In this document: positions 1 to 50,730 of the stretch, one piece after another | How positions within the stretch are numbered: the first letter of the stretch is position 1 | How the letters are laid out: each line of letters opens with the position of its first letter | Assembly (NCBI GenBank): GCA_028286405.1 | Contig: JAQBRP010000018.1 | Span: forward strand, 1 to 50,730 | Direction: 5' to 3' | Source of the DNA: Candidatus Saccharimonadota bacterium | GTDB taxonomy: Bacteria > Patescibacteriota > Saccharimonadia > Saccharimonadales > UBA4665 | Length of the DNA stretch: 50,730 nt | Made by a program: the position numbers and the translations under genes | The notes under the pieces: model-generated | Database searches by the model: none | Seen by the model: the letters and a program-made list of their open reading frames with translations, nothing else | Told to the model about the DNA's origin: nothing

Positions 1-2452
1 CAGTCCAGTCACCGTCAGGAATAACTAGCTCATCAATTTTCATTCCCATTCTATTAAGACTTGCATTCAAATTATCATCTAACTCGCCGAGTCTTGTGTC
101 TATATTTGCAAGTGTCTCACCGTATCTCTCATTAAGTATTTCTATACGATTTACTAAATCCAGGGTTAGAGATGTAACTTCTTGAGTTATCCTCGCTGCC
201 AATGTCGTTTGCCATTTATCTACTATTACTATTTCCTTGACATCTTTATCTGTCAGTTCGCCATATTTATTTAAAATACTTTCGGTTAGTAGTGATTCTG
301 CTTGTTTAGCTTCCTTTTTCGTCTTTGACGTTTTATCGAATAATTCAATAACATGATTTAATGCCGCTATCTCTTCTTTATCAGAAGAAATACTCAACCT
401 AGACTTTGCTGAAGCTTTTGTTATCTTTTCTCCATCTAGAGCAGCGACTAAAATTCCTTCATCAACTGTATTCTCTTCTAAAAAGTCATCTAATTCTTGC
501 TGAGCATCGGCTGCTGTAATTGTTAGGGCATCTAGCTCATTTTTGTTGTCACTGAAATATCTATTTACAAGGAGAGAAGATGGAACAAGGTCTGTTTTAT
601 ATTTGACTGCATTTTTTCCATTGCCAAGTACGAGATCAGGTGTTTCTGTTAATTTTCTTTCCTTATCATCAATAGCCTTCCTTGGCCTAGAGGCTTCAAG
701 CCAACCATCGCTCATAATCATGAACGCGTCGTCGTGCATTGTAGAATGCCAGTACGTCATCAATTGTTCATAGATGTCATATTCATCTAGGAGCGGAATG
801 CTCTTAAACTTCGCCAATAAGTCTTCACCTATTTTCGATACTAAAATGCTAAGTTTGGTGCTTTTATCAAGTTGCTCGAACTCGGATATGTATTTATTGA
901 ACCACTCAAGAGTAATCTCATTGACTTCATCAGATAATTCAGTAAATTCTTTAGATTCAAGTATTGCTGACTGCAGCTCAGTATCTGGAATCGTAAGCTT
1001 ACTATAACCAGTTCTTTCAGACTCAAACAGTTGTTCACGCAAAGTAGGAAATGCATCCCAGTATTTCTGTAGTGTTTCAATATCGGCGTTTGGGATGCCT
1101 CCATTTATATGTGCATTAAGATCATGTATATCCGTTGGCTCAGAGGAATCTATATATCGTGGAATGTTAAGGCTAAAATCATTCTTTGGATCTGCAATTT
1201 CTGACACTGGAACCATTCGTGAAAAGCGTTCAATCTCTGTTTGTTTTGTAAATACATCCACTATTTTGTGTATATCCTGACTGCGTAATCGGTTCTTAGG
1301 ACCATCTTTAGCAAAACCACTGGAAGCATCAATCATAAAGATCCCTTTACGTGATTGTGCATTATTTTTATCTAACACAATGATGCATGCGGGTATCCCA
1401 GTTCCGTAAAATAGATTTGCCGGCAAACCAATAATTCCTTTGATATAACCATGCTCTACTAAACGTTTACGAATTGTAGCTTCGGCATATCCTCTGAATA
1501 GTACCCCGTGAGGTAAGATCACAGCAGCTCTACCAGTGCTTTTAAGTGACTTCAGAATGTGTAGGAGAAATGCATAGTCTCCGTTTTTTTCGGGAGGTCG
1601 TCCCAACTCAAACCGGCCGTACTCGTTTTCGAGACCATTACTCCACGACTTTATAGAAAACGGAGGGTTCGCTACTGCGTAGTCAAATGTCCGTAGTTCA
1701 CCATGACTCGTGAACTGTGGGTTAGTAATGGTGTCACCTTTTTGAATGTCGGCGACCTCATTGCCGTGAAGAATCATATTCATCTTAGAAAGTGCCCAGG
1801 TAGCATTATCTTTTTCCTGACCATAGATGGTAATACCGCGAGGCGATTCATCGGCCACTTTCAATAATAGTGATCCCGAGCCACAGGCAGGGTCATAAAC
1901 CGTTTGATCCTGCCTGGTATCATCCCCTATACCAAGTACTTTTGCTAGAATACGTGATACTTCTGCTGGTGTGTAAAATTGTCCTTTGCTCTTGCCGGAT
2001 TCAGTAGCAAAATGCCTCATTAAATATTCGTACGCATCACCCAGCAGATCATCACCCTCTGCCCGAGACCCTCGGAAATCTAGATCCGCAAATATAGTGA
2101 CGAGCTTAGATAGTCGATCCTGCATCTCCTTAGCTTTGCCAAGTTTTTCCTCATCATTAAAATCAGCTAAGTCTATTACCTTCTGAAGGTTATTTGCGTT
2201 TGCGAGATTGGCAATTATCTTATTTAGTTTGTCTCCGATTTCCTTGTCACCTTTAGCCGCAAGCATGTCATCAAAGGACCCCCCGGCGGGTACTTCTATG
2301 AGGCTATTGGGGTTGGCTTTTGATTTATCCGACACATATTTAACGAAAAGGAGGGTAAGAATATAGTCTTTATACTGGGAAGCATCCATTCCACCGCGTA
2401 ATTCATCGCAACTTTTCCATAACGTACTATATAAATCTGACTTTTTTAGCAT
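1..2452 (-). CDS. hsdM: Type I restriction-modification DNA methyltransferase subunit (HsdM), 3' end beyond window
   Basis: N6-adenine methyltransferase subunit of a type I restriction system; with HsdS it modifies DNA, with HsdR it restricts. The frame is open from an ATG at 2452 to the left edge (over 815 codons). It has an HsdM-type helical N-terminus (MLKKSDLYSTLWKSCDELRG), SAM motif I DPACGSGS near residue 187 and catalytic motif NPPF near residue 262. GGAG lies 7 nt upstream of the ATG. The C-terminal third is charged and helical, longer than the ~520-residue classical HsdM but like the ~700-800-residue subclass. The last residues before the edge (MGMKIDELVIPDGDWT) could be the HsdM end or a join to HsdS; this cannot be decided here. 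hsdS and hsdR are not visible and would lie to the left. It is AT-richer than the core genes, consistent with an imported element. Confidence 0.93.
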   Translation of the reverse strand, partial: MLKKSDLYSTLWKSCDELRGGMDASQYKDYILTLLFVKYVSDKSKANPNSLIEVPAGGSFDDMLAAKGDKEIGDKLNKIIANLANANNLQKVIDLADFNDEEKLGKAKEMQDRLSKLVTIFADLDFRGSRAEGDDLLGDAYEYLMRHFATESGKSKGQFYTPAEVSRILAKVLGIGDDTRQDQTVYDPACGSGSLLLKVADESPRGITIYGQEKDNATWALSKMNMILHGNEVADIQKGDTITNPQFTSHGELRTFDYAVANPPFSIKSWSNGLENEYGRFELGRPPEKNGDYAFLLHILKSLKSTGRAAVILPHGVLFRGYAEATIRKRLVEHGYIKGIIGLPANLFYGTGIPACIIVLDKNNAQSRKGIFMIDASSGFAKDGPKNRLRSQDIHKIVDVFTKQTEIERFSRMVPVSEIADPKNDFSLNIPRYIDSSEPTDIHDLNAHINGGIPNADIETLQKYWDAFPTLREQLFESERTGYSKLTIPDTELQSAILESKEFTELSDEVNEITLEWFNKYISEFEQLDKSTKLSILVSKIGEDLLAKFKSIPLLDEYDIYEQLMTYWHSTMHDDAFMIMSDGWLEASRPRKAIDDKERKLTETPDLVLGNGKNAVKYKTDLVPSSLLVNRYFSDNKNELDALTITAADAQQELDDFLEENTVDEGILVAALDGEKITKASAKSRLSISSDKEEIAALNHVIELFDKTSKTKKEAKQAESLLTESILNKYGELTDKDVKEIVIVDKWQTTLAARITQEVTSLTLDLVNRIEILNERYGETLANIDTRLGELDDNLNASLNRMGMKIDELVIPDGDWT

Positions 2453-2599
2453 TTTTTCTCCATGTACCCAGTATATCTATTGTACGGGTAAGGAGAAATA
2501 TTTATGCCATGAAAAGGTAGAAATTTGGAGTTATCAGTGAAACATCAGTGAAAGGTTGCAGTTTCCTAACTTTCATACCGATTGCGGTAAAATGCAATT

Positions 2600-3223
2600 A
2601 TGAGTACGTCGAAAGATGACCCGGGCTTTACACCAGCCGAATACGAAATAAAAACTCTTCTGCGTAAACCCGTGTTCCAACATGGTGTTATGTTACTCCG
2701 CAAAAAATGGGGCGTTCCATCCGATGGCTTCCCTGATAACAAATCGAATAATGCATGGCGGGACAAAGTCGAGGGCAGTATGGTCTCTGATTACCAAAGC
2801 GACGTTTTTGAGCTACTCCATGAACTAGCGCTCGCCGAACGCTGGTACTCAGGTGTCTCTTACTACATCCAAACAAATCAGCCCGGCATGCTTCGGGCAC
2901 AGACCGAGACACCTATTCGATTCGAATATGAAGGAAACTTCCGTCAGCCTAAGCGTGTGCGATCAATGTGGGTTCAAATTGATGCCGATACAACCGAGCG
3001 CGAGATAATTGAAGCATTCAAATATAGCCGTGAACTCTTCGGTCCATTCAAAAAGAAGCAGCAACCCAAAAATTTAGACAGAGACTTAAAAGTATATGAT
3101 CATTATTTGAAAGGTGAAAAGAACACGATTATTGCAGCGTGGCTAAACGAAAACTATGAAGGGGCATTCACTACGGAAGATGTGAAGAAAATCTTGCAGC
3201 GCATGAAACGTAAGTTGAACTAG
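2600..3223 (+). CDS. Hypothetical protein of the integrated element
   Basis: Soluble 207-residue protein of unknown function, divergent from hsdM. No domain is recognised with confidence. The middle part carries W/Y-rich blocks (ERWYSGVSYYIQ) and RVRSMWVQIDADTTEREI near residues 116-135; the C-terminus is basic (QRMKRKLN). A TAAAAT -10-like box at 2588-2593 lies 6 nt before the ATG with no Shine-Dalgarno sequence, so the mRNA is probably leaderless. Its position between hsdM and the recombinase genes suggests an element-encoded accessory or defence gene, but that is context only. Confidence 0.75.
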   Translation: MSTSKDDPGFTPAEYEIKTLLRKPVFQHGVMLLRKKWGVPSDGFPDNKSNNAWRDKVEGSMVSDYQSDVFELLHELALAERWYSGVSYYIQTNQPGMLRAQTETPIRFEYEGNFRQPKRVRSMWVQIDADTTEREIIEAFKYSRELFGPFKKKQQPKNLDRDLKVYDHYLKGEKNTIIAAWLNENYEGAFTTEDVKKILQRMKRKLN

Positions 3224-3288
3224 GGTCATTCTTTGCAGCAAAAGCTGCCCCCGCTTTATCCACCAAAACCGGCTTAAATAGGCACAGT

Positions 3289-3438
3289 ATGTCTACTACG
3301 CCTAAACAATCTAGGAAAAAGCAGAGGGATGATGCGCAGGAGTTGGCCCTACTTCTCTATGACATCTTTAAAGATGATGAAACCAATGCTAATGTGTCAC
3401 ATGCTAACGGTAAAAAGTTGTCACAGCAAAGGAAGTAA
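3289..3438 (+). CDS. Small basic ORF upstream of the serine recombinase
   Basis: A 49-codon ORF (MSTTPKQSRKKQRDDAQELA at the N-terminus) ends 2 nt before the recombinase ATG, so translation could be coupled. It has a lysine/arginine-rich N-terminus, then a short amphipathic stretch (ELALLLYDIFKDD) and a basic end (KKLSQQRK). No clear ribosome binding site precedes its ATG. It may be a small DNA-binding or excision accessory protein, but no family is recognised. Confidence 0.5.
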   Translation: MSTTPKQSRKKQRDDAQELALLLYDIFKDDETNANVSHANGKKLSQQRK

Positions 3439-3440
3439 AT

Positions 3441-4565
3441 ATGGCGGCACAAGAACTAGCTATAGCTCTATGCAGAGTTTCATCAATAGAGCAGCTCGAA
3501 AACAATAGTCTTAATCGGCAAGAAGAAGCTGTGCTGACAGCAGCTAAGGAACTCGGAGTTAAGATCCCCGATGATGCATGGTGGTCACATAGCGTATCAA
3601 GCAAAAGAGGTACAAATGTAAATAGAAAAGACCTACAGCAAATTACGGAGCGGATTAAGAAAGATAAGCGGATCAAGTACATAATTGTCGATGAACCAGA
3701 TAGATTCATGCGATCAATAAATGAGGCGGCATATTTTGAAGTATCATTCGAGCTGCTGGGAGTTAAGGTCTGGTACGCATCAGATCCAGAGCTCAACAAA
3801 GGTGACTTAGCGTCGAAGCTCCTAAAGTTCACGAAGTATTTATCAGCCGAAGGCAGCAATGAAGAGCGTCAATACAAATCAATAGCCGGACAAGCTAAAG
3901 CTCTCCGAGAAGGCCGTTACCCTTTCTCGCCCAAGCCGGGCTATAGGCGTGGCTATGAGCGAGGCATACAGGAGCCACACCCAGTACGTGGCCCCGCTCT
4001 TCGCGAAGTACTCATCAAAGTGGCCTCGATGCAGGTTACGCCAACACAGGGCCTAATTGAGCTGAATAATAGTAGTTTTATGAAAGACGGAAAAGGTCAC
4101 GCATCTTACAAAATGGATAAATTTCGTAAGATACTAACCGATCCATTCTATGCCGGTATTGTTGAAATAGAAAAGCAAGTGAAAGTTAGGAATGAAAATG
4201 GTTTACATGAGCCCCTTATTAGCCTGGCTCAGCATGAAGAGCTGGTCAGTATCATGGACGGTAAAAAGAAGACTCAGTCTGGTCCTAGAAAGAACGGTAA
4301 CCCTAAGTATCCGCTTTCGAATCATGTAAGCTGCGACCTATGCCGTGATAATCGGATCGGCAGATACGTAGGTTATGACCATGGCAATGGCAAAGGCAAT
4401 CGCATCTATGAAAAATACCGCTGCCGAGGATGCGGTAGATATCTAACTCGTGGTGAATTACACGGTAAAATAGATGCATATTTTAAGGAACGGCAAATGA
4501 CTGAACAAGGCATTACTGATTTAATTCAAGCACTTGAAAAGGTATGGAAACAAAAAGAAGGATGA
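3441..4565 (+). CDS. Large serine recombinase, N-terminal and central part (frameshifted)
   Basis: Site-specific integrase of the large serine family. The resolvase domain begins with ALCRVSS (nucleophile Ser14); the central recombinase domain spans about residues 150-290 (ADPGYRR-like PKPGYRRGYERG, FRKILTDPFYAGIVE); a zinc ribbon follows (CDLC near 317 and CRGC near 346). AGGAAG lies just upstream of the ATG. The frame stops at 4563-4565 just where the usual coiled-coil region begins, and the rest of the protein continues in the +1 frame (4534-4860). Deleting one A from the run at 4552-4556 would give WKQKKDEITDLEEY and one ~472-residue protein. The gene lies against tRNA-Gly, the probable attachment site. 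The recombinase is probably inactive unless the extra A is a sequencing error. Confidence 0.9.
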   Translation: MAAQELAIALCRVSSIEQLENNSLNRQEEAVLTAAKELGVKIPDDAWWSHSVSSKRGTNVNRKDLQQITERIKKDKRIKYIIVDEPDRFMRSINEAAYFEVSFELLGVKVWYASDPELNKGDLASKLLKFTKYLSAEGSNEERQYKSIAGQAKALREGRYPFSPKPGYRRGYERGIQEPHPVRGPALREVLIKVASMQVTPTQGLIELNNSSFMKDGKGHASYKMDKFRKILTDPFYAGIVEIEKQVKVRNENGLHEPLISLAQHEELVSIMDGKKKTQSGPRKNGNPKYPLSNHVSCDLCRDNRIGRYVGYDHGNGKGNRIYEKYRCRGCGRYLTRGELHGKIDAYFKERQMTEQGITDLIQALEKVWKQKEG

Positions 4566-4860
4566 GATTACCGATTTAGAAGAATATCTACGCAAACTAA
4601 AGAATAATTCCGATGAGGATAAAGAACGTTTCCTAAACTTCGCTTTGCATTATGCCAAGAATATGGGAAGCAAATTCTTGGAACTATCCCCCGAGCATAT
4701 ATTGCGGTGTAAACAAATATTATTTCCGGCTGGATTTTACTTGGATGAAAATAATAAAGTTTACACTCCTGAAATCAGCCCGCTTTACGGGTTAGCGACA
4801 AAGAAAAAGAGCGCCGAAGCGCTCGATAATTCCCATTTGGTGCGGGTCAGGGGACTCTAA
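4534..4860 (+). pseudogene. Displaced C-terminal part of the serine recombinase
   Basis: This frame continues the recombinase after a one-base shift. It contains a charged coiled-coil-like segment (EITDLEEYLRKLKN) and then ELSPEHILRCKQILFPAGFY ... VYTPEISPLYGL, which from memory resembles the C-terminal end of recombinases in CPR genomes. It has no convincing start of its own: the first possible start is a TTG inside the upstream gene. The last codons (NSHLVRVRGL) are read from the antisense strand of the tRNA-Gly 3' end, so the gene ends inside the presumed att core. Confidence 0.75.
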
Positions 4861-4914
4861 CCCCTGGCCTCGTCCTTGGCAAGGACGCGCTCTAAACAAC
4901 TGAGCTAGACCCGC
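4838..4914 (-). tRNA. tRNA-Gly (GCC), CCA encoded
   Basis: 77 nt cloverleaf on the minus strand. Acceptor GCGGGTC pairs with GACCCGC, followed by discriminator A and encoded CCA. Anticodon stem CGTCC/GGACG has loop TTGCCAA, giving anticodon GCC. T-arm AGGGG/CCCCT. The serine recombinase gene on the opposite strand ends inside its 3' part, which marks it as the integration target of the element to its left. Confidence 0.95.
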
Positions 4915-4932
4915 ATAGCCATAGCCGTAAAT

Positions 4933-4961
4933 AGTATAGGTAACAGATAGGATTTTGGCAA
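4933..4961 (-). promoter_or_regulatory. Promoter of tRNA-Gly
   Basis: On the minus strand TTGCCA and TATACT are separated by 17 nt, and the -10 box is 18 nt before the tRNA 5' end. The nearby coding gene runs the same way and ends at 4975, so this promoter serves the tRNA. Confidence 0.75.
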
Positions 4962-4974
4962 GTCCCGGGCTAGA

Positions 4975-6432
4975 CTACTGAATTTGAGTAATGTTTTGCT
5001 TCAGCGAAGCCGTTAGCTCGTTAATGGCCTGGACGTATTGATCAGGACTAGCAACCACATCGTCGGCCTCATCCTTGGAAGTATAGATGTTGATGCTGCC
5101 AATGTATGCGCCAACGCGGAAGACAATAACCGGGTCGTAGGTGTCTGGGGTTATGGTGTTAGCGAACGAGACGGCCCAGTCGGCGTTGGTCTGCAAAACC
5201 GTGTCCTTGCTTCCGACTTTGTAGTTTTCAGCGAACCAGCTTTTGGCTTGGCTCTCGGAGCTGCCATGCTCTAACTCAAATGAGGCGTAGGTGTTAGCGT
5301 CACTGAAGAAGTCCTCACCCGCTACGCGGGTTTGTCGGGTGCAGTCATTGTGTGGCAGTATCAGTTGCTTTGATCCGCGGGGGTGGTATTTGGTGGTGAT
5401 GTCTTTATTGACGGTTGTACGATTTACGGGGCTGTTCTGTGCCTGGCCGATAATTTTAGCGTAGACGGCCGGTGTCATAACGGCACAAGGCTCCAAAATG
5501 GTGGTTGAACCGAATTTGTTGGTTGGTCCGAGGATGGTCGGTGCTGGAGATTGGTCGAGCTGCGCGTTTTGGAGGTTTTTAGCAACTGCATCGGTGGCTT
5601 GCTTCATGCTGATTAATTCATTAACCAGTTCTTTATCAGAATACCTGGAAAGATCTTCGGCGCCTTTACGGCTGGTTGGGGTGTGGCCCAGCGTGTATAC
5701 CACATTGTTATGAACGCCAACAAAGGCAAAGTCGTCATTGGCTCCCGATAGCGTTTCCGAAATTGGCAATATAAAGTCGTTAACGTTAAGGCCTGTAAGC
5801 TTCTCTTCATCATATTCACCGACATACTTCTTGTAATTACTGAACGACTGTTTAAGCTTGGTCAGGAAGTCTTTGGCGCCTTGGTTGGAACTCCTAGTGC
5901 TAGCCATAGCTTTGTCGTATAAGCTAATTTCTTTCTGAACTTCTTCAGCTTCAAAGCTGCCTAATGAGGTTTGAATGTGCTTAATGTCGTTAGCATCAAC
6001 ATACTGTTCGGTACTCAAATTCACATCCTGGCCGCTACCGCTGACGTGGTTGTAATTGCAACTGAGCTGCAGCGCGCTGCTGGATTCGGTAACCGAGTAA
6101 TCAAGAGATTTTTCTTGGATTAGGCTTTTGCCAGTCAGTGGCCCAAAGGCCGATTCAACGCTCGAGAGAGGCAGGGCCCGGCATGGGCTGACGTAGCGGT
6201 TGTCGCCAATTTTAATTTCGGCGACTGGTTTTAGCCAGTTCTGGAAGTTTCCCGGTGGCCCGCCGTACGTGGACTTAGTAACTTCTTTTTTGACCAGTGC
6301 AAAACCGATAGCTGCGAGCGTAACCAGAACGATAAAAACAGCCGCGACTATCGAAATGATCAGCCGCGTACTAGGTGTTTTCGGTGGCAATGGTACTGGA
6401 GTAGTTGGCTGTAGGGAGGTTTGTGGATTCAT
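4975..6432 (-). CDS. Single-pass membrane-anchored extracytoplasmic protein, possibly two repeated domains
   Basis: 485 residues. A proline-rich cytoplasmic start (residues 1-22) is followed by one hydrophobic helix at about 24-47 (LIISIVAAVFIVLV) and a long extracytoplasmic region. That region seems to hold two similar halves, each opening with a Pro-Cys (SPCRALPLSSVESAFG near 82, EPCAVMTPAVYAKIIG near 317) and holding a second cysteine further on (LSCNYNH, NDCTRQ). This recalls two-cysteine actinobacterial surface lipoprotein domains, but no family is asserted. A TATTAT box at 6440-6445 lies 7 nt before the ATG without a ribosome binding site, consistent with a leaderless start. Confidence 0.85.
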   Translation of the reverse strand: MNPQTSLQPTTPVPLPPKTPSTRLIISIVAAVFIVLVTLAAIGFALVKKEVTKSTYGGPPGNFQNWLKPVAEIKIGDNRYVSPCRALPLSSVESAFGPLTGKSLIQEKSLDYSVTESSSALQLSCNYNHVSGSGQDVNLSTEQYVDANDIKHIQTSLGSFEAEEVQKEISLYDKAMASTRSSNQGAKDFLTKLKQSFSNYKKYVGEYDEEKLTGLNVNDFILPISETLSGANDDFAFVGVHNNVVYTLGHTPTSRKGAEDLSRYSDKELVNELISMKQATDAVAKNLQNAQLDQSPAPTILGPTNKFGSTTILEPCAVMTPAVYAKIIGQAQNSPVNRTTVNKDITTKYHPRGSKQLILPHNDCTRQTRVAGEDFFSDANTYASFELEHGSSESQAKSWFAENYKVGSKDTVLQTNADWAVSFANTITPDTYDPVIVFRVGAYIGSINIYTSKDEADDVVASPDQYVQAINELTASLKQNITQIQ

Positions 6433-6514
6433 AAGCGTAATAATAGCACTATACTTTATTGCTTGGCAGTATGGCCGCCGCTTGCTTGCTGCGATATAAA
6501 AAATATTACAGCTG

Positions 6515-6544
6515 TTGGCGCAAGACGATGCTATTCGCTATACT
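6515..6544 (+). promoter_or_regulatory. Promoter of tRNA-Cys
   Basis: TTGGCG (6515-6520) and TATACT (6539-6544) are separated by 18 nt, 15 nt before the tRNA 5' end. The Nudix gene behind the tRNA has no promoter of its own that I can see and probably shares this transcript. Confidence 0.65.
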
Positions 6545-6559
6545 TATCGCTGTTACTCT

Positions 6560-6633
6560 GGCGCCTTGGCGGAGTGGTTACGCAGAGGTCTGCAAAACCT
6601 CGTACACCGGTTCAATTCCGGTAGGCGCCTCCA
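6560..6633 (+). tRNA. tRNA-Cys (GCA), CCA encoded
   Basis: 74 nt. Acceptor GGCGCCT/AGGCGCC, discriminator T, encoded CCA at 6631-6633. Anticodon stem GAGGT/ACCTC with loop CTGCAAA gives anticodon GCA. T-arm ACCGG/CCGGT. Confidence 0.95.
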
Positions 6634-6645
6634 AATTTGATTTTT

Positions 6646-7062
6646 ATGGACGAAGATTACGTACTACTGGCTGGTTGTATTATTGTGGACGACTACGGTC
6701 GTATGTTGCTATTGCATCGCAGTACCGATGACTACAGCCACTGGGAGCTGCCCGGCGGTAAAGTCGAAGCCGATGAACTACCCGAAGCCACCGCAATACG
6801 TGAGATCCGTGAGGAACTCGGCGTAGACGTACGTTTAACCAAGGCACTCGGCAGCGAAGTGTTTGAAGATAACGACCGAGTGTTTAAGTTCTACTGGTTC
6901 CAGGCGGTAATTGCGCGGGGGACAGTCCGGGTCATGGAAGAAGCTCTGTTCGATGATTATGACTATATTGAACTGGAGGACCTGCCGAGCATCGCCCTAT
7001 CTGCAAACATGTTAGTGCTGGAACAAAAACTGCTGAGCGGCGCTGTGGTTTTAGGCAGCTAG
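6646..7062 (+). CDS. Nudix hydrolase (MutT-like)
   Basis: 138-residue Nudix enzyme that would hydrolyse a nucleoside diphosphate linked to a variable group; the substrate is not predictable. The Nudix box GGKVEADELPEATAIREI... continues to REELGV at about residues 40-62, with all catalytic Glu/Arg positions present. The ATG at 6646 was chosen over an upstream TTG that falls against the tRNA. It begins 12 nt after the CCA of tRNA-Cys with no Shine-Dalgarno, so tRNA 3' processing would leave a nearly leaderless mRNA. A short HNH gene follows after 14 nt. Confidence 0.9.
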   Translation: MDEDYVLLAGCIIVDDYGRMLLLHRSTDDYSHWELPGGKVEADELPEATAIREIREELGVDVRLTKALGSEVFEDNDRVFKFYWFQAVIARGTVRVMEEALFDDYDYIELEDLPSIALSANMLVLEQKLLSGAVVLGS

Positions 7063-7076
7063 ACGCTGTCCAAATC

Positions 7077-7466
7077 ATGCAAGTGCAGGCCCGCATTCGT
7101 ACGCTTGAACTAGATACGGCTCATTTTACTGGCTCACGATGGAACAAGGGCATAACCTACTTTACAAAAATACGGCCAGCCATCAAGGAGCTTTTGATAG
7201 ATGGCAGTAGGGTGCAAAGCTACAAACTGAAGCGACGGCTGTATGAAGAGGGGCTTAAGACGGCAAAATGTGAGCTCTGCGGCTGGGCTGAAATGAGCGA
7301 AGATGGTAGAATTCCAGTTGAGCTGGATCATATAAACGGTGATCATTTTGATAACCGAATCGACAATTTGCGGATACTTTGTCCTAATTGCCACAGCTTG
7401 CAGCTTACCCACCGAGGTAAAAACATCAAAATCGAGCGCGTAAGGCTCGTAAACAAAATGCAGTAG
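7077..7466 (+). CDS. HNH endonuclease
   Basis: 129-residue HNH nuclease. Zinc-binding CELCGW lies at about residues 61-66, the HNH core LDHINGDHFDNRIDNLR at about 83-99, and CPNCH at about 102-106. The start (MQVQARIRTLELDTAHFTG) corresponds to the middle of longer homologs, which carry another helical DNA-binding segment before this point; the upstream frame here lies inside the Nudix gene, so the protein appears N-terminally short. The gene ends 4 nt before tRNA-Leu. A homing-type or phage-derived nuclease is the likely origin. Confidence 0.85.
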   Translation: MQVQARIRTLELDTAHFTGSRWNKGITYFTKIRPAIKELLIDGSRVQSYKLKRRLYEEGLKTAKCELCGWAEMSEDGRIPVELDHINGDHFDNRIDNLRILCPNCHSLQLTHRGKNIKIERVRLVNKMQ

Positions 7467-7470
7467 AAAC

Positions 7471-7555
7471 GCGCGGGTGATGGAATGGTAGACATGCGAC
7501 ACTTAAAATGTCGTGCCCACAAGGCGTGCGGGTTCAAGTCCCGCCCTGCGCACCA
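7471..7555 (+). tRNA. tRNA-Leu (TAA), CCA encoded
   Basis: 85 nt class II tRNA. Acceptor GCGCGGG/CCTGCGC with one G-U pair, discriminator A, CCA at 7553-7555. Anticodon stem CGACA/TGTCG with loop CTTAAAA gives anticodon TAA. A long variable arm (GCCC ACAA GGC type) supports leucine. The T-arm is GCGGG/CCCGC. Confidence 0.94.
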
Positions 7556-7558
7556 GCT

Positions 7559-7587
7559 AAAACAGACCACGAAAGTGGTCTGTTTTA
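7559..7587 (+). terminator. Intrinsic terminator after tRNA-Leu
   Basis: Perfect hairpin AACAGACCAC-GAAA-GTGGTCTGTT followed by TT; a 10 bp stem with a GNRA loop. It closes the tRNA-Cys to tRNA-Leu unit. Confidence 0.9.
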
Positions 7588-7662
7588 CTTCCTGCACCCA
7601 GCTACCGCAATATTGCAATAACCCACACTTTGTAGCATGCTATAGCCAAACAGGAGAATCCC

Positions 7663-8193
7663 ATGCCCAATCAATCACCCGAACTGCAGACAGTAATCGA
7701 CGAATTACGTACTAATTTAGAAAAAGATAAGTTTGTTGGCTCACTCGTTACATTTGGCGAACTGGTTGCAAATCCACAGGTTGGTGGTGATGGGTTCCGG
7801 ATCGTGCGGCGAGACGCAATTGATCAAAATCCAAAGCATGTACGAGCTCAAGATCGCTTTGTGAGTGAAGCCGGAGTAGAACTTTTTGACAGAGGTGGTA
7901 ATTACTTAGAGGCTAAAGCCGGTTTTGTAATCTATCGCGATGCGGTTGAGCATCGGGGAATTGTGGGTAAGCGGCTTTCGGCCTATGTAACAGCGGCCGA
8001 GGTTTTTGTAGGCCCTGCAGTGAGCGACGGAGTAGAAGACACCGATGCCTATATCGCGCTCCGCGTTACCACTAATCCCCCAGCGGTTTACTACCGTGCC
8101 GGAGAAGACGATGTGTTGCACGAAATTGCACCGAAAACCCCCGAGTGGCGTGACGCCGACCACCTTGCCCAGCAAGTTATTCACGGCTACTAA
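7663..8193 (+). CDS. Hypothetical soluble protein
   Basis: 176-residue acidic protein with no signal peptide or membrane segment. Repeated valine-rich strands (RLSAYVTAAEVFVG, YIALRVTTNPPAVYY) suggest a beta-rich fold. No family recognised. A good AGGAG lies 7 nt before the ATG. It stands alone between the tRNA terminator and the MurF-like gene. A 7 bp inverted repeat (AAACGAT at 8192-8198, ATCGTTT at 8213-8219) follows its stop and might end transcription. Confidence 0.75.
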   Translation: MPNQSPELQTVIDELRTNLEKDKFVGSLVTFGELVANPQVGGDGFRIVRRDAIDQNPKHVRAQDRFVSEAGVELFDRGGNYLEAKAGFVIYRDAVEHRGIVGKRLSAYVTAAEVFVGPAVSDGVEDTDAYIALRVTTNPPAVYYRAGEDDVLHEIAPKTPEWRDADHLAQQVIHGY

Positions 8194-8237
8194 ACGATAA
8201 GTACTGCTCCGAATCGTTTCAGGCTATAATAACGACC

Positions 8238-9503
8238 ATGAGCATTAAACAACTGGGCAAGGCTTTTCTAAGTCGACTGCTCGAAGCGCAGGTCAAACAG
8301 CTGCGCAGCAAAAATACCTTCAAAGTCGTTGCCGTGGTTGGCAGCGTCGGCAAAACCACCACTAAGCTAGCCATCGCTAGCATGCTTGCTCCCCAGGTGA
8401 AATTACAGCACCAAGCTGGCAATTATAACGATCGCCTCACCGTACCGCTGGTATTCTTTGGCCAGGTCGAGCCCGGCATTTATGACGCTGTTGCCTGGCT
8501 GAAAATTCTGCGGGCTAACCGCCGGTTGCTTAAAAAGCCATACCCGTATGAACTAGTCGTGTTGGAACTCGGTTCCGATGGCCCCGGCCAAATACAGCAG
8601 TTTGCCTACGTGCAGCCCGACATTACGGTGGTTACCGCGCTCACCGACGAGCACATGGAATACTTTAAAACGCTTGATGCCGTGGCCGCCGAAGAACTAA
8701 CCGCTGTCAGCTTCTCCAAGCAAACGCTTATTAATATTGATGACAGTCCAAAGCAGTATCTAAACGACCAACAATTCCTGAGCTATGGCACGCAACCAGC
8801 CGATTACCAAGTAGTCGATCGCCAGGTGCAGGCCACCGGCGAGCAAACCCTCAAAGTGAAGCTAAAAGACGCCAGTATTACGCTACAGACCAGCCTACTT
8901 GGTGGGCAGGGTGCAAAATCGGTGTTAGCGGCCGCCGCCGTTGCGCACCTGTATGGACTGACACCCGAGCAAATTACTGCCAATGCGGCACAAATTATCG
9001 CCGTGCCCGGACGCATGCAGCTACTGCGCGGCATTAACAACTCCACTATCATTGACGACAGCTACAATGCCAGCCCCGTCGCCATGAAGGCCGCCCTCGA
9101 CACCCTATACGCCATGCCGGCTCCCCAACGCATTGCACTGCTGGGCAACATGAACGAAATGGGCAAGCTCAGCCCCGATATGCACACCGATGTGGGCAAT
9201 TACTGCGACCCGAGCAAGCTAGATCAGGTTATAACGCTTGGGCCGGATGCTAATGCCTACTTGGCGCCAGCTGCCGAGGTTAAAGGCTGCCAGGTGGCGG
9301 CCTTCACCAGCCCCTACGAAGCTGGCGAATACATCAAAGCGCAGCTTAAATCTGGAGCAGCCGTGCTGGTTAAGGGCTCGCAAAACGGTGTCTTTAGTGA
9401 AGAAGCCATTAAGTCGCTGCTGGCCAATCCGACCGATGAAGCCAAGCTGGTTCGCCAGTCAGTTTTTTGGATTAAAAAGAAGCGCATCCAGTTTAAGCGC
9501 TAG
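8238..9503 (+). CDS. murF: MurF-like Mur ligase (UDP-MurNAc-tripeptide D-Ala-D-Ala ligase), short form
   Basis: ATP-dependent cytoplasmic ligase that would add D-Ala-D-Ala to the peptidoglycan precursor. The P-loop GSVGKTTTK is at residues ~35-43, followed by NYNDRLTVPL, the Mur signature DDSYNASPVAMKAALD near 272 and LLGNMNEMGKLSPDMH near 300. The P-loop sits much closer to the start than in classical ~450-residue MurF (usually beyond residue 100), so the N-terminal UDP-substrate domain is missing. TATAAT at 8225-8230 lies 7 nt before the ATG with no ribosome binding site: a leaderless start. It converges on ddl, which makes its substrate, and shares a CTAG double stop with it. Another amide-forming Mur-family ligase is possible but less likely. 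Confidence 0.85.
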   Translation: MSIKQLGKAFLSRLLEAQVKQLRSKNTFKVVAVVGSVGKTTTKLAIASMLAPQVKLQHQAGNYNDRLTVPLVFFGQVEPGIYDAVAWLKILRANRRLLKKPYPYELVVLELGSDGPGQIQQFAYVQPDITVVTALTDEHMEYFKTLDAVAAEELTAVSFSKQTLINIDDSPKQYLNDQQFLSYGTQPADYQVVDRQVQATGEQTLKVKLKDASITLQTSLLGGQGAKSVLAAAAVAHLYGLTPEQITANAAQIIAVPGRMQLLRGINNSTIIDDSYNASPVAMKAALDTLYAMPAPQRIALLGNMNEMGKLSPDMHTDVGNYCDPSKLDQVITLGPDANAYLAPAAEVKGCQVAAFTSPYEAGEYIKAQLKSGAAVLVKGSQNGVFSEEAIKSLLANPTDEAKLVRQSVFWIKKKRIQFKR

Positions 9504-10405
9504 GCTCGCGCGGCCGCAAGGCTGACCAGCTGATCGCACAGGTCTACCATTGGAACGCCAGCAGTAGCGGCGGCTTTAGGGAAGAGACTTTCGTCGGTCA
9601 TGCCGGGGATAGTGTTGGTTTCGATAACGTACAACTTGTTGTCGGGGGCGACCATAATGTCGGTGCGACTAAAGTCGCGGCAGCCGCAAAGCTTGTGAAT
9701 TTGCAGCGCCAGCGCTTGGGCTTCCGCTTGCCCATCGGCTGCAACGTTAACTGGCGGACAGAGTTCTTGGGTGGTGCCGTTGTACTTATTTTCGTAATCA
9801 AACTCGCCGTCGACTGGTGGAATAATTTCGATTACTGGCAGCGCGGTGTCGTCTAACACCCCAATCGTAATTTCTACGCCCTCAATGAGTGCTTCGAGTA
9901 GCATGGTTTTGTGGCGAGCACAGGCCGCTTCCATGGCCGAAAAGTCAACGGTGGCTATGTCGCGTACTATAAAAGTGTCAACACTTGAACCGCCATTGCT
10001 GGGTTTCAGCACAAATGGTGCTTGGGTGAGGGGGTGCGCCTGTATCTCGTCGGCGCTCACCATGGCACCGGTAGCATTGAGAATACCGTGCTGGTCGAGC
10101 AACTGCTTGTACTCCCATTTATCGAAGCACAGTGCCGATGAAACGGCATCTGAGCCCACGAAGTTATGATGGCCTCGTGCTTCGAGCCGGGCCTGCAGTA
10201 CGCCGTCTTCACCACCGCTGCCGTGTAGCACAGGGAAGATCGCATCGTAATCATCAAAAGCCGCGTCTTCAATCGGTTCGGCCGTATCAAGCGTGGTAAC
10301 TTCGTGGCCAACTTGCTCAAGTGCTTTCCGGACGGCAGTCCCTGAACGTAACGAAATTTCGCGCTCCGATGAGCTACCACCCATAAGCAAAAGAATTTTA
10401 GACAT
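9500..10405 (-). CDS. ddl: D-alanine--D-alanine ligase
   Basis: ATP-grasp enzyme forming D-Ala-D-Ala for peptidoglycan, 301 residues (normal length). The N-terminal LLMGGSSSEREISLRSG, central PFVLKPSNGGSSVDT, and C-terminal DFSRTDIMV ... VIETNTIPGMT carry the expected ATP, Mg and substrate residues. TATACT (10412-10417) lies 6 nt before the ATG: a leaderless start. It diverges from leuS and overlaps murF by four bases. Confidence 0.95.
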   Translation of the reverse strand: MSKILLLMGGSSSEREISLRSGTAVRKALEQVGHEVTTLDTAEPIEDAAFDDYDAIFPVLHGSGGEDGVLQARLEARGHHNFVGSDAVSSALCFDKWEYKQLLDQHGILNATGAMVSADEIQAHPLTQAPFVLKPSNGGSSVDTFIVRDIATVDFSAMEAACARHKTMLLEALIEGVEITIGVLDDTALPVIEIIPPVDGEFDYENKYNGTTQELCPPVNVAADGQAEAQALALQIHKLCGCRDFSRTDIMVAPDNKLYVIETNTIPGMTDESLFPKAAATAGVPMVDLCDQLVSLAAARA

Positions 10406-10461
10406 AGCTACAGTATACCTGGTAGCCCCAACAGATACGACCTGTTACAATAACTGCTGAC

Positions 10462-12942
10462 ATGAATCGTTATAATCCAAACGAAATCGAGCCCAAGTGG
10501 CAAGCCTACTGGGACGAGCACCAGACCTACCACGCTAACCTGAACAGCGATAAGCCAAAGTACTTGGCCATGAGCATGTTCAATTATCCGTCGGGGGCTG
10601 GGATTCACATTGGCCATGCCATGAACTACACCATTAGTGACGTTAAGGCGCGCTTTAAGCGGCAGGCGGGTTACGAGAGCTATCACCCAGTCGGTTGGGA
10701 CGCCTTTGGCTTGCCGGCCGAAAACTTTGCCATTAAGTCGGGCATTTCGCCGCAGGCTAGCATGGCCAAAATCATTCCTGATTATCACAAACAGTACAAA
10801 GCCATGGGCTGGAGTAATGACTGGCAGCGCGAAATTGCCACCCACGAGCCGCAGTACTACAAGTGGACACAGTGGATCTTTAGCCAAATGTACAAGCATG
10901 GCCTGGCCTACCAGGATTCACGCTTGCAGTGGTGGTGCGAAAAAGATAATACCGTGCTGGCCAACGAGCAAATTATTGACGGCAAATGTTGGCGTCATGA
11001 CGGTCCCGACGATCCGCTGGTGCAGCAAAAAGAAGTTAAGCAGTGGTTCTTTAAAATTACCGACTACGCCGACGAGCTGCTCGACGCCATTGATGACCTA
11101 GACTGGACTGAAAGCGTCAAGCTAGCCCAAAAGAACTGGATTGGCCGCAGCGAGGGTATCGTGTACAAGAACAAGGTTCGTGATACTGAGCTAGAAATTG
11201 AATCATTCTCGGCCCACTTTGAGGCCTTTACCGCCAACACGTTTGTGGCAATTGCCCCTGACCACCCATTACTGGAGTCACTTGTCGAAGGCTTGGACAA
11301 TAAAGACGAGACACTGTCTGCCGCCCAGAAAATGGCCAACAAGCGTAGCCTAGAGGGGCCAAAAGCGCTGGGTGAAATGGAAGGCATATTTACCGGCCGA
11401 TACGCCATTGACTCATTCGGCGACGAGGATTTGCCGATCTGGATTACCAGCTACGCCATTGCTGATTATGGTACCGGTATTGTGTTATGCTCTGCTCATG
11501 ATGAGCGCGACTTTGAGTTTGCTCAAAAGTATGGCATTCGGCTGAAGCCAACAATGGTCCCAGCCGACGCCGGGGAGGCCGAAAAAGTACGCAACCTGGA
11601 ATACTGTTTTACCGACATGGAGAACGGCTTACTAATCGAGCCACAAGAGTTCGCCGGCGAAAACGCCGCTGGCTCACGTCAACGAATCGCCGACCACCTA
11701 GTGAGTCTCGGCGTTGCTTATAAAAAGGTTAATTATAAAATGCGTGACTGGAGCGTTAGCCGCCAGCGGTATTGGGGTGCGCCGATTCCGATTATTCACT
11801 GTGAAAAATGCGGCAACGTCCTAGTTCCTGACGAGCAACTGCCGGTGGTGCTGCCGGAACTCGATGACTTCCAGCCCAGCGGCGACGGACGCAGTGCTTT
11901 AGGCCGGGCAACAGAGTGGCTCAACGTAGAATGTCCAACCTGTGGCGGACCCGCCGAGCGCGAAACCGACACCCTCGACACCTATATCTGCAGTAGCTGG
12001 TACATGTTCCGCTACCTCGACCCACGCAACGAAGCCAAGATTTTCGACAGCGAAATTGTAAATAAATGGGCACCGGTCGACTTTTATAACGGCGGCGATC
12101 ACGCTACGGCTCACTTGCTGTATGCCCGCTTCGTGACGCGCTTCTTTACCAAGCTTGGCATTATGGAAAACCCCGAGCCGTTCAAGCAAATGCTGTTCAA
12201 CGGCAAGGTTTCCGCTAGCGATGGCAGCCCTTTTTCCAAGTCTAAGGGCAACGGTGTTGATCCGCTCGAGATTATTAACAGCGGTTACGGTGCTGACGCC
12301 CTACGCACCTACCTAATGTTTGCTGCCCCACTAGAATTTGGTGCGCGCTGGGATCCGCAAGGCGTGCCTGGTGCCTATCGCTTCCTGAATCGCCTATGGA
12401 CACTGGTGCAGGAATATAATGCCGCCCCAGCCGGTGACGTTTCGGCCGACGCGGCGCGCGCCGTCCGTCAAGCTACCCACCGGATGATTTACAAAGTCAC
12501 CCTGGATATTGAAGAAAACCGTTACAACACGGCCATTTCGGCTGCCATGACAGCCGTGAACGATCTGTTTAAGCTGAAAGTTGATAATTTAGCCAAGCAT
12601 GACGTTTGGCAGGAGGCGCTGGAAGCGCTGGTATGTTGCGTTGCGCCGTTCGCCCCATACCTGGCCGAAGAGCTGTGGCACAACCTGGGCCACGACGATA
12701 GCGTGCATGTTGACCACTGGCCAATCTTCGACGAAAGCTTCCTCGTAACAGACACCATCACCCTAGTCGTGCAAGTTAACGGCAAGCTACGCAGCCAAAT
12801 TCAGGTTGCCGCCGATGCTGATCAAGAAACGATTATCCAGGCCGCGCAAGCCGACCAAAAAGCCGCCGCGCACTTAGATGGCAAAGAAATAAAAAAGACC
12901 ATCGTGGTGCCAGGCAAACTGGTCAACTTCGTGGTCATCTAA
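10462..12942 (+). CDS. leuS: Leucyl-tRNA synthetase
   Basis: 826-residue class I synthetase charging tRNA-Leu. The HIGH motif is intact (IHIGHAMNY, residues 49-52). The KMSKS loop reads FSKSKGN near residue 598, a common variant. The bacterial CP1 editing insertion lies around residues 230-410, and a four-cysteine zinc module (CEKCGN near 446, CPTCGG near 493) precedes the WYMFRYLDP block. The C-terminal anticodon-binding domain ends VPGKLVNFVVI. A TACAAT box 10 nt before the ATG and no Shine-Dalgarno suggest a leaderless or nearly leaderless mRNA. A large hairpin follows at 12964-13040. Confidence 0.97.
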   Translation: MNRYNPNEIEPKWQAYWDEHQTYHANLNSDKPKYLAMSMFNYPSGAGIHIGHAMNYTISDVKARFKRQAGYESYHPVGWDAFGLPAENFAIKSGISPQASMAKIIPDYHKQYKAMGWSNDWQREIATHEPQYYKWTQWIFSQMYKHGLAYQDSRLQWWCEKDNTVLANEQIIDGKCWRHDGPDDPLVQQKEVKQWFFKITDYADELLDAIDDLDWTESVKLAQKNWIGRSEGIVYKNKVRDTELEIESFSAHFEAFTANTFVAIAPDHPLLESLVEGLDNKDETLSAAQKMANKRSLEGPKALGEMEGIFTGRYAIDSFGDEDLPIWITSYAIADYGTGIVLCSAHDERDFEFAQKYGIRLKPTMVPADAGEAEKVRNLEYCFTDMENGLLIEPQEFAGENAAGSRQRIADHLVSLGVAYKKVNYKMRDWSVSRQRYWGAPIPIIHCEKCGNVLVPDEQLPVVLPELDDFQPSGDGRSALGRATEWLNVECPTCGGPAERETDTLDTYICSSWYMFRYLDPRNEAKIFDSEIVNKWAPVDFYNGGDHATAHLLYARFVTRFFTKLGIMENPEPFKQMLFNGKVSASDGSPFSKSKGNGVDPLEIINSGYGADALRTYLMFAAPLEFGARWDPQGVPGAYRFLNRLWTLVQEYNAAPAGDVSADAARAVRQATHRMIYKVTLDIEENRYNTAISAAMTAVNDLFKLKVDNLAKHDVWQEALEALVCCVAPFAPYLAEELWHNLGHDDSVHVDHWPIFDESFLVTDTITLVVQVNGKLRSQIQVAADADQETIIQAAQADQKAAAHLDGKEIKKTIVVPGKLVNFVVI

Positions 12943-12963
12943 ACGATTTATAATTCTTAGGTT

Positions 12964-13040
12964 AAACGACAGCAGACAAGACAAGGATTGGCGTGGGGAT
13001 TCCACGATAGCCACAACCCGTGTCCTGTCTGTTGTCGTTT
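12964..13040. other. Long imperfect hairpin between leuS and the one-TM gene
   Basis: AAACGACAGCAGACAAGACA (12964-12983) pairs with 13021-13040 at 18 of 20 positions, one exception being a G-U pair. Inside is a second hairpin, CGTGG-GGATT-CCACG. Neither side ends in a clear T-run, so it is not a typical intrinsic terminator; it could be a 3' mRNA structure for either convergent gene. The 12-mer CGACAGCAGACA at 12967-12978 recurs inverted at 13455-13466 on the far side of the one-TM gene. Confidence 0.7.
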
Positions 13041-13091
13041 CACCTTCCGGCGGAGCGCTAGTAGGGCTGGGGTTGGGCCAGCTGATGCGAC

Positions 13092-13436
13092 CTAGGAGTG
13101 GGCTTCCACAGTGCCGCCGGCGGAGTCCATCAAGGCATCGTGGATGCCTTCAAAGCTCAGGTCGGTCACTCCGATGAGGAGCAACAGAACGATGCCGACG
13201 ATCACGATGAACACCACGAAGGCGTTCCTGACCATGTCGTCCGGTGTTTCCGGCTCGTCCGAGCGACGGCGTCGCGTCGAGGCGGGCCTGAGCGTCGGTG
13301 CCGAGTTGTTCTTCTGGGCCATGAGGGTACCGTCGACGATGCTGCGGGGGTACACGTACCGGAGGGGTTGGAACTCTGCTGACTCTTGTCGGGCACGTGC
13401 CATGTAAGCGTCAATGTCAAGGGGGGTGTCGCTCAT
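13092..13436 (-). CDS. Small single-pass membrane protein, compositionally unlike its neighbours
   Basis: 114 residues from an ATG at 13436 with a perfect AGGAGG 8 nt upstream; an upstream TTG would need translation through that site. The N-terminal half is polar and basic (TRRRRSDEPETPDD near 58-70). One helix lies at about 80-97 (VFIVIVGIVLLLLIG), followed by an acidic tail. The coding region is clearly richer in GC than neighbouring genes and uses a strong Shine-Dalgarno, unusual here. A TATAGT -10-like box lies near 13476. Its leader carries CGACAGCAGACA, also present in the hairpin beyond its 3' end. No family recognised; horizontal origin is possible. Confidence 0.7.
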   Translation of the reverse strand: MSDTPLDIDAYMARARQESAEFQPLRYVYPRSIVDGTLMAQKNNSAPTLRPASTRRRRSDEPETPDDMVRNAFVVFIVIVGIVLLLLIGVTDLSFEGIHDALMDSAGGTVEAHS

Positions 13437-13454
13437 GGATCTCGCCTCCTGGTC

Positions 13455-13466
13455 TGTCTGCTGTCG
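13455..13466 (-). repeat. 12 nt inverted copy of the hairpin arm in the leader of the one-TM gene
   Basis: On the minus strand this reads CGACAGCAGACA and lies 4 nt upstream of the AGGAGG. The complementary sequence is in the transcript's 3' hairpin (12967-12978), giving either a terminal inverted repeat around the gene or a long-range 5'-3' pairing site. Confidence 0.6.
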
Positions 13467-13577
13467 AAGGTGCAACTATAAAAGCTTGCGCCCTATAGGG
13501 GGTGTACCGGGGGTGGTACGAGCGAAATTATAGCACATATGTCAAGTTTTTGCAATTTATCGCTGTTGCTGTCATGG

Positions 13578-13606
13578 TTGTGTTTCAGGGGTAAATCGGT
13601 TAAAAT
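13578..13606 (+). promoter_or_regulatory. Promoter of the rpmF-nusB-Nudix-rnc unit
   Basis: TTGTGT and TAAAAT are separated by exactly 17 nt, giving a leader of about 38 nt that ends in AGGAGG before the L32-like ATG. Confidence 0.75.
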
Positions 13607-13651
13607 AGAGCGTAATAACTATTAACCTAACCTCACTTTAGGAGGATTTCA

Positions 13652-13798
13652 ATGGGTAAACCCAAAAAGCGTACCAGTCCCCGTGCCACCGGCGCACGTC
13701 GTAGTCACTTGGTGCTTAAGCTCGCTCGCAAAGTCAACGGAAAATCACCGGTCAAGGTTCGCACCACTAAGCGTGAAACCGGTAAAGTTACTGCTTAA
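13652..13798 (+). CDS. rpmF: Ribosomal protein L32-like, zinc-less
   Basis: 48 codons. The N-terminus GKPKKRTSPRATGARRSHLV matches the PKKRTS...RRSH start of bacterial L32. The usual C-terminal zinc ribbon (two CxxC pairs) is absent and is replaced by a basic LARKVNGKSPVKVRTTKR tail. A very strong AGGAGG lies 6 nt before the ATG, and a consensus-like promoter lies upstream. The position directly before nusB and close to rnc fits the common rpmF neighbourhood. A different small basic ribosomal protein cannot be excluded. Confidence 0.75.
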   Translation: MGKPKKRTSPRATGARRSHLVLKLARKVNGKSPVKVRTTKRETGKVTA

Positions 13799-13852
13799 CA
13801 ATTAAGCTGGTTGTCAGCCAACGCTGACATATTCGTTAAGGAAACAAAGACA

Positions 13853-14359
13853 ATGGCATCAAATCGTCATCTCGGTCGCATCATCGCCTTACAGACGCTC
13901 TACGAAGAAGAGTTTCGATTAGATGCGAACGACAAAGATTTTGACCTAAACGCCGTTCTGGAGCGCAACATTACGCGCTACAAAGATATGGTGGACGACG
14001 TCGCTTTCATTAAAGAGCTGGTGAAGGGTGTTTCTAAGCAAGCTGCCCAGCTTGACGCCCAACTGCAGCCAGTGGCTCCTGAGTGGCCCATCGACCAGAT
14101 TGCTCGCATGGACCGCATGGTGCTCAGAATTGGCCTATACGAACTTGAAAATGAGCAGGGTGTACCACCCAAGGTGGTGATTAACGAGGCCGTTGAGCTG
14201 GCCAAAGCCTTTGGCGGCGATAACTCCAGTAAATTTATTAACGGTGTGCTCGGCACACTGCTCCGCCAAAAGCTCGGCGAAGACGCCCCGGCTGACGAAA
14301 AACCAGCCGCCAAGAAGAAACCAGTCAAAAAAGCAGAATCCAAGAAAGAAGAACAGTAA
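13853..14359 (+). CDS. nusB: Transcription antitermination factor NusB
   Basis: RNA-binding helical protein for rRNA antitermination. MASNRHLGRIIALQTLYEEEF and the C-terminal block MDRMVLRIGLYEL ... VVINEAVELAKAFGGDNSSKFINGVLGTL are typical. The ATG at 13853 was preferred over an upstream TTG because it gives the usual NusB start and has AAGGA before it. The last ~25 residues are a lysine/alanine/glutamate tail (KKKPVKKAESKKEEQ) beyond the NusB fold. The stop overlaps the next ATG (TAATG), so the Nudix gene is translationally coupled. Confidence 0.95.
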   Translation: MASNRHLGRIIALQTLYEEEFRLDANDKDFDLNAVLERNITRYKDMVDDVAFIKELVKGVSKQAAQLDAQLQPVAPEWPIDQIARMDRMVLRIGLYELENEQGVPPKVVINEAVELAKAFGGDNSSKFINGVLGTLLRQKLGEDAPADEKPAAKKKPVKKAESKKEEQ

Positions 14360-14853
14360 TGCGCAAACCCAAACCACTGCAGGGCTTCCGCAAAATCGTT
14401 GGCCGCAAGCCAATAATTGACGAAGCCGTCCACGAAACCACTTCCGGTGGCATTGTGTTTCGCCGTACCGACAAAGGTGAGCTGCAACTACTACTTATCA
14501 AAGACGCCAAAAACCGCTGGACCATTCCTAAGGGTCACGTCGAACCCGGCGAAGAGCCCAAAGAAACCGCTGAGCGCGAAATCCAAGAAGAAACCGGCCT
14601 TAAAGAAATGAAAGTCATGAACTGGCTGGGCAAGGTGAACTTCCGCTATCGCCGCAGCCACACCTTGGTGCTGATGACCATGCATATTTACTTGGTGCAG
14701 GGTCTGGGCAATACCGACGAATTGACCGCCGAAGACTGGATGAATGGCATTGAATGGCTACCAGCCAACGACGCCATCGACAAAATTGCCTACGAAGACA
14801 TCGGTAAATTAATATTATTAGGAATGAAAAAAATCCGCGAAGCCGGACTATAA
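14359..14853 (+). CDS. Nudix hydrolase (Ap4A/diphosphoinositol-type)
   Basis: 164 residues. The Nudix box GHVEPGEEPKETAEREIQEE..GL at about residues 57-79 follows WTIPKGH, as in diadenosine-polyphosphate hydrolases. The N-terminus is basic (KPKPLQGFRKIVGRKP). Overlaps nusB by one base and precedes rnc by 4 nt, within one operon. Confidence 0.93.
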   Translation: MRKPKPLQGFRKIVGRKPIIDEAVHETTSGGIVFRRTDKGELQLLLIKDAKNRWTIPKGHVEPGEEPKETAEREIQEETGLKEMKVMNWLGKVNFRYRRSHTLVLMTMHIYLVQGLGNTDELTAEDWMNGIEWLPANDAIDKIAYEDIGKLILLGMKKIREAGL

Positions 14854-14857
14854 CACC

Positions 14858-15565
14858 ATGGACACCAACCTCTACCAAGCCTTTGCCCAAGACAAATTGA
14901 AAACTACGTTTAACGATATTAATCTGTTAATTACCGCCTTTACCCACCGCTCCTACGTCAACGAACATAAAAAGACCGTTAGCGAGCACAACGAACGCCT
15001 GGAATTCCTTGGTGACGCCGTGCTCGAGCTTGTGGTAACCGAGTATCTCTACGGTAACTTTGATGACCCCGAAGGTATTTTGACTAACTGGCGCTCGGCA
15101 CTGGTGCGCACTGAAAGCATTGGCGCGGCCGCTACGAAGTACGACTTTGAACCACTGCTACGCTTAAGCCGCGGCGAAAAACGCGGTACCGACCGTGCCC
15201 GGGCCCAAATTTTGGCCAACAGCTTCGAAGCGGTAGTTGGCGCGCTGTACCTTGACCAAGGCTACGACAAGGCCAAAGAATTTATTACCGACAGCATTCT
15301 ATCGACCTTCAAAGAGATTTTAGACACTGGCTCCTGGATGGACCCCAAGTCGCATTTGCAAGAAGTAGTCCAGAGCAACGACGGCTTTACGCCAGTTTAT
15401 AAAGTTATGTCCGAAGACGGTCCCGATCACGATAAGATTTTCACCGTGGGCGTGTTCGTGAACAACGAACTGCGGGGGCAGGGCGTTGGTCCCAGCAAGC
15501 AGGCCGGCCAGCAAAAAGCCGCCGAAGCCGCACTGCAGTACTACAACAATCAGCCCGCTAGTTGA
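14858..15565 (+). CDS. rnc: Ribonuclease III
   Basis: Double-strand-specific RNase for rRNA and mRNA processing; 235 residues. The signature ERLEFLGDAVLELVV at about residues 46-60 holds the catalytic acidic residues, with a second acidic cluster near NSFEAVVGALYLDQG (~122). A C-terminal double-stranded RNA-binding domain (PKSHLQEVVQ ... GPSKQAGQQKAAEAAL) follows. The rpsP promoter begins inside its stop region. Confidence 0.96.
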   Translation: MDTNLYQAFAQDKLKTTFNDINLLITAFTHRSYVNEHKKTVSEHNERLEFLGDAVLELVVTEYLYGNFDDPEGILTNWRSALVRTESIGAAATKYDFEPLLRLSRGEKRGTDRARAQILANSFEAVVGALYLDQGYDKAKEFITDSILSTFKEILDTGSWMDPKSHLQEVVQSNDGFTPVYKVMSEDGPDHDKIFTVGVFVNNELRGQGVGPSKQAGQQKAAEAALQYYNNQPAS

Positions 15566-15590
15566 CAACAGCGGTCGTTATCTGTAAAAT
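15562..15590 (+). promoter_or_regulatory. Promoter of rpsP
   Basis: Consensus TTGACA and TAAAAT separated by 17 nt, overlapping the rnc stop. The transcript would have a ~50 nt leader. The nearest purine-rich site (AAGGA) is about 20 nt before the rpsP ATG, so initiation is atypical. Confidence 0.85.
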
Positions 15591-15644
15591 ACATAAGATT
15601 GTTTCAATAACTTTGAGTGAAGGAAAGAGAGTTACTATAAATCT

Positions 15645-16079
15645 ATGTTAGCTATCCGTATGCAACGAACCGGCCGCAAAGGCCACGCAATGTTCCGTGT
15701 CGTGGTGCAGGATTCACGCCGCACACCAACCAGCGGTAAAGTTGTTGCTCAGCTTGGTAGCTACGACCCTCACGCCAAAACCCTTATTCTCGACAAAGAA
15801 AAGGCTACGCACTTCCTACAGCATGGTGCTCAGCCATCTGACCGCGCCGCTCGCTTAATGCAGGCCGACGGCATTGAACTGCCCTCATGGGTTAAGTTGA
15901 TTGCCGACAAAGAACGTGCCGTTCGCAATGCTGAAAAGCGCCGCGCAACCACTCCAAAGCCAGCTGAAGTTGCCGAAGTTCCACAGGCTGCACCAGCCGC
16001 TGAAGTGGAAGCAGCACCAGCAGAAGTTGAGGCTCCTGCCGAAGCAGCCGTCGAAGTCGACGAAGCTCCAGCCGAGTAA
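15645..16079 (+). CDS. rpsP: 30S ribosomal protein S16 with an acidic Ala/Pro/Glu tail
   Basis: MLAIRMQRTGRKGHAMFRVV and the following GSYDPH block are typical S16. The folded core ends near residue 95. A ~45-residue tail of alternating A, P, E and V (AEVEAAPAEVEAPAEAA) follows, making it 144 residues against the usual ~80-90. Starts a unit with khpA, 67 nt downstream. Confidence 0.96.
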   Translation: MLAIRMQRTGRKGHAMFRVVVQDSRRTPTSGKVVAQLGSYDPHAKTLILDKEKATHFLQHGAQPSDRAARLMQADGIELPSWVKLIADKERAVRNAEKRRATTPKPAEVAEVPQAAPAAEVEAAPAEVEAPAEAAVEVDEAPAE

Positions 16080-16146
16080 GATTCTTATCATCGAGCAGCT
16101 AGCATAGTTTGCTATACTGCTCTTGTCAGTAATTGAAGGAGGATGC

Positions 16147-16641
16147 ATGAACAACAGTATTGACCAGCAGTTTGTTGAATTTGTTGTTAAATCCCTAGTT
16201 GGAAACCCCGATGCCGTACAAGTGGAGCGGCGCATTGATGAAAAAGGTGTGTTGCTTGAACTCACTGTCGATCCCGAAGATCTCGGCCGAGTGATTGGTA
16301 AGCGTGGTGCCACCGCCCAAAGCCTGCGCACATTACTGCGTGCCTTGGGCACCAAAAACGAAGCCCGCTACAACCTAAAGATTATCGATAATGGTGTTGG
16401 CGGCGGTTCAACCGACGACTCAGCCGTAGCCGATACGCCTGTTACTACAACGCCAGTCGATGGCGACACCGACGTCGCGGTAGTTGTTGAAGAAACGGTG
16501 ACAACCGATGCGCCAAGTGACCTCAGCGATCTTACCGATGACGATGAAGTTACCGTCGACCGTCCGGCTAGCCAAGACGACGATGACCGCATGGCGCGGC
16601 ACCGCCGTGAACTGGCTGAATTCGACGACCTTGACGTCTAG
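16147..16641 (+). CDS. khpA: KH-domain RNA-binding protein (KhpA-like) with acidic tail
   Basis: The single KH domain fills residues ~1-80 with the GxxG loop in RVIGKRGATAQSLRTLLRAL. This family binds RNA and sits next to rpsP in many bacteria. The ATG at 16147 was chosen because AAGGAGG lies just before it. The second half is an Asp/Thr/Val-rich tail ending in RHRRELAEFDDLDV, making it about twice the usual length. Confidence 0.92.
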   Translation: MNNSIDQQFVEFVVKSLVGNPDAVQVERRIDEKGVLLELTVDPEDLGRVIGKRGATAQSLRTLLRALGTKNEARYNLKIIDNGVGGGSTDDSAVADTPVTTTPVDGDTDVAVVVEETVTTDAPSDLSDLTDDDEVTVDRPASQDDDDRMARHRRELAEFDDLDV

Positions 16642-16647
16642 GTCCGA

Positions 16648-16676
16648 TTGACAGAAGTGCGCTTATGCTTTACTTT
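16648..16676 (+). promoter_or_regulatory. Promoter upstream of the secreted four-cysteine protein
   Basis: TTGACA and TACTTT separated by 17 nt, ~37 nt before the next ATG. An interrupted repeat GCTTAT...ATAAGC lies in the leader. Confidence 0.65.
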
Positions 16677-16713
16677 GGGTAGTATAAGCAAAAAATAAAA
16701 AGGAACAGAAAAT

Positions 16714-17133
16714 ATGAGAAGTATACTATCTGACAGCAGAGGAGTTGCCCACATTCTCGTGGCCGTAGTCGTTGTTGTGGCTATTGCTGGTTTTGGTACG
16801 TATCAGTTTGTTAAGTCTAATGCCGATTCCTTCAGTCAGAATGGTGGAAAGGCGACAATTACACCTGTGAAGGCCACCCCAGCGCCTGTTAAAGCGGTAC
16901 CTGCACCAGTAGCCGCAGCCCCAGCGGCTGCCACCGAGGTGAATGCTATTGGTCAAAAGGTTGCAGCGCCAAATGCCACCAAGTGTGCCCAGCTGGGCCG
17001 GGTATGGTCACAAAACATTTGTGCCTGGAGTTCGTCAAGACAGTTGCCAGGCAATAAGTTCTGCGTAGACAAGAGCTTTGCCTATTACAAAAACTCTCCG
17101 TACGATATTTGTTCAAAGTTTGTGGCCTGGTAG
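16714..17133 (+). CDS. Small secreted or membrane-anchored four-cysteine protein
   Basis: 139 residues. A hydrophobic N-terminus (RGVAHILVAVVVVVAIAGFG, ~9-28) is followed by a Pro/Ala/Val/Lys linker (residues ~45-75) and a small C-terminal domain with four cysteines (KCAQLG, NICAWS, KFCVDK, DICSKF), likely two disulfides outside the cell. AAGGAA precedes the ATG. It occupies the place where rimM is usual between the KH gene and trmD. No family recognised. Confidence 0.8.
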   Translation: MRSILSDSRGVAHILVAVVVVVAIAGFGTYQFVKSNADSFSQNGGKATITPVKATPAPVKAVPAPVAAAPAAATEVNAIGQKVAAPNATKCAQLGRVWSQNICAWSSSRQLPGNKFCVDKSFAYYKNSPYDICSKFVAW

Positions 17134-17148
17134 AGCAAACCGTAATAC
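17120..17148 (+). promoter_or_regulatory. Promoter of the candidate structured RNA
   Basis: TTGTGG and TAATAC separated by 17 nt, at the end of the preceding gene. The predicted start (~17155) coincides with the 5' end of the structured region. Confidence 0.55.
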
Positions 17149-17154
17149 GCGCGA

Positions 17155-17318
17155 CTCCCAGCTTGCAAACACAAGCAGAAAACGGTAGACTAAACACTAG
17201 TCCTATACAGGACAAACCTGTACAAAAATAAAAATCAAAAGCTCTGCGAGCCATCGCTGCTTCGGCAACCATGGGAGCTTTATGTGACAAAAAGAGCCGG
17301 ATTCGTCCGGCTCTTTTT
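17155..17318 (+). ncRNA. Candidate structured non-coding RNA with its own promoter and terminator
   Basis: About 165 nt. CTCCCA at the 5' end (17155-17160) can pair with TGGGAG at 17272-17277, closing a domain of small hairpins: GCTTG-CAAACA-CAAGC, GACTA-AACAC-TAGTC (overlapping GTCCT-ATAC-AGGAC) and ACAGG-ACAAA-CCTGT. A TTCG-capped stem follows near 17258, then the intrinsic terminator. No reading frame over 30 codons looks real. It does not show the conserved cores of tmRNA, SRP RNA, RNase P or 6S. An untranslated leader for trmD is an alternative, but the terminator argues against that. Confidence 0.55.
17289..17318 (+). terminator. Intrinsic terminator before trmD
   Basis: AAAAAGAGCCGG-ATTCGT-CCGGCTCTTTTT: a 12 bp perfect stem with a T-run, about 100 nt before trmD. 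Confidence 0.9.
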
Positions 17319-17416
17319 GGTTGCATTAATGATAGACTGGTAACAGATATGCAAACATATATCGGGCGGTACTCGCCAAAAACAAGTAAACTTATGTTAG
17401 GCTCTGTTCCTACGAT

Positions 17417-18061
17417 ATGAAAATTCAGATAATTACGTTATTCCCAGAAATGTTTACCGGTGTGCTCGAAAACAGCATGCTGTGGAAGGCTAGCGACAAG
17501 GGCATTGTGCAGTACGAGTACATTAACTTGCGCGACTACGGCCTTGGCCCGCGCAAGCAGGTCGACGACACACCCTATGGCGGTGGTGACGGCATGCTAC
17601 TGAAGCCCGAACCGTTAGTCGCAGCTATTGAGCAGGCTAAACAGAACGACCCTACCGCCAAAGTATTTTTACCCACGCCCCGCGGTAAGCTGTACAAACA
17701 ATCCGATGCCAAGCGCCTAGCAGCTGACGGCAGCGGCCTAATTATTATTTGCCCACGTTACGAGGGCTACGACGAACGCGTTACGAAGTGGGTCGACGAG
17801 CAATACTGCATTGGCAACTATGTGTTGACTGGCGGCGAATTACCGGCCATGATCTTAATCGATAGCGTCGTGCGCTTGCTGCCAGGGGTACTCGGCGGTG
17901 AAAACAGCACCGACATTGAATCATTCCAAGACGACGATGTGAGTATTGAGTTCCCACAGTACACCCGTCCGGCAGAATTTGAAGGCCTGAAAGTGCCCGA
18001 TGTGCTTCTCAATGGCCACCACGCCGAAATTGCTAAATGGCGAGCAGAACAGGAACGCTAG
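17417..18061 (+). CDS. trmD: tRNA (guanine-N1)-methyltransferase
   Basis: SPOUT-family enzyme that methylates G37 of tRNAs. MKIQIITLFPEMF at the start, DDTPYGGGDGMLLKPEPL near 51-68, CPRYEGYDERV near 112-122 and the knot segment IGNYVLTGGELPAM near 132-145 are typical. 214 residues, at the short end of the family with a trimmed C-terminal domain. It shares a CTAG double stop with the convergent gene at 18058. Confidence 0.96.
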   Translation: MKIQIITLFPEMFTGVLENSMLWKASDKGIVQYEYINLRDYGLGPRKQVDDTPYGGGDGMLLKPEPLVAAIEQAKQNDPTAKVFLPTPRGKLYKQSDAKRLAADGSGLIIICPRYEGYDERVTKWVDEQYCIGNYVLTGGELPAMILIDSVVRLLPGVLGGENSTDIESFQDDDVSIEFPQYTRPAEFEGLKVPDVLLNGHHAEIAKWRAEQER

Positions 18062-18945
18062 AGTAAGCCGAGAGTGTTTCGGACATCGCGGGCACCGCGT
18101 GTCGGGTCTAGTAAATCAGAGTGCCAGCCATCAACGACTTCAGCACGGAACTTGCTGTGACCGGGTAACATATGTGAGCTATGCAAATAGGCCTTGCGTA
18201 GATCCCATACAAATTCTTGCATATCTTCTTGATTACCCGACAGACCTTGTCGCAAGCAAACTATGTTAAGAGCGGCTTCGCCACTGGCAGCGGCTCTGCC
18301 AGCAAGGGTAGTAGCGTTCTGGCGATTTTCTGGGCCGCGCATTGTATCGGCTACGTTGACGAGTTTCTTTATAGTACTAGTTTCATCGGCTTCTTCAAGA
18401 TCCTGCTCGCCGTAGCCATATTCATGTACGGTGCGGTCTCCGGAGCTAAAGAGTGCGTCTTTGATTTGATATACAGCGTATCGGCCTAAACCGCGAACTT
18501 TGCCGATTTGAGGTTTCAGATTCCAGCCATCCCGAAGCAAAAGGGCATCGAATCGCTGGTCAAACTCACCGTGTAGTTGCATGCCCTGAACGGCCGATAC
18601 TCCAAGCGAATCACCCATAGCTACTACAGTACTAGCATTGTATGCGGCGAGCTTCTCGTGTACAAAATCAAGACGACGCAAACTCATGTCTCGGTATATA
18701 TCACCGGTAACCTGGTTGGCAGTCTTGGCAGTGTAGCCAAAAACAGTACGCTTTCTTTGCGCATAAAGATCAGACATTACGAAGGGAATACCAAGCTGAT
18801 CCACCATGGTCTGGATGCGGTCACCGGTGTTATTGAGGTTGGCCAAGACAGGCATAGCGTAAAAACCGATGGTATCGGAGCGGATGGGCTCGACATCTAC
18901 TGTTGGTTCAAGAGTCACTGAAGTGTATTCGTGAGTAGTTGACAT
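18058..18945 (-). CDS. Alpha/beta-hydrolase-like protein
   Basis: 295 residues. A nucleophile-elbow-like sequence MGDSLGVSAVQGM near residue 110 (G-x-S-x-G) follows a beta-strand (STVVAMGDS), suggesting a serine hydrolase fold; the Asp and His partners are not identified. No signal peptide. The ATG at 18945 was chosen over one 6 nt upstream because the TATAAT at 18952-18957 ends exactly 6 nt before it, and the upstream ATG would fall between the -10 box and the start of transcription. Confidence 0.75.
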   Translation of the reverse strand: MSTTHEYTSVTLEPTVDVEPIRSDTIGFYAMPVLANLNNTGDRIQTMVDQLGIPFVMSDLYAQRKRTVFGYTAKTANQVTGDIYRDMSLRRLDFVHEKLAAYNASTVVAMGDSLGVSAVQGMQLHGEFDQRFDALLLRDGWNLKPQIGKVRGLGRYAVYQIKDALFSSGDRTVHEYGYGEQDLEEADETSTIKKLVNVADTMRGPENRQNATTLAGRAAASGEAALNIVCLRQGLSGNQEDMQEFVWDLRKAYLHSSHMLPGHSKFRAEVVDGWHSDLLDPTRGARDVRNTLGLL

Positions 18946-18951
18946 GAACAT

Positions 18952-18980
18952 ATTATATACGAATATACACTAAATGTAAA
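18952..18980 (-). promoter_or_regulatory. Promoter of the hydrolase-like gene
   Basis: TTTACA-N17-TATAAT on the minus strand, 6 nt before ATG 18945. It gives a leaderless mRNA and decides the start codon. Confidence 0.8.
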
Positions 18981-19054
18981 TCACACAGGAATTCTCACAG
19001 CGATCGCTCAGAGTAGCGGTATACTGTATATATAACTAACCGGAGGGTATCCAC

Positions 19055-19438
19055 TTGAAGTTTCCGTCTATTAAACCTGTGTATGCGCACTGCGACTTGC
19101 CTTGTGGCGTGTATGATCCTGCCCAAGCCCGCATTGAGGCTCAGAGTGTGCACGAAATTCAAAAGAAAATGGCTAACTTTGAAGGCGACGACCGCACCCG
19201 GGCACTGTTTATTAAAGAAGAACGCGCCGAGCTGGTAAAGCATCACTTGTGGGTGCTGTGGACTGACTATTTTAAGCCAGAACACCTAGAGAAATACCCT
19301 GATTTACACGATAAATTCTGGAAAACTACTAAACAGGCTGGTGAGTGCAAGCACCACAGCGAACCCGAAGAAGGCCAGAAGCTGCTCGACATGATCGATG
19401 AAATTGCCGAAATCTTCTGGGCAACTAAGAAAGCGTAA
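19055..19438 (+). CDS. sodN: Nickel superoxide dismutase
   Basis: NiSOD converts superoxide to peroxide and oxygen. The nickel hook HCDLPCGVYDP begins at residue 12, after the short leader MKFPSIKPVYA; His1, Cys2 and Cys6 of the mature protein are all present. The helical rest (~105 residues) is of normal family length. The start is TTG with GGAGGG 7 nt upstream. The leader must be removed to free the ligand His, and the putative protease gene starts 3 nt after the stop. TATACT near 19019 is a likely -10 box. Confidence 0.96.
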   Translation: MKFPSIKPVYAHCDLPCGVYDPAQARIEAQSVHEIQKKMANFEGDDRTRALFIKEERAELVKHHLWVLWTDYFKPEHLEKYPDLHDKFWKTTKQAGECKHHSEPEEGQKLLDMIDEIAEIFWATKKA

Positions 19439-19441
19439 TTT

Positions 19442-19747
19442 ATGTTACTGAAGCGCTTTGTATTTATTCGACGGATTGTCGGAAAAAGCATGGCACCGCG
19501 GTTGGCACCTGGTAAGCTGGTGTTCGCCACAACCTTGCTTGGCAAGCTGAAGCCAGGCCAAGTGGTTATCCTAGAACACCACGGCAAAGAAAAAATTAAG
19601 CGCATTGAACGAATTGATCCCGACAAGGGTCAGCTGTTTGTGATTGGTGATAACCTCGATGCCAGTAGCGATAGTCGGCACTTTGGCTGGATTACCAAAA
19701 AGGCAGTGCGCGGCCGGGTGTTCTGGCCACGCGATCTGCACAATTAG
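19442..19747 (+). CDS. sodX: NiSOD maturation protease (SodX, S26 signal-peptidase family)
   Basis: 101 residues. The catalytic serine lies in [11 protein letters not shown] near residue 15-24 and the lysine in [10 protein letters not shown] near 51-60; [16 protein letters not shown] near 72-87 is the conserved S26 box. Small for a signal peptidase but normal for the NiSOD-linked type. It probably cleaves Ala11-His12 of the adjacent NiSOD. It ends in a TTAG overlap with the convergent efflux gene. Confidence 0.93.
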
Positions 19748-21378
19748 CCGAGCATGCTGGTTTCGGCGGTATCGACATCTTTGTCGGCCGAGCCATGCAG
19801 TGGCGTTTCCTTGAGAAAGAGCGACACAATGAAAGCTACGACGGCAAACGGAATGGCAATCAGGAACACATCGTGGAAGGACAGCGCGAAGGCATTCAGT
19901 ACGGCGTCCTTAACGGTCACCGGCACGTGCGCTAGGCTGGTGGCACTCTTCTGCAAGCCTTCAGACACTTGGGTGCCCACGGCACCAGGTAGAGCTTCGC
20001 TGACGTGATGGGCTAGGCGGTTGGTTAGGATGGTACCAAATATAGCGGCACCCAAGGTGCTACCAATGTTTCGGAAGAACACGACCGACGATGTTGCCGT
20101 ACCGAGGTCTTTACGGTCAGTAGCGTTCTGGACGGCTAAGGTCAGCACCGGCATAACCTGACCAATACCGGCACCTAGTATAAACATCCAAATGCCGAGT
20201 ACAACGCGATTGGTGTCGACACCGATGTGGCTGAACAGGAAGAAGGCCAACACCATTATTAAGCTACCAAGAATCGGGAAGATGCGGTATTTGCCGTACT
20301 TAGATATGAGCCGACCAGAAGTTAGTGAGGCACTCATAATACCCAGCACTAGCGGCAGCATCATAAGCCCTGATTTTGTGGCTGAATCGCCACGGACAAC
20401 CTGCTGATATTCAGGCAGGAAGATGATAGCCCCAAACATGACCACGCCCACCAAGAAGCTCAGAATAGTCGTCACCGTGAAGATCTCGTTCTTAAATAAT
20501 CGCAGCGGCAGGATTGGCTCTTTGGCAAAGTGCTCGCGCCAAATGAACAGGCCGGTGGCAATTGCCGAAGTTACAAACATGCTAATGATTTGAATCGAAC
20601 CCCATGGGTAATCGACACCACCCCAAACGGTAGCCAATAGGAGTGTGGCAATGGCTACAGCCAGTAATCCAGCACCCAGGAAGTCAACGCGGTGCTCGGA
20701 GCGGCGAACCGGTAAGTGCAAGCGCAGGGCAATGGCAGCCAGGGCTACAGCGCCAACTGGCAGGTTAATGAAGAACACCCAGCGCCAGCTTAAGTGGTCG
20801 GTGAACAAGCCACCAAGTAGTGGTCCAATGACGCTGGAAACGGCAAACACCGCGCCGAAGTAGCCTTGGTATTTGCCACGCTGCCTGGGCGGTACGATGT
20901 CACCAATAATGGCGAACACCAGCACCATCAGGCCACCGGCACCAATACCTTGCAGACCACGGAAAATAATAAGCTGGTTCATGCTTTGGGCAAAGCCACA
21001 GAGGACCGAGCCAATCAAAAAGATAACAATTGCACTCTGGAAGACTTTTTTACGGCCAAACATGTCGCTGATTTTGCCGTACAGCGGGGTAGAAATTGCA
21101 CTGGTTAGCAGGTAGGCGGTCGCCACCCAGGAGTATTTGCTTAAGCCATGTAGCTCGTTGGCAATCGTAGGTAGGGCAGTCGAAACGATAGTCTGGTCAA
21201 GCGCCGCCAGTAACATGGCCGACATGAGCGCACCAATAACCACCATGATTTCGGCATGGCTGCGTTCTTGGTGTTCGTCGGCCGGAAGGCTGACGCTCGG
21301 CTGCGTGGCTGCCGCAGCAGCTACTTTGGGTTTTACCGCTTGCCGATTAGGTTTGGTAAAGCGTGCTAATAATTTCAT
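19744..21378 (-). CDS. MFS multidrug exporter, DHA2 (EmrB/QacA) family
   Basis: 544 residues with about 14 membrane segments. The DHA2 motif [17 protein letters not shown] is near residue 57, and the antiporter motif region ([14 protein letters not shown]) near 140. Exports drugs or toxic metabolites using the proton gradient; substrate unknown. The ATG overlaps the stop of the upstream MarR gene (ATGA), so both form one operon controlled by MarR. Confidence 0.94.
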
Positions 21379-21842
21379 TTTTCCTCCTTCTGATTGGGGT
21401 GTTGCTGTTGGTAGGCTTCTAGACGGGTTAATAATTTTTGCTGGACTTGTAGGTAGACGGCTAGCTCCTCGTCTTCGAGGGTCGAGAATACCTCACTCAG
21501 TAGCTGCTTGCCGACTTTGTGAAACGCTTTGAGCTTTTGTTCGCCGGTTGGACTCAGCGACAAGTAAACAACGCGGCGATCGGCGGGATCGACGGCCCGG
21601 GTTAAAAAGCCGGCTTCCTCAAGCCCTTCAAGCAGCTGAGTGACGCCCCCGGGTGTCAGTTGCATTTTTTGGGCTAGGGCCTTGTGGCTGAGCGGCTGGC
21701 TACACTTAATAGTTTTAAGTATTTCCAGCTGGGCAGGGGAGAGCTGTAACTGACCAAAGTGCTGCGCAAAATATGCATGAACACAACGCTTGAGCGGTCC
21801 CCAGTTATCAAAAATTGCTTGTAGGTCTTCGTTTCTTTGCAT
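21375..21842 (-). CDS. MarR-family transcriptional regulator
   Basis: 155 residues. Winged helix with [20 protein letters not shown] (recognition helix) near 52-71 and the wing [16 protein letters not shown] near 86-101. Probably represses itself and the DHA2 exporter until a ligand binds. A palindrome and consensus promoter lie upstream (21863-21905). Confidence 0.93.
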
Positions 21843-21862
21843 GTCAACAGATGTATTAATAG

Positions 21863-21905
21863 TTTAGTCACTAAATAGTATAGGTACTAAACCTTACCCT
21901 GTCAA
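21863..21905 (-). promoter_or_regulatory. Consensus promoter and palindromic operator of the MarR-efflux operon
   Basis: TTGACA (21900-21905) N17 TATACT (21877-21882) on the minus strand. Just downstream is the 13 bp palindrome TTTAGTCACTAAA (21863-21875), and another ACTAAA half-site lies in the spacer. A MarR dimer bound here would block the promoter. Confidence 0.8.
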
Positions 21906-21978
21906 GATCTATGAGATTTCTAACTGTCGCGGCACTGTTGGCTGCTATAGAGTGTGAAGTACTAATCAAGGAGGGTAT

Positions 21979-22227
21979 ATGCAGCCAGACGAACCAACTG
22001 AAGAAGAACAACTCGAAGAACTTGATCAAGACAATGGAACGCCGTTTCAGCCCGCTAACTCCGCAACTGATGTACCAACCGATCATCCGCAAACCGATAG
22101 CAATATAGACTCGACAGAACTGTACAACGAGGGTGTGGGTGGCGCTGCTGAAGTTGAAGACAGTAGCGACCGCTCAGTTGTGGCAGACTTTACGCCTCCT
22201 GAACCGGAAGAAGACAGCAGAAGCTAA
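21979..22227 (+). CDS. Small acidic protein of unknown function
   Basis: 82 residues, strongly acidic (DEPTEEEQLEELDQD near the start, PPEPEEDSRS at the end), probably disordered. AAGGAGGG 5 nt before the ATG is among the strongest ribosome binding sites in the window and supports translation. No membrane segment or known domain. Confidence 0.65.
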   Translation: MQPDEPTEEEQLEELDQDNGTPFQPANSATDVPTDHPQTDSNIDSTELYNEGVGGAAEVEDSSDRSVVADFTPPEPEEDSRS

Positions 22228-22229
22228 GG

Positions 22230-22742
22230 TTATAAGCCGAGCGGGTTGAGCAAACCTTTGCCGGCTTTATGTACGGTGCTTTGTACGCCTTGGACGCCCG
22301 ATTGCAGCTGGCTTTGAATAGTTGGTGCGCGCGCTGGGGTACTGCTAGATTTACTAGAGGAGTTGTTCAATGCTGGTGTGCTGGCGGCACCAAGCGCGTT
22401 GGCGTTGTTGCTTTGGGCGGTTGGTGAGCTGGCTGAGTTGCCGGCACTGGTGGCTGATTGCACGGCAGCGCCACCGGTTGTGGTCGAGGTAGCCGTGGGG
22501 CTCAAGGGCGCAACTTGCAGCGCACTTGACGTCGAGTGCCTAGCCTGCTGACTGCTATCCGTGGTGGTCTGTTGGCTAGCGGTACTGACTTCATCTTTGC
22601 GAGTAACACCCACAAGCAGGGCCGCGGCAGCAAATGCTACCACCAAAGCCGTTATGTTAAAAGGAGTTGCTATGCTGCGGCAGCGATCAAGCCAATTGGG
22701 CCCGGGATTTCCTTCGTGACTGATTACTTCCGCTTTAATCAT
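22230..22742 (-). CDS. Single-pass membrane protein with Ser/Thr/Ala-rich stalk
   Basis: 170 residues. One helix at about 31-46 (LVVAFAAAALLVGV), then a ~100-residue low-complexity Ser/Thr/Ala/Gln stretch, probably outside the cell, and a short end (VHKAGKGLLNPLGL). No enzyme domain. Convergent with the small acidic gene, with stops 2 nt apart. Confidence 0.7.
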   Translation of the reverse strand: MIKAEVISHEGNPGPNWLDRCRSIATPFNITALVVAFAAAALLVGVTRKDEVSTASQQTTTDSSQQARHSTSSALQVAPLSPTATSTTTGGAAVQSATSAGNSASSPTAQSNNANALGAASTPALNNSSSKSSSTPARAPTIQSQLQSGVQGVQSTVHKAGKGLLNPLGL

Positions 22743-22794
22743 AGGCTGTACTCTTCAGTGTAACGCGATACGGCCAAGATGTAAAACGCGGCTT

Positions 22795-23223
22795 TTAGGC
22801 GTGCGGGCGATCGTCGCGGTCAGCTTTATTGAGCCGTGAAGACAGTTCTTTTATGAGTTTTAGTTGCTCTTGGTTGAGCTCCATAAGGTATTCAATGTCC
22901 TTGGCGGCGGCCACGTTGGTGCGGTAGTCGTGTTCCGCCATAGCGGCGCTGACAGCGTCGGCTCGTTTGGCGGCAATCAACAAAATGGCACCTTGCAAAC
23001 CGGCTAGCATCGATAGGAATAAGTTAAGCAAAATGAAGGGGAAGACATCCCAGGCATTCCAGCTGCCGTGGGTGTTTAACCAGGCCCAGATGGCCATAAA
23101 AATCAGGAAGGCAAATACGAAGCGCCAGCTGCCCATGCCGTTACGCATTCTGTCGGCGGCGCGTTCGCCCATGGTTAGGTGATTACGGTGTTCTTTGTGC
23201 CAGTTAAGGATTTTTTGGTGCAT
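22795..23223 (-). CDS. DUF1003 membrane protein
   Basis: 142 residues. Two membrane segments (FVFAFLIFMAIWAWL ~34-48, PFILLNLFLSMLAGLQGAIL ~62-81) and the DUF1003 pattern FxxxN...QAP-like NLFLSMLAGLQGAILLIAAKR; the C-terminus is coiled coil (MELNQEQLKLIKELSSRL). TATACT lies 6 nt before the ATG: a leaderless start. Confidence 0.9.
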   Translation of the reverse strand: MHQKILNWHKEHRNHLTMGERAADRMRNGMGSWRFVFAFLIFMAIWAWLNTHGSWNAWDVFPFILLNLFLSMLAGLQGAILLIAAKRADAVSAAMAEHDYRTNVAAAKDIEYLMELNQEQLKLIKELSSRLNKADRDDRPHA

Positions 23224-23244
23224 AGGCGCAGTATAGCATAAGCG

Positions 23245-24771
23245 TTATTCAGACTTGTAGATCAGCGGTTCTAGTAAATTACGGGCACCGTTATTGAGGT
23301 CTTTTACCGGCTGGCTTTGCTGCCATACCCAGCGGTTGTCCATGACCATAATGTAGCTAACCAGGCCGCCGCCCTGCAGAGCCAGTAGGAATACTACGAC
23401 CAGCCCACCGGTCTTGAAGGCGCGGAGCTGGCTAGCGGTAAAGCTGCCAGTTGGCAGGCGCTTGAGCAGCCGTCCAGTGTCCAGTACGGCTAGACCGATG
23501 GTCGGTATCATCAGGGGGATTAAGTAGCGGCCGTGTATGGCCACGGCATTACCCGTTTTCTGGAACAACGACAGTTCCATTTGGAGCAGTGCCAGCGTGT
23601 AGAGGACTAAAGTTATGAGTAGTAAACGGTAGGCTGGATTGGCCCACAGAAAGCGCAGATTTAAGACTACGGCCACGCTGCCGATCACGAATAATACCCA
23701 ACCGGTAACAAATAAGATGGGTAGCGGCTCGTTGCCATGATAGTAGGCCTTGCCCTGGTTATCGTAGTAGCTCGTGACTATAAAGAAGGTCTCGTGCATC
23801 ATTTGCCGTACCCAGTGAGGAAAATAGTTCAGCGTGTCGCGCAGGCCGGGCTCGTCATGGGGCGTCAGTGAGGCTACATAGTCGCGGTTCCACGGTGCAT
23901 ATATCCGGCACTCATCAATACTCAGCACCTTATCGCATTTGGGCACTGGATTGTGATACCGCACCAGGTTGAGCCCGTAGCTGCCGGCAAACAAGCCGGT
24001 ACCTACGATGAGGCTGGTAACAACCAATACCTTGAACTTAAGGGCTAGGGGCTTCCACCACGCTACATAAGCTTTGGTAGTTTTATGGAAATTTCGAACT
24101 ACTACCCAGCCGGCACATAGTACGACTGCGGCAAAGATCGGCAAGAACGGATATTTAACCATGCTGGCAAACAAGCCGCTTAGCAGCAAGGCAGTTAAGG
24201 TACTAGCGTCAATACTGCCATCTTTTTGAAAGCGCTGCAGGAATTTGACGCCCAGCAGTAAAACGACGGCTGTCATTAAAAATGCCATATTGTCATAGCT
24301 GACCTGCCCGGCCATCAGCGGAAACACCGGAATCAAGCAGAAGAAGCCGATAATGATGTTGCTACGCAACGAATTAAGACCGAGGCGCAGCAGCAGCCGG
24401 CGGAACACTACCAAGCCGGCCACAACCAGTCCGATATTTAATATGCGTAGCACTATGATTTGCACCGTCAGGCTATCGGTAAACAGGGCAATCAAACGCA
24501 GCGGGAAACTTTGCAAATAGTAGAACAAGAAGGACGGGTCGCGAGTCACTGGTCCGAATTCGTTGGCGTAAGCTGGCAAGTGACCAAAAAACGGGAGCCA
24601 GGTGGTGGTGTGCAGCTTGGTGATTCCGTAGTGGACCTGCTCGTCGAAGGCCATGGGGAAGCGCGATGATAGGGCGATCCACAAAGATTCAAAGGAAAAC
24701 AGGGCTAGGATGAGGTAGAGGGCCTTGCGGCTGCTTAAAAAACTCAGAACTCGGTTAATGAGTGTATGCAT
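23245..24771 (-). CDS. Polytopic membrane glycosyltransferase, GT-C-like
   Basis: 508 residues with about 10-12 hydrophobic helices. The first outer loop holds FDEQVHYG near residue 42, like the catalytic acidic motif of polyprenol-phosphate sugar transferases (PMT/ArnT type). It would move a sugar from a lipid carrier to an acceptor outside the membrane. Its ATG overlaps the stop of the flippase-like gene (TAATG). The nearby GT2 may supply the lipid-linked sugar; this is inference. Confidence 0.8.
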   Translation of the reverse strand: MHTLINRVLSFLSSRKALYLILALFSFESLWIALSSRFPMAFDEQVHYGITKLHTTTWLPFFGHLPAYANEFGPVTRDPSFLFYYLQSFPLRLIALFTDSLTVQIIVLRILNIGLVVAGLVVFRRLLLRLGLNSLRSNIIIGFFCLIPVFPLMAGQVSYDNMAFLMTAVVLLLGVKFLQRFQKDGSIDASTLTALLLSGLFASMVKYPFLPIFAAVVLCAGWVVVRNFHKTTKAYVAWWKPLALKFKVLVVTSLIVGTGLFAGSYGLNLVRYHNPVPKCDKVLSIDECRIYAPWNRDYVASLTPHDEPGLRDTLNYFPHWVRQMMHETFFIVTSYYDNQGKAYYHGNEPLPILFVTGWVLFVIGSVAVVLNLRFLWANPAYRLLLITLVLYTLALLQMELSLFQKTGNAVAIHGRYLIPLMIPTIGLAVLDTGRLLKRLPTGSFTASQLRAFKTGGLVVVFLLALQGGGLVSYIMVMDNRWVWQQSQPVKDLNNGARNLLEPLIYKSE

Positions 24772-25745
24772 TAGCTTTTAGTATAGCTGTTACGCCCAAA
24801 ACGATACAAACTTGGTCGGGTCAGGCCAAGGAAGAGCAAATCAAGGCAAACGCTCCATAGGCGCACCAGCACCGTGGCTGCTAGGGCTAGCTCCTTGGGC
24901 ATAATGGCTGTCAGTAGCACGAGTTGCACGCCGTCGCGGATGCCTAGTCCACTGGGCGCGAACGGTGCTGCCATACCGGCAACCGTAGCTAGCCCAAAGG
25001 TGCCGACTACAAACCAGATGTCATACAAATGTAGGCCGGGTACCACCGACCAAATAACAAAGAAGCAAGCGGAACCCATCAAGAAGGTACCGACCACGTA
25101 CAGACTAAAAGCGCGGCGTACGGCCGCTCCATTAATACGCAGCTCTTCAGATGCGGCACCACGGCGCAGGGTTTTAAAAGCCAGATGCATGGCGTGATTA
25201 AAGACTTGCGGTATCAGAATAATAAGCACCAACAGGCCCAGGCCGATCAGGGCCAGCTGGGCGGCAGACGACAATACATCTAAGCGAGTATCAAAGCCAA
25301 GCAGTAAAAAGGACACGAACGTCATGGCCGCCACCTGGGAGCCGCCCTCCAGTAGTGACGCAACTGCTAGCCGGCTCTTACTAATGCCCCAACCGCTGGC
25401 TAGGTACACCTTGCCAGCAATCCAGGTGACGGTACCCGGAATGTAGCGGCCCATCCAAGCACGAGCGTACACATCAGTTGTCGTACCGTAGCTCGGCAAA
25501 TCGGTAGCACCCAGGGCGCGCAGAATAGCGCGCCAAATAAAGGCACCCAGATATAAGAATGACAGACCGGTTATGCTGGCGATGCCAATGCGCCACCAGT
25601 TGATCGATAACGCCCCGATTTTCTCCCAGTCGATACTCTGTAAATACAGTACCAAAAACGCCGCAATAAGCCCGAAGAACAGTAGTGAAAACACCCAGCG
25701 TGGCGTTCGCTTAACGGCGCTTAGAAGAGAGTGGACGATACGCAT
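24771..25745 (-). CDS. Flippase-like / lysylphosphatidylglycerol synthase TM-domain protein
   Basis: 324 residues, about 8 helices, of the LPG_synthase_TM (UPF0104) family: AWMGRYIPGTVTWIAGKVYLA near 91-111 and FAPSGLGIRDGVQLVLL near 260-276 are typical. Such proteins accompany lipid-linked sugar transfer. TATACT 10 nt before the ATG. Divergent from the GT2 gene by 47 bp that contain both promoters. Confidence 0.88.
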   Translation of the reverse strand: MRIVHSLLSAVKRTPRWVFSLLFFGLIAAFLVLYLQSIDWEKIGALSINWWRIGIASITGLSFLYLGAFIWRAILRALGATDLPSYGTTTDVYARAWMGRYIPGTVTWIAGKVYLASGWGISKSRLAVASLLEGGSQVAAMTFVSFLLLGFDTRLDVLSSAAQLALIGLGLLVLIILIPQVFNHAMHLAFKTLRRGAASEELRINGAAVRRAFSLYVVGTFLMGSACFFVIWSVVPGLHLYDIWFVVGTFGLATVAGMAAPFAPSGLGIRDGVQLVLLTAIMPKELALAATVLVRLWSVCLDLLFLGLTRPSLYRFGRNSYTKS

Positions 25746-25792
25746 TATTGCTGACAGTATATCAGTAACGTAATCCTGGTATACTGCAACAT

Positions 25793-26755
25793 ATGAAAGT
25801 TATTATTCAAATCCCCTGTCTGAACGAAGAACAAACATTACCAGCGGTTATGGCAACCATGCCGCAGCATATTGACGGTGTTGATGTCATTGAGTATTTA
25901 ATCATTGATGATGGTTCGACCGACAAGACAGTCGAGGTTGCCAAAAAGCTTGGCGTTCATCATATTGTGCGCCACACCCAGCGCATGGGCCTGGCTCGTT
26001 CGTTTCGTGATGGTGTCAACCGAGCCCTGGAGCTGGGTGCCGATATTGTGGTTAATACCGATGGCGACAACCAGTACCCGCAGGAGCGTATCCCTGATTT
26101 AGTAAAGCCAATTTTGGATGGTAAAGCCGACATTGTCATAGCCGACCGCCAAACCTCAAAGATCGCTCACTTTTCACCGCTTAAAAAGCTGCTGCAGCGC
26201 TTTGGCAGCTGGGTAGTTAATAAAGCGGCCGGCACCAATGTGCCCGACGCCGCCAGCGGCTTTCGAGCTTACTCTAAAACGGCCCTACTGCGCATCAATA
26301 TCATTACCCAGTTCAGCTATTGTATGGAAACGACCATTCAAGCTGGCAACAAGCGGCTGCCGATTGTTAGCGTGCCCATAACCACCAACCCCAAAACCCG
26401 CGAATCCCGGTTGTTTAACAATATATGGGAGCATATCTACAAGTCGATGACGGCAATTATACGAGCCTTCATTATGTATCGCCCAATCACCGTTTTTGCC
26501 ACCTTCGGGACGGTACTATTTGTGATTGGTAGTATTCCATTTATTCGTTACCTGGTGCTACTGCTGACCGAACATGAGCCAAGCAGTCACCTGCAATCAC
26601 TGCTACTCGGTAGCGTGTTCCTGTTTGGGGCATTCCTGTGTTTAGCCTTGTCGGTCATTGCCGATATTATTCGCACCAATCGCATTCTGATTGAAGAAAC
26701 ACTGGAGCAAGTAAAGGCCCAGCGCTTTAATACCAAGGTTGACCCCGAAGAATGA
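25793..26755 (+). CDS. Family 2 glycosyltransferase with C-terminal membrane anchor
   Basis: 320 residues. GT-A fold: PCLNEEQTL near 9, LIIDDGSTDKT near 36-46, NTDGDNQYP near 87-95 (metal-binding DxD type), DAASGFRAYSK near 152. Two membrane helices near 235-255 and 270-290. Resembles polyprenyl-phosphate sugar synthases. TATACT 7 nt before the ATG, no Shine-Dalgarno. Overlaps the UDP-glucose dehydrogenase gene by 4 nt (ATGA). Confidence 0.92.
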   Translation: MKVIIQIPCLNEEQTLPAVMATMPQHIDGVDVIEYLIIDDGSTDKTVEVAKKLGVHHIVRHTQRMGLARSFRDGVNRALELGADIVVNTDGDNQYPQERIPDLVKPILDGKADIVIADRQTSKIAHFSPLKKLLQRFGSWVVNKAAGTNVPDAASGFRAYSKTALLRINIITQFSYCMETTIQAGNKRLPIVSVPITTNPKTRESRLFNNIWEHIYKSMTAIIRAFIMYRPITVFATFGTVLFVIGSIPFIRYLVLLLTEHEPSSHLQSLLLGSVFLFGAFLCLALSVIADIIRTNRILIEETLEQVKAQRFNTKVDPEE

Positions 26756-28074
26756 ACATCACTGTTGTAGGCACCGGCTACGTTGGGCTGGTAGGCGGTG
26801 TCTGCATGGCTAGCATGGGCCACCAAGTAACTTGCGTCGATATAGACGAAGCTAAAGTTGAGACTTTGCGGCAGGGCAAGACGCCTATTTATGAGCCAGA
26901 GCTGCAAGCGCTGCTGGAGCAAACATTGGCCAGCGGTAGCATAGTCTTTACCACATCACTGGAAGAAGCTGTAGTGGCTGCCGAGGTGGTATTTTTGGCC
27001 CTACCAACGCCACCGGGCGAAAATGGCGAGGCCGATCTGTCGTATGTGCTGCAAGTGGCCGAACAGCTGAGCCCCCTGGTTGATCACTACATGGTGATTG
27101 TCGATAAAAGCACGGTACCGGTTGGCACGGCACAGCGGGTGCGCGAGAAGATTGCCGCCCAGGCTACGGCCGAATTTGCGGTTGTTTCAAACCCGGAGTT
27201 CTTGCGTGAGGGTCATGCCGTGCACGACTTTATGCACCCCGACCGGGTTGTGCTGGGGACCGATTCTGAAAAAGCACGCCAGGTACTGCGCGAGTTATAC
27301 GCGCCCATCGCCACGGCTGACAGCATTATTGAAATGGACGAGGCCTCGGCTGAACTTGCCAAGTACGCTGCCAATTCTTTCTTGGCAACCAAAGTATCAT
27401 TCATGAACGAAATTGCTAACTTGTGTGACTTACTGGGTGCCAATGTTGATGCTGTACGTCTGGGCATTGGCAGTGACGAGCGCATTGGTCGACACTTTTT
27501 GCAGGCTGGCATTGGCTACGGGGGCAGCTGTTTCCCCAAAGATGTACAGGCCCTGGTGCAGGCCGCTTCAAATGTCGGCTATGACTTTAAAATTTTGCAA
27601 TCCCTGATCGCCGTGAATACTGAGCAGAAGCTACGTTTGGTGGAGCAAGCCACCGACCACTTTGGAGCGCTGGAAGGCAAGCATATTGCCGTTTGGGGCT
27701 TGGCTTTTAAGCCCGATACCGATGACATTCGCGAGGCACCGGCACTAACCACCATTCGTCACTTACTCGATGCTGGGGCAACCGTCACCGCCTATGATCC
27801 AGAAGCAATCAGCAATACCCAGCAATACTTCAGTGACCAGCCGGGACTGACCTTTGCAACCGACCCCTACGATGCCCTATCGGCAGCTGACGCCTTGTTT
27901 ATTATCACCGAATGGAAGGTGTTTAAGCAGGCCGACTTGGTCCAGCTGAAGCAACGCTTGGCCCAGCCCGTGATTTTTGATGGCCGTAATATATTTGATC
28001 CACGGCACATGTGGGAACAGGGCTTTACCTACTATTCTATCGGCCGACCGCTAAAGGGGCCTGTCGCGGCCTGA
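26752..28074 (+). CDS. ugd: UDP-glucose 6-dehydrogenase
   Basis: 440 residues; oxidises UDP-glucose to UDP-glucuronate for surface polymers. NAD site VVGTGYVGLVGG at residues 4-15, KSTVPVGT near 118, catalytic Cys in GYGGSCFPKD near 257-266, and C-terminal WGLAFKPDTDDIREAP near 312-327. Translationally coupled to the GT2 gene, suggesting a glucuronate-containing glycan. Confidence 0.95.
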   Translation: MNITVVGTGYVGLVGGVCMASMGHQVTCVDIDEAKVETLRQGKTPIYEPELQALLEQTLASGSIVFTTSLEEAVVAAEVVFLALPTPPGENGEADLSYVLQVAEQLSPLVDHYMVIVDKSTVPVGTAQRVREKIAAQATAEFAVVSNPEFLREGHAVHDFMHPDRVVLGTDSEKARQVLRELYAPIATADSIIEMDEASAELAKYAANSFLATKVSFMNEIANLCDLLGANVDAVRLGIGSDERIGRHFLQAGIGYGGSCFPKDVQALVQAASNVGYDFKILQSLIAVNTEQKLRLVEQATDHFGALEGKHIAVWGLAFKPDTDDIREAPALTTIRHLLDAGATVTAYDPEAISNTQQYFSDQPGLTFATDPYDALSAADALFIITEWKVFKQADLVQLKQRLAQPVIFDGRNIFDPRHMWEQGFTYYSIGRPLKGPVAA

Positions 28075-28090
28075 AGCGTATACTATAGTT

Positions 28091-28345
28091 ATGCCAAAGC
28101 CCGTAAAAGTCGCTCGTAAAATTGGCGTTGCCATCATCGGCTTCCCCATCCTCCTTGCTGGTATTGCCATGCTGGTACTGCCAGGACCCGGTCTGCTAGT
28201 AGTACTACTCGGACTACTGATTATTTCGTGGGAATTTGAGTGGGCCAAGAACTATGTCGAGAAGGTGCGCACTCAGTTGAATAAGGTATCCGACATCACC
28301 AAAAAACGCGGCAAGCCAACCGACGACACCAAGCCGCCGAAGTAA
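28091..28345 (+). CDS. PGPGW-family small membrane protein
   Basis: 84 residues with two short helices around the hallmark LPGPGLLVVLLGLLIIS (residues 34-50) and a basic C-terminus (KKRGKPTDDTKPPK). Function unknown. TATACT (28079-28084) lies 6 nt before the ATG, so it has its own leaderless start although the ugd stop is only 16 nt away. Confidence 0.9.
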   Translation: MPKPVKVARKIGVAIIGFPILLAGIAMLVLPGPGLLVVLLGLLIISWEFEWAKNYVEKVRTQLNKVSDITKKRGKPTDDTKPPK

Positions 28346-28362
28346 TGCTATAGTAGTTGCAT

Positions 28363-29325
28363 ATGGCAACAGCTGAAGCAGTGATTCAAATAAAATGGCT
28401 AACCAAAGCCTACGGTAAAAATGAAGTGTTACGGGGTATCGATATTCAGGTCGAGCGCGGTACTATGCTGGCTTTGCTGGGGCCGAACGGTGCCGGTAAG
28501 ACTACCACGGTACGTATATTAAGTACCCTCCTCGATTTTGATGGGGGTGACGTTCGGGTAGCTGGGCATGATGTAAAGCGCGAAGCTGACAAAGTCCGGC
28601 GGGTCATTGGCCTGACTGGTCAGTCGGCTGCCTTGGACGAATTACTGACTGGCCGTGAAAACCTAATTATGATGGGCCGCTTGTACCGTTTAACCAAAGC
28701 TAGCGCTACAGCTCGTGCTAAAGAACTGCTTGAGCAGTTTGACCTAGTCAAGGCTGCCGATCGCCCAGCCAAAACCTATTCCGGTGGTATGCGCCGTCGC
28801 CTCGACTTAGCTGTCAGCCTGATTGCCTCGCCGCCAATCATCTTTTTGGATGAGCCAACCACAGGTCTCGATCCACGTTCCCGCCTAGCGATGTGGGAGA
28901 TTATTAAGCGCTTGATGGCCAACGGCACCACTATTTTGCTAACCACCCAGTACCTCGAAGAAGCCGACCAGTTGGCCGACCAAATTGTGGTAATTGACGG
29001 TGGAAAAGTCATTGCCAAGGGCACCGCCGCTGAACTAAAGAGTAAAGTTGGCAAAGACCGCCTCGAGCTAACCTTTAAAGATGCTGCTACCTACAAATCA
29101 GCGCAAGATGTACTGGGCAAGTCGGTGGTCGACGCCAACGAAAAAGAATACGCCCTAAGTCTGGTCATTAACGATACCAACAAAGATGTTAAGAACATTT
29201 TGGAAGCGCTCGATAACGCCAAGGCGACCATTACAGCTATGGCCGTGCACAAGCCAACGCTGGACGATGTGTTCCTGTCGCTGACTGGCAAACAGGCAAA
29301 AATTGAAAAGGTGGAGGCAAAATAA
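28363..29325 (+). CDS. ABC transporter ATP-binding protein (DrrA-like)
   Basis: 320 residues. Walker A GPNGAGKTTT near 38-47, signature YSGGMRRRLDLA near 138-149, Walker B IIFLDEPTTGLD near 158-169, and a C-terminal regulatory domain as in antibiotic and lipid exporters. The ATG at 28363 was chosen: TATAGT at 28349-28354 lies 8 nt before it. The permease ATG follows directly after the stop. Confidence 0.95.
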   Translation: MATAEAVIQIKWLTKAYGKNEVLRGIDIQVERGTMLALLGPNGAGKTTTVRILSTLLDFDGGDVRVAGHDVKREADKVRRVIGLTGQSAALDELLTGRENLIMMGRLYRLTKASATARAKELLEQFDLVKAADRPAKTYSGGMRRRLDLAVSLIASPPIIFLDEPTTGLDPRSRLAMWEIIKRLMANGTTILLTTQYLEEADQLADQIVVIDGGKVIAKGTAAELKSKVGKDRLELTFKDAATYKSAQDVLGKSVVDANEKEYALSLVINDTNKDVKNILEALDNAKATITAMAVHKPTLDDVFLSLTGKQAKIEKVEAK

Positions 29326-30135
29326 ATGGCGGTTGAACTACAATTCGAAAAGAAGCCCCGCGCGCTGCTGAACGTCATTGATTCCTGGATTATGATTAAG
29401 CGCAGCAGTACCCACATTCTGCGCAATACTGATCAGCTGCTCGGCACCTTCTTTCAGCCAATTATGTTCCTGGTGCTGTTTGCTGCCGTGTTTGGCGGGG
29501 CTATTGAAAAAGCTTTGCCGGCCGGTGTTGATTACCTAGACTACCTGATGGCTGGCATTATTGTACAAACCGTTGCCTTTGGCTCGACCACCACGGCAAT
29601 TGCTGTGTGTAATGACCTGCAAAAGGGCATTGTGGACCGCTTCCGTTCGCTGCCAATGTCAAACCTAGCCGTGCTAAACGGCCACGTAGTGTCAGACCTG
29701 CTGCGTAACACTATTTCTACAGTCGTCATGCTGCTAACTGGTTTGATAATTGGCTTCCGCAGTAGCGCTAGCTTCACTGACTGGCTAATGATTGCTGGCA
29801 TTCTGCTGCTGTTTACCTTTGCCTTTTCGTGGCTGGCGGCCATCGTCGGCTTGGTAGCCAAAAGTGTCGAAGCCGTGCAGTGGCTAACCTTTATCATTAT
29901 TTTCCCGCTTACCTTTGCCAGTAGTGCTTTTGTACCAACCGACAATATGCCCGCTGGCCTGAAAATCTTTGCTGAAAATCAGCCAATTACCCAGGTAATT
30001 AATGCCGTGCGTTCGCTTATTCTAGGCACCCCAATCGGTAATGCCGGCTGGCTGGCAGTCGCCTGGAGCCTTGGCCTACTGGCTGTCAGCGTGCCAGTTG
30101 CTGCTTGGCTGTTCAGGCGCAAATCAGTCGCCTAA
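29326..30135 (+). CDS. ABC-2 type transporter permease (DrrB-like)
   Basis: 269 residues, six predicted helices. QLLGTFFQPIMFLVLFAAVFG near 37-57 and LTFASSAFVPTDNMPAGLK near 195-213 are typical ABC-2 features. Starts immediately after the ATPase stop and forms an exporter with it; the substrate is unknown. Confidence 0.94.
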   Translation: MAVELQFEKKPRALLNVIDSWIMIKRSSTHILRNTDQLLGTFFQPIMFLVLFAAVFGGAIEKALPAGVDYLDYLMAGIIVQTVAFGSTTTAIAVCNDLQKGIVDRFRSLPMSNLAVLNGHVVSDLLRNTISTVVMLLTGLIIGFRSSASFTDWLMIAGILLLFTFAFSWLAAIVGLVAKSVEAVQWLTFIIIFPLTFASSAFVPTDNMPAGLKIFAENQPITQVINAVRSLILGTPIGNAGWLAVAWSLGLLAVSVPVAAWLFRRKSVA

Positions 30136-30136
30136 G

Positions 30137-30550
30137 TTAGACGCCGAGTAGGCCAATAACCAGGGCCATGACCATAATGGTTACAAAGTCATTGCCCATA
30201 TGGATCAGTGATTCCTTTTTGCGACGCTGGTTAAACTGATCGTGCATAAAAGGCCGCAGGAACTGAAAGCCCAGCCATACCCAAAAACCGGTCAGTAGGG
30301 CATCGTATATAAACTCATTATTGTAAAAAGAATTCGCCAAAAAGGTGAGGTGTGCCAGCACGAAGGCCATTAAGAATGAGCCGACCAGTGCCGAACCCAT
30401 CGACCAGGTCATATTGCTGGCTTTGGGGTCTATTTTGGCCAGTTTAATCCAGGCATTGCCGAATACTTTAGGGTTGTACCACACATACCCGACGACCATG
30501 GCGGCTACGGTGGCTAACAGGACTGCTAAATAGTTAACTTCTACATCCAT
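30137..30550 (-). CDS. DUF1761 membrane protein
   Basis: 137 residues, four helices, with VGYVWYNPKVFGNAWIKLA near 20-38 and the GFWVWLGFQFLRPF segment near 90-103 characteristic of DUF1761. GAGGAG precedes the ATG. Function unknown. Confidence 0.9.
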   Translation of the reverse strand: MDVEVNYLAVLLATVAAMVVGYVWYNPKVFGNAWIKLAKIDPKASNMTWSMGSALVGSFLMAFVLAHLTFLANSFYNNEFIYDALLTGFWVWLGFQFLRPFMHDQFNQRRKKESLIHMGNDFVTIMVMALVIGLLGV

Positions 30551-30615
30551 GATAAACTCCTCACTTATGCTTACCTAAACATGAGTATATGCCGAACAGC
30601 AGTAATGTAAATACG

Positions 30616-31197
30616 TTACAGTAACGTGAATTCAACCATTGGCATAAGTGTGTCGGGGTCAATGACGTAGACCATGTAGTTCTCGAGGCTGGTGTTTAGC
30701 AGCCGCCCGCTCAATGTAGGCTTCAAGATGAGGGCATTGCGGTCAAGCAGTACATCTTGCACCACACCGGTGATTTTTTGCTTTTTGGTAGTGCCACTGC
30801 GGAAGCCGGCGCGCTGGTCAAACCAAACCGATTCTACGGCCTCACTCCGGGGGTTCAACACCCGCACGCTGATTTTGCGGCCGATATACATAGTTCGATC
30901 CTCATCCAGCAGCTGCTTAAGTTGTTGGGCGTTCATGGAGTCGAGCTGGCGGGCCTGCACTTTTTTAATGTGGGTGTCCAAACTGCTGCGTGTTAAATCG
31001 GCCTGCATGTCGGACGACAAGTTACCCGGATTTAGGTACGTACCACTGCTAACAGCCGACAGGTGATCAATTAGCTCGTCTTCCGAGCGAGTGGCCTCAT
31101 ATTTGGCTGCCTCAATGGTGGCCGCCGAGACGAAGGCGGTCTGAAAGTCGGCCAGCAATTGCTGGCCGGATCCGGTGTTAGCTTTGTGACGAGGCAT
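30616..31197 (-). CDS. Hypothetical protein
   Basis: 193 residues, soluble. The N-terminal half is helical and charged (DFQTAFVSAATIEAAKYEA); the C-terminal half is beta-rich (YIGRKISVRVL, ITGVVQDVLLDRNALILKP, NYMVYVIDPDTLMPMVEFTLL), perhaps a small barrel. No family recognised. TAGAAT lies 6 nt before the ATG: a leaderless start. Confidence 0.7.
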   Translation of the reverse strand: MPRHKANTGSGQQLLADFQTAFVSAATIEAAKYEATRSEDELIDHLSAVSSGTYLNPGNLSSDMQADLTRSSLDTHIKKVQARQLDSMNAQQLKQLLDEDRTMYIGRKISVRVLNPRSEAVESVWFDQRAGFRSGTTKKQKITGVVQDVLLDRNALILKPTLSGRLLNTSLENYMVYVIDPDTLMPMVEFTLL

Positions 31198-31209
31198 GCA
31201 CCTATTCTA

Positions 31210-31524
31210 TCAGGCGGCTTGCTCAGTTGCTGCATCAGGTGGTACCAGGGGTGTTTGATAATTCTCAGTTTTGAACTCCTTGGTCGTAAAGTCCCAGCCA
31301 GGGTGTAGTCCCGGTGCGTCGTTGGGGTATTTGCCAATACCCAAGGGGCCGAACCCTAGGTATCCAAACATGGCTCGATGTCCGAGGCGGTGAAGTCGCT
31401 GCGCTGGTGATTCAGGAATATGGCCGAGGGAGTTGTCTTCGGAATCTGGGGATTGTTCGTTTTTAGGGCCACGGGCCACGGGTTTTCGCTTTCGGTTATG
31501 CTTATATTGTAAACCTGCTGTCAA
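31210..31524 (-). CDS. Small hypothetical protein
   Basis: 104 residues from a TTG at 31524; no ATG is available near the 5' end. Basic start (KHNRKRKPVARGPKNEQ), then a Gly/Pro-rich middle (YLGFGPLGIGKYPNDAPGLH). No domain recognised. A palindromic AGTATATACT at 31538-31547 provides a -10 box on both strands for this gene and the divergent one. The gene lies 12 nt before the next gene on the same strand. Reality is likely but not certain. Confidence 0.5.
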   Translation of the reverse strand: MTAGLQYKHNRKRKPVARGPKNEQSPDSEDNSLGHIPESPAQRLHRLGHRAMFGYLGFGPLGIGKYPNDAPGLHPGWDFTTKEFKTENYQTPLVPPDAATEQAA

Positions 31525-31537
31525 TAAAACACACGAA

Positions 31538-31547
31538 AGTATATACT
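31538..31547. promoter_or_regulatory. Shared palindromic -10 box of divergent genes
   Basis: AGTATATACT reads TATACT on both strands, 36 nt before the ATG at 31583 and 14 nt before the TTG at 31524. Confidence 0.5.
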
Positions 31548-31582
31548 GACCCTATAAATTAAGCTTAAGCGGAATATAAACC

Positions 31583-32797
31583 ATGAAAAAACTTAATCAA
31601 TCGGGCTTCCACTTATGGGCGGTAGCTTTAGTCATAGTAATTTTTGGTGTCCTGGGGTACGTCGGCTGGAAGGCTGTGAGCAGTGGCCAAGAAAACTTTG
31701 CGCAGCAAAATAGCGGTGATTGTGAAGATCGTGCTGTGAGCTTCACCAGCCCACCACTCAAAATGACCGATCTTGGCTACATTCGTCCCTTGGGAGCCAT
31801 GCTCGACGGGCACGTAACCCCGACTGACCACGTCTATGTCGCTCCGCTAAACGCTAAGGCAGCCGATAACACCTATCCAGTACTGATGCCGGCTGATGGC
31901 ACAGTAACAGATATTAGCCGCATGCCCGACCAATACATTGGGGATCGCAGTGGCACGCAACTGGCACCTGAAGACCACCGAATTGAAGTGTCCTTTAGCT
32001 GCCGTTACGCTTCGATATTTATTCACATCCACAAGCTGGCACCTGCGCTAGCCGCGGAAGTAGTTGGCCAAAAGGCCAATGAGTCCAAAAAAGTGTCAAT
32101 CAGCCTGAAGGCGGGTGATACCTTTGGCTACATTGGCGGCGATACCTTTGACTGGACGCCAGTTGACGCTAAAACCACCCTCAAAGGCTACATTACGCCT
32201 AGCCTGTACTCTAGTGAAGCCTGGAAAATTCACACCGTTAGCCCCTTTGATTTGTACACCGGCACGCTGAAGACGCAGCTAGAAGCCAAGAGTCTGCGCA
32301 CTATTGCGCCAGTTGGTGGCAAAATTGACTATGACCAAGCTGGCAAGCTAATTGGGAGCTGGTTCCGCAGCGGAACGGGCGGTTATTCCGGCACGACCAG
32401 CAAAAGCGGCCCGCCGCCGGAGCGTTACTGGGACGGACATTTGTCAGTCGTACCTGATTACATTGACCCAAGCTATACTATCGTGTCGATTGGCAACTGG
32501 CAGGGTAAAGCTAGCCAGTTCCTGGTGAAAGGCTCGGTAAATCCAGCGACCATCTCGCACAGTAGCGGCCTGACGAAGTACGAATTGCAGCCCTTCTCGT
32601 ATGAGGGTGGCGAGGGTGCTGGCGCAACCGCCAGTATTCCAGCCCGTGGTATGCACCCCGTAGCGACCGGTGCTATAGCGGGGACGATCGCCTTCCAGGT
32701 GCAATCTGGTGAAAAGCTAAAAGTTGAAAAGTTTGTCAGTAAAACTGCCGCCCAAGTGACTGGCTTTACCTCGGCTGCCCAAACCTACGAGCGCTAA
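31583..32797 (+). CDS. Membrane-anchored degenerate M23-like extracytoplasmic protein (paralog 1)
   Basis: 404 residues. N-terminal anchor QSGFHLWAVALVIVIFGVLG (~6-25). The outer region starts with IRPLGAMLDGHVTPTDHVY near 67-85 and PVLMPADGTVTDIS near 98-111, the order seen in M23 (LytM) peptidases. The full zinc-ligand set (HxxxD...HxH) is not evident; only FIHIHKLAP near 151 resembles the HxH strand. Peptidase activity is therefore doubtful. A paralog lies at 38128-39450. Confidence 0.8.
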   Translation: MKKLNQSGFHLWAVALVIVIFGVLGYVGWKAVSSGQENFAQQNSGDCEDRAVSFTSPPLKMTDLGYIRPLGAMLDGHVTPTDHVYVAPLNAKAADNTYPVLMPADGTVTDISRMPDQYIGDRSGTQLAPEDHRIEVSFSCRYASIFIHIHKLAPALAAEVVGQKANESKKVSISLKAGDTFGYIGGDTFDWTPVDAKTTLKGYITPSLYSSEAWKIHTVSPFDLYTGTLKTQLEAKSLRTIAPVGGKIDYDQAGKLIGSWFRSGTGGYSGTTSKSGPPPERYWDGHLSVVPDYIDPSYTIVSIGNWQGKASQFLVKGSVNPATISHSSGLTKYELQPFSYEGGEGAGATASIPARGMHPVATGAIAGTIAFQVQSGEKLKVEKFVSKTAAQVTGFTSAAQTYER

Positions 32798-32811
32798 GGC
32801 CCGAGCCGCCT

Positions 32812-33522
32812 TTAGGCTAGGGCTTGCAAATCGGCGGGGCGGTTTAAGTTGTAGAAGACAGTGTCAGTGACATACACCCCTAGGCGTCGGTCTTGCAGCA
32901 TGGCTCTCAGGAATGATGTCCAGTCAGGAGATGCTTGCATGGTGTCGATAGCAGACTGCTCGCAAAAGAACGTGCCAATTCCAAAATTGCTGGCTGACTC
33001 ATCGTCGAGGAGTTCGTCTGTACGTCGAAGGCTCGTGGCACGGCCACCCCCATCGATCGTAAAGGAGAAGTCCTTGATGCCGGCTGTTTTAGTGGCGGTA
33101 AGTACGGTCAGTTCAGCCCCACTGTGTTGATGGCTCTGTCGCATGGCCGACAAATCAAGCCCCGGAGTAATCTCATCCCCATTCGCAATAATGAACTGTC
33201 CATCGATAGCATGCTCCACAAGAATACGTGATAGTGCACCTATCACACCAAGAGGTCTTGGCTCTGCTGAGCATATAACCTTGTCTTTGTCGAAAGTGTT
33301 TGCAACGAATGCTTCGATCTGGTCGGCGTGGTTGCCGGTAGCTAGTATAATTTGGCCAGCAGGCATGAGCGGTTCAATTGCGTGTTCGAGTACCGCCCGC
33401 CCGCCCGCCCGTAAAAGGTGTTTTGGTCGAGTGTCGCCTGTTAGTTCTGTCATACGAGAACCGGCACCACCACAGAGTACGATTACTGGAGTTGTACTGA
33501 GTTCCGGAGTGCTTGCAGGCAT
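32812..33522 (-). CDS. Sugar-1-phosphate nucleotidyltransferase-like protein
   Basis: 236 residues. The NTP-transferase signature GGAGSRMTELTGDTRPKHLL is near residues 19-38, IIANGDEITP near 111 (metal Asp) and LGVIGALSRIL near 90. Related to the HddC/mannose-1-phosphate guanylyltransferase group. It lacks the long C-terminal domain, so substrate is open. The ATG at 33522 was chosen because TTGACA-N16-TATCAT ends 9 nt upstream; earlier in-frame ATGs overlap the promoter. Confidence 0.85.
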   Translation of the reverse strand: MPASTPELSTTPVIVLCGGAGSRMTELTGDTRPKHLLRAGGRAVLEHAIEPLMPAGQIILATGNHADQIEAFVANTFDKDKVICSAEPRPLGVIGALSRILVEHAIDGQFIIANGDEITPGLDLSAMRQSHQHSGAELTVLTATKTAGIKDFSFTIDGGGRATSLRRTDELLDDESASNFGIGTFFCEQSAIDTMQASPDWTSFLRAMLQDRRLGVYVTDTVFYNLNRPADLQALA

Positions 33523-33531
33523 AATATGTGA

Positions 33532-33559
33532 ATGATACAATGTTAAAGTAAATTGTCAA
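33532..33559 (-). promoter_or_regulatory. Promoter of the nucleotidyltransferase gene
   Basis: TTGACA (33554-33559) N16 TATCAT (33532-33537) on the minus strand, 9 nt from ATG 33522. Confidence 0.7.
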
Positions 33560-33576
33560 GCCATGAAAGCTACCCC

Positions 33577-34221
33577 ATGCCCAATCTGCTCGAAACCCAG
33601 GGCTCACTGCCACCGATAAATTCGCCGATTTTGGTGCGTGACCTGCCGCGCCTATTGGCACCGATTACAGCCTACGTACATGAACGCCGCCCGGCTGTAA
33701 TTGTGGCCAACGATCGTGGCGCTCGTTTGGCTGGGTTAGCCTTAGCACAAAGCTACCATGCCGCCTATGCAGCACCGCTTCCTACGCACAGCGGACAGCT
33801 TAACTTCCTGCGGATTAGCAAAACCCAGAGCGATACAGCACCGATAGCCAGCCGCTTACGAGAACTGACTGCAAACGATGCTCCCGCTTCACTCGAATTG
33901 CTCCTTTTGGATGACTGGGTAACTACTGGTGTAACGGTTAGCCGATTCGTTGAGGCGGCCAATGCTGCAGGTATCACTACCAGCAAGCTGGCCGTCGCTA
34001 CATTATGCGGCCAAAAGGCTGAAGGTGTAGAACATATTGTTGGAGATCCATTGACCCTTACAACCAACTCAATATGGAATGCCTATGAGGAAGTCACTGG
34101 CGTTGCTATTGTGCCTGGAGATGCGCGCGGGATTGCCGCTCAGCCTAACAAATATGCTCAGCAAGCACGGGTTGAATTGGCCAAAGCAGTAAGTGCTTAC
34201 TACGCATCTCCTGCCCGTTAG
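33577..34221 (+). CDS. Phosphoribosyltransferase-domain protein
   Basis: 214 residues. The PRPP-binding loop appears as LLLLDDWVTTGVTV near 114-127, after a Rossmann-like VIVANDRGARLAGLALAQ near 48-65. Could act in nucleotide salvage, but the acceptor base is not predictable. The ATG at 33577 was used rather than an upstream TTG. Followed by a strong bidirectional terminator. Confidence 0.85.
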   Translation: MPNLLETQGSLPPINSPILVRDLPRLLAPITAYVHERRPAVIVANDRGARLAGLALAQSYHAAYAAPLPTHSGQLNFLRISKTQSDTAPIASRLRELTANDAPASLELLLLDDWVTTGVTVSRFVEAANAAGITTSKLAVATLCGQKAEGVEHIVGDPLTLTTNSIWNAYEEVTGVAIVPGDARGIAAQPNKYAQQARVELAKAVSAYYASPAR

Positions 34222-34232
34222 GCCAACGATAT

Positions 34233-34265
34233 AAAAAAATCGCCCGCGTGAACGGGCGATTTTTA
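34233..34265. terminator. Bidirectional intrinsic terminator
   Basis: AAAAATCGCCCG-CGTGAA-CGGGCGATTTTT between the convergent phosphoribosyltransferase and LPXTG genes. The same CGTGAA loop occurs in the two terminators at 39583 and 41374. Confidence 0.92.
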
Positions 34266-34289
34266 ACGTAGAGTTAAGGGTTTTAGACC

Positions 34290-34976
34290 TTAGACTCCGA
34301 GTAGCTTGCGGCGCACAAAGTAGTGAGCGGCAGTGCCAAGGGCAGTCATACCCGAGAAGGCACCAACTACGATGCTGCCGGCACCAGTCTTAGGTAGGCT
34401 GGTAACCTGGGAGCTTGCAGTTTGGGTGGTAGGTGTTGGTGTTGAAGGGGTAGGAGTTACGGGAGTTTCAGGTTCCTCAGGAGTATCGGGAGTTTCAGGA
34501 GTTGCTTGGGTACATTTCTGTGTGCCACCGTGAGCCGAGCCGATCACCTTAGTGGCGTCGAACTTGATTTCACCGTTAGCACCCATAGTCTTGCTACCGT
34601 GGATCAGGTCCACCTGGTAGAAACAGTTAGGTAACTGGATGCTCAGTAAGTGCGAGCCAGCACCAAGGGGGTTGGTGGTAAAGTGGCGGAACAGGATTTG
34701 TTCTGAATAGGGCTTACCTAGATCAGGGTTTGGGGCCTTCCATGACTCAAGAGTCACGACTTTGGCACAATCTGTACCCTTTACGACGACCTTAATGTAA
34801 ATACGGTTGCCTTTAGTGGTAAATTTACGGCCTTCGATGGGTTGGCCGATGTTTGGCTGAACAGCTTCAAGCGTACAAGAACCGTTGGCAGCAGCTGCAT
34901 TACCATTAATAACAAACGGGGTAGCTAAGCTGGCGAGCATAACGCCAAGTACTAGAGTTGATTTGAGTGAAAACAT
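34290..34976 (-). CDS. LPXTG cell-wall-anchored surface protein
   Basis: 228 residues. Signal peptide with FSLKSTLVLGVMLASLATP, cleaved near AAA-ANG (~26-30). A folded domain with four cysteines (SCTLE, TDCAKV, PNCFYQ, QKCTQ) is followed by a Pro/Thr stalk (PETPDTPEEPETPVTPTPST), then sortase motif LPKTG near 191-195, a membrane helix and the basic end RRKLLGV. The ATG at 34976 has AGGAGG 7 nt upstream. It should be covalently anchored by a sortase encoded elsewhere. Confidence 0.92.
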   Translation of the reverse strand: MFSLKSTLVLGVMLASLATPFVINGNAAAANGSCTLEAVQPNIGQPIEGRKFTTKGNRIYIKVVVKGTDCAKVVTLESWKAPNPDLGKPYSEQILFRHFTTNPLGAGSHLLSIQLPNCFYQVDLIHGSKTMGANGEIKFDATKVIGSAHGGTQKCTQATPETPDTPEEPETPVTPTPSTPTPTTQTASSQVTSLPKTGAGSIVVGAFSGMTALGTAAHYFVRRKLLGV

Positions 34977-35019
34977 TATATGCCTCCTAAAACTTTCCGT
35001 GAGTAACCTCACTACTTTC

Positions 35020-35048
35020 ATAATAGCATAAGCTTGATTAATTGTCAA
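35020..35048 (-). promoter_or_regulatory. Promoter of the LPXTG gene
   Basis: TTGACA-N17-TATTAT on the minus strand, with a ~40 nt leader containing the hairpin GTGAG-GTTA-CTCAC before AGGAGG. One of the few genes here with a structured, Shine-Dalgarno leader. Confidence 0.8.
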
Positions 35049-35094
35049 TAGAACTGTCTTACATTATGAAATGCTTCAGGAGAGATGCTTGTGC

Positions 35095-35123
35095 TTGTAC
35101 ATGAGCCACTGAAGCGATATGGT
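35095..35123 (+). promoter_or_regulatory. Promoter of the hypothetical gene at 35131
   Basis: TTGTAC-N17-TATGGT, 7 nt before ATG 35131. This favours that ATG over the one at 35119, which lies inside the -10 box. Confidence 0.6.
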
Positions 35124-35130
35124 ACTTACT

Positions 35131-35697
35131 ATGAGTACGCCAGAGGAAGTCACCCGCGCTGAAGAAGACAATTTTTTACAGCGACTAGACGCGGCGATTA
35201 ACGATGATTACATCGATTCGCTTATAGTGCTAATGTACCGATTAGATGTCGTAGATACCGTTAACGACTTCTATATTGCCGAAACCTCTAACGGTAAGGG
35301 TGATGATCAAGAGATTAAGGCTGCGACGCGCATCGATGATTTAGTTGGAGCCTTAGGTGGCAATGCCACAAAATGGATGACCATGTTTGTAGGAGGGTGC
35401 TTTGAGAACACTAGTAAGTGGCCCCTTCGTCCAATGGATGCGCTATCATCGGACTTACGAGGCGAGTCAGTGGGCACCTTTCTGACTCGACGCGCTTTCG
35501 ATGCTCTACCGATAGAATGGCAGGAGGAGGGAGAGGGGCTTGTAGAACTATCCTTGGCAGTTGATTCGGACCGAGTCCTTAGTCTTAGATCGGAGGGTAG
35601 TTATGAATTGGTCTATCCAGATGATGAGGAAGACGGCGAGAGCGAGGTCTGTTACGACATTAAGTTCTCAGCTAACATCTTTAAGGTCTCACCTTAG
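35131..35697 (+). CDS. Hypothetical acidic protein
   Basis: 188 residues, soluble and acidic (EDGESEVCYDIKF near the end; DDEEDGE). No family recognised. The start was set by the promoter spacing, giving a leaderless mRNA. The stop TAG overlaps the GTG of the next gene, so the two are coupled. Confidence 0.7.
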   Translation: MSTPEEVTRAEEDNFLQRLDAAINDDYIDSLIVLMYRLDVVDTVNDFYIAETSNGKGDDQEIKAATRIDDLVGALGGNATKWMTMFVGGCFENTSKWPLRPMDALSSDLRGESVGTFLTRRAFDALPIEWQEEGEGLVELSLAVDSDRVLSLRSEGSYELVYPDDEEDGESEVCYDIKFSANIFKVSP

Positions 35698-35978
35698 TGA
35701 ATGTAACTGCGCTGCCGCCCACCGGTAATTCATCAAAGTTTAGCGTGGTTACCAAAAGAGGCGAGTTTATACTGGCTGTATCATACACGCTGCGTAGCAT
35801 GGTTTGGCATCTGAAAGATGCCCCAGCTGAGCTAACGGCTGCCAAGGAGCTGGCCGAGGCTATAGTGTCGCGCCATGACCCGGCCCTGCCGTTTAAGGAG
35901 TTGTATATCTTTGCTGAGCACAACAGCGACCCAACGCTCGCCAAAACGGTGGAACGCATCCGTAGAGACGGCTTTTAG
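35697..35978 (+). CDS. Small hypothetical protein
   Basis: 93 residues from GTG overlapping the upstream stop by one base. Beta-strand start (SSKFSVVTKRGEFILAVSYTL), then helices (LTAAKELAEAIVSRHD). No family recognised. Ends in a TTAG overlap with the convergent cupin-like gene. Confidence 0.65.
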   Translation: MNVTALPPTGNSSKFSVVTKRGEFILAVSYTLRSMVWHLKDAPAELTAAKELAEAIVSRHDPALPFKELYIFAEHNSDPTLAKTVERIRRDGF

Positions 35979-36274
35979 CTGCTAACGTAGCAAACGTAAC
36001 CAGATATACCGGCATTCAGGTCGTAACCGGTGTCGGCACCAATGCGCACGGCGTCGCCTGGCTGTAGTGAGGTGCTGGTCGACGAGGTATGTACTACGAG
36101 GGAGCCTTCGGCGCACCAAATGGTCGTATCGCGCTTGGTGGCGGGTTGTGGCTGTTCGCTGGAGGCTTCAGCGGCAATGCGCGTGGCTTTGATGTTTCGA
36201 GCCTGCAGCAGCGCTGTCAGCTCTTCTTCGGAGCTTTCGTATACTCGTGACCAGCGAAACTTTTGAACATTCAT
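35975..36274 (-). CDS. Small cupin-like protein
   Basis: 99 residues. A single cupin-type barrel is suggested by TTIWCAEGSLVVHT ... LQPGDAVRIGADTGYDL near 58-90 (the G-x-x-V and PGD turns of cupins). Metal-binding histidines are mostly absent. TATGCT lies 8 nt before ATG 36274: a leaderless start. Confidence 0.7.
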   Translation of the reverse strand: MNVQKFRWSRVYESSEEELTALLQARNIKATRIAAEASSEQPQPATKRDTTIWCAEGSLVVHTSSTSTSLQPGDAVRIGADTGYDLNAGISGYVCYVSS

Positions 36275-36337
36275 AAGTCTACAGCATAACAATAGTCGAT
36301 GGAGTAAACTAGAGACATAATAAAGTCAGGAGCAATC

Positions 36338-36829
36338 ATGCAAAAAATAACACCAAGTCTATGGTTCGACAACAACGCCGAAGAGGCGATGAACTACTAC
36401 GTCAGTGTTTTCAAGAATTCGCGCATTATTAGTATTGAGCGCTATCCCGACGAATCGCTAGACGAACACTTCAAGGGCATGAGCGGCAAAGTGATCACCG
36501 GTGTGTTTGAGCTCGATGGTCTACAGTTTGTCTGTCTTGATGGCGGACCGATCTTCAAGATGAACGAAGCGGTGTCATTCACTGTAGACTGCGCCGATCA
36601 AGCGGAAGTCGACTATTTCTGGGAAAGGCTTTCGGCCGTGCCCGAATCGGAGCAATGTGGCTGGTGTAAAGACAAATTCGGCGTGAGCTGGCAAATTATT
36701 CCGAAACGTCTGGGAGAACTTCTGTCAGATCCAGATAAAGAAAAAGCCAACCGTGCCATGCAGGCCATGATGAAAATGCATAAAATCGATGTGGCAGCGC
36801 TAGAATCAGCGTTCGAAGGCAAGCAGTAG
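36338..36829 (+). CDS. PhnB/VOC-family protein (3-dmu-9_3-mt type)
   Basis: 163 residues. PSLWFDNNAEEAMNYYVSVF at the start, ITGVFELDGLQFVCLDGG in the middle and FGVSWQIIPKRLGELLSDPD at the end match the PhnB-like glyoxalase-fold family. Catalytic role unknown. AGGAG before the ATG. Confidence 0.92.
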   Translation: MQKITPSLWFDNNAEEAMNYYVSVFKNSRIISIERYPDESLDEHFKGMSGKVITGVFELDGLQFVCLDGGPIFKMNEAVSFTVDCADQAEVDYFWERLSAVPESEQCGWCKDKFGVSWQIIPKRLGELLSDPDKEKANRAMQAMMKMHKIDVAALESAFEGKQ

Positions 36830-36836
36830 CAGCTCG

Positions 36837-37394
36837 ATGCATACCTATGTGGTGCTCCTACGTGGCATCAACGTCGGTGGTAAAAATAAAGTGCCGATGG
36901 CGGACTTGCGGGTTTGCCTAGAAAAACTGGGATTGTCTAATGTCTCAACCTACATTGCAAGCGGTAATGTGATTGTTGAGTCCGAAAAAGCTGCCGCTAA
37001 GGTGCAGGCTCAGGTTGAGCAGGCACTGCCCGGCAGCTTTAAGCTCGATAGCCAGCTGATCAAGGTGTTGGTGCTGTCCCACGCTCAACTCCAAGCGGTC
37101 ATCGATAACAAACCCGAAGGCTTTGGCGAGCAACCAGAAAAGTATCACAGTGACGCAATCTTTTTAATGGGTATTGATTCGGCCCAGGCCATGGCCGTAT
37201 TTGCTCCCCGAGAGGGAGTCGACAAAGTATGGCCTGGTGATGGTGTTATTTACTCGCAGCGACTTAGTTCGGAGCGTACTAAAAGCCGGCTTAGTAAAAT
37301 TGTTGGCACGCCAGCTTATCGCTCCATGACCATTCGTAATTGGAATACCACAACCAAGTTGCTTGAGATACTAAAGGAACGTGGCGCAAGCTGA
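36837..37394 (+). CDS. DUF1697 protein
   Basis: 185 residues. The N-terminal YVVLLRGINVGGKNKVPMAD and the following TYIASGNVIVES are diagnostic for DUF1697. Starts 7 nt after the PhnB-like gene, probably co-transcribed. Function unknown. Confidence 0.93.
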   Translation: MHTYVVLLRGINVGGKNKVPMADLRVCLEKLGLSNVSTYIASGNVIVESEKAAAKVQAQVEQALPGSFKLDSQLIKVLVLSHAQLQAVIDNKPEGFGEQPEKYHSDAIFLMGIDSAQAMAVFAPREGVDKVWPGDGVIYSQRLSSERTKSRLSKIVGTPAYRSMTIRNWNTTTKLLEILKERGAS

Positions 37395-37448
37395 AGTGTG
37401 CCTTCTGGGCGTATAATAGGCGTTGAAACGTAAATACCAGGAGAAAAT

Positions 37449-37868
37449 ATGCAGTCCAAGCTCAATCCATACATTAGTTTTGAAGATAATGCCCGCCAGG
37501 CGATGGAATTTTATAAAACTGTCTTTGGCGGAGAGTTAACACTATCCACCTTTGGTGAGGCTGGCATGACCGACCACGGTGTCAAGCCCGATGGGATCAT
37601 GCATGCCATGCTGGTGGCCGATAACGGCATTACCCTGATGGCTTCCGACGCTGCTACCGGAATGCGGGAATACGTAGCGGGAACAAATATGAGCATCTCA
37701 CTAAGTGGCGACAACGAAGACGAGCTAACTGGCTACTACAACAAGCTGGTCGAGGGTGGCAAAGTCGAGCAGCCGCTCACCAAGGCACCTTGGGGAGATA
37801 CCTTTGGCATGTGCATTGATAAGTTCGGCACCTTTTGGATGGTCAATATTGCGGGTGCTAAGGCCTAG
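37449..37868 (+). CDS. PhnB/VOC-family protein
   Basis: 139 residues. NPYISFEDNARQAMEFYKTVFGG at the start and TKAPWGDTFGMCIDKFGTFWM at the end identify the PhnB group. A relative, not a close copy, of the gene at 36338. AGGAGA 5 nt before the ATG. CTAG overlap with the convergent gene. Confidence 0.93.
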   Translation: MQSKLNPYISFEDNARQAMEFYKTVFGGELTLSTFGEAGMTDHGVKPDGIMHAMLVADNGITLMASDAATGMREYVAGTNMSISLSGDNEDELTGYYNKLVEGGKVEQPLTKAPWGDTFGMCIDKFGTFWMVNIAGAKA

Positions 37869-38059
37869 ATACGTAACATTGTAAAGACATGGTTGACCAG
37901 ATAAGCTGGCCAGACGGCGGCTTGCAAAAAGGCCAGCACCGTTTGGCCAAAACCGTCAGCTTTATCTACAAAATAGATCGCCGCGCCAACGTATGTCACA
38001 AAATAGATACCAAGACCGGGGTTAGTTTTTTGCATCTGCTGTTTAGTAACTTTAGCCAT
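37865..38059 (-). CDS. Small membrane protein
   Basis: 64 residues from ATG 38059 with AAAGGAG 8 nt upstream. A basic start (AKVTKQQMQKTNPG) precedes two hydrophobic stretches (IYFVTYVGAAIYFV, TVLAFLQAAVWPAYLV). A perfect palindrome TATGCT-TAC-AGCATA at 38080-38094 upstream overlaps a -10-like box and may be an operator. Confidence 0.7.
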   Translation of the reverse strand: MAKVTKQQMQKTNPGLGIYFVTYVGAAIYFVDKADGFGQTVLAFLQAAVWPAYLVNHVFTMLRI

Positions 38060-38127
38060 TTTGGAAGCTCCTTTAAGGTTATGCTTACAGCATACTCTTG
38101 AGGCATGTTTAAGCAAAGTGCAGCTAG

Positions 38128-39450
38128 TTAGCGTACGTAATCGACGGATTTAGTGAATGCCCATGGTCCCGCGCCACAGCTGCTAGCGCCGGTGGTACCA
38201 AGTTTCAGGGAATTGCTGGTTGCCAGTTGCACAATAAGCACCGGGCCAGGGGTAGGTTGGCCGTTATTATTGACTGTTTGGTAGCAATAGACAGTGGCTC
38301 CGGGCTTGACCAGTCCGAAGTCGAGGTTCTTTTGGCCGCTCGTCGTAGGGTCAAAAGCGTAAACGGACGACGGATCAATACCAATTTGGCGTACGGCGTC
38401 ACCCAGGGCGAAGGTGCCTTTGGCGTGATTGAAGTTACTGTGCCCAAGCGTTAACTGATGAGAAATCTCGCCGATCTGGCCTTTGGGGCTATCGGGGCCA
38501 AACCAGACACCCTGGGCCGTGCCAAGTTTATCTTGATACACCTGGCCGCATTTTGGATCTCCCGGCTCGATAGATTTGAAAGTGTAGTCACCAATATGGC
38601 TATACAGGGCTTTCGAGACAGCTGGTGAGAAGTAATCGAGCGAACAAACAATCTTGTTGTCCTGTCCCCAACGCGACGGATTAGCGAAGGTTGGCGTAGC
38701 GCTGCGACTGTCGTATAGCCCAATATCCAACCCACCCGGTAATCCGGCACCACCACCGCCCGAGCCAAGTACTTCGCCGGCAGTTAGCTTAACATTTACA
38801 ACCTTGCCGTAGGTGTGTTCCAGCTTGCCGCCGCCAGCATCGCTGGTTTGGGTTTGGTCATATGGCTTGGACATTGCCGCTGTCAGCTTGTCGTTTAGCT
38901 GCAATACGTGGATGAAATAGCCCTTTACTTGTTTGCAAACCGTGAAGTCGAGCCGGTAGGAATCAAATGGCTTAGTCGCACTTTGATTATCGAAAAGCGT
39001 AATGCGGTTCACCGTCATATCAGCCGGGACGTACAGAGTCGTCTTGACGGGCGTCGGCGTCCCATCGGGCAATGGAGCGTTCAGATAGTTGTAGTACATG
39101 TGTTCGGTAGGAATCACATGTCCCGGAGGAGCAAAATTGCCCAACGGGATGATGGTACTGAGCTGGTCCAAGTTAATGGGGCTCTGCTTGAGGAGTTCTT
39201 TTGTAGTGCCGCAACTGGTGACAGTCGCCACAGTACTTAAACTTTTTGCAGGCTTGTCCTTGGCATTATGCGCTTTGCTGACCAGTATCACACCCAAACC
39301 AGCCACGACTAAGATTACACAAATAGCCCCGATTACTACTTTCTTACGGGTTTTGTTTGGAGCATCAACAACAGATGAGTCTGACGTGATTTCTGGTTCG
39401 TCGGGCTGGGTGCTTGTAGAGGGATCGGGGGTGCTAATGTTACCGATTAT
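38128..39450 (-). CDS. Membrane-anchored degenerate M23-like protein (paralog 2), no canonical start codon
   Basis: About 440 residues if started near 39450. The outer domain IIPLGNFAPPGHVIPTEHMY and TTLYVPADMTVNRI align with paralog 1 at 31583 (PLG...GHV.PT.H.Y, then the PADGT-like strand); FIHVLQLNDK matches FIHIHKLAP. The first GTG (39306) lies in the middle of the membrane helix (KKVVIGAICVILVVAGLGVI). The frame is open up to a stop at 39457-39459, and that extra part encodes the missing half-helix and a polar N-terminus, but contains no ATG, GTG or TTG; only ATA (39450) or ATT (39438). AGG lies 5 nt before the ATA and TATACT further upstream. A start at GTG 39306 is the conservative alternative. 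Confidence 0.75.
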   Translation of the reverse strand: MIGNISTPDPSTSTQPDEPEITSDSSVVDAPNKTRKKVVIGAICVILVVAGLGVILVSKAHNAKDKPAKSLSTVATVTSCGTTKELLKQSPINLDQLSTIIPLGNFAPPGHVIPTEHMYYNYLNAPLPDGTPTPVKTTLYVPADMTVNRITLFDNQSATKPFDSYRLDFTVCKQVKGYFIHVLQLNDKLTAAMSKPYDQTQTSDAGGGKLEHTYGKVVNVKLTAGEVLGSGGGGAGLPGGLDIGLYDSRSATPTFANPSRWGQDNKIVCSLDYFSPAVSKALYSHIGDYTFKSIEPGDPKCGQVYQDKLGTAQGVWFGPDSPKGQIGEISHQLTLGHSNFNHAKGTFALGDAVRQIGIDPSSVYAFDPTTSGQKNLDFGLVKPGATVYCYQTVNNNGQPTPGPVLIVQLATSNSLKLGTTGASSCGAGPWAFTKSVDYVR

Positions 39451-39510
39451 GTTTACCTAGTCAGCAGTATAGCATGAGCAATATGGCTCGCGGCGCACGC
39501 TTCGCTGTTA

Positions 39511-39625
39511 GTCCAGCTGCCCGCTATCGCTGGGGCTGTGACTAATGACCGAACCGTTCTGTTAATTCGCTCCTCCCAATCAAAATAAATAGCACCTGCG
39601 TGAACAGGTGCTATTTATTTGGCTG
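39511..39625 (+). repeat. Structured repeat module, copy 1 (ends in a terminator)
   Basis: About 115 bp, roughly 90% identical to 41302-41416. It contains stem CCAGC/GCTGG (39513-39517, 39529-39533), stem AATG/CGTT (39544-39547, 39555-39558), a pyrimidine-rich CTCCTCCC and the terminator hairpin at 39583-39620. Stems differ from copy 2 by compensating changes. Abuts the short repeat at 39621. Confidence 0.8.
39583..39620. terminator. Bidirectional terminator hairpin in repeat copy 1
   Basis: 16 bp perfect stem AAATAAATAGCACCTG with loop CGTGAA; AT-rich outer part gives T-rich tails on both strands. Confidence 0.9.
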
Positions 39626-39649
39626 CTCTTAGTTGACGTACTTCGCAAC
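39621..39649 (-). repeat. Short cassette repeat, copy B1
   Basis: On the minus strand GTTGCGAAGTACGTCAACTA then AGAGCAGCC. It starts 10 nt after the stop of the gene at 39660. Copies B2-B4 are at 40271, 40724 and 42608. Confidence 0.85.
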
Positions 39650-39659
39650 TTTGAACATC

Positions 39660-40229
39660 TTAATTATCTAATAATTCAACGCCCGTTTGACGGTATAGGC
39701 GGCCTCTAAGTGTCTGTAGCCCATTGGCAAAATTCTCGCCTAATTCATACATAGCATCGCTTTTAGGGCCTGGCGCGTCTCGGATCGCTTGATAGTTCCT
39801 AACGACTCCGTAAAAGCGCTTATTAACAACAGTAAGTTGTGTTGCATCCTTAGAAGCTACGGGAGGTAGTTCTCGAGTTTGAAGGAATGATTCCGGCAGC
39901 CTCTTCCATTCAGGATTGGACGCTCCCTGTACAGCGTAGGCTCCGGTCATTATTTCAGCGAATCTATAACGAGGAGCACGATGCTTCAAATGATTAATAA
40001 CAAAAGGCCAAAGTGCTAATAAGTCAGGTTTGTCTAGGCCAAACTCCTCTATCTCGACTATGCCTTCCGCAAGTGGCGCAAGTCCTTCTTTTACATAGTT
40101 CCATGCTTCGCTCGAGGGGTAATTAAGCCTGTTAAAATCATTATTGAAACCTGCTAAATAGTCAGCTTCATTATCAAGGAAGTTTACGACTGGATGAGCT
40201 CTGGCTTCAACAGGGGTCAATGAATACAT
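39660..40229 (-). CDS. Hypothetical protein of the tRNA-Gln cassette region
   Basis: 189 residues, soluble, no recognised family. Aromatic helical segments (AWNYVKEGLAPLAEG, LLALWPFVINHLKHRAPRY) and a C-terminal RGRLYRQTGVELLDN. AT-rich codon use unlike the core genes. A leaderless start: TATTTT 6 nt before the ATG, with an 18 bp palindrome overlapping the promoter. The gene upstream overlaps its start by 13 nt. Confidence 0.75.
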   Translation of the reverse strand: MYSLTPVEARAHPVVNFLDNEADYLAGFNNDFNRLNYPSSEAWNYVKEGLAPLAEGIVEIEEFGLDKPDLLALWPFVINHLKHRAPRYRFAEIMTGAYAVQGASNPEWKRLPESFLQTRELPPVASKDATQLTVVNKRFYGVVRNYQAIRDAPGPKSDAMYELGENFANGLQTLRGRLYRQTGVELLDN

Positions 40230-40672
40230 AAACTAAAAATACCATAAATATGGTATTTTGTAAATAGCTTGGCTGCCCTTAGCTGGCGTACTTCGCAACC
40301 AGTTATTATAAATTCAAAATAAATAAATTGAGCAATTCCTAATAGTGATGGTAGGAAACAGGCTGCAATAATCTCAAAACGATAATCTGCGGCGTAGTCA
40401 GCTGGCTCCCCAATAAAGCCGCCCACTATAAATGAAGCAGCTATACCTGCCACAGGTATTAAAACCACCGATACAACTAGTAAGATTGTGCTCAATAATT
40501 TACGGTGGCTAAATGGCATTGTAAGAATATAGATAACTTCTGCAACCAAAAGTATAGGAATAACAATTAACGCCGACAAGCTCCAACCATCTGACAAATA
40601 ATCTAATAAAATCAACAAGGCGGCATATAGCAACATGCTGCATGTAAATAATTTAAAACTATTTCTATTCAT
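40217..40672 (-). CDS. Polytopic membrane protein whose 3' end runs through a cassette repeat
   Basis: 151 residues. Four hydrophobic helices (LLYAALLILLDYL, LIVIPILLVAEVIYIL, TILLVVSVVLIPVAGIAASF, ACFLPSLLGIAQFIYF). After FIIT the frame enters repeat B2 and then the promoter/operator of the next gene, so the last ~28 residues (GCEVRQLRAAKLFTKYH...) are read from non-coding sequence. The natural stop appears lost at the repeat junction. TATAAT lies 8 nt before ATG 40672. Confidence 0.7.
   Translation of the reverse strand: MNRNSFKLFTCSMLLYAALLILLDYLSDGWSLSALIVIPILLVAEVIYILTMPFSHRKLLSTILLVVSVVLIPVAGIAASFIVGGFIGEPADYAADYRFEIIAACFLPSLLGIAQFIYFEFIITGCEVRQLRAAKLFTKYHIYGIFSLCIH
40236..40264 (-). 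promoter_or_regulatory. Promoter with 18 bp palindromic operator O1
   Basis: TTTACA (40259-40264) N17 TATTTT (40236-40241) on the minus strand. The palindrome ATACCATA-AA-TATGGTAT (40239-40256) covers the spacer and the -10 edge. A similar operator O2 stands before the gene at 41223. Confidence 0.65.
40271..40299 (-). repeat. Short cassette repeat, copy B2
   Basis: On the minus strand GTTGCGAAGTACGCCAGCTA then AGGGCAGCC. It is read as codons by the membrane-protein frame at 40217-40672. Confidence 0.8.
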
Positions 40673-40723
40673 TTCTAACAATTATATAGCGGATAAACTA
40701 TTAATGGAATGATGCTTATGCTT

Positions 40724-40750
40724 GGCTGCCCTAGTTGACGTACTTCGAAC
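40724..40750 (-). repeat. Short cassette repeat, copy B3
   Basis: On the minus strand GTTCGAAGTACGTCAACTAG then GGCAGCC, starting 15 nt after the stop of the gene at 40765. It continues into AAGCATAAGCA, the same sequence that follows the tRNA-Gln 3' end. Confidence 0.82.
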
Positions 40751-40764
40751 TATTCGACTGAAAC

Positions 40765-41223
40765 TTACTGGCTAATTTTAAAAAATTGCTCCACCGCCGA
40801 CCGAACTGCAAGTTGACCTGTTTTCATTTTTTCACCCAAATCTAAGTCATACTCCATATCACTCATAGCTGTCCCGATTTCGAGTGTGCTTGGATCTGGG
40901 TTAGAGAGATATAAGGTGTTTCCACTGTTGTTCGCAAGGTGAATACCGTACATGACTGCGTGAACCCGCTCGAAGCCAGTCCACTCGCCGTCTACTTTGC
41001 ACTGCACTCCTGGTGCCCAACTAGGCTGGTACACAAATGTTGGATAAGTTGTCTTACCTCCGGGCTCACCTTCAATCGCGAAAGTACCCCTATTGGTAGC
41101 AGCAACGGACAGACGGGCAAGCGTATGAACTCGTTTTTGAGCATCGCTTGTTGGTCTGAAACCAACACTTAGCACTTCATAAAACAACGGACGAACATAG
41201 AAATTCTCAGAATCTGCACCCAT
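40765..41223 (-). CDS. Hypothetical protein of the tRNA-Gln cassette region
   Basis: 152 residues, soluble, beta-rich (TLARLSVAATNRGTFAIEGE, TTYPTFVYQPSWAPGVQCKV). No family recognised. Start at ATG 41223: an AAAATA-type -10 box (TATTTT on the minus strand) lies 7 nt upstream and overlaps palindrome O2. Upstream in-frame codons run through the operator and a tRNA fragment. Confidence 0.72.
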   Translation of the reverse strand: MGADSENFYVRPLFYEVLSVGFRPTSDAQKRVHTLARLSVAATNRGTFAIEGEPGGKTTYPTFVYQPSWAPGVQCKVDGEWTGFERVHAVMYGIHLANNSGNTLYLSNPDPSTLEIGTAMSDMEYDLDLGEKMKTGQLAVRSAVEQFFKISQ

Positions 41224-41230
41224 GAAACTA

Positions 41231-41259
41231 AAAATACCACAAGAGTGGTATTTCGTATA
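41231..41259 (-). promoter_or_regulatory. Promoter with 18 bp palindromic operator O2
   Basis: TATTTT (41231-41236) with a weak -35 (TATACG) 17 nt away. The palindrome ATACCAC-AAGA-GTGGTAT (41234-41251) has the same length and position relative to -10 as O1. The sequence TTTTAGTTT then precedes the ATG as at 40229. Confidence 0.6.
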
Positions 41260-41290
41260 GTGCTTGTGCGTCGAGCTGGGGATGAGGGAT
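41256..41290 (-). repeat. Displaced tRNA-Gln 3'-end fragment with flank
   Basis: 16 nt at 41275-41290 are identical to the tRNA-Gln 3' end at 43451-43466, in the same orientation. The adjoining ~18 nt are also related (TAGTGCTT.TGC.T). The rest of the tRNA is absent. Confidence 0.8.
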
Positions 41291-41301
41291 GGCACACATT
41301 A

Positions 41302-41416
41302 ATCCAGTCGCCCGCTTCACTGGGGGCTGTGACTAACGACCGAACCGTTCTATTAATTCGCTCCTCCCAAACAAAATAAATAGCACCTGCGTGAACAGGT
41401 GCTATTTATTTGGCTG
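41302..41416 (+). repeat. Structured repeat module, copy 2
   Basis: About 90% identical to 39511-39625. Stem CCAGT/ACTGG (41304-41308, 41319-41323) and stem AACG/CGTT (41335-41338, 41346-41349) preserve pairing by compensating changes. Ends with the same terminator and GGCTG, after which the flank differs. Confidence 0.8.
41374..41411. terminator. Bidirectional terminator hairpin in repeat copy 2
   Basis: Identical to the hairpin at 39583-39620 (16 bp stem, loop CGTGAA). It also lies downstream of the FMN reductase gene on the minus strand. Confidence 0.9.
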
Positions 41417-41483
41417 AGTATTATGTACCAGGTTAGAACCTTATTACTACAAACCTCAACCAATTCTATAGTCTAATAAAAGC

Positions 41484-42053
41484 CTAGGCTACAACTGCAA
41501 CTTCAGAGCTAGCTATGGCAAGCAGCTCTTCTGCCGCTTCGTATAGACTCAATACGTACGGCTTAAATGCTTCGTTAATATCTTTTATCTGTCCATCTTC
41601 ACCAGACATGTCTCGACCAATTGTTAAGGCTGGGCTTAATGGGGTAGGCTGCATCCTTAGTCGCTCGGTGACCTGTCGAAGTTGCGCTGAGGCACCGCCG
41701 CCGCCCTGCACACCATAACTAACAATCATCACTGGCTTAGCTGTCCACTCATGAAACAAGTAATCGATTGCATTCTTAAGTGATGCAGGATAGCCCGCAT
41801 TGTACTCAGGGGTTAGAAATATATAGGCATCAGCCTCTTTGATCTTTTCGCTCCAGGCTTTGGTGTGGTTATGAGCGTATTGATTCATTGAGGGGTGCAT
41901 AGCCTCATCGAATAGTGGCAATTTTTGATCTGCCAGGTCCACGATTTCGTACTCTGTTTCAAGACGTTCTGGAAGATTTGCTATGATCCAGTTAGCTATT
42001 TGTGGACCTACGCGACCAGGGCGAGTACTGCCGATAATAAGTTGAATCTTCAT
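41484..42053 (-). CDS. NAD(P)H-dependent FMN reductase family flavoprotein
   Basis: 189 residues, flavodoxin-like fold. The FMN phosphate loop is IGSTRPGRVGPQIANW (residues 6-21), and LTPEYNAGYPASLKNAIDYL near 80-99 is diagnostic. Reduces flavin, quinones or azo compounds using NAD(P)H. TAGGAG precedes the ATG. Divergent from an HxlR-type regulator, the usual partner of such enzymes. Confidence 0.95.
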   Translation of the reverse strand: MKIQLIIGSTRPGRVGPQIANWIIANLPERLETEYEIVDLADQKLPLFDEAMHPSMNQYAHNHTKAWSEKIKEADAYIFLTPEYNAGYPASLKNAIDYLFHEWTAKPVMIVSYGVQGGGGASAQLRQVTERLRMQPTPLSPALTIGRDMSGEDGQIKDINEAFKPYVLSLYEAAEELLAIASSEVAVVA

Positions 42054-42088
42054 TGCCTAAACTCCTAGTTACGATTGTGTACCTCTTA

Positions 42089-42141
42089 AGCATAGTGCAG
42101 CACAATAATTATTGTAAGTACCGACATTAATGTGGTATACT
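42089..42141. promoter_or_regulatory. Divergent promoters and palindromes between FMN reductase and HxlR regulator
   Basis: Minus: TTACAA-N17-TATGCT (42089-42117). Plus: TATACT at 42136-42141, 6 nt before ATG 42148. Two palindromes sit here: ACAATAATTATTGT (42102-42115) and TACC..ACATTAATGT..GGTA (42119-42137). The -35 regions overlap, so one regulator could control both genes. Confidence 0.65.
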
Positions 42142-42147
42142 CACATA

Positions 42148-42531
42148 ATGGTACGTAAAGAAAATGAAAGTATACTCCAAGCCGGTTGCTCATCGAATTT
42201 AGTGCTGAGCATTATTGCTAGTCGCTGGACGGTGATGGTGCTACACGCCCTCCAACAGGACACTAAACGCTACAGCGACATTACGCGAGCCATTCCGGGT
42301 ATAACCCAAAAAGTCCTGACTGACACCCTCCGAAAGCTCGAGCGAAATGGCATAGTTGAGCGGATTGTCTATCCGGTGGTTCCCCCCAAGGTAGAGTACA
42401 AGCTCACCGATTTAGGCCACACCTTATTCACAACAACAGAGATGTTGGCTGCGTGGGCAGAGACTAATGGCCACATGGTTCTGCAGTCTCGTGATCTATA
42501 TGATGCGCAGCTGGAAACTCTAACGAAATAA
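42148..42531 (+). CDS. HxlR-family transcriptional regulator
   Basis: 127 residues, winged helix. SIIASRWTVMVLHALQQDTKRYSDI near 19-43 and ITQKVLTDTLRKLERNGIVER near 49-69 are typical of HxlR. It probably senses redox or electrophile stress and regulates the divergent flavin reductase. The ATG at 42148 was chosen since TATACT lies 6 nt upstream and an earlier ATG overlaps the promoter. The conserved N-terminal cysteine is present (QAGCSS). Confidence 0.93.
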   Translation: MVRKENESILQAGCSSNLVLSIIASRWTVMVLHALQQDTKRYSDITRAIPGITQKVLTDTLRKLERNGIVERIVYPVVPPKVEYKLTDLGHTLFTTTEMLAAWAETNGHMVLQSRDLYDAQLETLTK

Positions 42532-42533
42532 TA

Positions 42534-42560
42534 AAAAAGCCTCCGATGAGACTTTTGGTT
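42534..42560 (+). terminator. Weak terminator after HxlR gene
   Basis: AAAAG-C-CTC-CGAT-GAG-A-CTTTT hairpin with one mismatch, followed by a GGTTT tail. Confidence 0.5.
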
Positions 42561-42607
42561 TGAATGTCTTATTTGCTTTAAGATTTATAACAGATACAAA
42601 TTGAAAT

Positions 42608-42636
42608 GGCTGCCCTTAGTTGACGTACTTCGCAAC
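42608..42636 (-). repeat. Short cassette repeat, copy B4
   Basis: On the minus strand GTTGCGAAGTACGTCAACTA then AGGGCAGCC, beginning 14 nt after the stop of the gene at 42650. Confidence 0.85.
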
Positions 42637-42649
42637 GCTCACTATAAGA

Positions 42650-43360
42650 TTAGATAAGTTGATGGCGTGGTGCGGGAACATCTTTTGGGTTATCCGATAG
42701 GGGAACAATACTTACTAGTGGGTTTCCTGCTAGGTCTACCAAAGAGACATCGCACATCCGTATACCGATGCTGCGTTGTGCGACACCTAGCATTGAGTAG
42801 CCATTAAAGTTATGACCGCTCTCGTATGGTTGTTTAGGCACCCGTGAAGACCTGAGTTTGGGCCACACGGTAAATACGTCAATGGATCGGTTACGAAATG
42901 TTCTCATATACAATGTATAGTCCCTGTAGATTGGCTCTGGTGGTGGAAGGGTAGTGAGGCCTCGACTTCTTCGCACGATATCGTCCACCAAAGGTGTGAC
43001 TGCAAAATACTGATTTCCGCGTATCATTTTGCCCAAAGCATGCTGGCGTGCTCGATATTGGTCGCGCCTCGTCGTGATGGCCGAAGTGAGTGCGTTTCTT
43101 ACAACGAGGGCAGCAGAAGTATTCCCAAGTTGATCTGCTGCTACAGCCGATAATAGGTCGAGTCGGTCCTTGGTCAAATTAGCAGTCGATATGTCTTGGA
43201 CGGCAGTTTCGAGGTCACTTACAACGGTATGTCTTAGCTCCATTTCGGGCGTGCCTCGGCTGTTGACTAGAGTAAGTGCTCCATCGAGTTGAGCAATCGC
43301 ACTCATATTAGTCACTATATCCTCTGCTATTCCAGCGGATGCTTCATATTTATTACTCAT
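42650..43360 (-). CDS. Hypothetical protein next to tRNA-Gln
   Basis: 236 residues, soluble. The first half is helical (SAIAQLDGALTLVNSRG, DRLDLLSAVAADQLGNTSAA); the second contains YRDYTLYMRTFRNRSIDVFTVWP. No family recognised. Start at ATG 43360 because TATACA (43369-43374) lies 8 nt upstream. First gene downstream of tRNA-Gln on the same strand and followed by repeat B4. Confidence 0.72.
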   Translation of the reverse strand: MSNKYEASAGIAEDIVTNMSAIAQLDGALTLVNSRGTPEMELRHTVVSDLETAVQDISTANLTKDRLDLLSAVAADQLGNTSAALVVRNALTSAITTRRDQYRARQHALGKMIRGNQYFAVTPLVDDIVRRSRGLTTLPPPEPIYRDYTLYMRTFRNRSIDVFTVWPKLRSSRVPKQPYESGHNFNGYSMLGVAQRSIGIRMCDVSLVDLAGNPLVSIVPLSDNPKDVPAPRHQLI

Positions 43361-43405
43361 CAACACTTTGTATAGCATAGAAATTAATTCCAAGCGAGCT
43401 TAAGC

Positions 43406-43429
43406 AAAAAGACTTCCGAAGAAGTCTTT
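43406..43429 (-). terminator. Intrinsic terminator after tRNA-Gln
   Basis: On the minus strand AAAGACTTC-TTCG-GAAGTCTTT followed by TT, a 9 bp stem with a stable UUCG loop, 20 nt beyond the tRNA. Confidence 0.9.
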
Positions 43430-43448
43430 GATGCGTAGTGCTTATGCT

Positions 43449-43522
43449 TGGCTGGGGATGAGGGATTCGAACCCCCGATCGCGGAACCAGAATCCGCTGC
43501 CTTACCACTTGGCCAATCCCCA
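43449..43522 (-). tRNA. tRNA-Gln (CTG), CCA encoded
   Basis: 74 nt on the minus strand. Acceptor TGGGGAT/ATCCCCA, discriminator G, encoded CCA at 43449-43451. Anticodon stem GCGGA/TCCGC with loop TTCTGGT gives CTG. T-arm GGGGG with TTCGAAT loop. A TATAAT lies upstream in the minus direction. Its 3' end is the core shared with the cassette repeats. Confidence 0.95.
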
Positions 43523-43621
43523 TTGCATTTATGACTGACAAGAGGTGATTATAGCAAATAAGCCTGCCAGTTGCCAGGACGATGGTGCTATACTTCATAT
43601 AGTATAAATCTGGGAGCATAC

Positions 43622-44086
43622 ATGGAAGAATCTTCGGGACATAAAAAGCAAATCATCGTCACGCTGGCTGTACTCATTGTAATAGTCGCGATTGTGGCCG
43701 CGGCCATGGTAGCTGGCAACAAGGATGACACCCAAAACAGCGGCAGTAGCAACACCAGCGCCATGACTGCGACGGTCGATCCTAGCGCGACCTACACAGA
43801 CGGCACGTACGAAGCCACTGGCGATTACGTTTCGCCGGGCGGCAACGAAGAAATTACTATTAGCGTTACGTTAAAAGATAATGTCGTGACCGACACCTCG
43901 GCCATCAATGGTGCCACCGATACCGAAGCCAAGCAACACCAAGATGACTTTATCGGAGGCTATAAGTCTCTGGTTGTCGGCAAGAACATCAACGAAGTCA
44001 AACTCAGCCGCGTGTCCGGATCGTCCTTAACGTCCCAAGGATTTAATGATGCCATCCAGCAAATCCGCAACAAAGCCGAAGTCTAG
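43622..44086 (+). CDS. Membrane-anchored FMN-binding-domain protein (flavinylation substrate)
   Basis: 154 residues. One N-terminal helix (IIVTLAVLIVIVAIVAAAMV, ~11-30) after a KK pair predicts an outer C-terminal domain. A Ser/Asn/Thr linker precedes an FMN-binding domain starting YTDGTYEATGDYV (~58-70). The flavinylation motif appears as NGATDT at residues 96-101; in NqrC-type motifs S/T-G-A-T the FMN phosphate is esterified to that threonine (here Thr99). GGGAG before the ATG. Overlaps the ApbE gene, whose product would attach the FMN. Confidence 0.9.
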   Translation: MEESSGHKKQIIVTLAVLIVIVAIVAAAMVAGNKDDTQNSGSSNTSAMTATVDPSATYTDGTYEATGDYVSPGGNEEITISVTLKDNVVTDTSAINGATDTEAKQHQDDFIGGYKSLVVGKNINEVKLSRVSGSSLTSQGFNDAIQQIRNKAEV

Positions 44087-44972
44087 CACCACGCCGCCCG
44101 AGCCACTGCATGAGTGGGCATTTGAAGCCATCGGCACACAGTGGTGGATTGGTTTGTACCAATCAGTGTCAGCTGGCAAGTTGGCTGCTGTACGACAAAA
44201 GATTGCCAACCGCATTGAGCAGTTCGACAAAACCTATTCACGCTTCCGCGACGATTCGCTGGTTACGCGCATTGCCCAGCAAGCGGGAACATATCACCTC
44301 CCAGCTGAAGCTGCACCCCTGTTAAAAATGTACCGCAAGCTGTACGATGCCACCGACGGGCAGGTAACGCCGTTGGTCGGCCAGCTGCTAGCTGAAGCTG
44401 GCTATGACGCCCAATATAGCCTAATGCCGGGTGAGCTGCGGTCGGTTCCGAGCTGGGATGAGGTGATGACTTTTGAAGCCGGCGTGCTAACCACCACGCA
44501 ACCGCTGCTGCTCGACTTTGGGGCCGCCGGTAAGGGCTACCTAGTCGATATTATTGCTGCCGTGCTGCAACACGAGGGCATTACAAGCTTCTGTGTGGAC
44601 GCCAGTGGCGATATGTACTGCCATGGCCTAAGCGCGCCACTAAAGATTGGACTGGAAAACCCCGATGACCCCAGCCAAGTTATTGGCGTGGTGAATGTAC
44701 ATGACCAAGCTCTGTGCGGCTCAGCACCCAATCGTCGGCAATGGAGCTCGAAGTATCATCATATTATGAATCCGACCTCACTGGCTTCGCCCCAACATAT
44801 TAAAGCTCTGTGGGTAGTGGCTGACACGGCGTTGCTGGCCGACGGGCTTACAACGGCATTATTTTTCGCCGAGCCGCAGCAGCTTAAGCAGTTCGAATTT
44901 GAGCATGCCATATTGTATGCTGATGGTAGTATGCAGTGCTCTAAAGACTTTCCGGCGGAACTGTTCACCTAG
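44046..44972 (+). CDS. apbE: ApbE-family FAD:protein FMN transferase
   Basis: 308 residues. Attaches FMN to threonine of target proteins using FAD. Typical blocks: FEAIGTQWWIGLY near 26-38, DATDGQVTPLVGQL near 98-111, LDFGAAGKGYLVDIIAAVL near 158-176 and VDASGDMYCHG near 185-195. No signal peptide or lipobox is seen, whereas ApbE for outer targets is usually exported. The start at 44046 has AAGG before it and overlaps the FMN-binding gene by 41 nt; a start a few codons later is possible. Confidence 0.9.
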   Translation: MMPSSKSATKPKSSTTPPEPLHEWAFEAIGTQWWIGLYQSVSAGKLAAVRQKIANRIEQFDKTYSRFRDDSLVTRIAQQAGTYHLPAEAAPLLKMYRKLYDATDGQVTPLVGQLLAEAGYDAQYSLMPGELRSVPSWDEVMTFEAGVLTTTQPLLLDFGAAGKGYLVDIIAAVLQHEGITSFCVDASGDMYCHGLSAPLKIGLENPDDPSQVIGVVNVHDQALCGSAPNRRQWSSKYHHIMNPTSLASPQHIKALWVVADTALLADGLTTALFFAEPQQLKQFEFEHAILYADGSMQCSKDFPAELFT

Positions 44973-44980
44973 GCAAACCC

Positions 44981-46459
44981 ATGACTAACGTAGTACAAAC
45001 CTTCGACAATATCTCTAACCGCCTCACTATGTACAAATCGGTACTGTACGGTTTACTGAGCCTGGTTGTAGTAGCCGACATTTTGGCCTTCTTGGACATT
45101 ATTGGCATTAATCCTGTCGGGCTGATTATTTCGGCGGTCACGCTTGGTGTCAGTTGTTACGTAGCCAACTGGATATTCGCTCGTTTATTCCATGCCACCG
45201 AAAACAGTGAGTCCTGGTTAATTACGGCCCTGATTCTGGCCTGTATTTTGAACCCCCGCGTTAGCTGGTCGTTTGTACTGCTGGCGGCACTGTGCGGTGC
45301 AATTGCTATGGCTTCGAAGTACCTGATTACTTGGCGGCACAGCCACATCTTAAACCCGGCAGCTACCGGTGCCTTTGTAGTTAGTGTTACGGGGCTACTC
45401 TCAGCTAACTGGTGGATCGCTACGCCTAACTTACTGCCGGTGACTATTGTGCTGGCCTTACTGGTGCTGCGCAAGCAGCGCAAGTTCACCGTGTTCTTTG
45501 TGTTTGCAGCCACAGCGCTCGTAACTATGCTGCTGGTTAATATTGGCCAAGGACAAGCAACCACTGATGTACTACGGAACGCCTTCTTGTCGTGGCCGAT
45601 TGTCTTTTTGGGTAGCGTTATGCTGACCGAGCCAACTACCTTACCGTCCGACCGATACTACCAGCTTTTGGTGGCTGTCGTGGTTGGTGGCATATTTGCA
45701 TCGCAATTACATTTTGGACCGGTGCATGCCGCGCCACACACTGCGTTGCTGATAGGTAACTTACTGGCCGCGGTGTTGGTTCCGCCCTTTGGTGCTCTGC
45801 TCCGGCTGACAAAAGTCAGCGCTCCGGCACCCGACACCATGGAACTGGTGTTTGATAAACCAAAAGGGCTGCGTTTTATAGCCGGCCAGTACATGGAGTG
45901 GACGTTGGGTCATAAGAACGCCGACGTTCGGGGCAATCGCCGAACCTTTAGCATTGCTTCAGCGCCAGCCGAAGACAACATCCGGCTAACGGTGCGTACC
46001 TTTGAAAAAGGTAGCTCCTTCAAGCGGGCCCTCAGCCAGCTCAAGCCTGGATCAAAACTACGGATAGCAAATATTTCTGGCCAGTTCATCTTGCCGCCAA
46101 CCAAGCAAAAGCTATTACTGATTGCCGGTGGTATTGGCATTACGCCCTTCCGCAGCATGATTGCCCAGCTAGTTGCCACTAAGCAGCATCGTGATATCGC
46201 GCTGGTCTACCTGGCCACGACTGAGCAGCACTTTGTGTACAAAGACCTGTTTAAGCAAGCGACTGCGCTGGGCGTAAAAACCACATACGTCATTGACCGG
46301 ATGAATGACGAAGGGCTACGAGCTGCCGTGCCAGACCTGCGTGAACGACAGGTCATGGTGTCGGGTCCCAGCGGCATGGTGAATCACTACAGTCAGGTGC
46401 TGCGCAGTATGGGCGTCAAGCGCAGCGCCATTCACAAAGATCACTTTAGCGGCTATTAG
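44981..46459 (+). CDS. RnfD/NqrB-like membrane domain fused to an FAD/NAD(P)H ferredoxin-reductase domain
   Basis: 492 residues. The first ~265 residues hold about 8-9 helices resembling RnfD/NqrB; ILNPAATGAFVV near 123-134 corresponds to the flavin-site region of that family. The last ~215 residues form an FNR module: GNRRTFSIASAP near 318-329 (FAD), LLLIAGGIGITPFRSMI near 378-394 (NAD(P)H) and VSGPSGMV near 464. It would carry electrons from cytoplasmic NAD(P)H through the membrane to the flavinylated partner at 43622. ATG 8 nt after apbE. Confidence 0.92.
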   Translation: MTNVVQTFDNISNRLTMYKSVLYGLLSLVVVADILAFLDIIGINPVGLIISAVTLGVSCYVANWIFARLFHATENSESWLITALILACILNPRVSWSFVLLAALCGAIAMASKYLITWRHSHILNPAATGAFVVSVTGLLSANWWIATPNLLPVTIVLALLVLRKQRKFTVFFVFAATALVTMLLVNIGQGQATTDVLRNAFLSWPIVFLGSVMLTEPTTLPSDRYYQLLVAVVVGGIFASQLHFGPVHAAPHTALLIGNLLAAVLVPPFGALLRLTKVSAPAPDTMELVFDKPKGLRFIAGQYMEWTLGHKNADVRGNRRTFSIASAPAEDNIRLTVRTFEKGSSFKRALSQLKPGSKLRIANISGQFILPPTKQKLLLIAGGIGITPFRSMIAQLVATKQHRDIALVYLATTEQHFVYKDLFKQATALGVKTTYVIDRMNDEGLRAAVPDLRERQVMVSGPSGMVNHYSQVLRSMGVKRSAIHKDHFSGY

Positions 46460-46595
46460 TTACTATCGCGGCGGCGGAAGGCGATTGGGTCGGCCATGAA
46501 TGGAGGGGGTATAGCGCTAAAATAACCACCGTTATTACGCCGGTAGGTAAGCACTATGCTATGCTGGGAAAGTTAACAATTTATATATAAAGAGT

Positions 46596-46730
46596 GCGGG
46601 GAGAGAACTAGCTCACTGATCCGCCAGCAGCCTGCGCGTGCGCAAGGTGCTCCATCTAGCCTGCCCGTGCAGGAAAGATATTCATTCTTTGAATCCTTCC
46701 TGAGCCACGCGGCAAAGAAAGGATTTTTTA
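46596..46730 (+). promoter_or_regulatory. Structured metK leader, candidate riboswitch
   Basis: Hairpins: GCA-CC arm (46628-46650) with a TGCG-CGTG-CGCA tip; CCTGC-CCGT-GCAGG (46660-46673). Switch part: GAATCCTTCC can pair with CAGGAAAGATATTC upstream (46670-46702), or its AATCCTT (46692-46698) can pair with AAGGATT (46719-46725), which is the metK ribosome binding site. The two folds exclude each other. Position before metK suggests an S-adenosylmethionine sensor, but no known class core was recognised. Confidence 0.65.
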
Positions 46731-47846
46731 ATGCCAAATGTAACTCTTTTTACCAGCGAGTCGGTCTGTGCCGGGCACCCCGACAAAATCTGTGATGCTA
46801 TTAGCGACGCCATTGTCGATGCCGCGCTTAAGCAAGACCCAAATAGTCGAACCGGCATCGAAACGGTAGCTGGCGCTAATCAAATTAACTTGTTTGGCGA
46901 AATTAAAACTACTGCCTCAATTGACTACGAAGAAATTGCCCGTGGTGTGGTGGAGCGCCTCGGCTACACCGAACCAGCATGGGGCTTTAGTCAGGAATCG
47001 AGCTTCAGCAACGATGTGCACCAGCAGTCGCCAGAAATCGCTCTGGGAGTGGATGCCGATGGGGCTGGGGACCAGGGCATGATGTTTGGCTTTGCAATTA
47101 ATGAAACCCCAGAACTTATGCCGTTACCTGTGACATTGGCACATGCCCTAGCTCGCCAGATTGACCAGTGCCGCGAAACTGGCGTGCTTGCATGGCTGCG
47201 CCCCGACGGCAAAGCCCAAGTAACCGTCCGCTATGAAGACGACAAGCCAGTGGCGGTCGAAAAGTTGGTGTTGGCAGTGGCCCATCATGAAAACATGGCC
47301 AACTTGGCGGTTCGGGCCGAAGCCATCGATAAGATTGTGACGCCAGTCTTGGAGCGCTACAAATTTGCCATTCCAGCCGACGAAGACATTATTGTAAACG
47401 GCACTGGTTTATGGCACATCCCTGGTCCCGAAAGCGACGCTGGCCTAACGGGCCGTAAAATCGTGGTTGATACCTACGGTGGTTACGCTCGGGTTGGTGG
47501 CGGTGCCTTCAGCGGTAAAGATCCTAGCAAAGTCGACCGCAGCGGTGCCTATGCCGCACGCTACATTGCCAAAAACATTGTGGCTGCTGGCCTGGCCACC
47601 AAGTGCGAAGTCGGCCTCGCCTACGTTATTGGCCAGCCGCTGCCGCTTATGCAGACTATTGACTGCTTTGGTACGGCTACCGTTAGCGATGCAGAATTGC
47701 ATGCCTTCAAAGACAAACTAATTGATACCAGTGTTCGTGGCATAATTGAAAAGTTAGATTTACGCCGACCAATCTACAGCGCAACCTCGGCCTACGGCCA
47801 CTTTGGTGATAAAGACTTGCCATGGGAGCAGATTGTCAGCGCCTAG
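46731..47846 (+). CDS. metK: S-adenosylmethionine synthetase
   Basis: 371 residues; makes SAM from methionine and ATP. FTSESVCAGHPDKICDAISDA near 6-26, GAGDQGMMFG near 111-120 and GGGAFSGKDPSKVDRSGAY near 258-276 are the family signatures. Ribosome binding site AAGGA 7 nt before the ATG lies inside a switchable hairpin. Followed by a strong terminator. Confidence 0.97.
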   Translation: MPNVTLFTSESVCAGHPDKICDAISDAIVDAALKQDPNSRTGIETVAGANQINLFGEIKTTASIDYEEIARGVVERLGYTEPAWGFSQESSFSNDVHQQSPEIALGVDADGAGDQGMMFGFAINETPELMPLPVTLAHALARQIDQCRETGVLAWLRPDGKAQVTVRYEDDKPVAVEKLVLAVAHHENMANLAVRAEAIDKIVTPVLERYKFAIPADEDIIVNGTGLWHIPGPESDAGLTGRKIVVDTYGGYARVGGGAFSGKDPSKVDRSGAYAARYIAKNIVAAGLATKCEVGLAYVIGQPLPLMQTIDCFGTATVSDAELHAFKDKLIDTSVRGIIEKLDLRRPIYSATSAYGHFGDKDLPWEQIVSA

Positions 47847-47911
47847 GCATTGATCGTTGACGGGCGCATGGTCGCTCGCAAAAAAAGTACCTCCCTGCAT
47901 CGATACAAGAA

Positions 47912-47954
47912 ACATACAAAACCCATACATTTTTTGTATGGGTTTTGTATGTTT
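47912..47954. terminator. Intrinsic terminator between metK and rarA
   Basis: Perfect 19 bp stem (47912-47930 with 47936-47954) around a five-base T loop; A/T-rich ends allow function on both strands for the convergent genes. Confidence 0.93.
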
Positions 47955-48001
47955 TAGGAAAAGACCATTTTTAACAAGGACGCAACTTGCTCATTAACCG
48001 T

Positions 48002-49177
48002 CTAGTCAAGAAAGCGAATGTCGCCGAGTTCCGGTGGCAAAAAGCCGTTGTCGGCTTTAAAGTCGGCTTCCCATTTGTAGCCTTTGTTGTAGCCCAGGTC
48101 TTTCATGAGTTTGGTCGGAGCGTTACGCACAGCCAGCGGCACTGGCGAGTCAGGGAATTGTTTAGCGGCGGCTTGGGCGGCATACATCGCATCGGCCACT
48201 TCACGCGATTTTTTAGATTTAGCCAACACGGCGGCACAGTGAAATAGATTGTACTGGGCTTCGGGTAGACCAATACGCTCCACGGCCTGAAAGGTCGAAA
48301 CGGCCAGGTTGAGTGCAGCGGGGGCAGCCAGGCCAATGTCTTCGGAGGCAAAAATCACCATTCGCCGAGCGATGAACTTGGGGTCTTCGCCAGCTTGCAG
48401 CATACGAGCCAACCAGTACAGTGCAGCAGTGGCATCGCTGCCGCGCATCGACTTAATAAAGGCACTAATGACGTTGTAGTGCGTCTCGCCTTTTTTGTCA
48501 TAGCCCGGGAGCTTAGTTTGAGCGGCGGTTTCGATAATCTGGGGCGTTATTTGTTTGTCGGTTGCCAATTGTTGAGCCAGTTCAAGGTTTCCAAGAGCCA
48601 CGCGGGCGTCGCCGCCGCTCAGCTCAGCTAATAAGTCAGCTGACTTGTCGCTGAGTTTGATGTTTTCGGCCTTGGCCGCTCGCTTAATGATGCCGAGCAT
48701 ATCGTCTTTGGTGAGCGGTTCGAGTACCAGCACACGGGAGCGGCTGAGCAGGGGGTTAATGACTTCAAAGCTGGGGTTTTCGGTGGTGGCACCAATTAAG
48801 GTAATGGTACCGTCTTCGACATGTGGCAAAAAGGCGTCCTGCTGAGCTTTGTTAAATCGATGAATTTCATCAACGAACAGAATGGTCTGCATACCAAGGC
48901 GGCGATTTTGGGCGGCCCGCTCGACGGTCTTAACGACGTCGGCTTTGCCAGCCGTCACGGCGCTGAGCTCAATAAACTCTACGCCCGTCTCTTCGGCAAT
49001 AATACGAGCTAAGGTGGTTTTGCCGCTACCGGGTGGCCCCCATAAAATCAAGCTCGTCGGCTGCTTATTAGCGATAATTTCGCGAATAATTTTGCCATCG
49101 CCCACCAGGTGCAGCTGACCCACGACGTCAGTGAGGGTTTTAGGTCGCATGCGCTCGGCCAATGGTTGAGGATTCAT
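48002..49177 (-). CDS. rarA: Replication-associated recombination protein A (RarA/MgsA) AAA+ ATPase
   Basis: 391 residues. LAERMRPKTLTDVVGQLHLVG at the start, Walker A WGPPGSGKTTLA near 46-57, Walker B FVDEIHRFNKAQQDAFLPHVE near 101-121, sensor 1 LIGATTENPSF near 127-137, and the C-terminal MgsA domain (GCDVYPAMIYMA-like region ASEDIGLAAPAALNLA). Acts at stalled replication forks. TTGCTA-N17-TATACT lies 6 nt before the ATG: leaderless. Confidence 0.96.
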   Translation of the reverse strand: MNPQPLAERMRPKTLTDVVGQLHLVGDGKIIREIIANKQPTSLILWGPPGSGKTTLARIIAEETGVEFIELSAVTAGKADVVKTVERAAQNRRLGMQTILFVDEIHRFNKAQQDAFLPHVEDGTITLIGATTENPSFEVINPLLSRSRVLVLEPLTKDDMLGIIKRAAKAENIKLSDKSADLLAELSGGDARVALGNLELAQQLATDKQITPQIIETAAQTKLPGYDKKGETHYNVISAFIKSMRGSDATAALYWLARMLQAGEDPKFIARRMVIFASEDIGLAAPAALNLAVSTFQAVERIGLPEAQYNLFHCAAVLAKSKKSREVADAMYAAQAAAKQFPDSPVPLAVRNAPTKLMKDLGYNKGYKWEADFKADNGFLPPELGDIRFLD

Positions 49178-49183
49178 ATACCT

Positions 49184-49212
49184 AGTATAGCTCTAAGCTG
49201 TAAAACTAGCAA
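49184..49212 (-). promoter_or_regulatory. Promoter of rarA
   Basis: TTGCTA (49207-49212) N17 TATACT (49184-49189) on the minus strand, 6 nt before ATG 49177; a clear example of the leaderless arrangement. Confidence 0.8.
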
Positions 49213-49243
49213 AAACAGCCATTGTATGATATAATAGTTAATA

Positions 49244-49582
49244 ATGAGACTTGAACATCAAGACGGTTGCGCCAATTTTTATGGCTTTGAAGTGAGCAGC
49301 GCCAGCATTTATGCAAGGCACAGTTTAGCGGGTGGTGATTTTTGGTTGGTTCGCACTCGTATCGAAGATGCAACCGATGCTGACGCCATGAGTGTACTTC
49401 GGGAAGCCCTTGCCGGGGCCTATGAAGTGGGTGCCTCACGCTTTAGCATGCGAATTTTAGATGAGCGGGTACTTATAATAGCCCAAGCGGTTCTGGGTGA
49501 GTCTGTCGATCTCCAGATCCCAGGTGCTAAGCCAGTCGCCTACGTAGAAATACCGCTGGAAACAGCTGCAGCAGAATACTAG
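49244..49582 (+). CDS. Hypothetical protein
   Basis: 112 residues, soluble, mixed alpha/beta (DFWLVRTRIEDATDADAMSVL, RFSMRILDERVLIIAQAVLG). No family recognised. TATAAT (49230-49235) lies 8 nt before the ATG: leaderless. Shares CTAG stops with the MscS gene. Confidence 0.7.
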   Translation: MRLEHQDGCANFYGFEVSSASIYARHSLAGGDFWLVRTRIEDATDADAMSVLREALAGAYEVGASRFSMRILDERVLIIAQAVLGESVDLQIPGAKPVAYVEIPLETAAAEY

Positions 49583-50571
49583 CTTGAACGCTTGCGAGCG
49601 CGGGCTGTTTTAGGCTTTTTTATAACGCGTCGTTTGACGGTCACTTTTTTACGGGCATTGGCAATGGTTCGCCGGAAGCGCTTGTCGGCTTCGGTATCGG
49701 CGTAGCGGGCTAAGGGGCCGTGAGCAATGATTGGCTTACTGCGTTCTTCATCGAGCGATTTTATAAGATCAACGGCGGAATTCTCGATGAGCCACTCACG
49801 GCCAGGCGCGGTTTCGCCAATGGCAGTAATTTGCCACAAATTATCGCCGGCTTCGGCGGTTTCCACAACTTCCAGGGGGCTAACCAGTAGCAGTGGCCCG
49901 GCGGGCAGGCGCTTATTAGTTTCGGCTACCAGCTTTTCGCCGGCCGGTAGATCAGTTACAAACAATTCCAGCGCAATCGTGCGAATGCCCTTGGGTGTAA
50001 TGCGCACGCCTTGAATGTTTTGGTTGTTCAGCCAAATGACTTCACCGTTCAGCCCGCGAATACGTGTGCTACGCAATGTTACGCGCTCAACTACCCCTTG
50101 CATATCCATAAACGGTTCAATGCGGACATGATCGCCCACGCCGTACCATTGTTCGGCCATCATGACGCTGCCACTGGCCACATCACGCATCACTGGCCCC
50201 AGCGAGGCGCTGATTAACACGACCAATAGGGCACTGGCACCAATTAAAGCGGTCGGTTGGCCATTGGGGTGATCGAGTAACCACCAGAAGTACAGGCTGA
50301 ACAGCACCAAGAAGGTACGGATTAGGGCAATGCTCAGTACCAGCATGGTTTCGTAGCGGCGCAAGCGGTTCACGGTGCGCAGGTTTTGGCTACGGTCGGC
50401 CCGGGCACCAATAATATTGACCGCACGGCGGAGAATGGCTGCAATAAGTCGACCCAATAGTAGCGCGGTGCCCACACAAATCACCAACGTCACCAGCGAG
50501 TGCACATTAAAAAACGTCTCGCCAATGCGGTGGAGGGTGTCGGTGCTAGATTCTATAGTTTTATCATTCAT
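49579..50571 (-). CDS. Mechanosensitive ion channel, MscS family
   Basis: 330 residues. Three membrane segments in the first ~140 residues. The pore helix and beta domain follow: ASLGPVMRDVASGSVMMAEQWYGVGDHVRIE near 127-157 and VVERVTLRSTRIRGLNGEVIWLNNQNI near 163-189, the classical MscS pattern. The C-terminus ends in a basic tail (KKVTVKRRVIKKPKTARARK). Relieves turgor on osmotic downshift. Seven nt downstream of the preceding gene on the same strand. Confidence 0.93.
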   Translation of the reverse strand: MNDKTIESSTDTLHRIGETFFNVHSLVTLVICVGTALLLGRLIAAILRRAVNIIGARADRSQNLRTVNRLRRYETMLVLSIALIRTFLVLFSLYFWWLLDHPNGQPTALIGASALLVVLISASLGPVMRDVASGSVMMAEQWYGVGDHVRIEPFMDMQGVVERVTLRSTRIRGLNGEVIWLNNQNIQGVRITPKGIRTIALELFVTDLPAGEKLVAETNKRLPAGPLLLVSPLEVVETAEAGDNLWQITAIGETAPGREWLIENSAVDLIKSLDEERSKPIIAHGPLARYADTEADKRFRRTIANARKKVTVKRRVIKKPKTARARKRSS

Positions 50572-50578
50572 ACTTTAC

Positions 50579-50730
50579 CTAGTTTGTTAGTACTAACTCG
50601 GCCACGCCAAGCGTAACTGCTAGCAGCACGACCATGGCAACTTCAAAGGCCGGTCCATGACCGGCGTTGGGCAAGCGGCCGGCCCGAATAGCTCGGTCGG
50701 CGGCCCGGTAACGGCTGTAACCGATGACTG
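50579..50730 (-). CDS. DUF202/YidH-like membrane protein, C-terminal part (5' end beyond window)
   Basis: Open from the right edge to the stop TAG at 50579-50581. The visible residues YSRYRAADRAIRAGRLPNAG then a hydrophobic helix (VAMVVLLAVTLGVAELVL) resemble the end of DUF202 proteins (basic RxxRxxRAIRxG segment before the last helix). Co-directional with the MscS gene. The call rests on the last ~50 residues only. Confidence 0.65.
   Translation of the reverse strand, partial: VIGYSRYRAADRAIRAGRLPNAGHGPAFEVAMVVLLAVTLGVAELVLTN

Follow-up and report, generated by a model that had tools for sequence, protein, structure and literature searches.

Integrons are the textbook route by which bacteria gather single genes. 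SCC elements (attB at rlmH) rely on serine recombinases (CcrAB/CcrC) for insertion into a conserved gene at its 3' end, and they can lie in tandem, some of them without a recombinase. In the pdif modules of Acinetobacter plasmids, short gene modules lie between sites of about 28 bp and the recombinase acts in trans. Saccharibacteria have tiny genomes and are thought to live on other bacteria. Here we analyzed a 50,730-nucleotide stretch of Saccharimonadota DNA (the window). We consider it very probable, although recombination itself is inferred from sequence, that gene cassettes, small, integrative and non-autonomous, form an array at the 3' end of its tRNA-Gln gene and are mobilised in trans by a large serine recombinase (LSR) of an autonomous element (LSR plus HUH Rep) using the same site.

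Four minus-strand copies of GTTGCGAAGTACGTCAAC...CAGCCA make up the array at the 3' end of tRNA-Gln(CTG) (Table 1). Half-sites 1, 2, 3 and 4 differ from the 20-mer by 0, 3, 2 and 0 mismatches, respectively, the 3-mismatch copy having a one-base indel, and no match is expected from dinucleotide shuffles. For the genes at 39660, 40765 and 42650, the half-site core begins 10-13 nt past the stop; the remaining copy, half-site 3, sits within the ORF of the cassette 3 gene. The arms change partners at CAGCCA: positions 40713-40728 are identical to 43439-43454 (16/16, AAGCATAAGC arm), 41275-41290 are identical to the tRNA-Gln end at 43451-43466 (16/16), and a direct repeat of 118 nt (39508-39625 and 41299-41416, 90% identity) shares the AAATAAATAGC arm. 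These results bear out the original prediction, which had described four repeats on the minus strand, three shortly after gene stops and one inside a gene, with flanks that switch at CAGCCA. A search of the full assembly, 636 kb and about 75% complete, placed the 29-mer only in the window array at no more than 3 mismatches, and a looser pattern led to one extra copy adjoining tRNA-Asn on another contig of the same assembly (G000:C10:12122-12150).

Table 1 Features of the tRNA-Gln array, listed outward from the tRNA gene (positions in the window)
Feature	Position	Strand	Remarks
tRNA-Gln(CTG)	43449..43522	-	ARAGORN and Rfam; anchor provided by the 3' half (attB-like B arm)
tRNA-Gln T-loop GGTTCGAAT	positions 11-19 from crossover dinucleotide CA (tRNA positions 71-72)		used in the +5 offset test
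First cassette right arm (P'-like) AGCATAAGC	43439..43448	-	abuts tRNA CCA
Cassette half-site 1	42607..42636	-	GTTGCGAAGTACGTCAACTAAGGG-CA-GCCA (P arm, dinucleotide, GCCA)
Cassette 1 gene	42650..43393	-	237-247 aa, no Pfam match; cassette span 42607-43448
HxlR-type regulator	42130..42531	+	PF01638, E=1.3e-30; within composite cassette 2 (40723-42606)
NADPH-dependent FMN reductase	41484..42053	-	PF03358, E=1e-39; within composite cassette 2
Degenerate internal boundary CAGCCA	41411..41416	-	P arm not recognisable
Terminator and conserved ~110-nt module	41275..41410	-	its end (41275-41290) duplicates the tRNA-Gln 3' end
Cassette gene before half-site 2	40765..41295	-	at most 176 aa, no Pfam match; 13 nt from half-site 2
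Cassette half-site 2	40723..40751	-	AGTTCGAAG variant
Cassette 3 gene	40217..40681	-	154 aa; reading frame passes through half-site 3
Cassette half-site 3	40270..40299	-	lies within ORF 40217-40681
Cassette 4 gene	39660..40229	-	189 aa, no Pfam match; cassette span 39620-40269
Cassette half-site 4	39620..39649	-	distal end of the recognisable array
Terminator and ~110-nt module, copy 2	39480..39619	-	118 nt, 90% identical to 41299-41416

Across Saccharimonadia, 91 sites were found in 31 arrays or elements, all of them anchored at tRNA-Gln, tRNA-Asn or tRNA-Trp. In the class-wide search the half-site pattern matched 39 of 393 genomes, versus 3 genomes for a reversed-pattern control, and the copies were restricted to tRNA-anchored arrays and lay in a single orientation. 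The tRNA-Gln anchor originally proposed is thus correct but not exclusive, the same half-site also occurring beside tRNA-Asn and tRNA-Trp, there with the dinucleotide of those tRNAs. The arrays in relatives also support serial site-specific insertion of single genes at a tRNA end, and agree with the proposed integron-like logic built on repeats that are not attC-like. Neither finding named beforehand as refuting this was met: neighbours vary among relatives instead of being the same in all, and the repeat is not an ordinary dispersed element. In G014, a genome of the same genus, the contig stops about 220 bp beyond tRNA-Gln, and the empty-site comparison gave no information.

Most cassettes are gene-sized. 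Seventy-six measure less than 3 kb, with a median of 648 bp; 53 of these contain one ORF of at least 60 aa, and in 67 the main ORF lies on the tRNA strand with the site directly past its stop. Tandem single-gene cassettes with a site at each gene 3' end, as in integrons, are therefore present, and so are integrase-less units between att sites at a tRNA 3' end, which define a CIME and may be either remnants or mobile cassettes. Terminators were found at 27 of 64 cassette heads (2.6 expected) and extended -10 sequences at 12 of 64 (0.8 expected). Related cargo recurs: a SET-domain cassette lies at tRNA-Gln in G094 and at tRNA-Trp in G195 (70% identity), and NUDIX cassettes occur in three arrays at two tRNA-Gln genes. 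Some larger intervals hold multiple or reversed genes, and not every interval corresponds to one cassette. The right (P') arm is variable and often not LSR-like.

The two bases before GCCA were those of the adjacent tRNA in 48 of 55 sites located independently of the tail (permutations: mean 16, maximum 37, 0/10,000), which meets the requirement, for LSR elements, of an identical central dinucleotide in attP and attB. The P arm is conserved out to 24 nt from this dinucleotide. In serine integrases the zinc-ribbon motif of attB lies 5 bp further inward than that of attP (PMC3783163). When the tRNA T-loop was compared with P-arm positions 16-24, the match peaked at a shift of +5 (0.60, next 0.42; 0/5000 shuffles). 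The features expected of an attP half-site, a length of about 25 bp and a zinc-ribbon motif at 16-24 with its attB counterpart 5 bp further inward, are all found, and judged by its sequence the cassette half-site is laid out like the arm of an LSR attP. A P/P' dyad was dropped as proof of attP: it was not significant in cassettes, and LSR elements showed it only modestly (0.42 at shift 0 against 0.39 for the next best).

Several lines of evidence connect the half-site to one group of LSRs. Autonomous elements, where present, carry an HUH Rep, an LSR whose end meets the tRNA and, at the far end, the same half-site. In G079, G080, G081 and several others the gene nearest the tRNA is the LSR, and its 3' end abuts or overlaps the tRNA. 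The LSR tree groups the core-linked LSRs in a single clade of 11 rows (support 100/100), 10 of them core-linked. Going forward from LSR protein to core, the core was present for 4 of 5 LSRs with at least 45% identity (weakly for one of the four, the fifth being on a truncated contig) and for none of 15 LSRs at 37-42% identity; the same test also turned up a tRNA-Trp LSR with six sites. Among 19 elements, P-arm identity follows LSR identity (Mantel r=0.74, 0/20,000). The G080 LSR matches PF00239 (3.9e-17), PF13408 (1.1e-5) and PF07508 (4.2e-4; 20.9 bits, slightly below the 21.1 cut-off), an RVST motif with the invariant Ser is present in 8 LSRs, and a solved-structure search gave one weak match, to a resolvase-family domain. 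LSRs of the clade, with these domains and the catalytic Ser, were thus found in relatives and not in the window's genome (about 75% complete). The closest plasmid and phage LSRs are only about 22-30% identical; the exact half-site was not found in viral contigs and no free circular form was seen. Two other LSRs were set aside: L021, which shares a contig with a site in G026, belongs to another clade and has no adjoining tRNA, and the LSR at 3441-4565 in the window, beside tRNA-Gly, is only a distant relative. The cassette recombinase is most likely an LSR from a related mobile element.

As we picture it, a cassette usually comprises a single gene; many have a terminator of their own and some an extended -10 promoter at the head, and the 24-bp tail would be the P arm of the attP of a tRNA-targeting LSR. 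This LSR would be supplied by the autonomous LSR and HUH Rep element that uses the same site and adjoins the tRNA in several relatives. It would join the attP of a cassette circle to attB, the tRNA 3' end, with the crossover in the central dinucleotide, which is tRNA positions 71-72. Integration would regenerate the tRNA end and displace older cassettes outward, so that genes stack with the youngest beside the tRNA. To our knowledge, recombination of attP with attL is not usual for the LSRs described so far, and tandem growth would therefore need the tRNA side and the variable right arm to act as attB. This counts against the model, as do the variability of the right arm, the lack of a significant dyad in cassettes, the larger intervals with multiple or reversed genes, and the failure to find a clade LSR in the window's genome, the exact site in viral contigs or a free circle. 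As far as sequence can tell, the arrays, their tRNA anchoring, the dinucleotide match, the linkage to and co-divergence with the LSR, the attP-like geometry and the related-gene cassettes in different arrays are established. In contrast, excision, circular intermediates and recombination in vitro or in the cell are only inferred, and a cognate LSR has not been demonstrated in the window's genome.

It remains possible, though unlikely, that the arrays grew by passive accretion, the cassettes being CIME-like remains of once complete LSR elements, each brought to the tRNA by its own integrase and since decayed to one gene and one att arm, that are not mobilised as units. Decayed cis-mobilizable elements are documented to accrete at target-gene ends (PMC5704250). 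Some of our arrays hold complete LSR elements, one LSR element, in G015, is visibly decaying, and right arms are frequently not LSR-like; the cassettes are however uniformly compact and strand-biased, often have terminators and promoters, and related genes turn up in cassettes at more than one tRNA and position, all of which suggests units that move.

A tyrosine recombinase as the mover, whether an integron-type integrase or the chromosomal Xer, with an overlap region of XAGCCA, seems very improbable. This was the enzyme family originally proposed as the one to seek, whereas the evidence indicates an LSR. Although the six bases common to the crossover would fit a 6-bp overlap and Xer-like genes are present in most array genomes, the half-site shows linkage to and co-divergence with a single LSR clade, has the LSR-specific +5 shift and is not attC-like: the boxes RYYYAAC and GTTRRRY are absent from the 18-bp core and no attC arrangement was seen (by eye, without a covariance model). 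We rejected this agent, as the PF00589 proteins of the nine array genomes (1-2 in six, none in three) are mostly one Xer-like gene each and none lies at the arrays, near which no IntI-type integrase was found. We give almost no credence to a dispersed repeat (REP/MITE-like) or transposon ends clustering by chance near tRNA-Gln; the window copies are indeed short and 0.4-2 kb apart, but copies occur only in tRNA-anchored arrays, in one orientation and with the dinucleotide of the adjacent tRNA.

Returning to cassettes mobilised in trans by an LSR, we lean, with less assurance, towards a class-wide, independently invented integron equivalent in Saccharimonadia, in which tRNA genes would be the insertion platform, serine recombinases the integrase and the 24-bp half-site the cassette tag. 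Several LSR clades, each with its own tag, would maintain parallel cassette pools at tRNA-Gln, tRNA-Asn and tRNA-Trp, kept apart by tag and two-base core. The universal T-loop GGTTCGA would be a shared zinc-ribbon binding site, so that one enzyme family could retarget among tRNAs. If true, this would be a second, independently built cassette solution, making gene-cassette arrays a recurring design, and a route of gene gain for Saccharibacteria. Direct predictions follow for the crossover dinucleotide, for the half-site and for the +5 shift between cassette and tRNA sites, and the system would also offer a recombinase family whose target is a universal tRNA motif. No description of such arrays was found in the literature searched on Saccharibacteria/Patescibacteria, integrons and serine recombinases (most subscription papers were outside its scope), and a tRNA-end serine-recombinase cassette system has apparently not been described before.

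Each of the known systems shares part of this organization. Like pdif modules, the cassettes are short gene modules with flanking sites and, as inferred, a recombinase in trans, but pdif modules use Xer tyrosine recombinases and symmetric dif sites, on plasmids and without a tRNA anchor. SCC likewise combines a serine recombinase acting at a conserved gene 3' end with tandem units, some without recombinase; its units are however multi-gene, tens of kb long and targeted to a protein-coding gene, in contrast to a median of 648 bp at tRNA genes. Insertion at rlmH, which together with ccrA/ccrB or ccrC defines SCC, is not found here, the insertions being at tRNA genes, and the Ccr subfamily was not assigned. 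CIME/ICE accretion also gives tandem integrase-less elements with att sites at tRNA 3' ends, but CIMEs are decayed large islands, described mostly with tyrosine integrases, whereas the present units are gene-sized and recur in different genera and at different tRNAs. With LSR elements (phage-type serine integrases, IMEs) the system shares Resolvase, recombinase and zinc-ribbon domains, a 2-bp core, an attP half-site of about 25 bp and an attB zinc-ribbon motif 5 bp inward. It differs from them in targeting tRNA 3' ends, those of tRNA-Gln, tRNA-Asn and tRNA-Trp (tRNA-Gly, Met, Leu, Glu, Pro, Ala and Ser for other LSRs), and in having arrays of stacked single-gene cassettes that lack a recombinase but carry the same site. 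As in integrons, mostly single-gene cassettes lie in one orientation with the site at the gene 3' end and a fixed insertion point at one end, and the cargo types overlap (NUDIX, toxin-antitoxin, unknowns). In contrast to integrons, the linked enzyme is an LSR instead of IntI, the insertion point is a tRNA 3' end, the 24-bp half-site that serves as the site lacks attC structure, and the cassettes often bring their own terminator and sometimes a promoter.

The original prediction of serial single-gene insertion at the end of tRNA-Gln rested on four repeats, all of which are present on the minus strand, far above chance. Boundaries ending in CAGCCA lie 842, 2726, 3179 and 3829 nt downstream of tRNA-Gln, counted from the tRNA. 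The intervals encode an unknown protein, an FMN reductase accompanied by a divergent HxlR regulator, and more unknowns. The AAGCATAAGC arm, the AAATAAATAGC repeat (118 nt) and a copy of the tRNA end were likewise recovered in the window. Elsewhere in the assembly we found only one extra copy of the repeat, diverged and adjoining tRNA-Asn. A conserved module of ~110 nt follows a terminator at two places in the window; genome G079 has two related copies, and similar modules occur in G083 and G067. The module may represent a small RNA or serve as a decoy attachment site.

Coordinates of the array and of other features (window positions unless a locus is given)
Feature	Position	Strand	Remark
tRNA-Gln(CTG)	43449-43522	minus	3' end is the start of the array
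Copy of tRNA-Gln 3' end	41275-41290		terminates the module copy at 41275-41410
~110-nt module	41275-41410; 39480-39619
Additional cassette, window's genome	L108:9376-10030 (G000:C10)		580 bp, at tRNA-Asn
Type I restriction-modification-like region	1-2450		upstream of second LSR gene; judged by sequence look only
Second LSR gene	3441-4565		PF07508; convergent with tRNA-Gly
tRNA-Gly(GCC)	4838-4914
HUH replication protein (REP_ORF2-G2P)	L025:7275-8547; L072:3805-4674		encoded in LSR elements
SAM riboswitch (RF00162)	46582-46684	plus	downstream of 44981-46459

The repeat occurs in 9/93 genomes of the family, from four genera, and is clustered in most of the nine; every array with the tRNA on its contig starts at tRNA-Gln. 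The repeat ends in CAGCCA beside Gln(CTG) and in TAGCCA beside Gln(TTG), and G083 carries one array of each type. A looser pattern matched 39 of the 393 genomes of the class, against 3 with a reversed control, and class-wide the tails also include GAGCCA beside tRNA-Asn and CTGCCA beside tRNA-Trp. Scanning 84,980 species for exact matches yielded 14 stretches, including complete chromosome CP023991.1, with titles nearly all Saccharibacteria or Patescibacteria. When cores were located without their tail and the two bases before GCCA then read at a fixed offset, this dinucleotide equalled positions 71-72 of the adjoining tRNA in 48 of 55 cases (10,000 permutations of tRNAs among arrays: mean 16, maximum 37). 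At 29/30 family loci (L159-L188) tRNA-Gln(CTG) has the same final 22 bp but the following sequence differs in most, which marks this tRNA end as a hotspot where several types of element insert.

Array intervals shorter than 3 kb (76; median 648 bp) contain just one ORF of 60 aa or more in 53 cases, and in 67 the longest ORF shares the strand of the tRNA. Gene stops sit directly ahead of the half-site. Terminator-like hairpins were found in 27 of 64 cassette heads (2.6 in shuffles) and extended -10 boxes in 12 (0.8 in shuffles). Cargo domains include NUDIX, HAD, PNPOx, signal peptidase, RelB/YafQ, SET, HNH, PAS, serine hydrolase and 2-hydroxyacid dehydrogenase; many cassette genes had no match in the Pfam search. 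Cassettes with related genes turn up at different places: NUDIX in G080, G083 and G084, exo/endonuclease-phosphatase in G083, G084 and G085, and SET at tRNA-Gln in G094 and tRNA-Trp in G195.

A tyrosine recombinase near tRNA-Gln, originally suggested as something to look for, found no support: in the nine array genomes surveyed these enzymes are few and none lies near the arrays. Large serine recombinases (LSRs) are common in the family, and most of their genes terminate at the 3' end of a tRNA. The element nearest tRNA-Gln in G079, G080 and G081 encodes an LSR of ~510 aa and a HUH Rep (PF23343 by Pfam in G080 and G081, by similarity in G079), and its distal bound is the half-site of the cassettes. 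A tree of 49 LSRs groups those linked to the core in one clade of 11, of which 10 are core-linked; one on a G026 contig, outside this clade, was set aside as an unrelated coincidence. Because some clade members had been found via the core, we also searched from LSR protein to core. The core was present at 4/5 further LSRs of at least 45% identity (G069, the second LSR of G356, G238 and, weakly, G218; the G151 contig is truncated) and absent at 15/15 of 37-42% identity. The G238 LSR, at tRNA-Trp, has six sites. More distant LSRs have half-sites of their own in the same register, with at least one further array, of four, in G196 (L236). Half-site identity tracks LSR identity (19 elements, Mantel r 0.74, 0/20,000), with the caveat that the distant-clade half-sites were chosen by similarity across loci, without using LSR relatedness.

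Saccharimonadia LSRs (L231-L250, L042-L079) occupy the 3' ends of tRNAs of many kinds (Gln, Asn, Trp, Gly, Met, Leu, Glu, Pro, Ala, Ser, Asp), and the LSR region at window 1-4914 is a separate integrated element, at tRNA-Gly rather than tRNA-Gln. The HUH Rep in LSR elements, preceded by a conserved ~60-aa ORF in G079 and G080, suggests a form that replicates in the manner of a plasmid or ssDNA phage.

The reading that best accounts for the arrays is one of non-autonomous cassettes, carrying the P (left attP) arm of a tRNA-targeting LSR, that were inserted at the tRNA end in trans. Sequence directly supports the anchoring, the dinucleotide match, the linkage to LSRs, the geometry and the recurrence of cassettes. 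The cassettes would be excised and pass through circular intermediates, with the LSR acting on them in trans; these steps, and the order of insertion, are inferred. The main alternative is that decayed elements accreted at the tRNA end (PMC5704250). No cognate LSR was detectable in the window's genome, so either its array is dormant or an element in the quarter of the genome that is missing may serve it.

A dyad between P and P' (the right arm) is modest in LSR elements and was not seen in cassettes. The conserved half-site reaches 24 nt from the dinucleotide; serine integrases contact ~25 bp per attP half-site (PMC3783163). With the shift taken from the literature, and a shared GTTCGAA already noticed beforehand, the tRNA T-loop GGTTCGAA (positions 11-19) best matches half-site positions 16-24 at exactly +5 (identity 0.60; next best shift 0.42; 0/5000 shuffles reach 0.60). 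In known serine integrases the zinc-ribbon motif occupies attP positions 16-24 and lies 5 bp nearer the centre in attB (PMC3783163); the tRNA 3' end is the proposed attB here.
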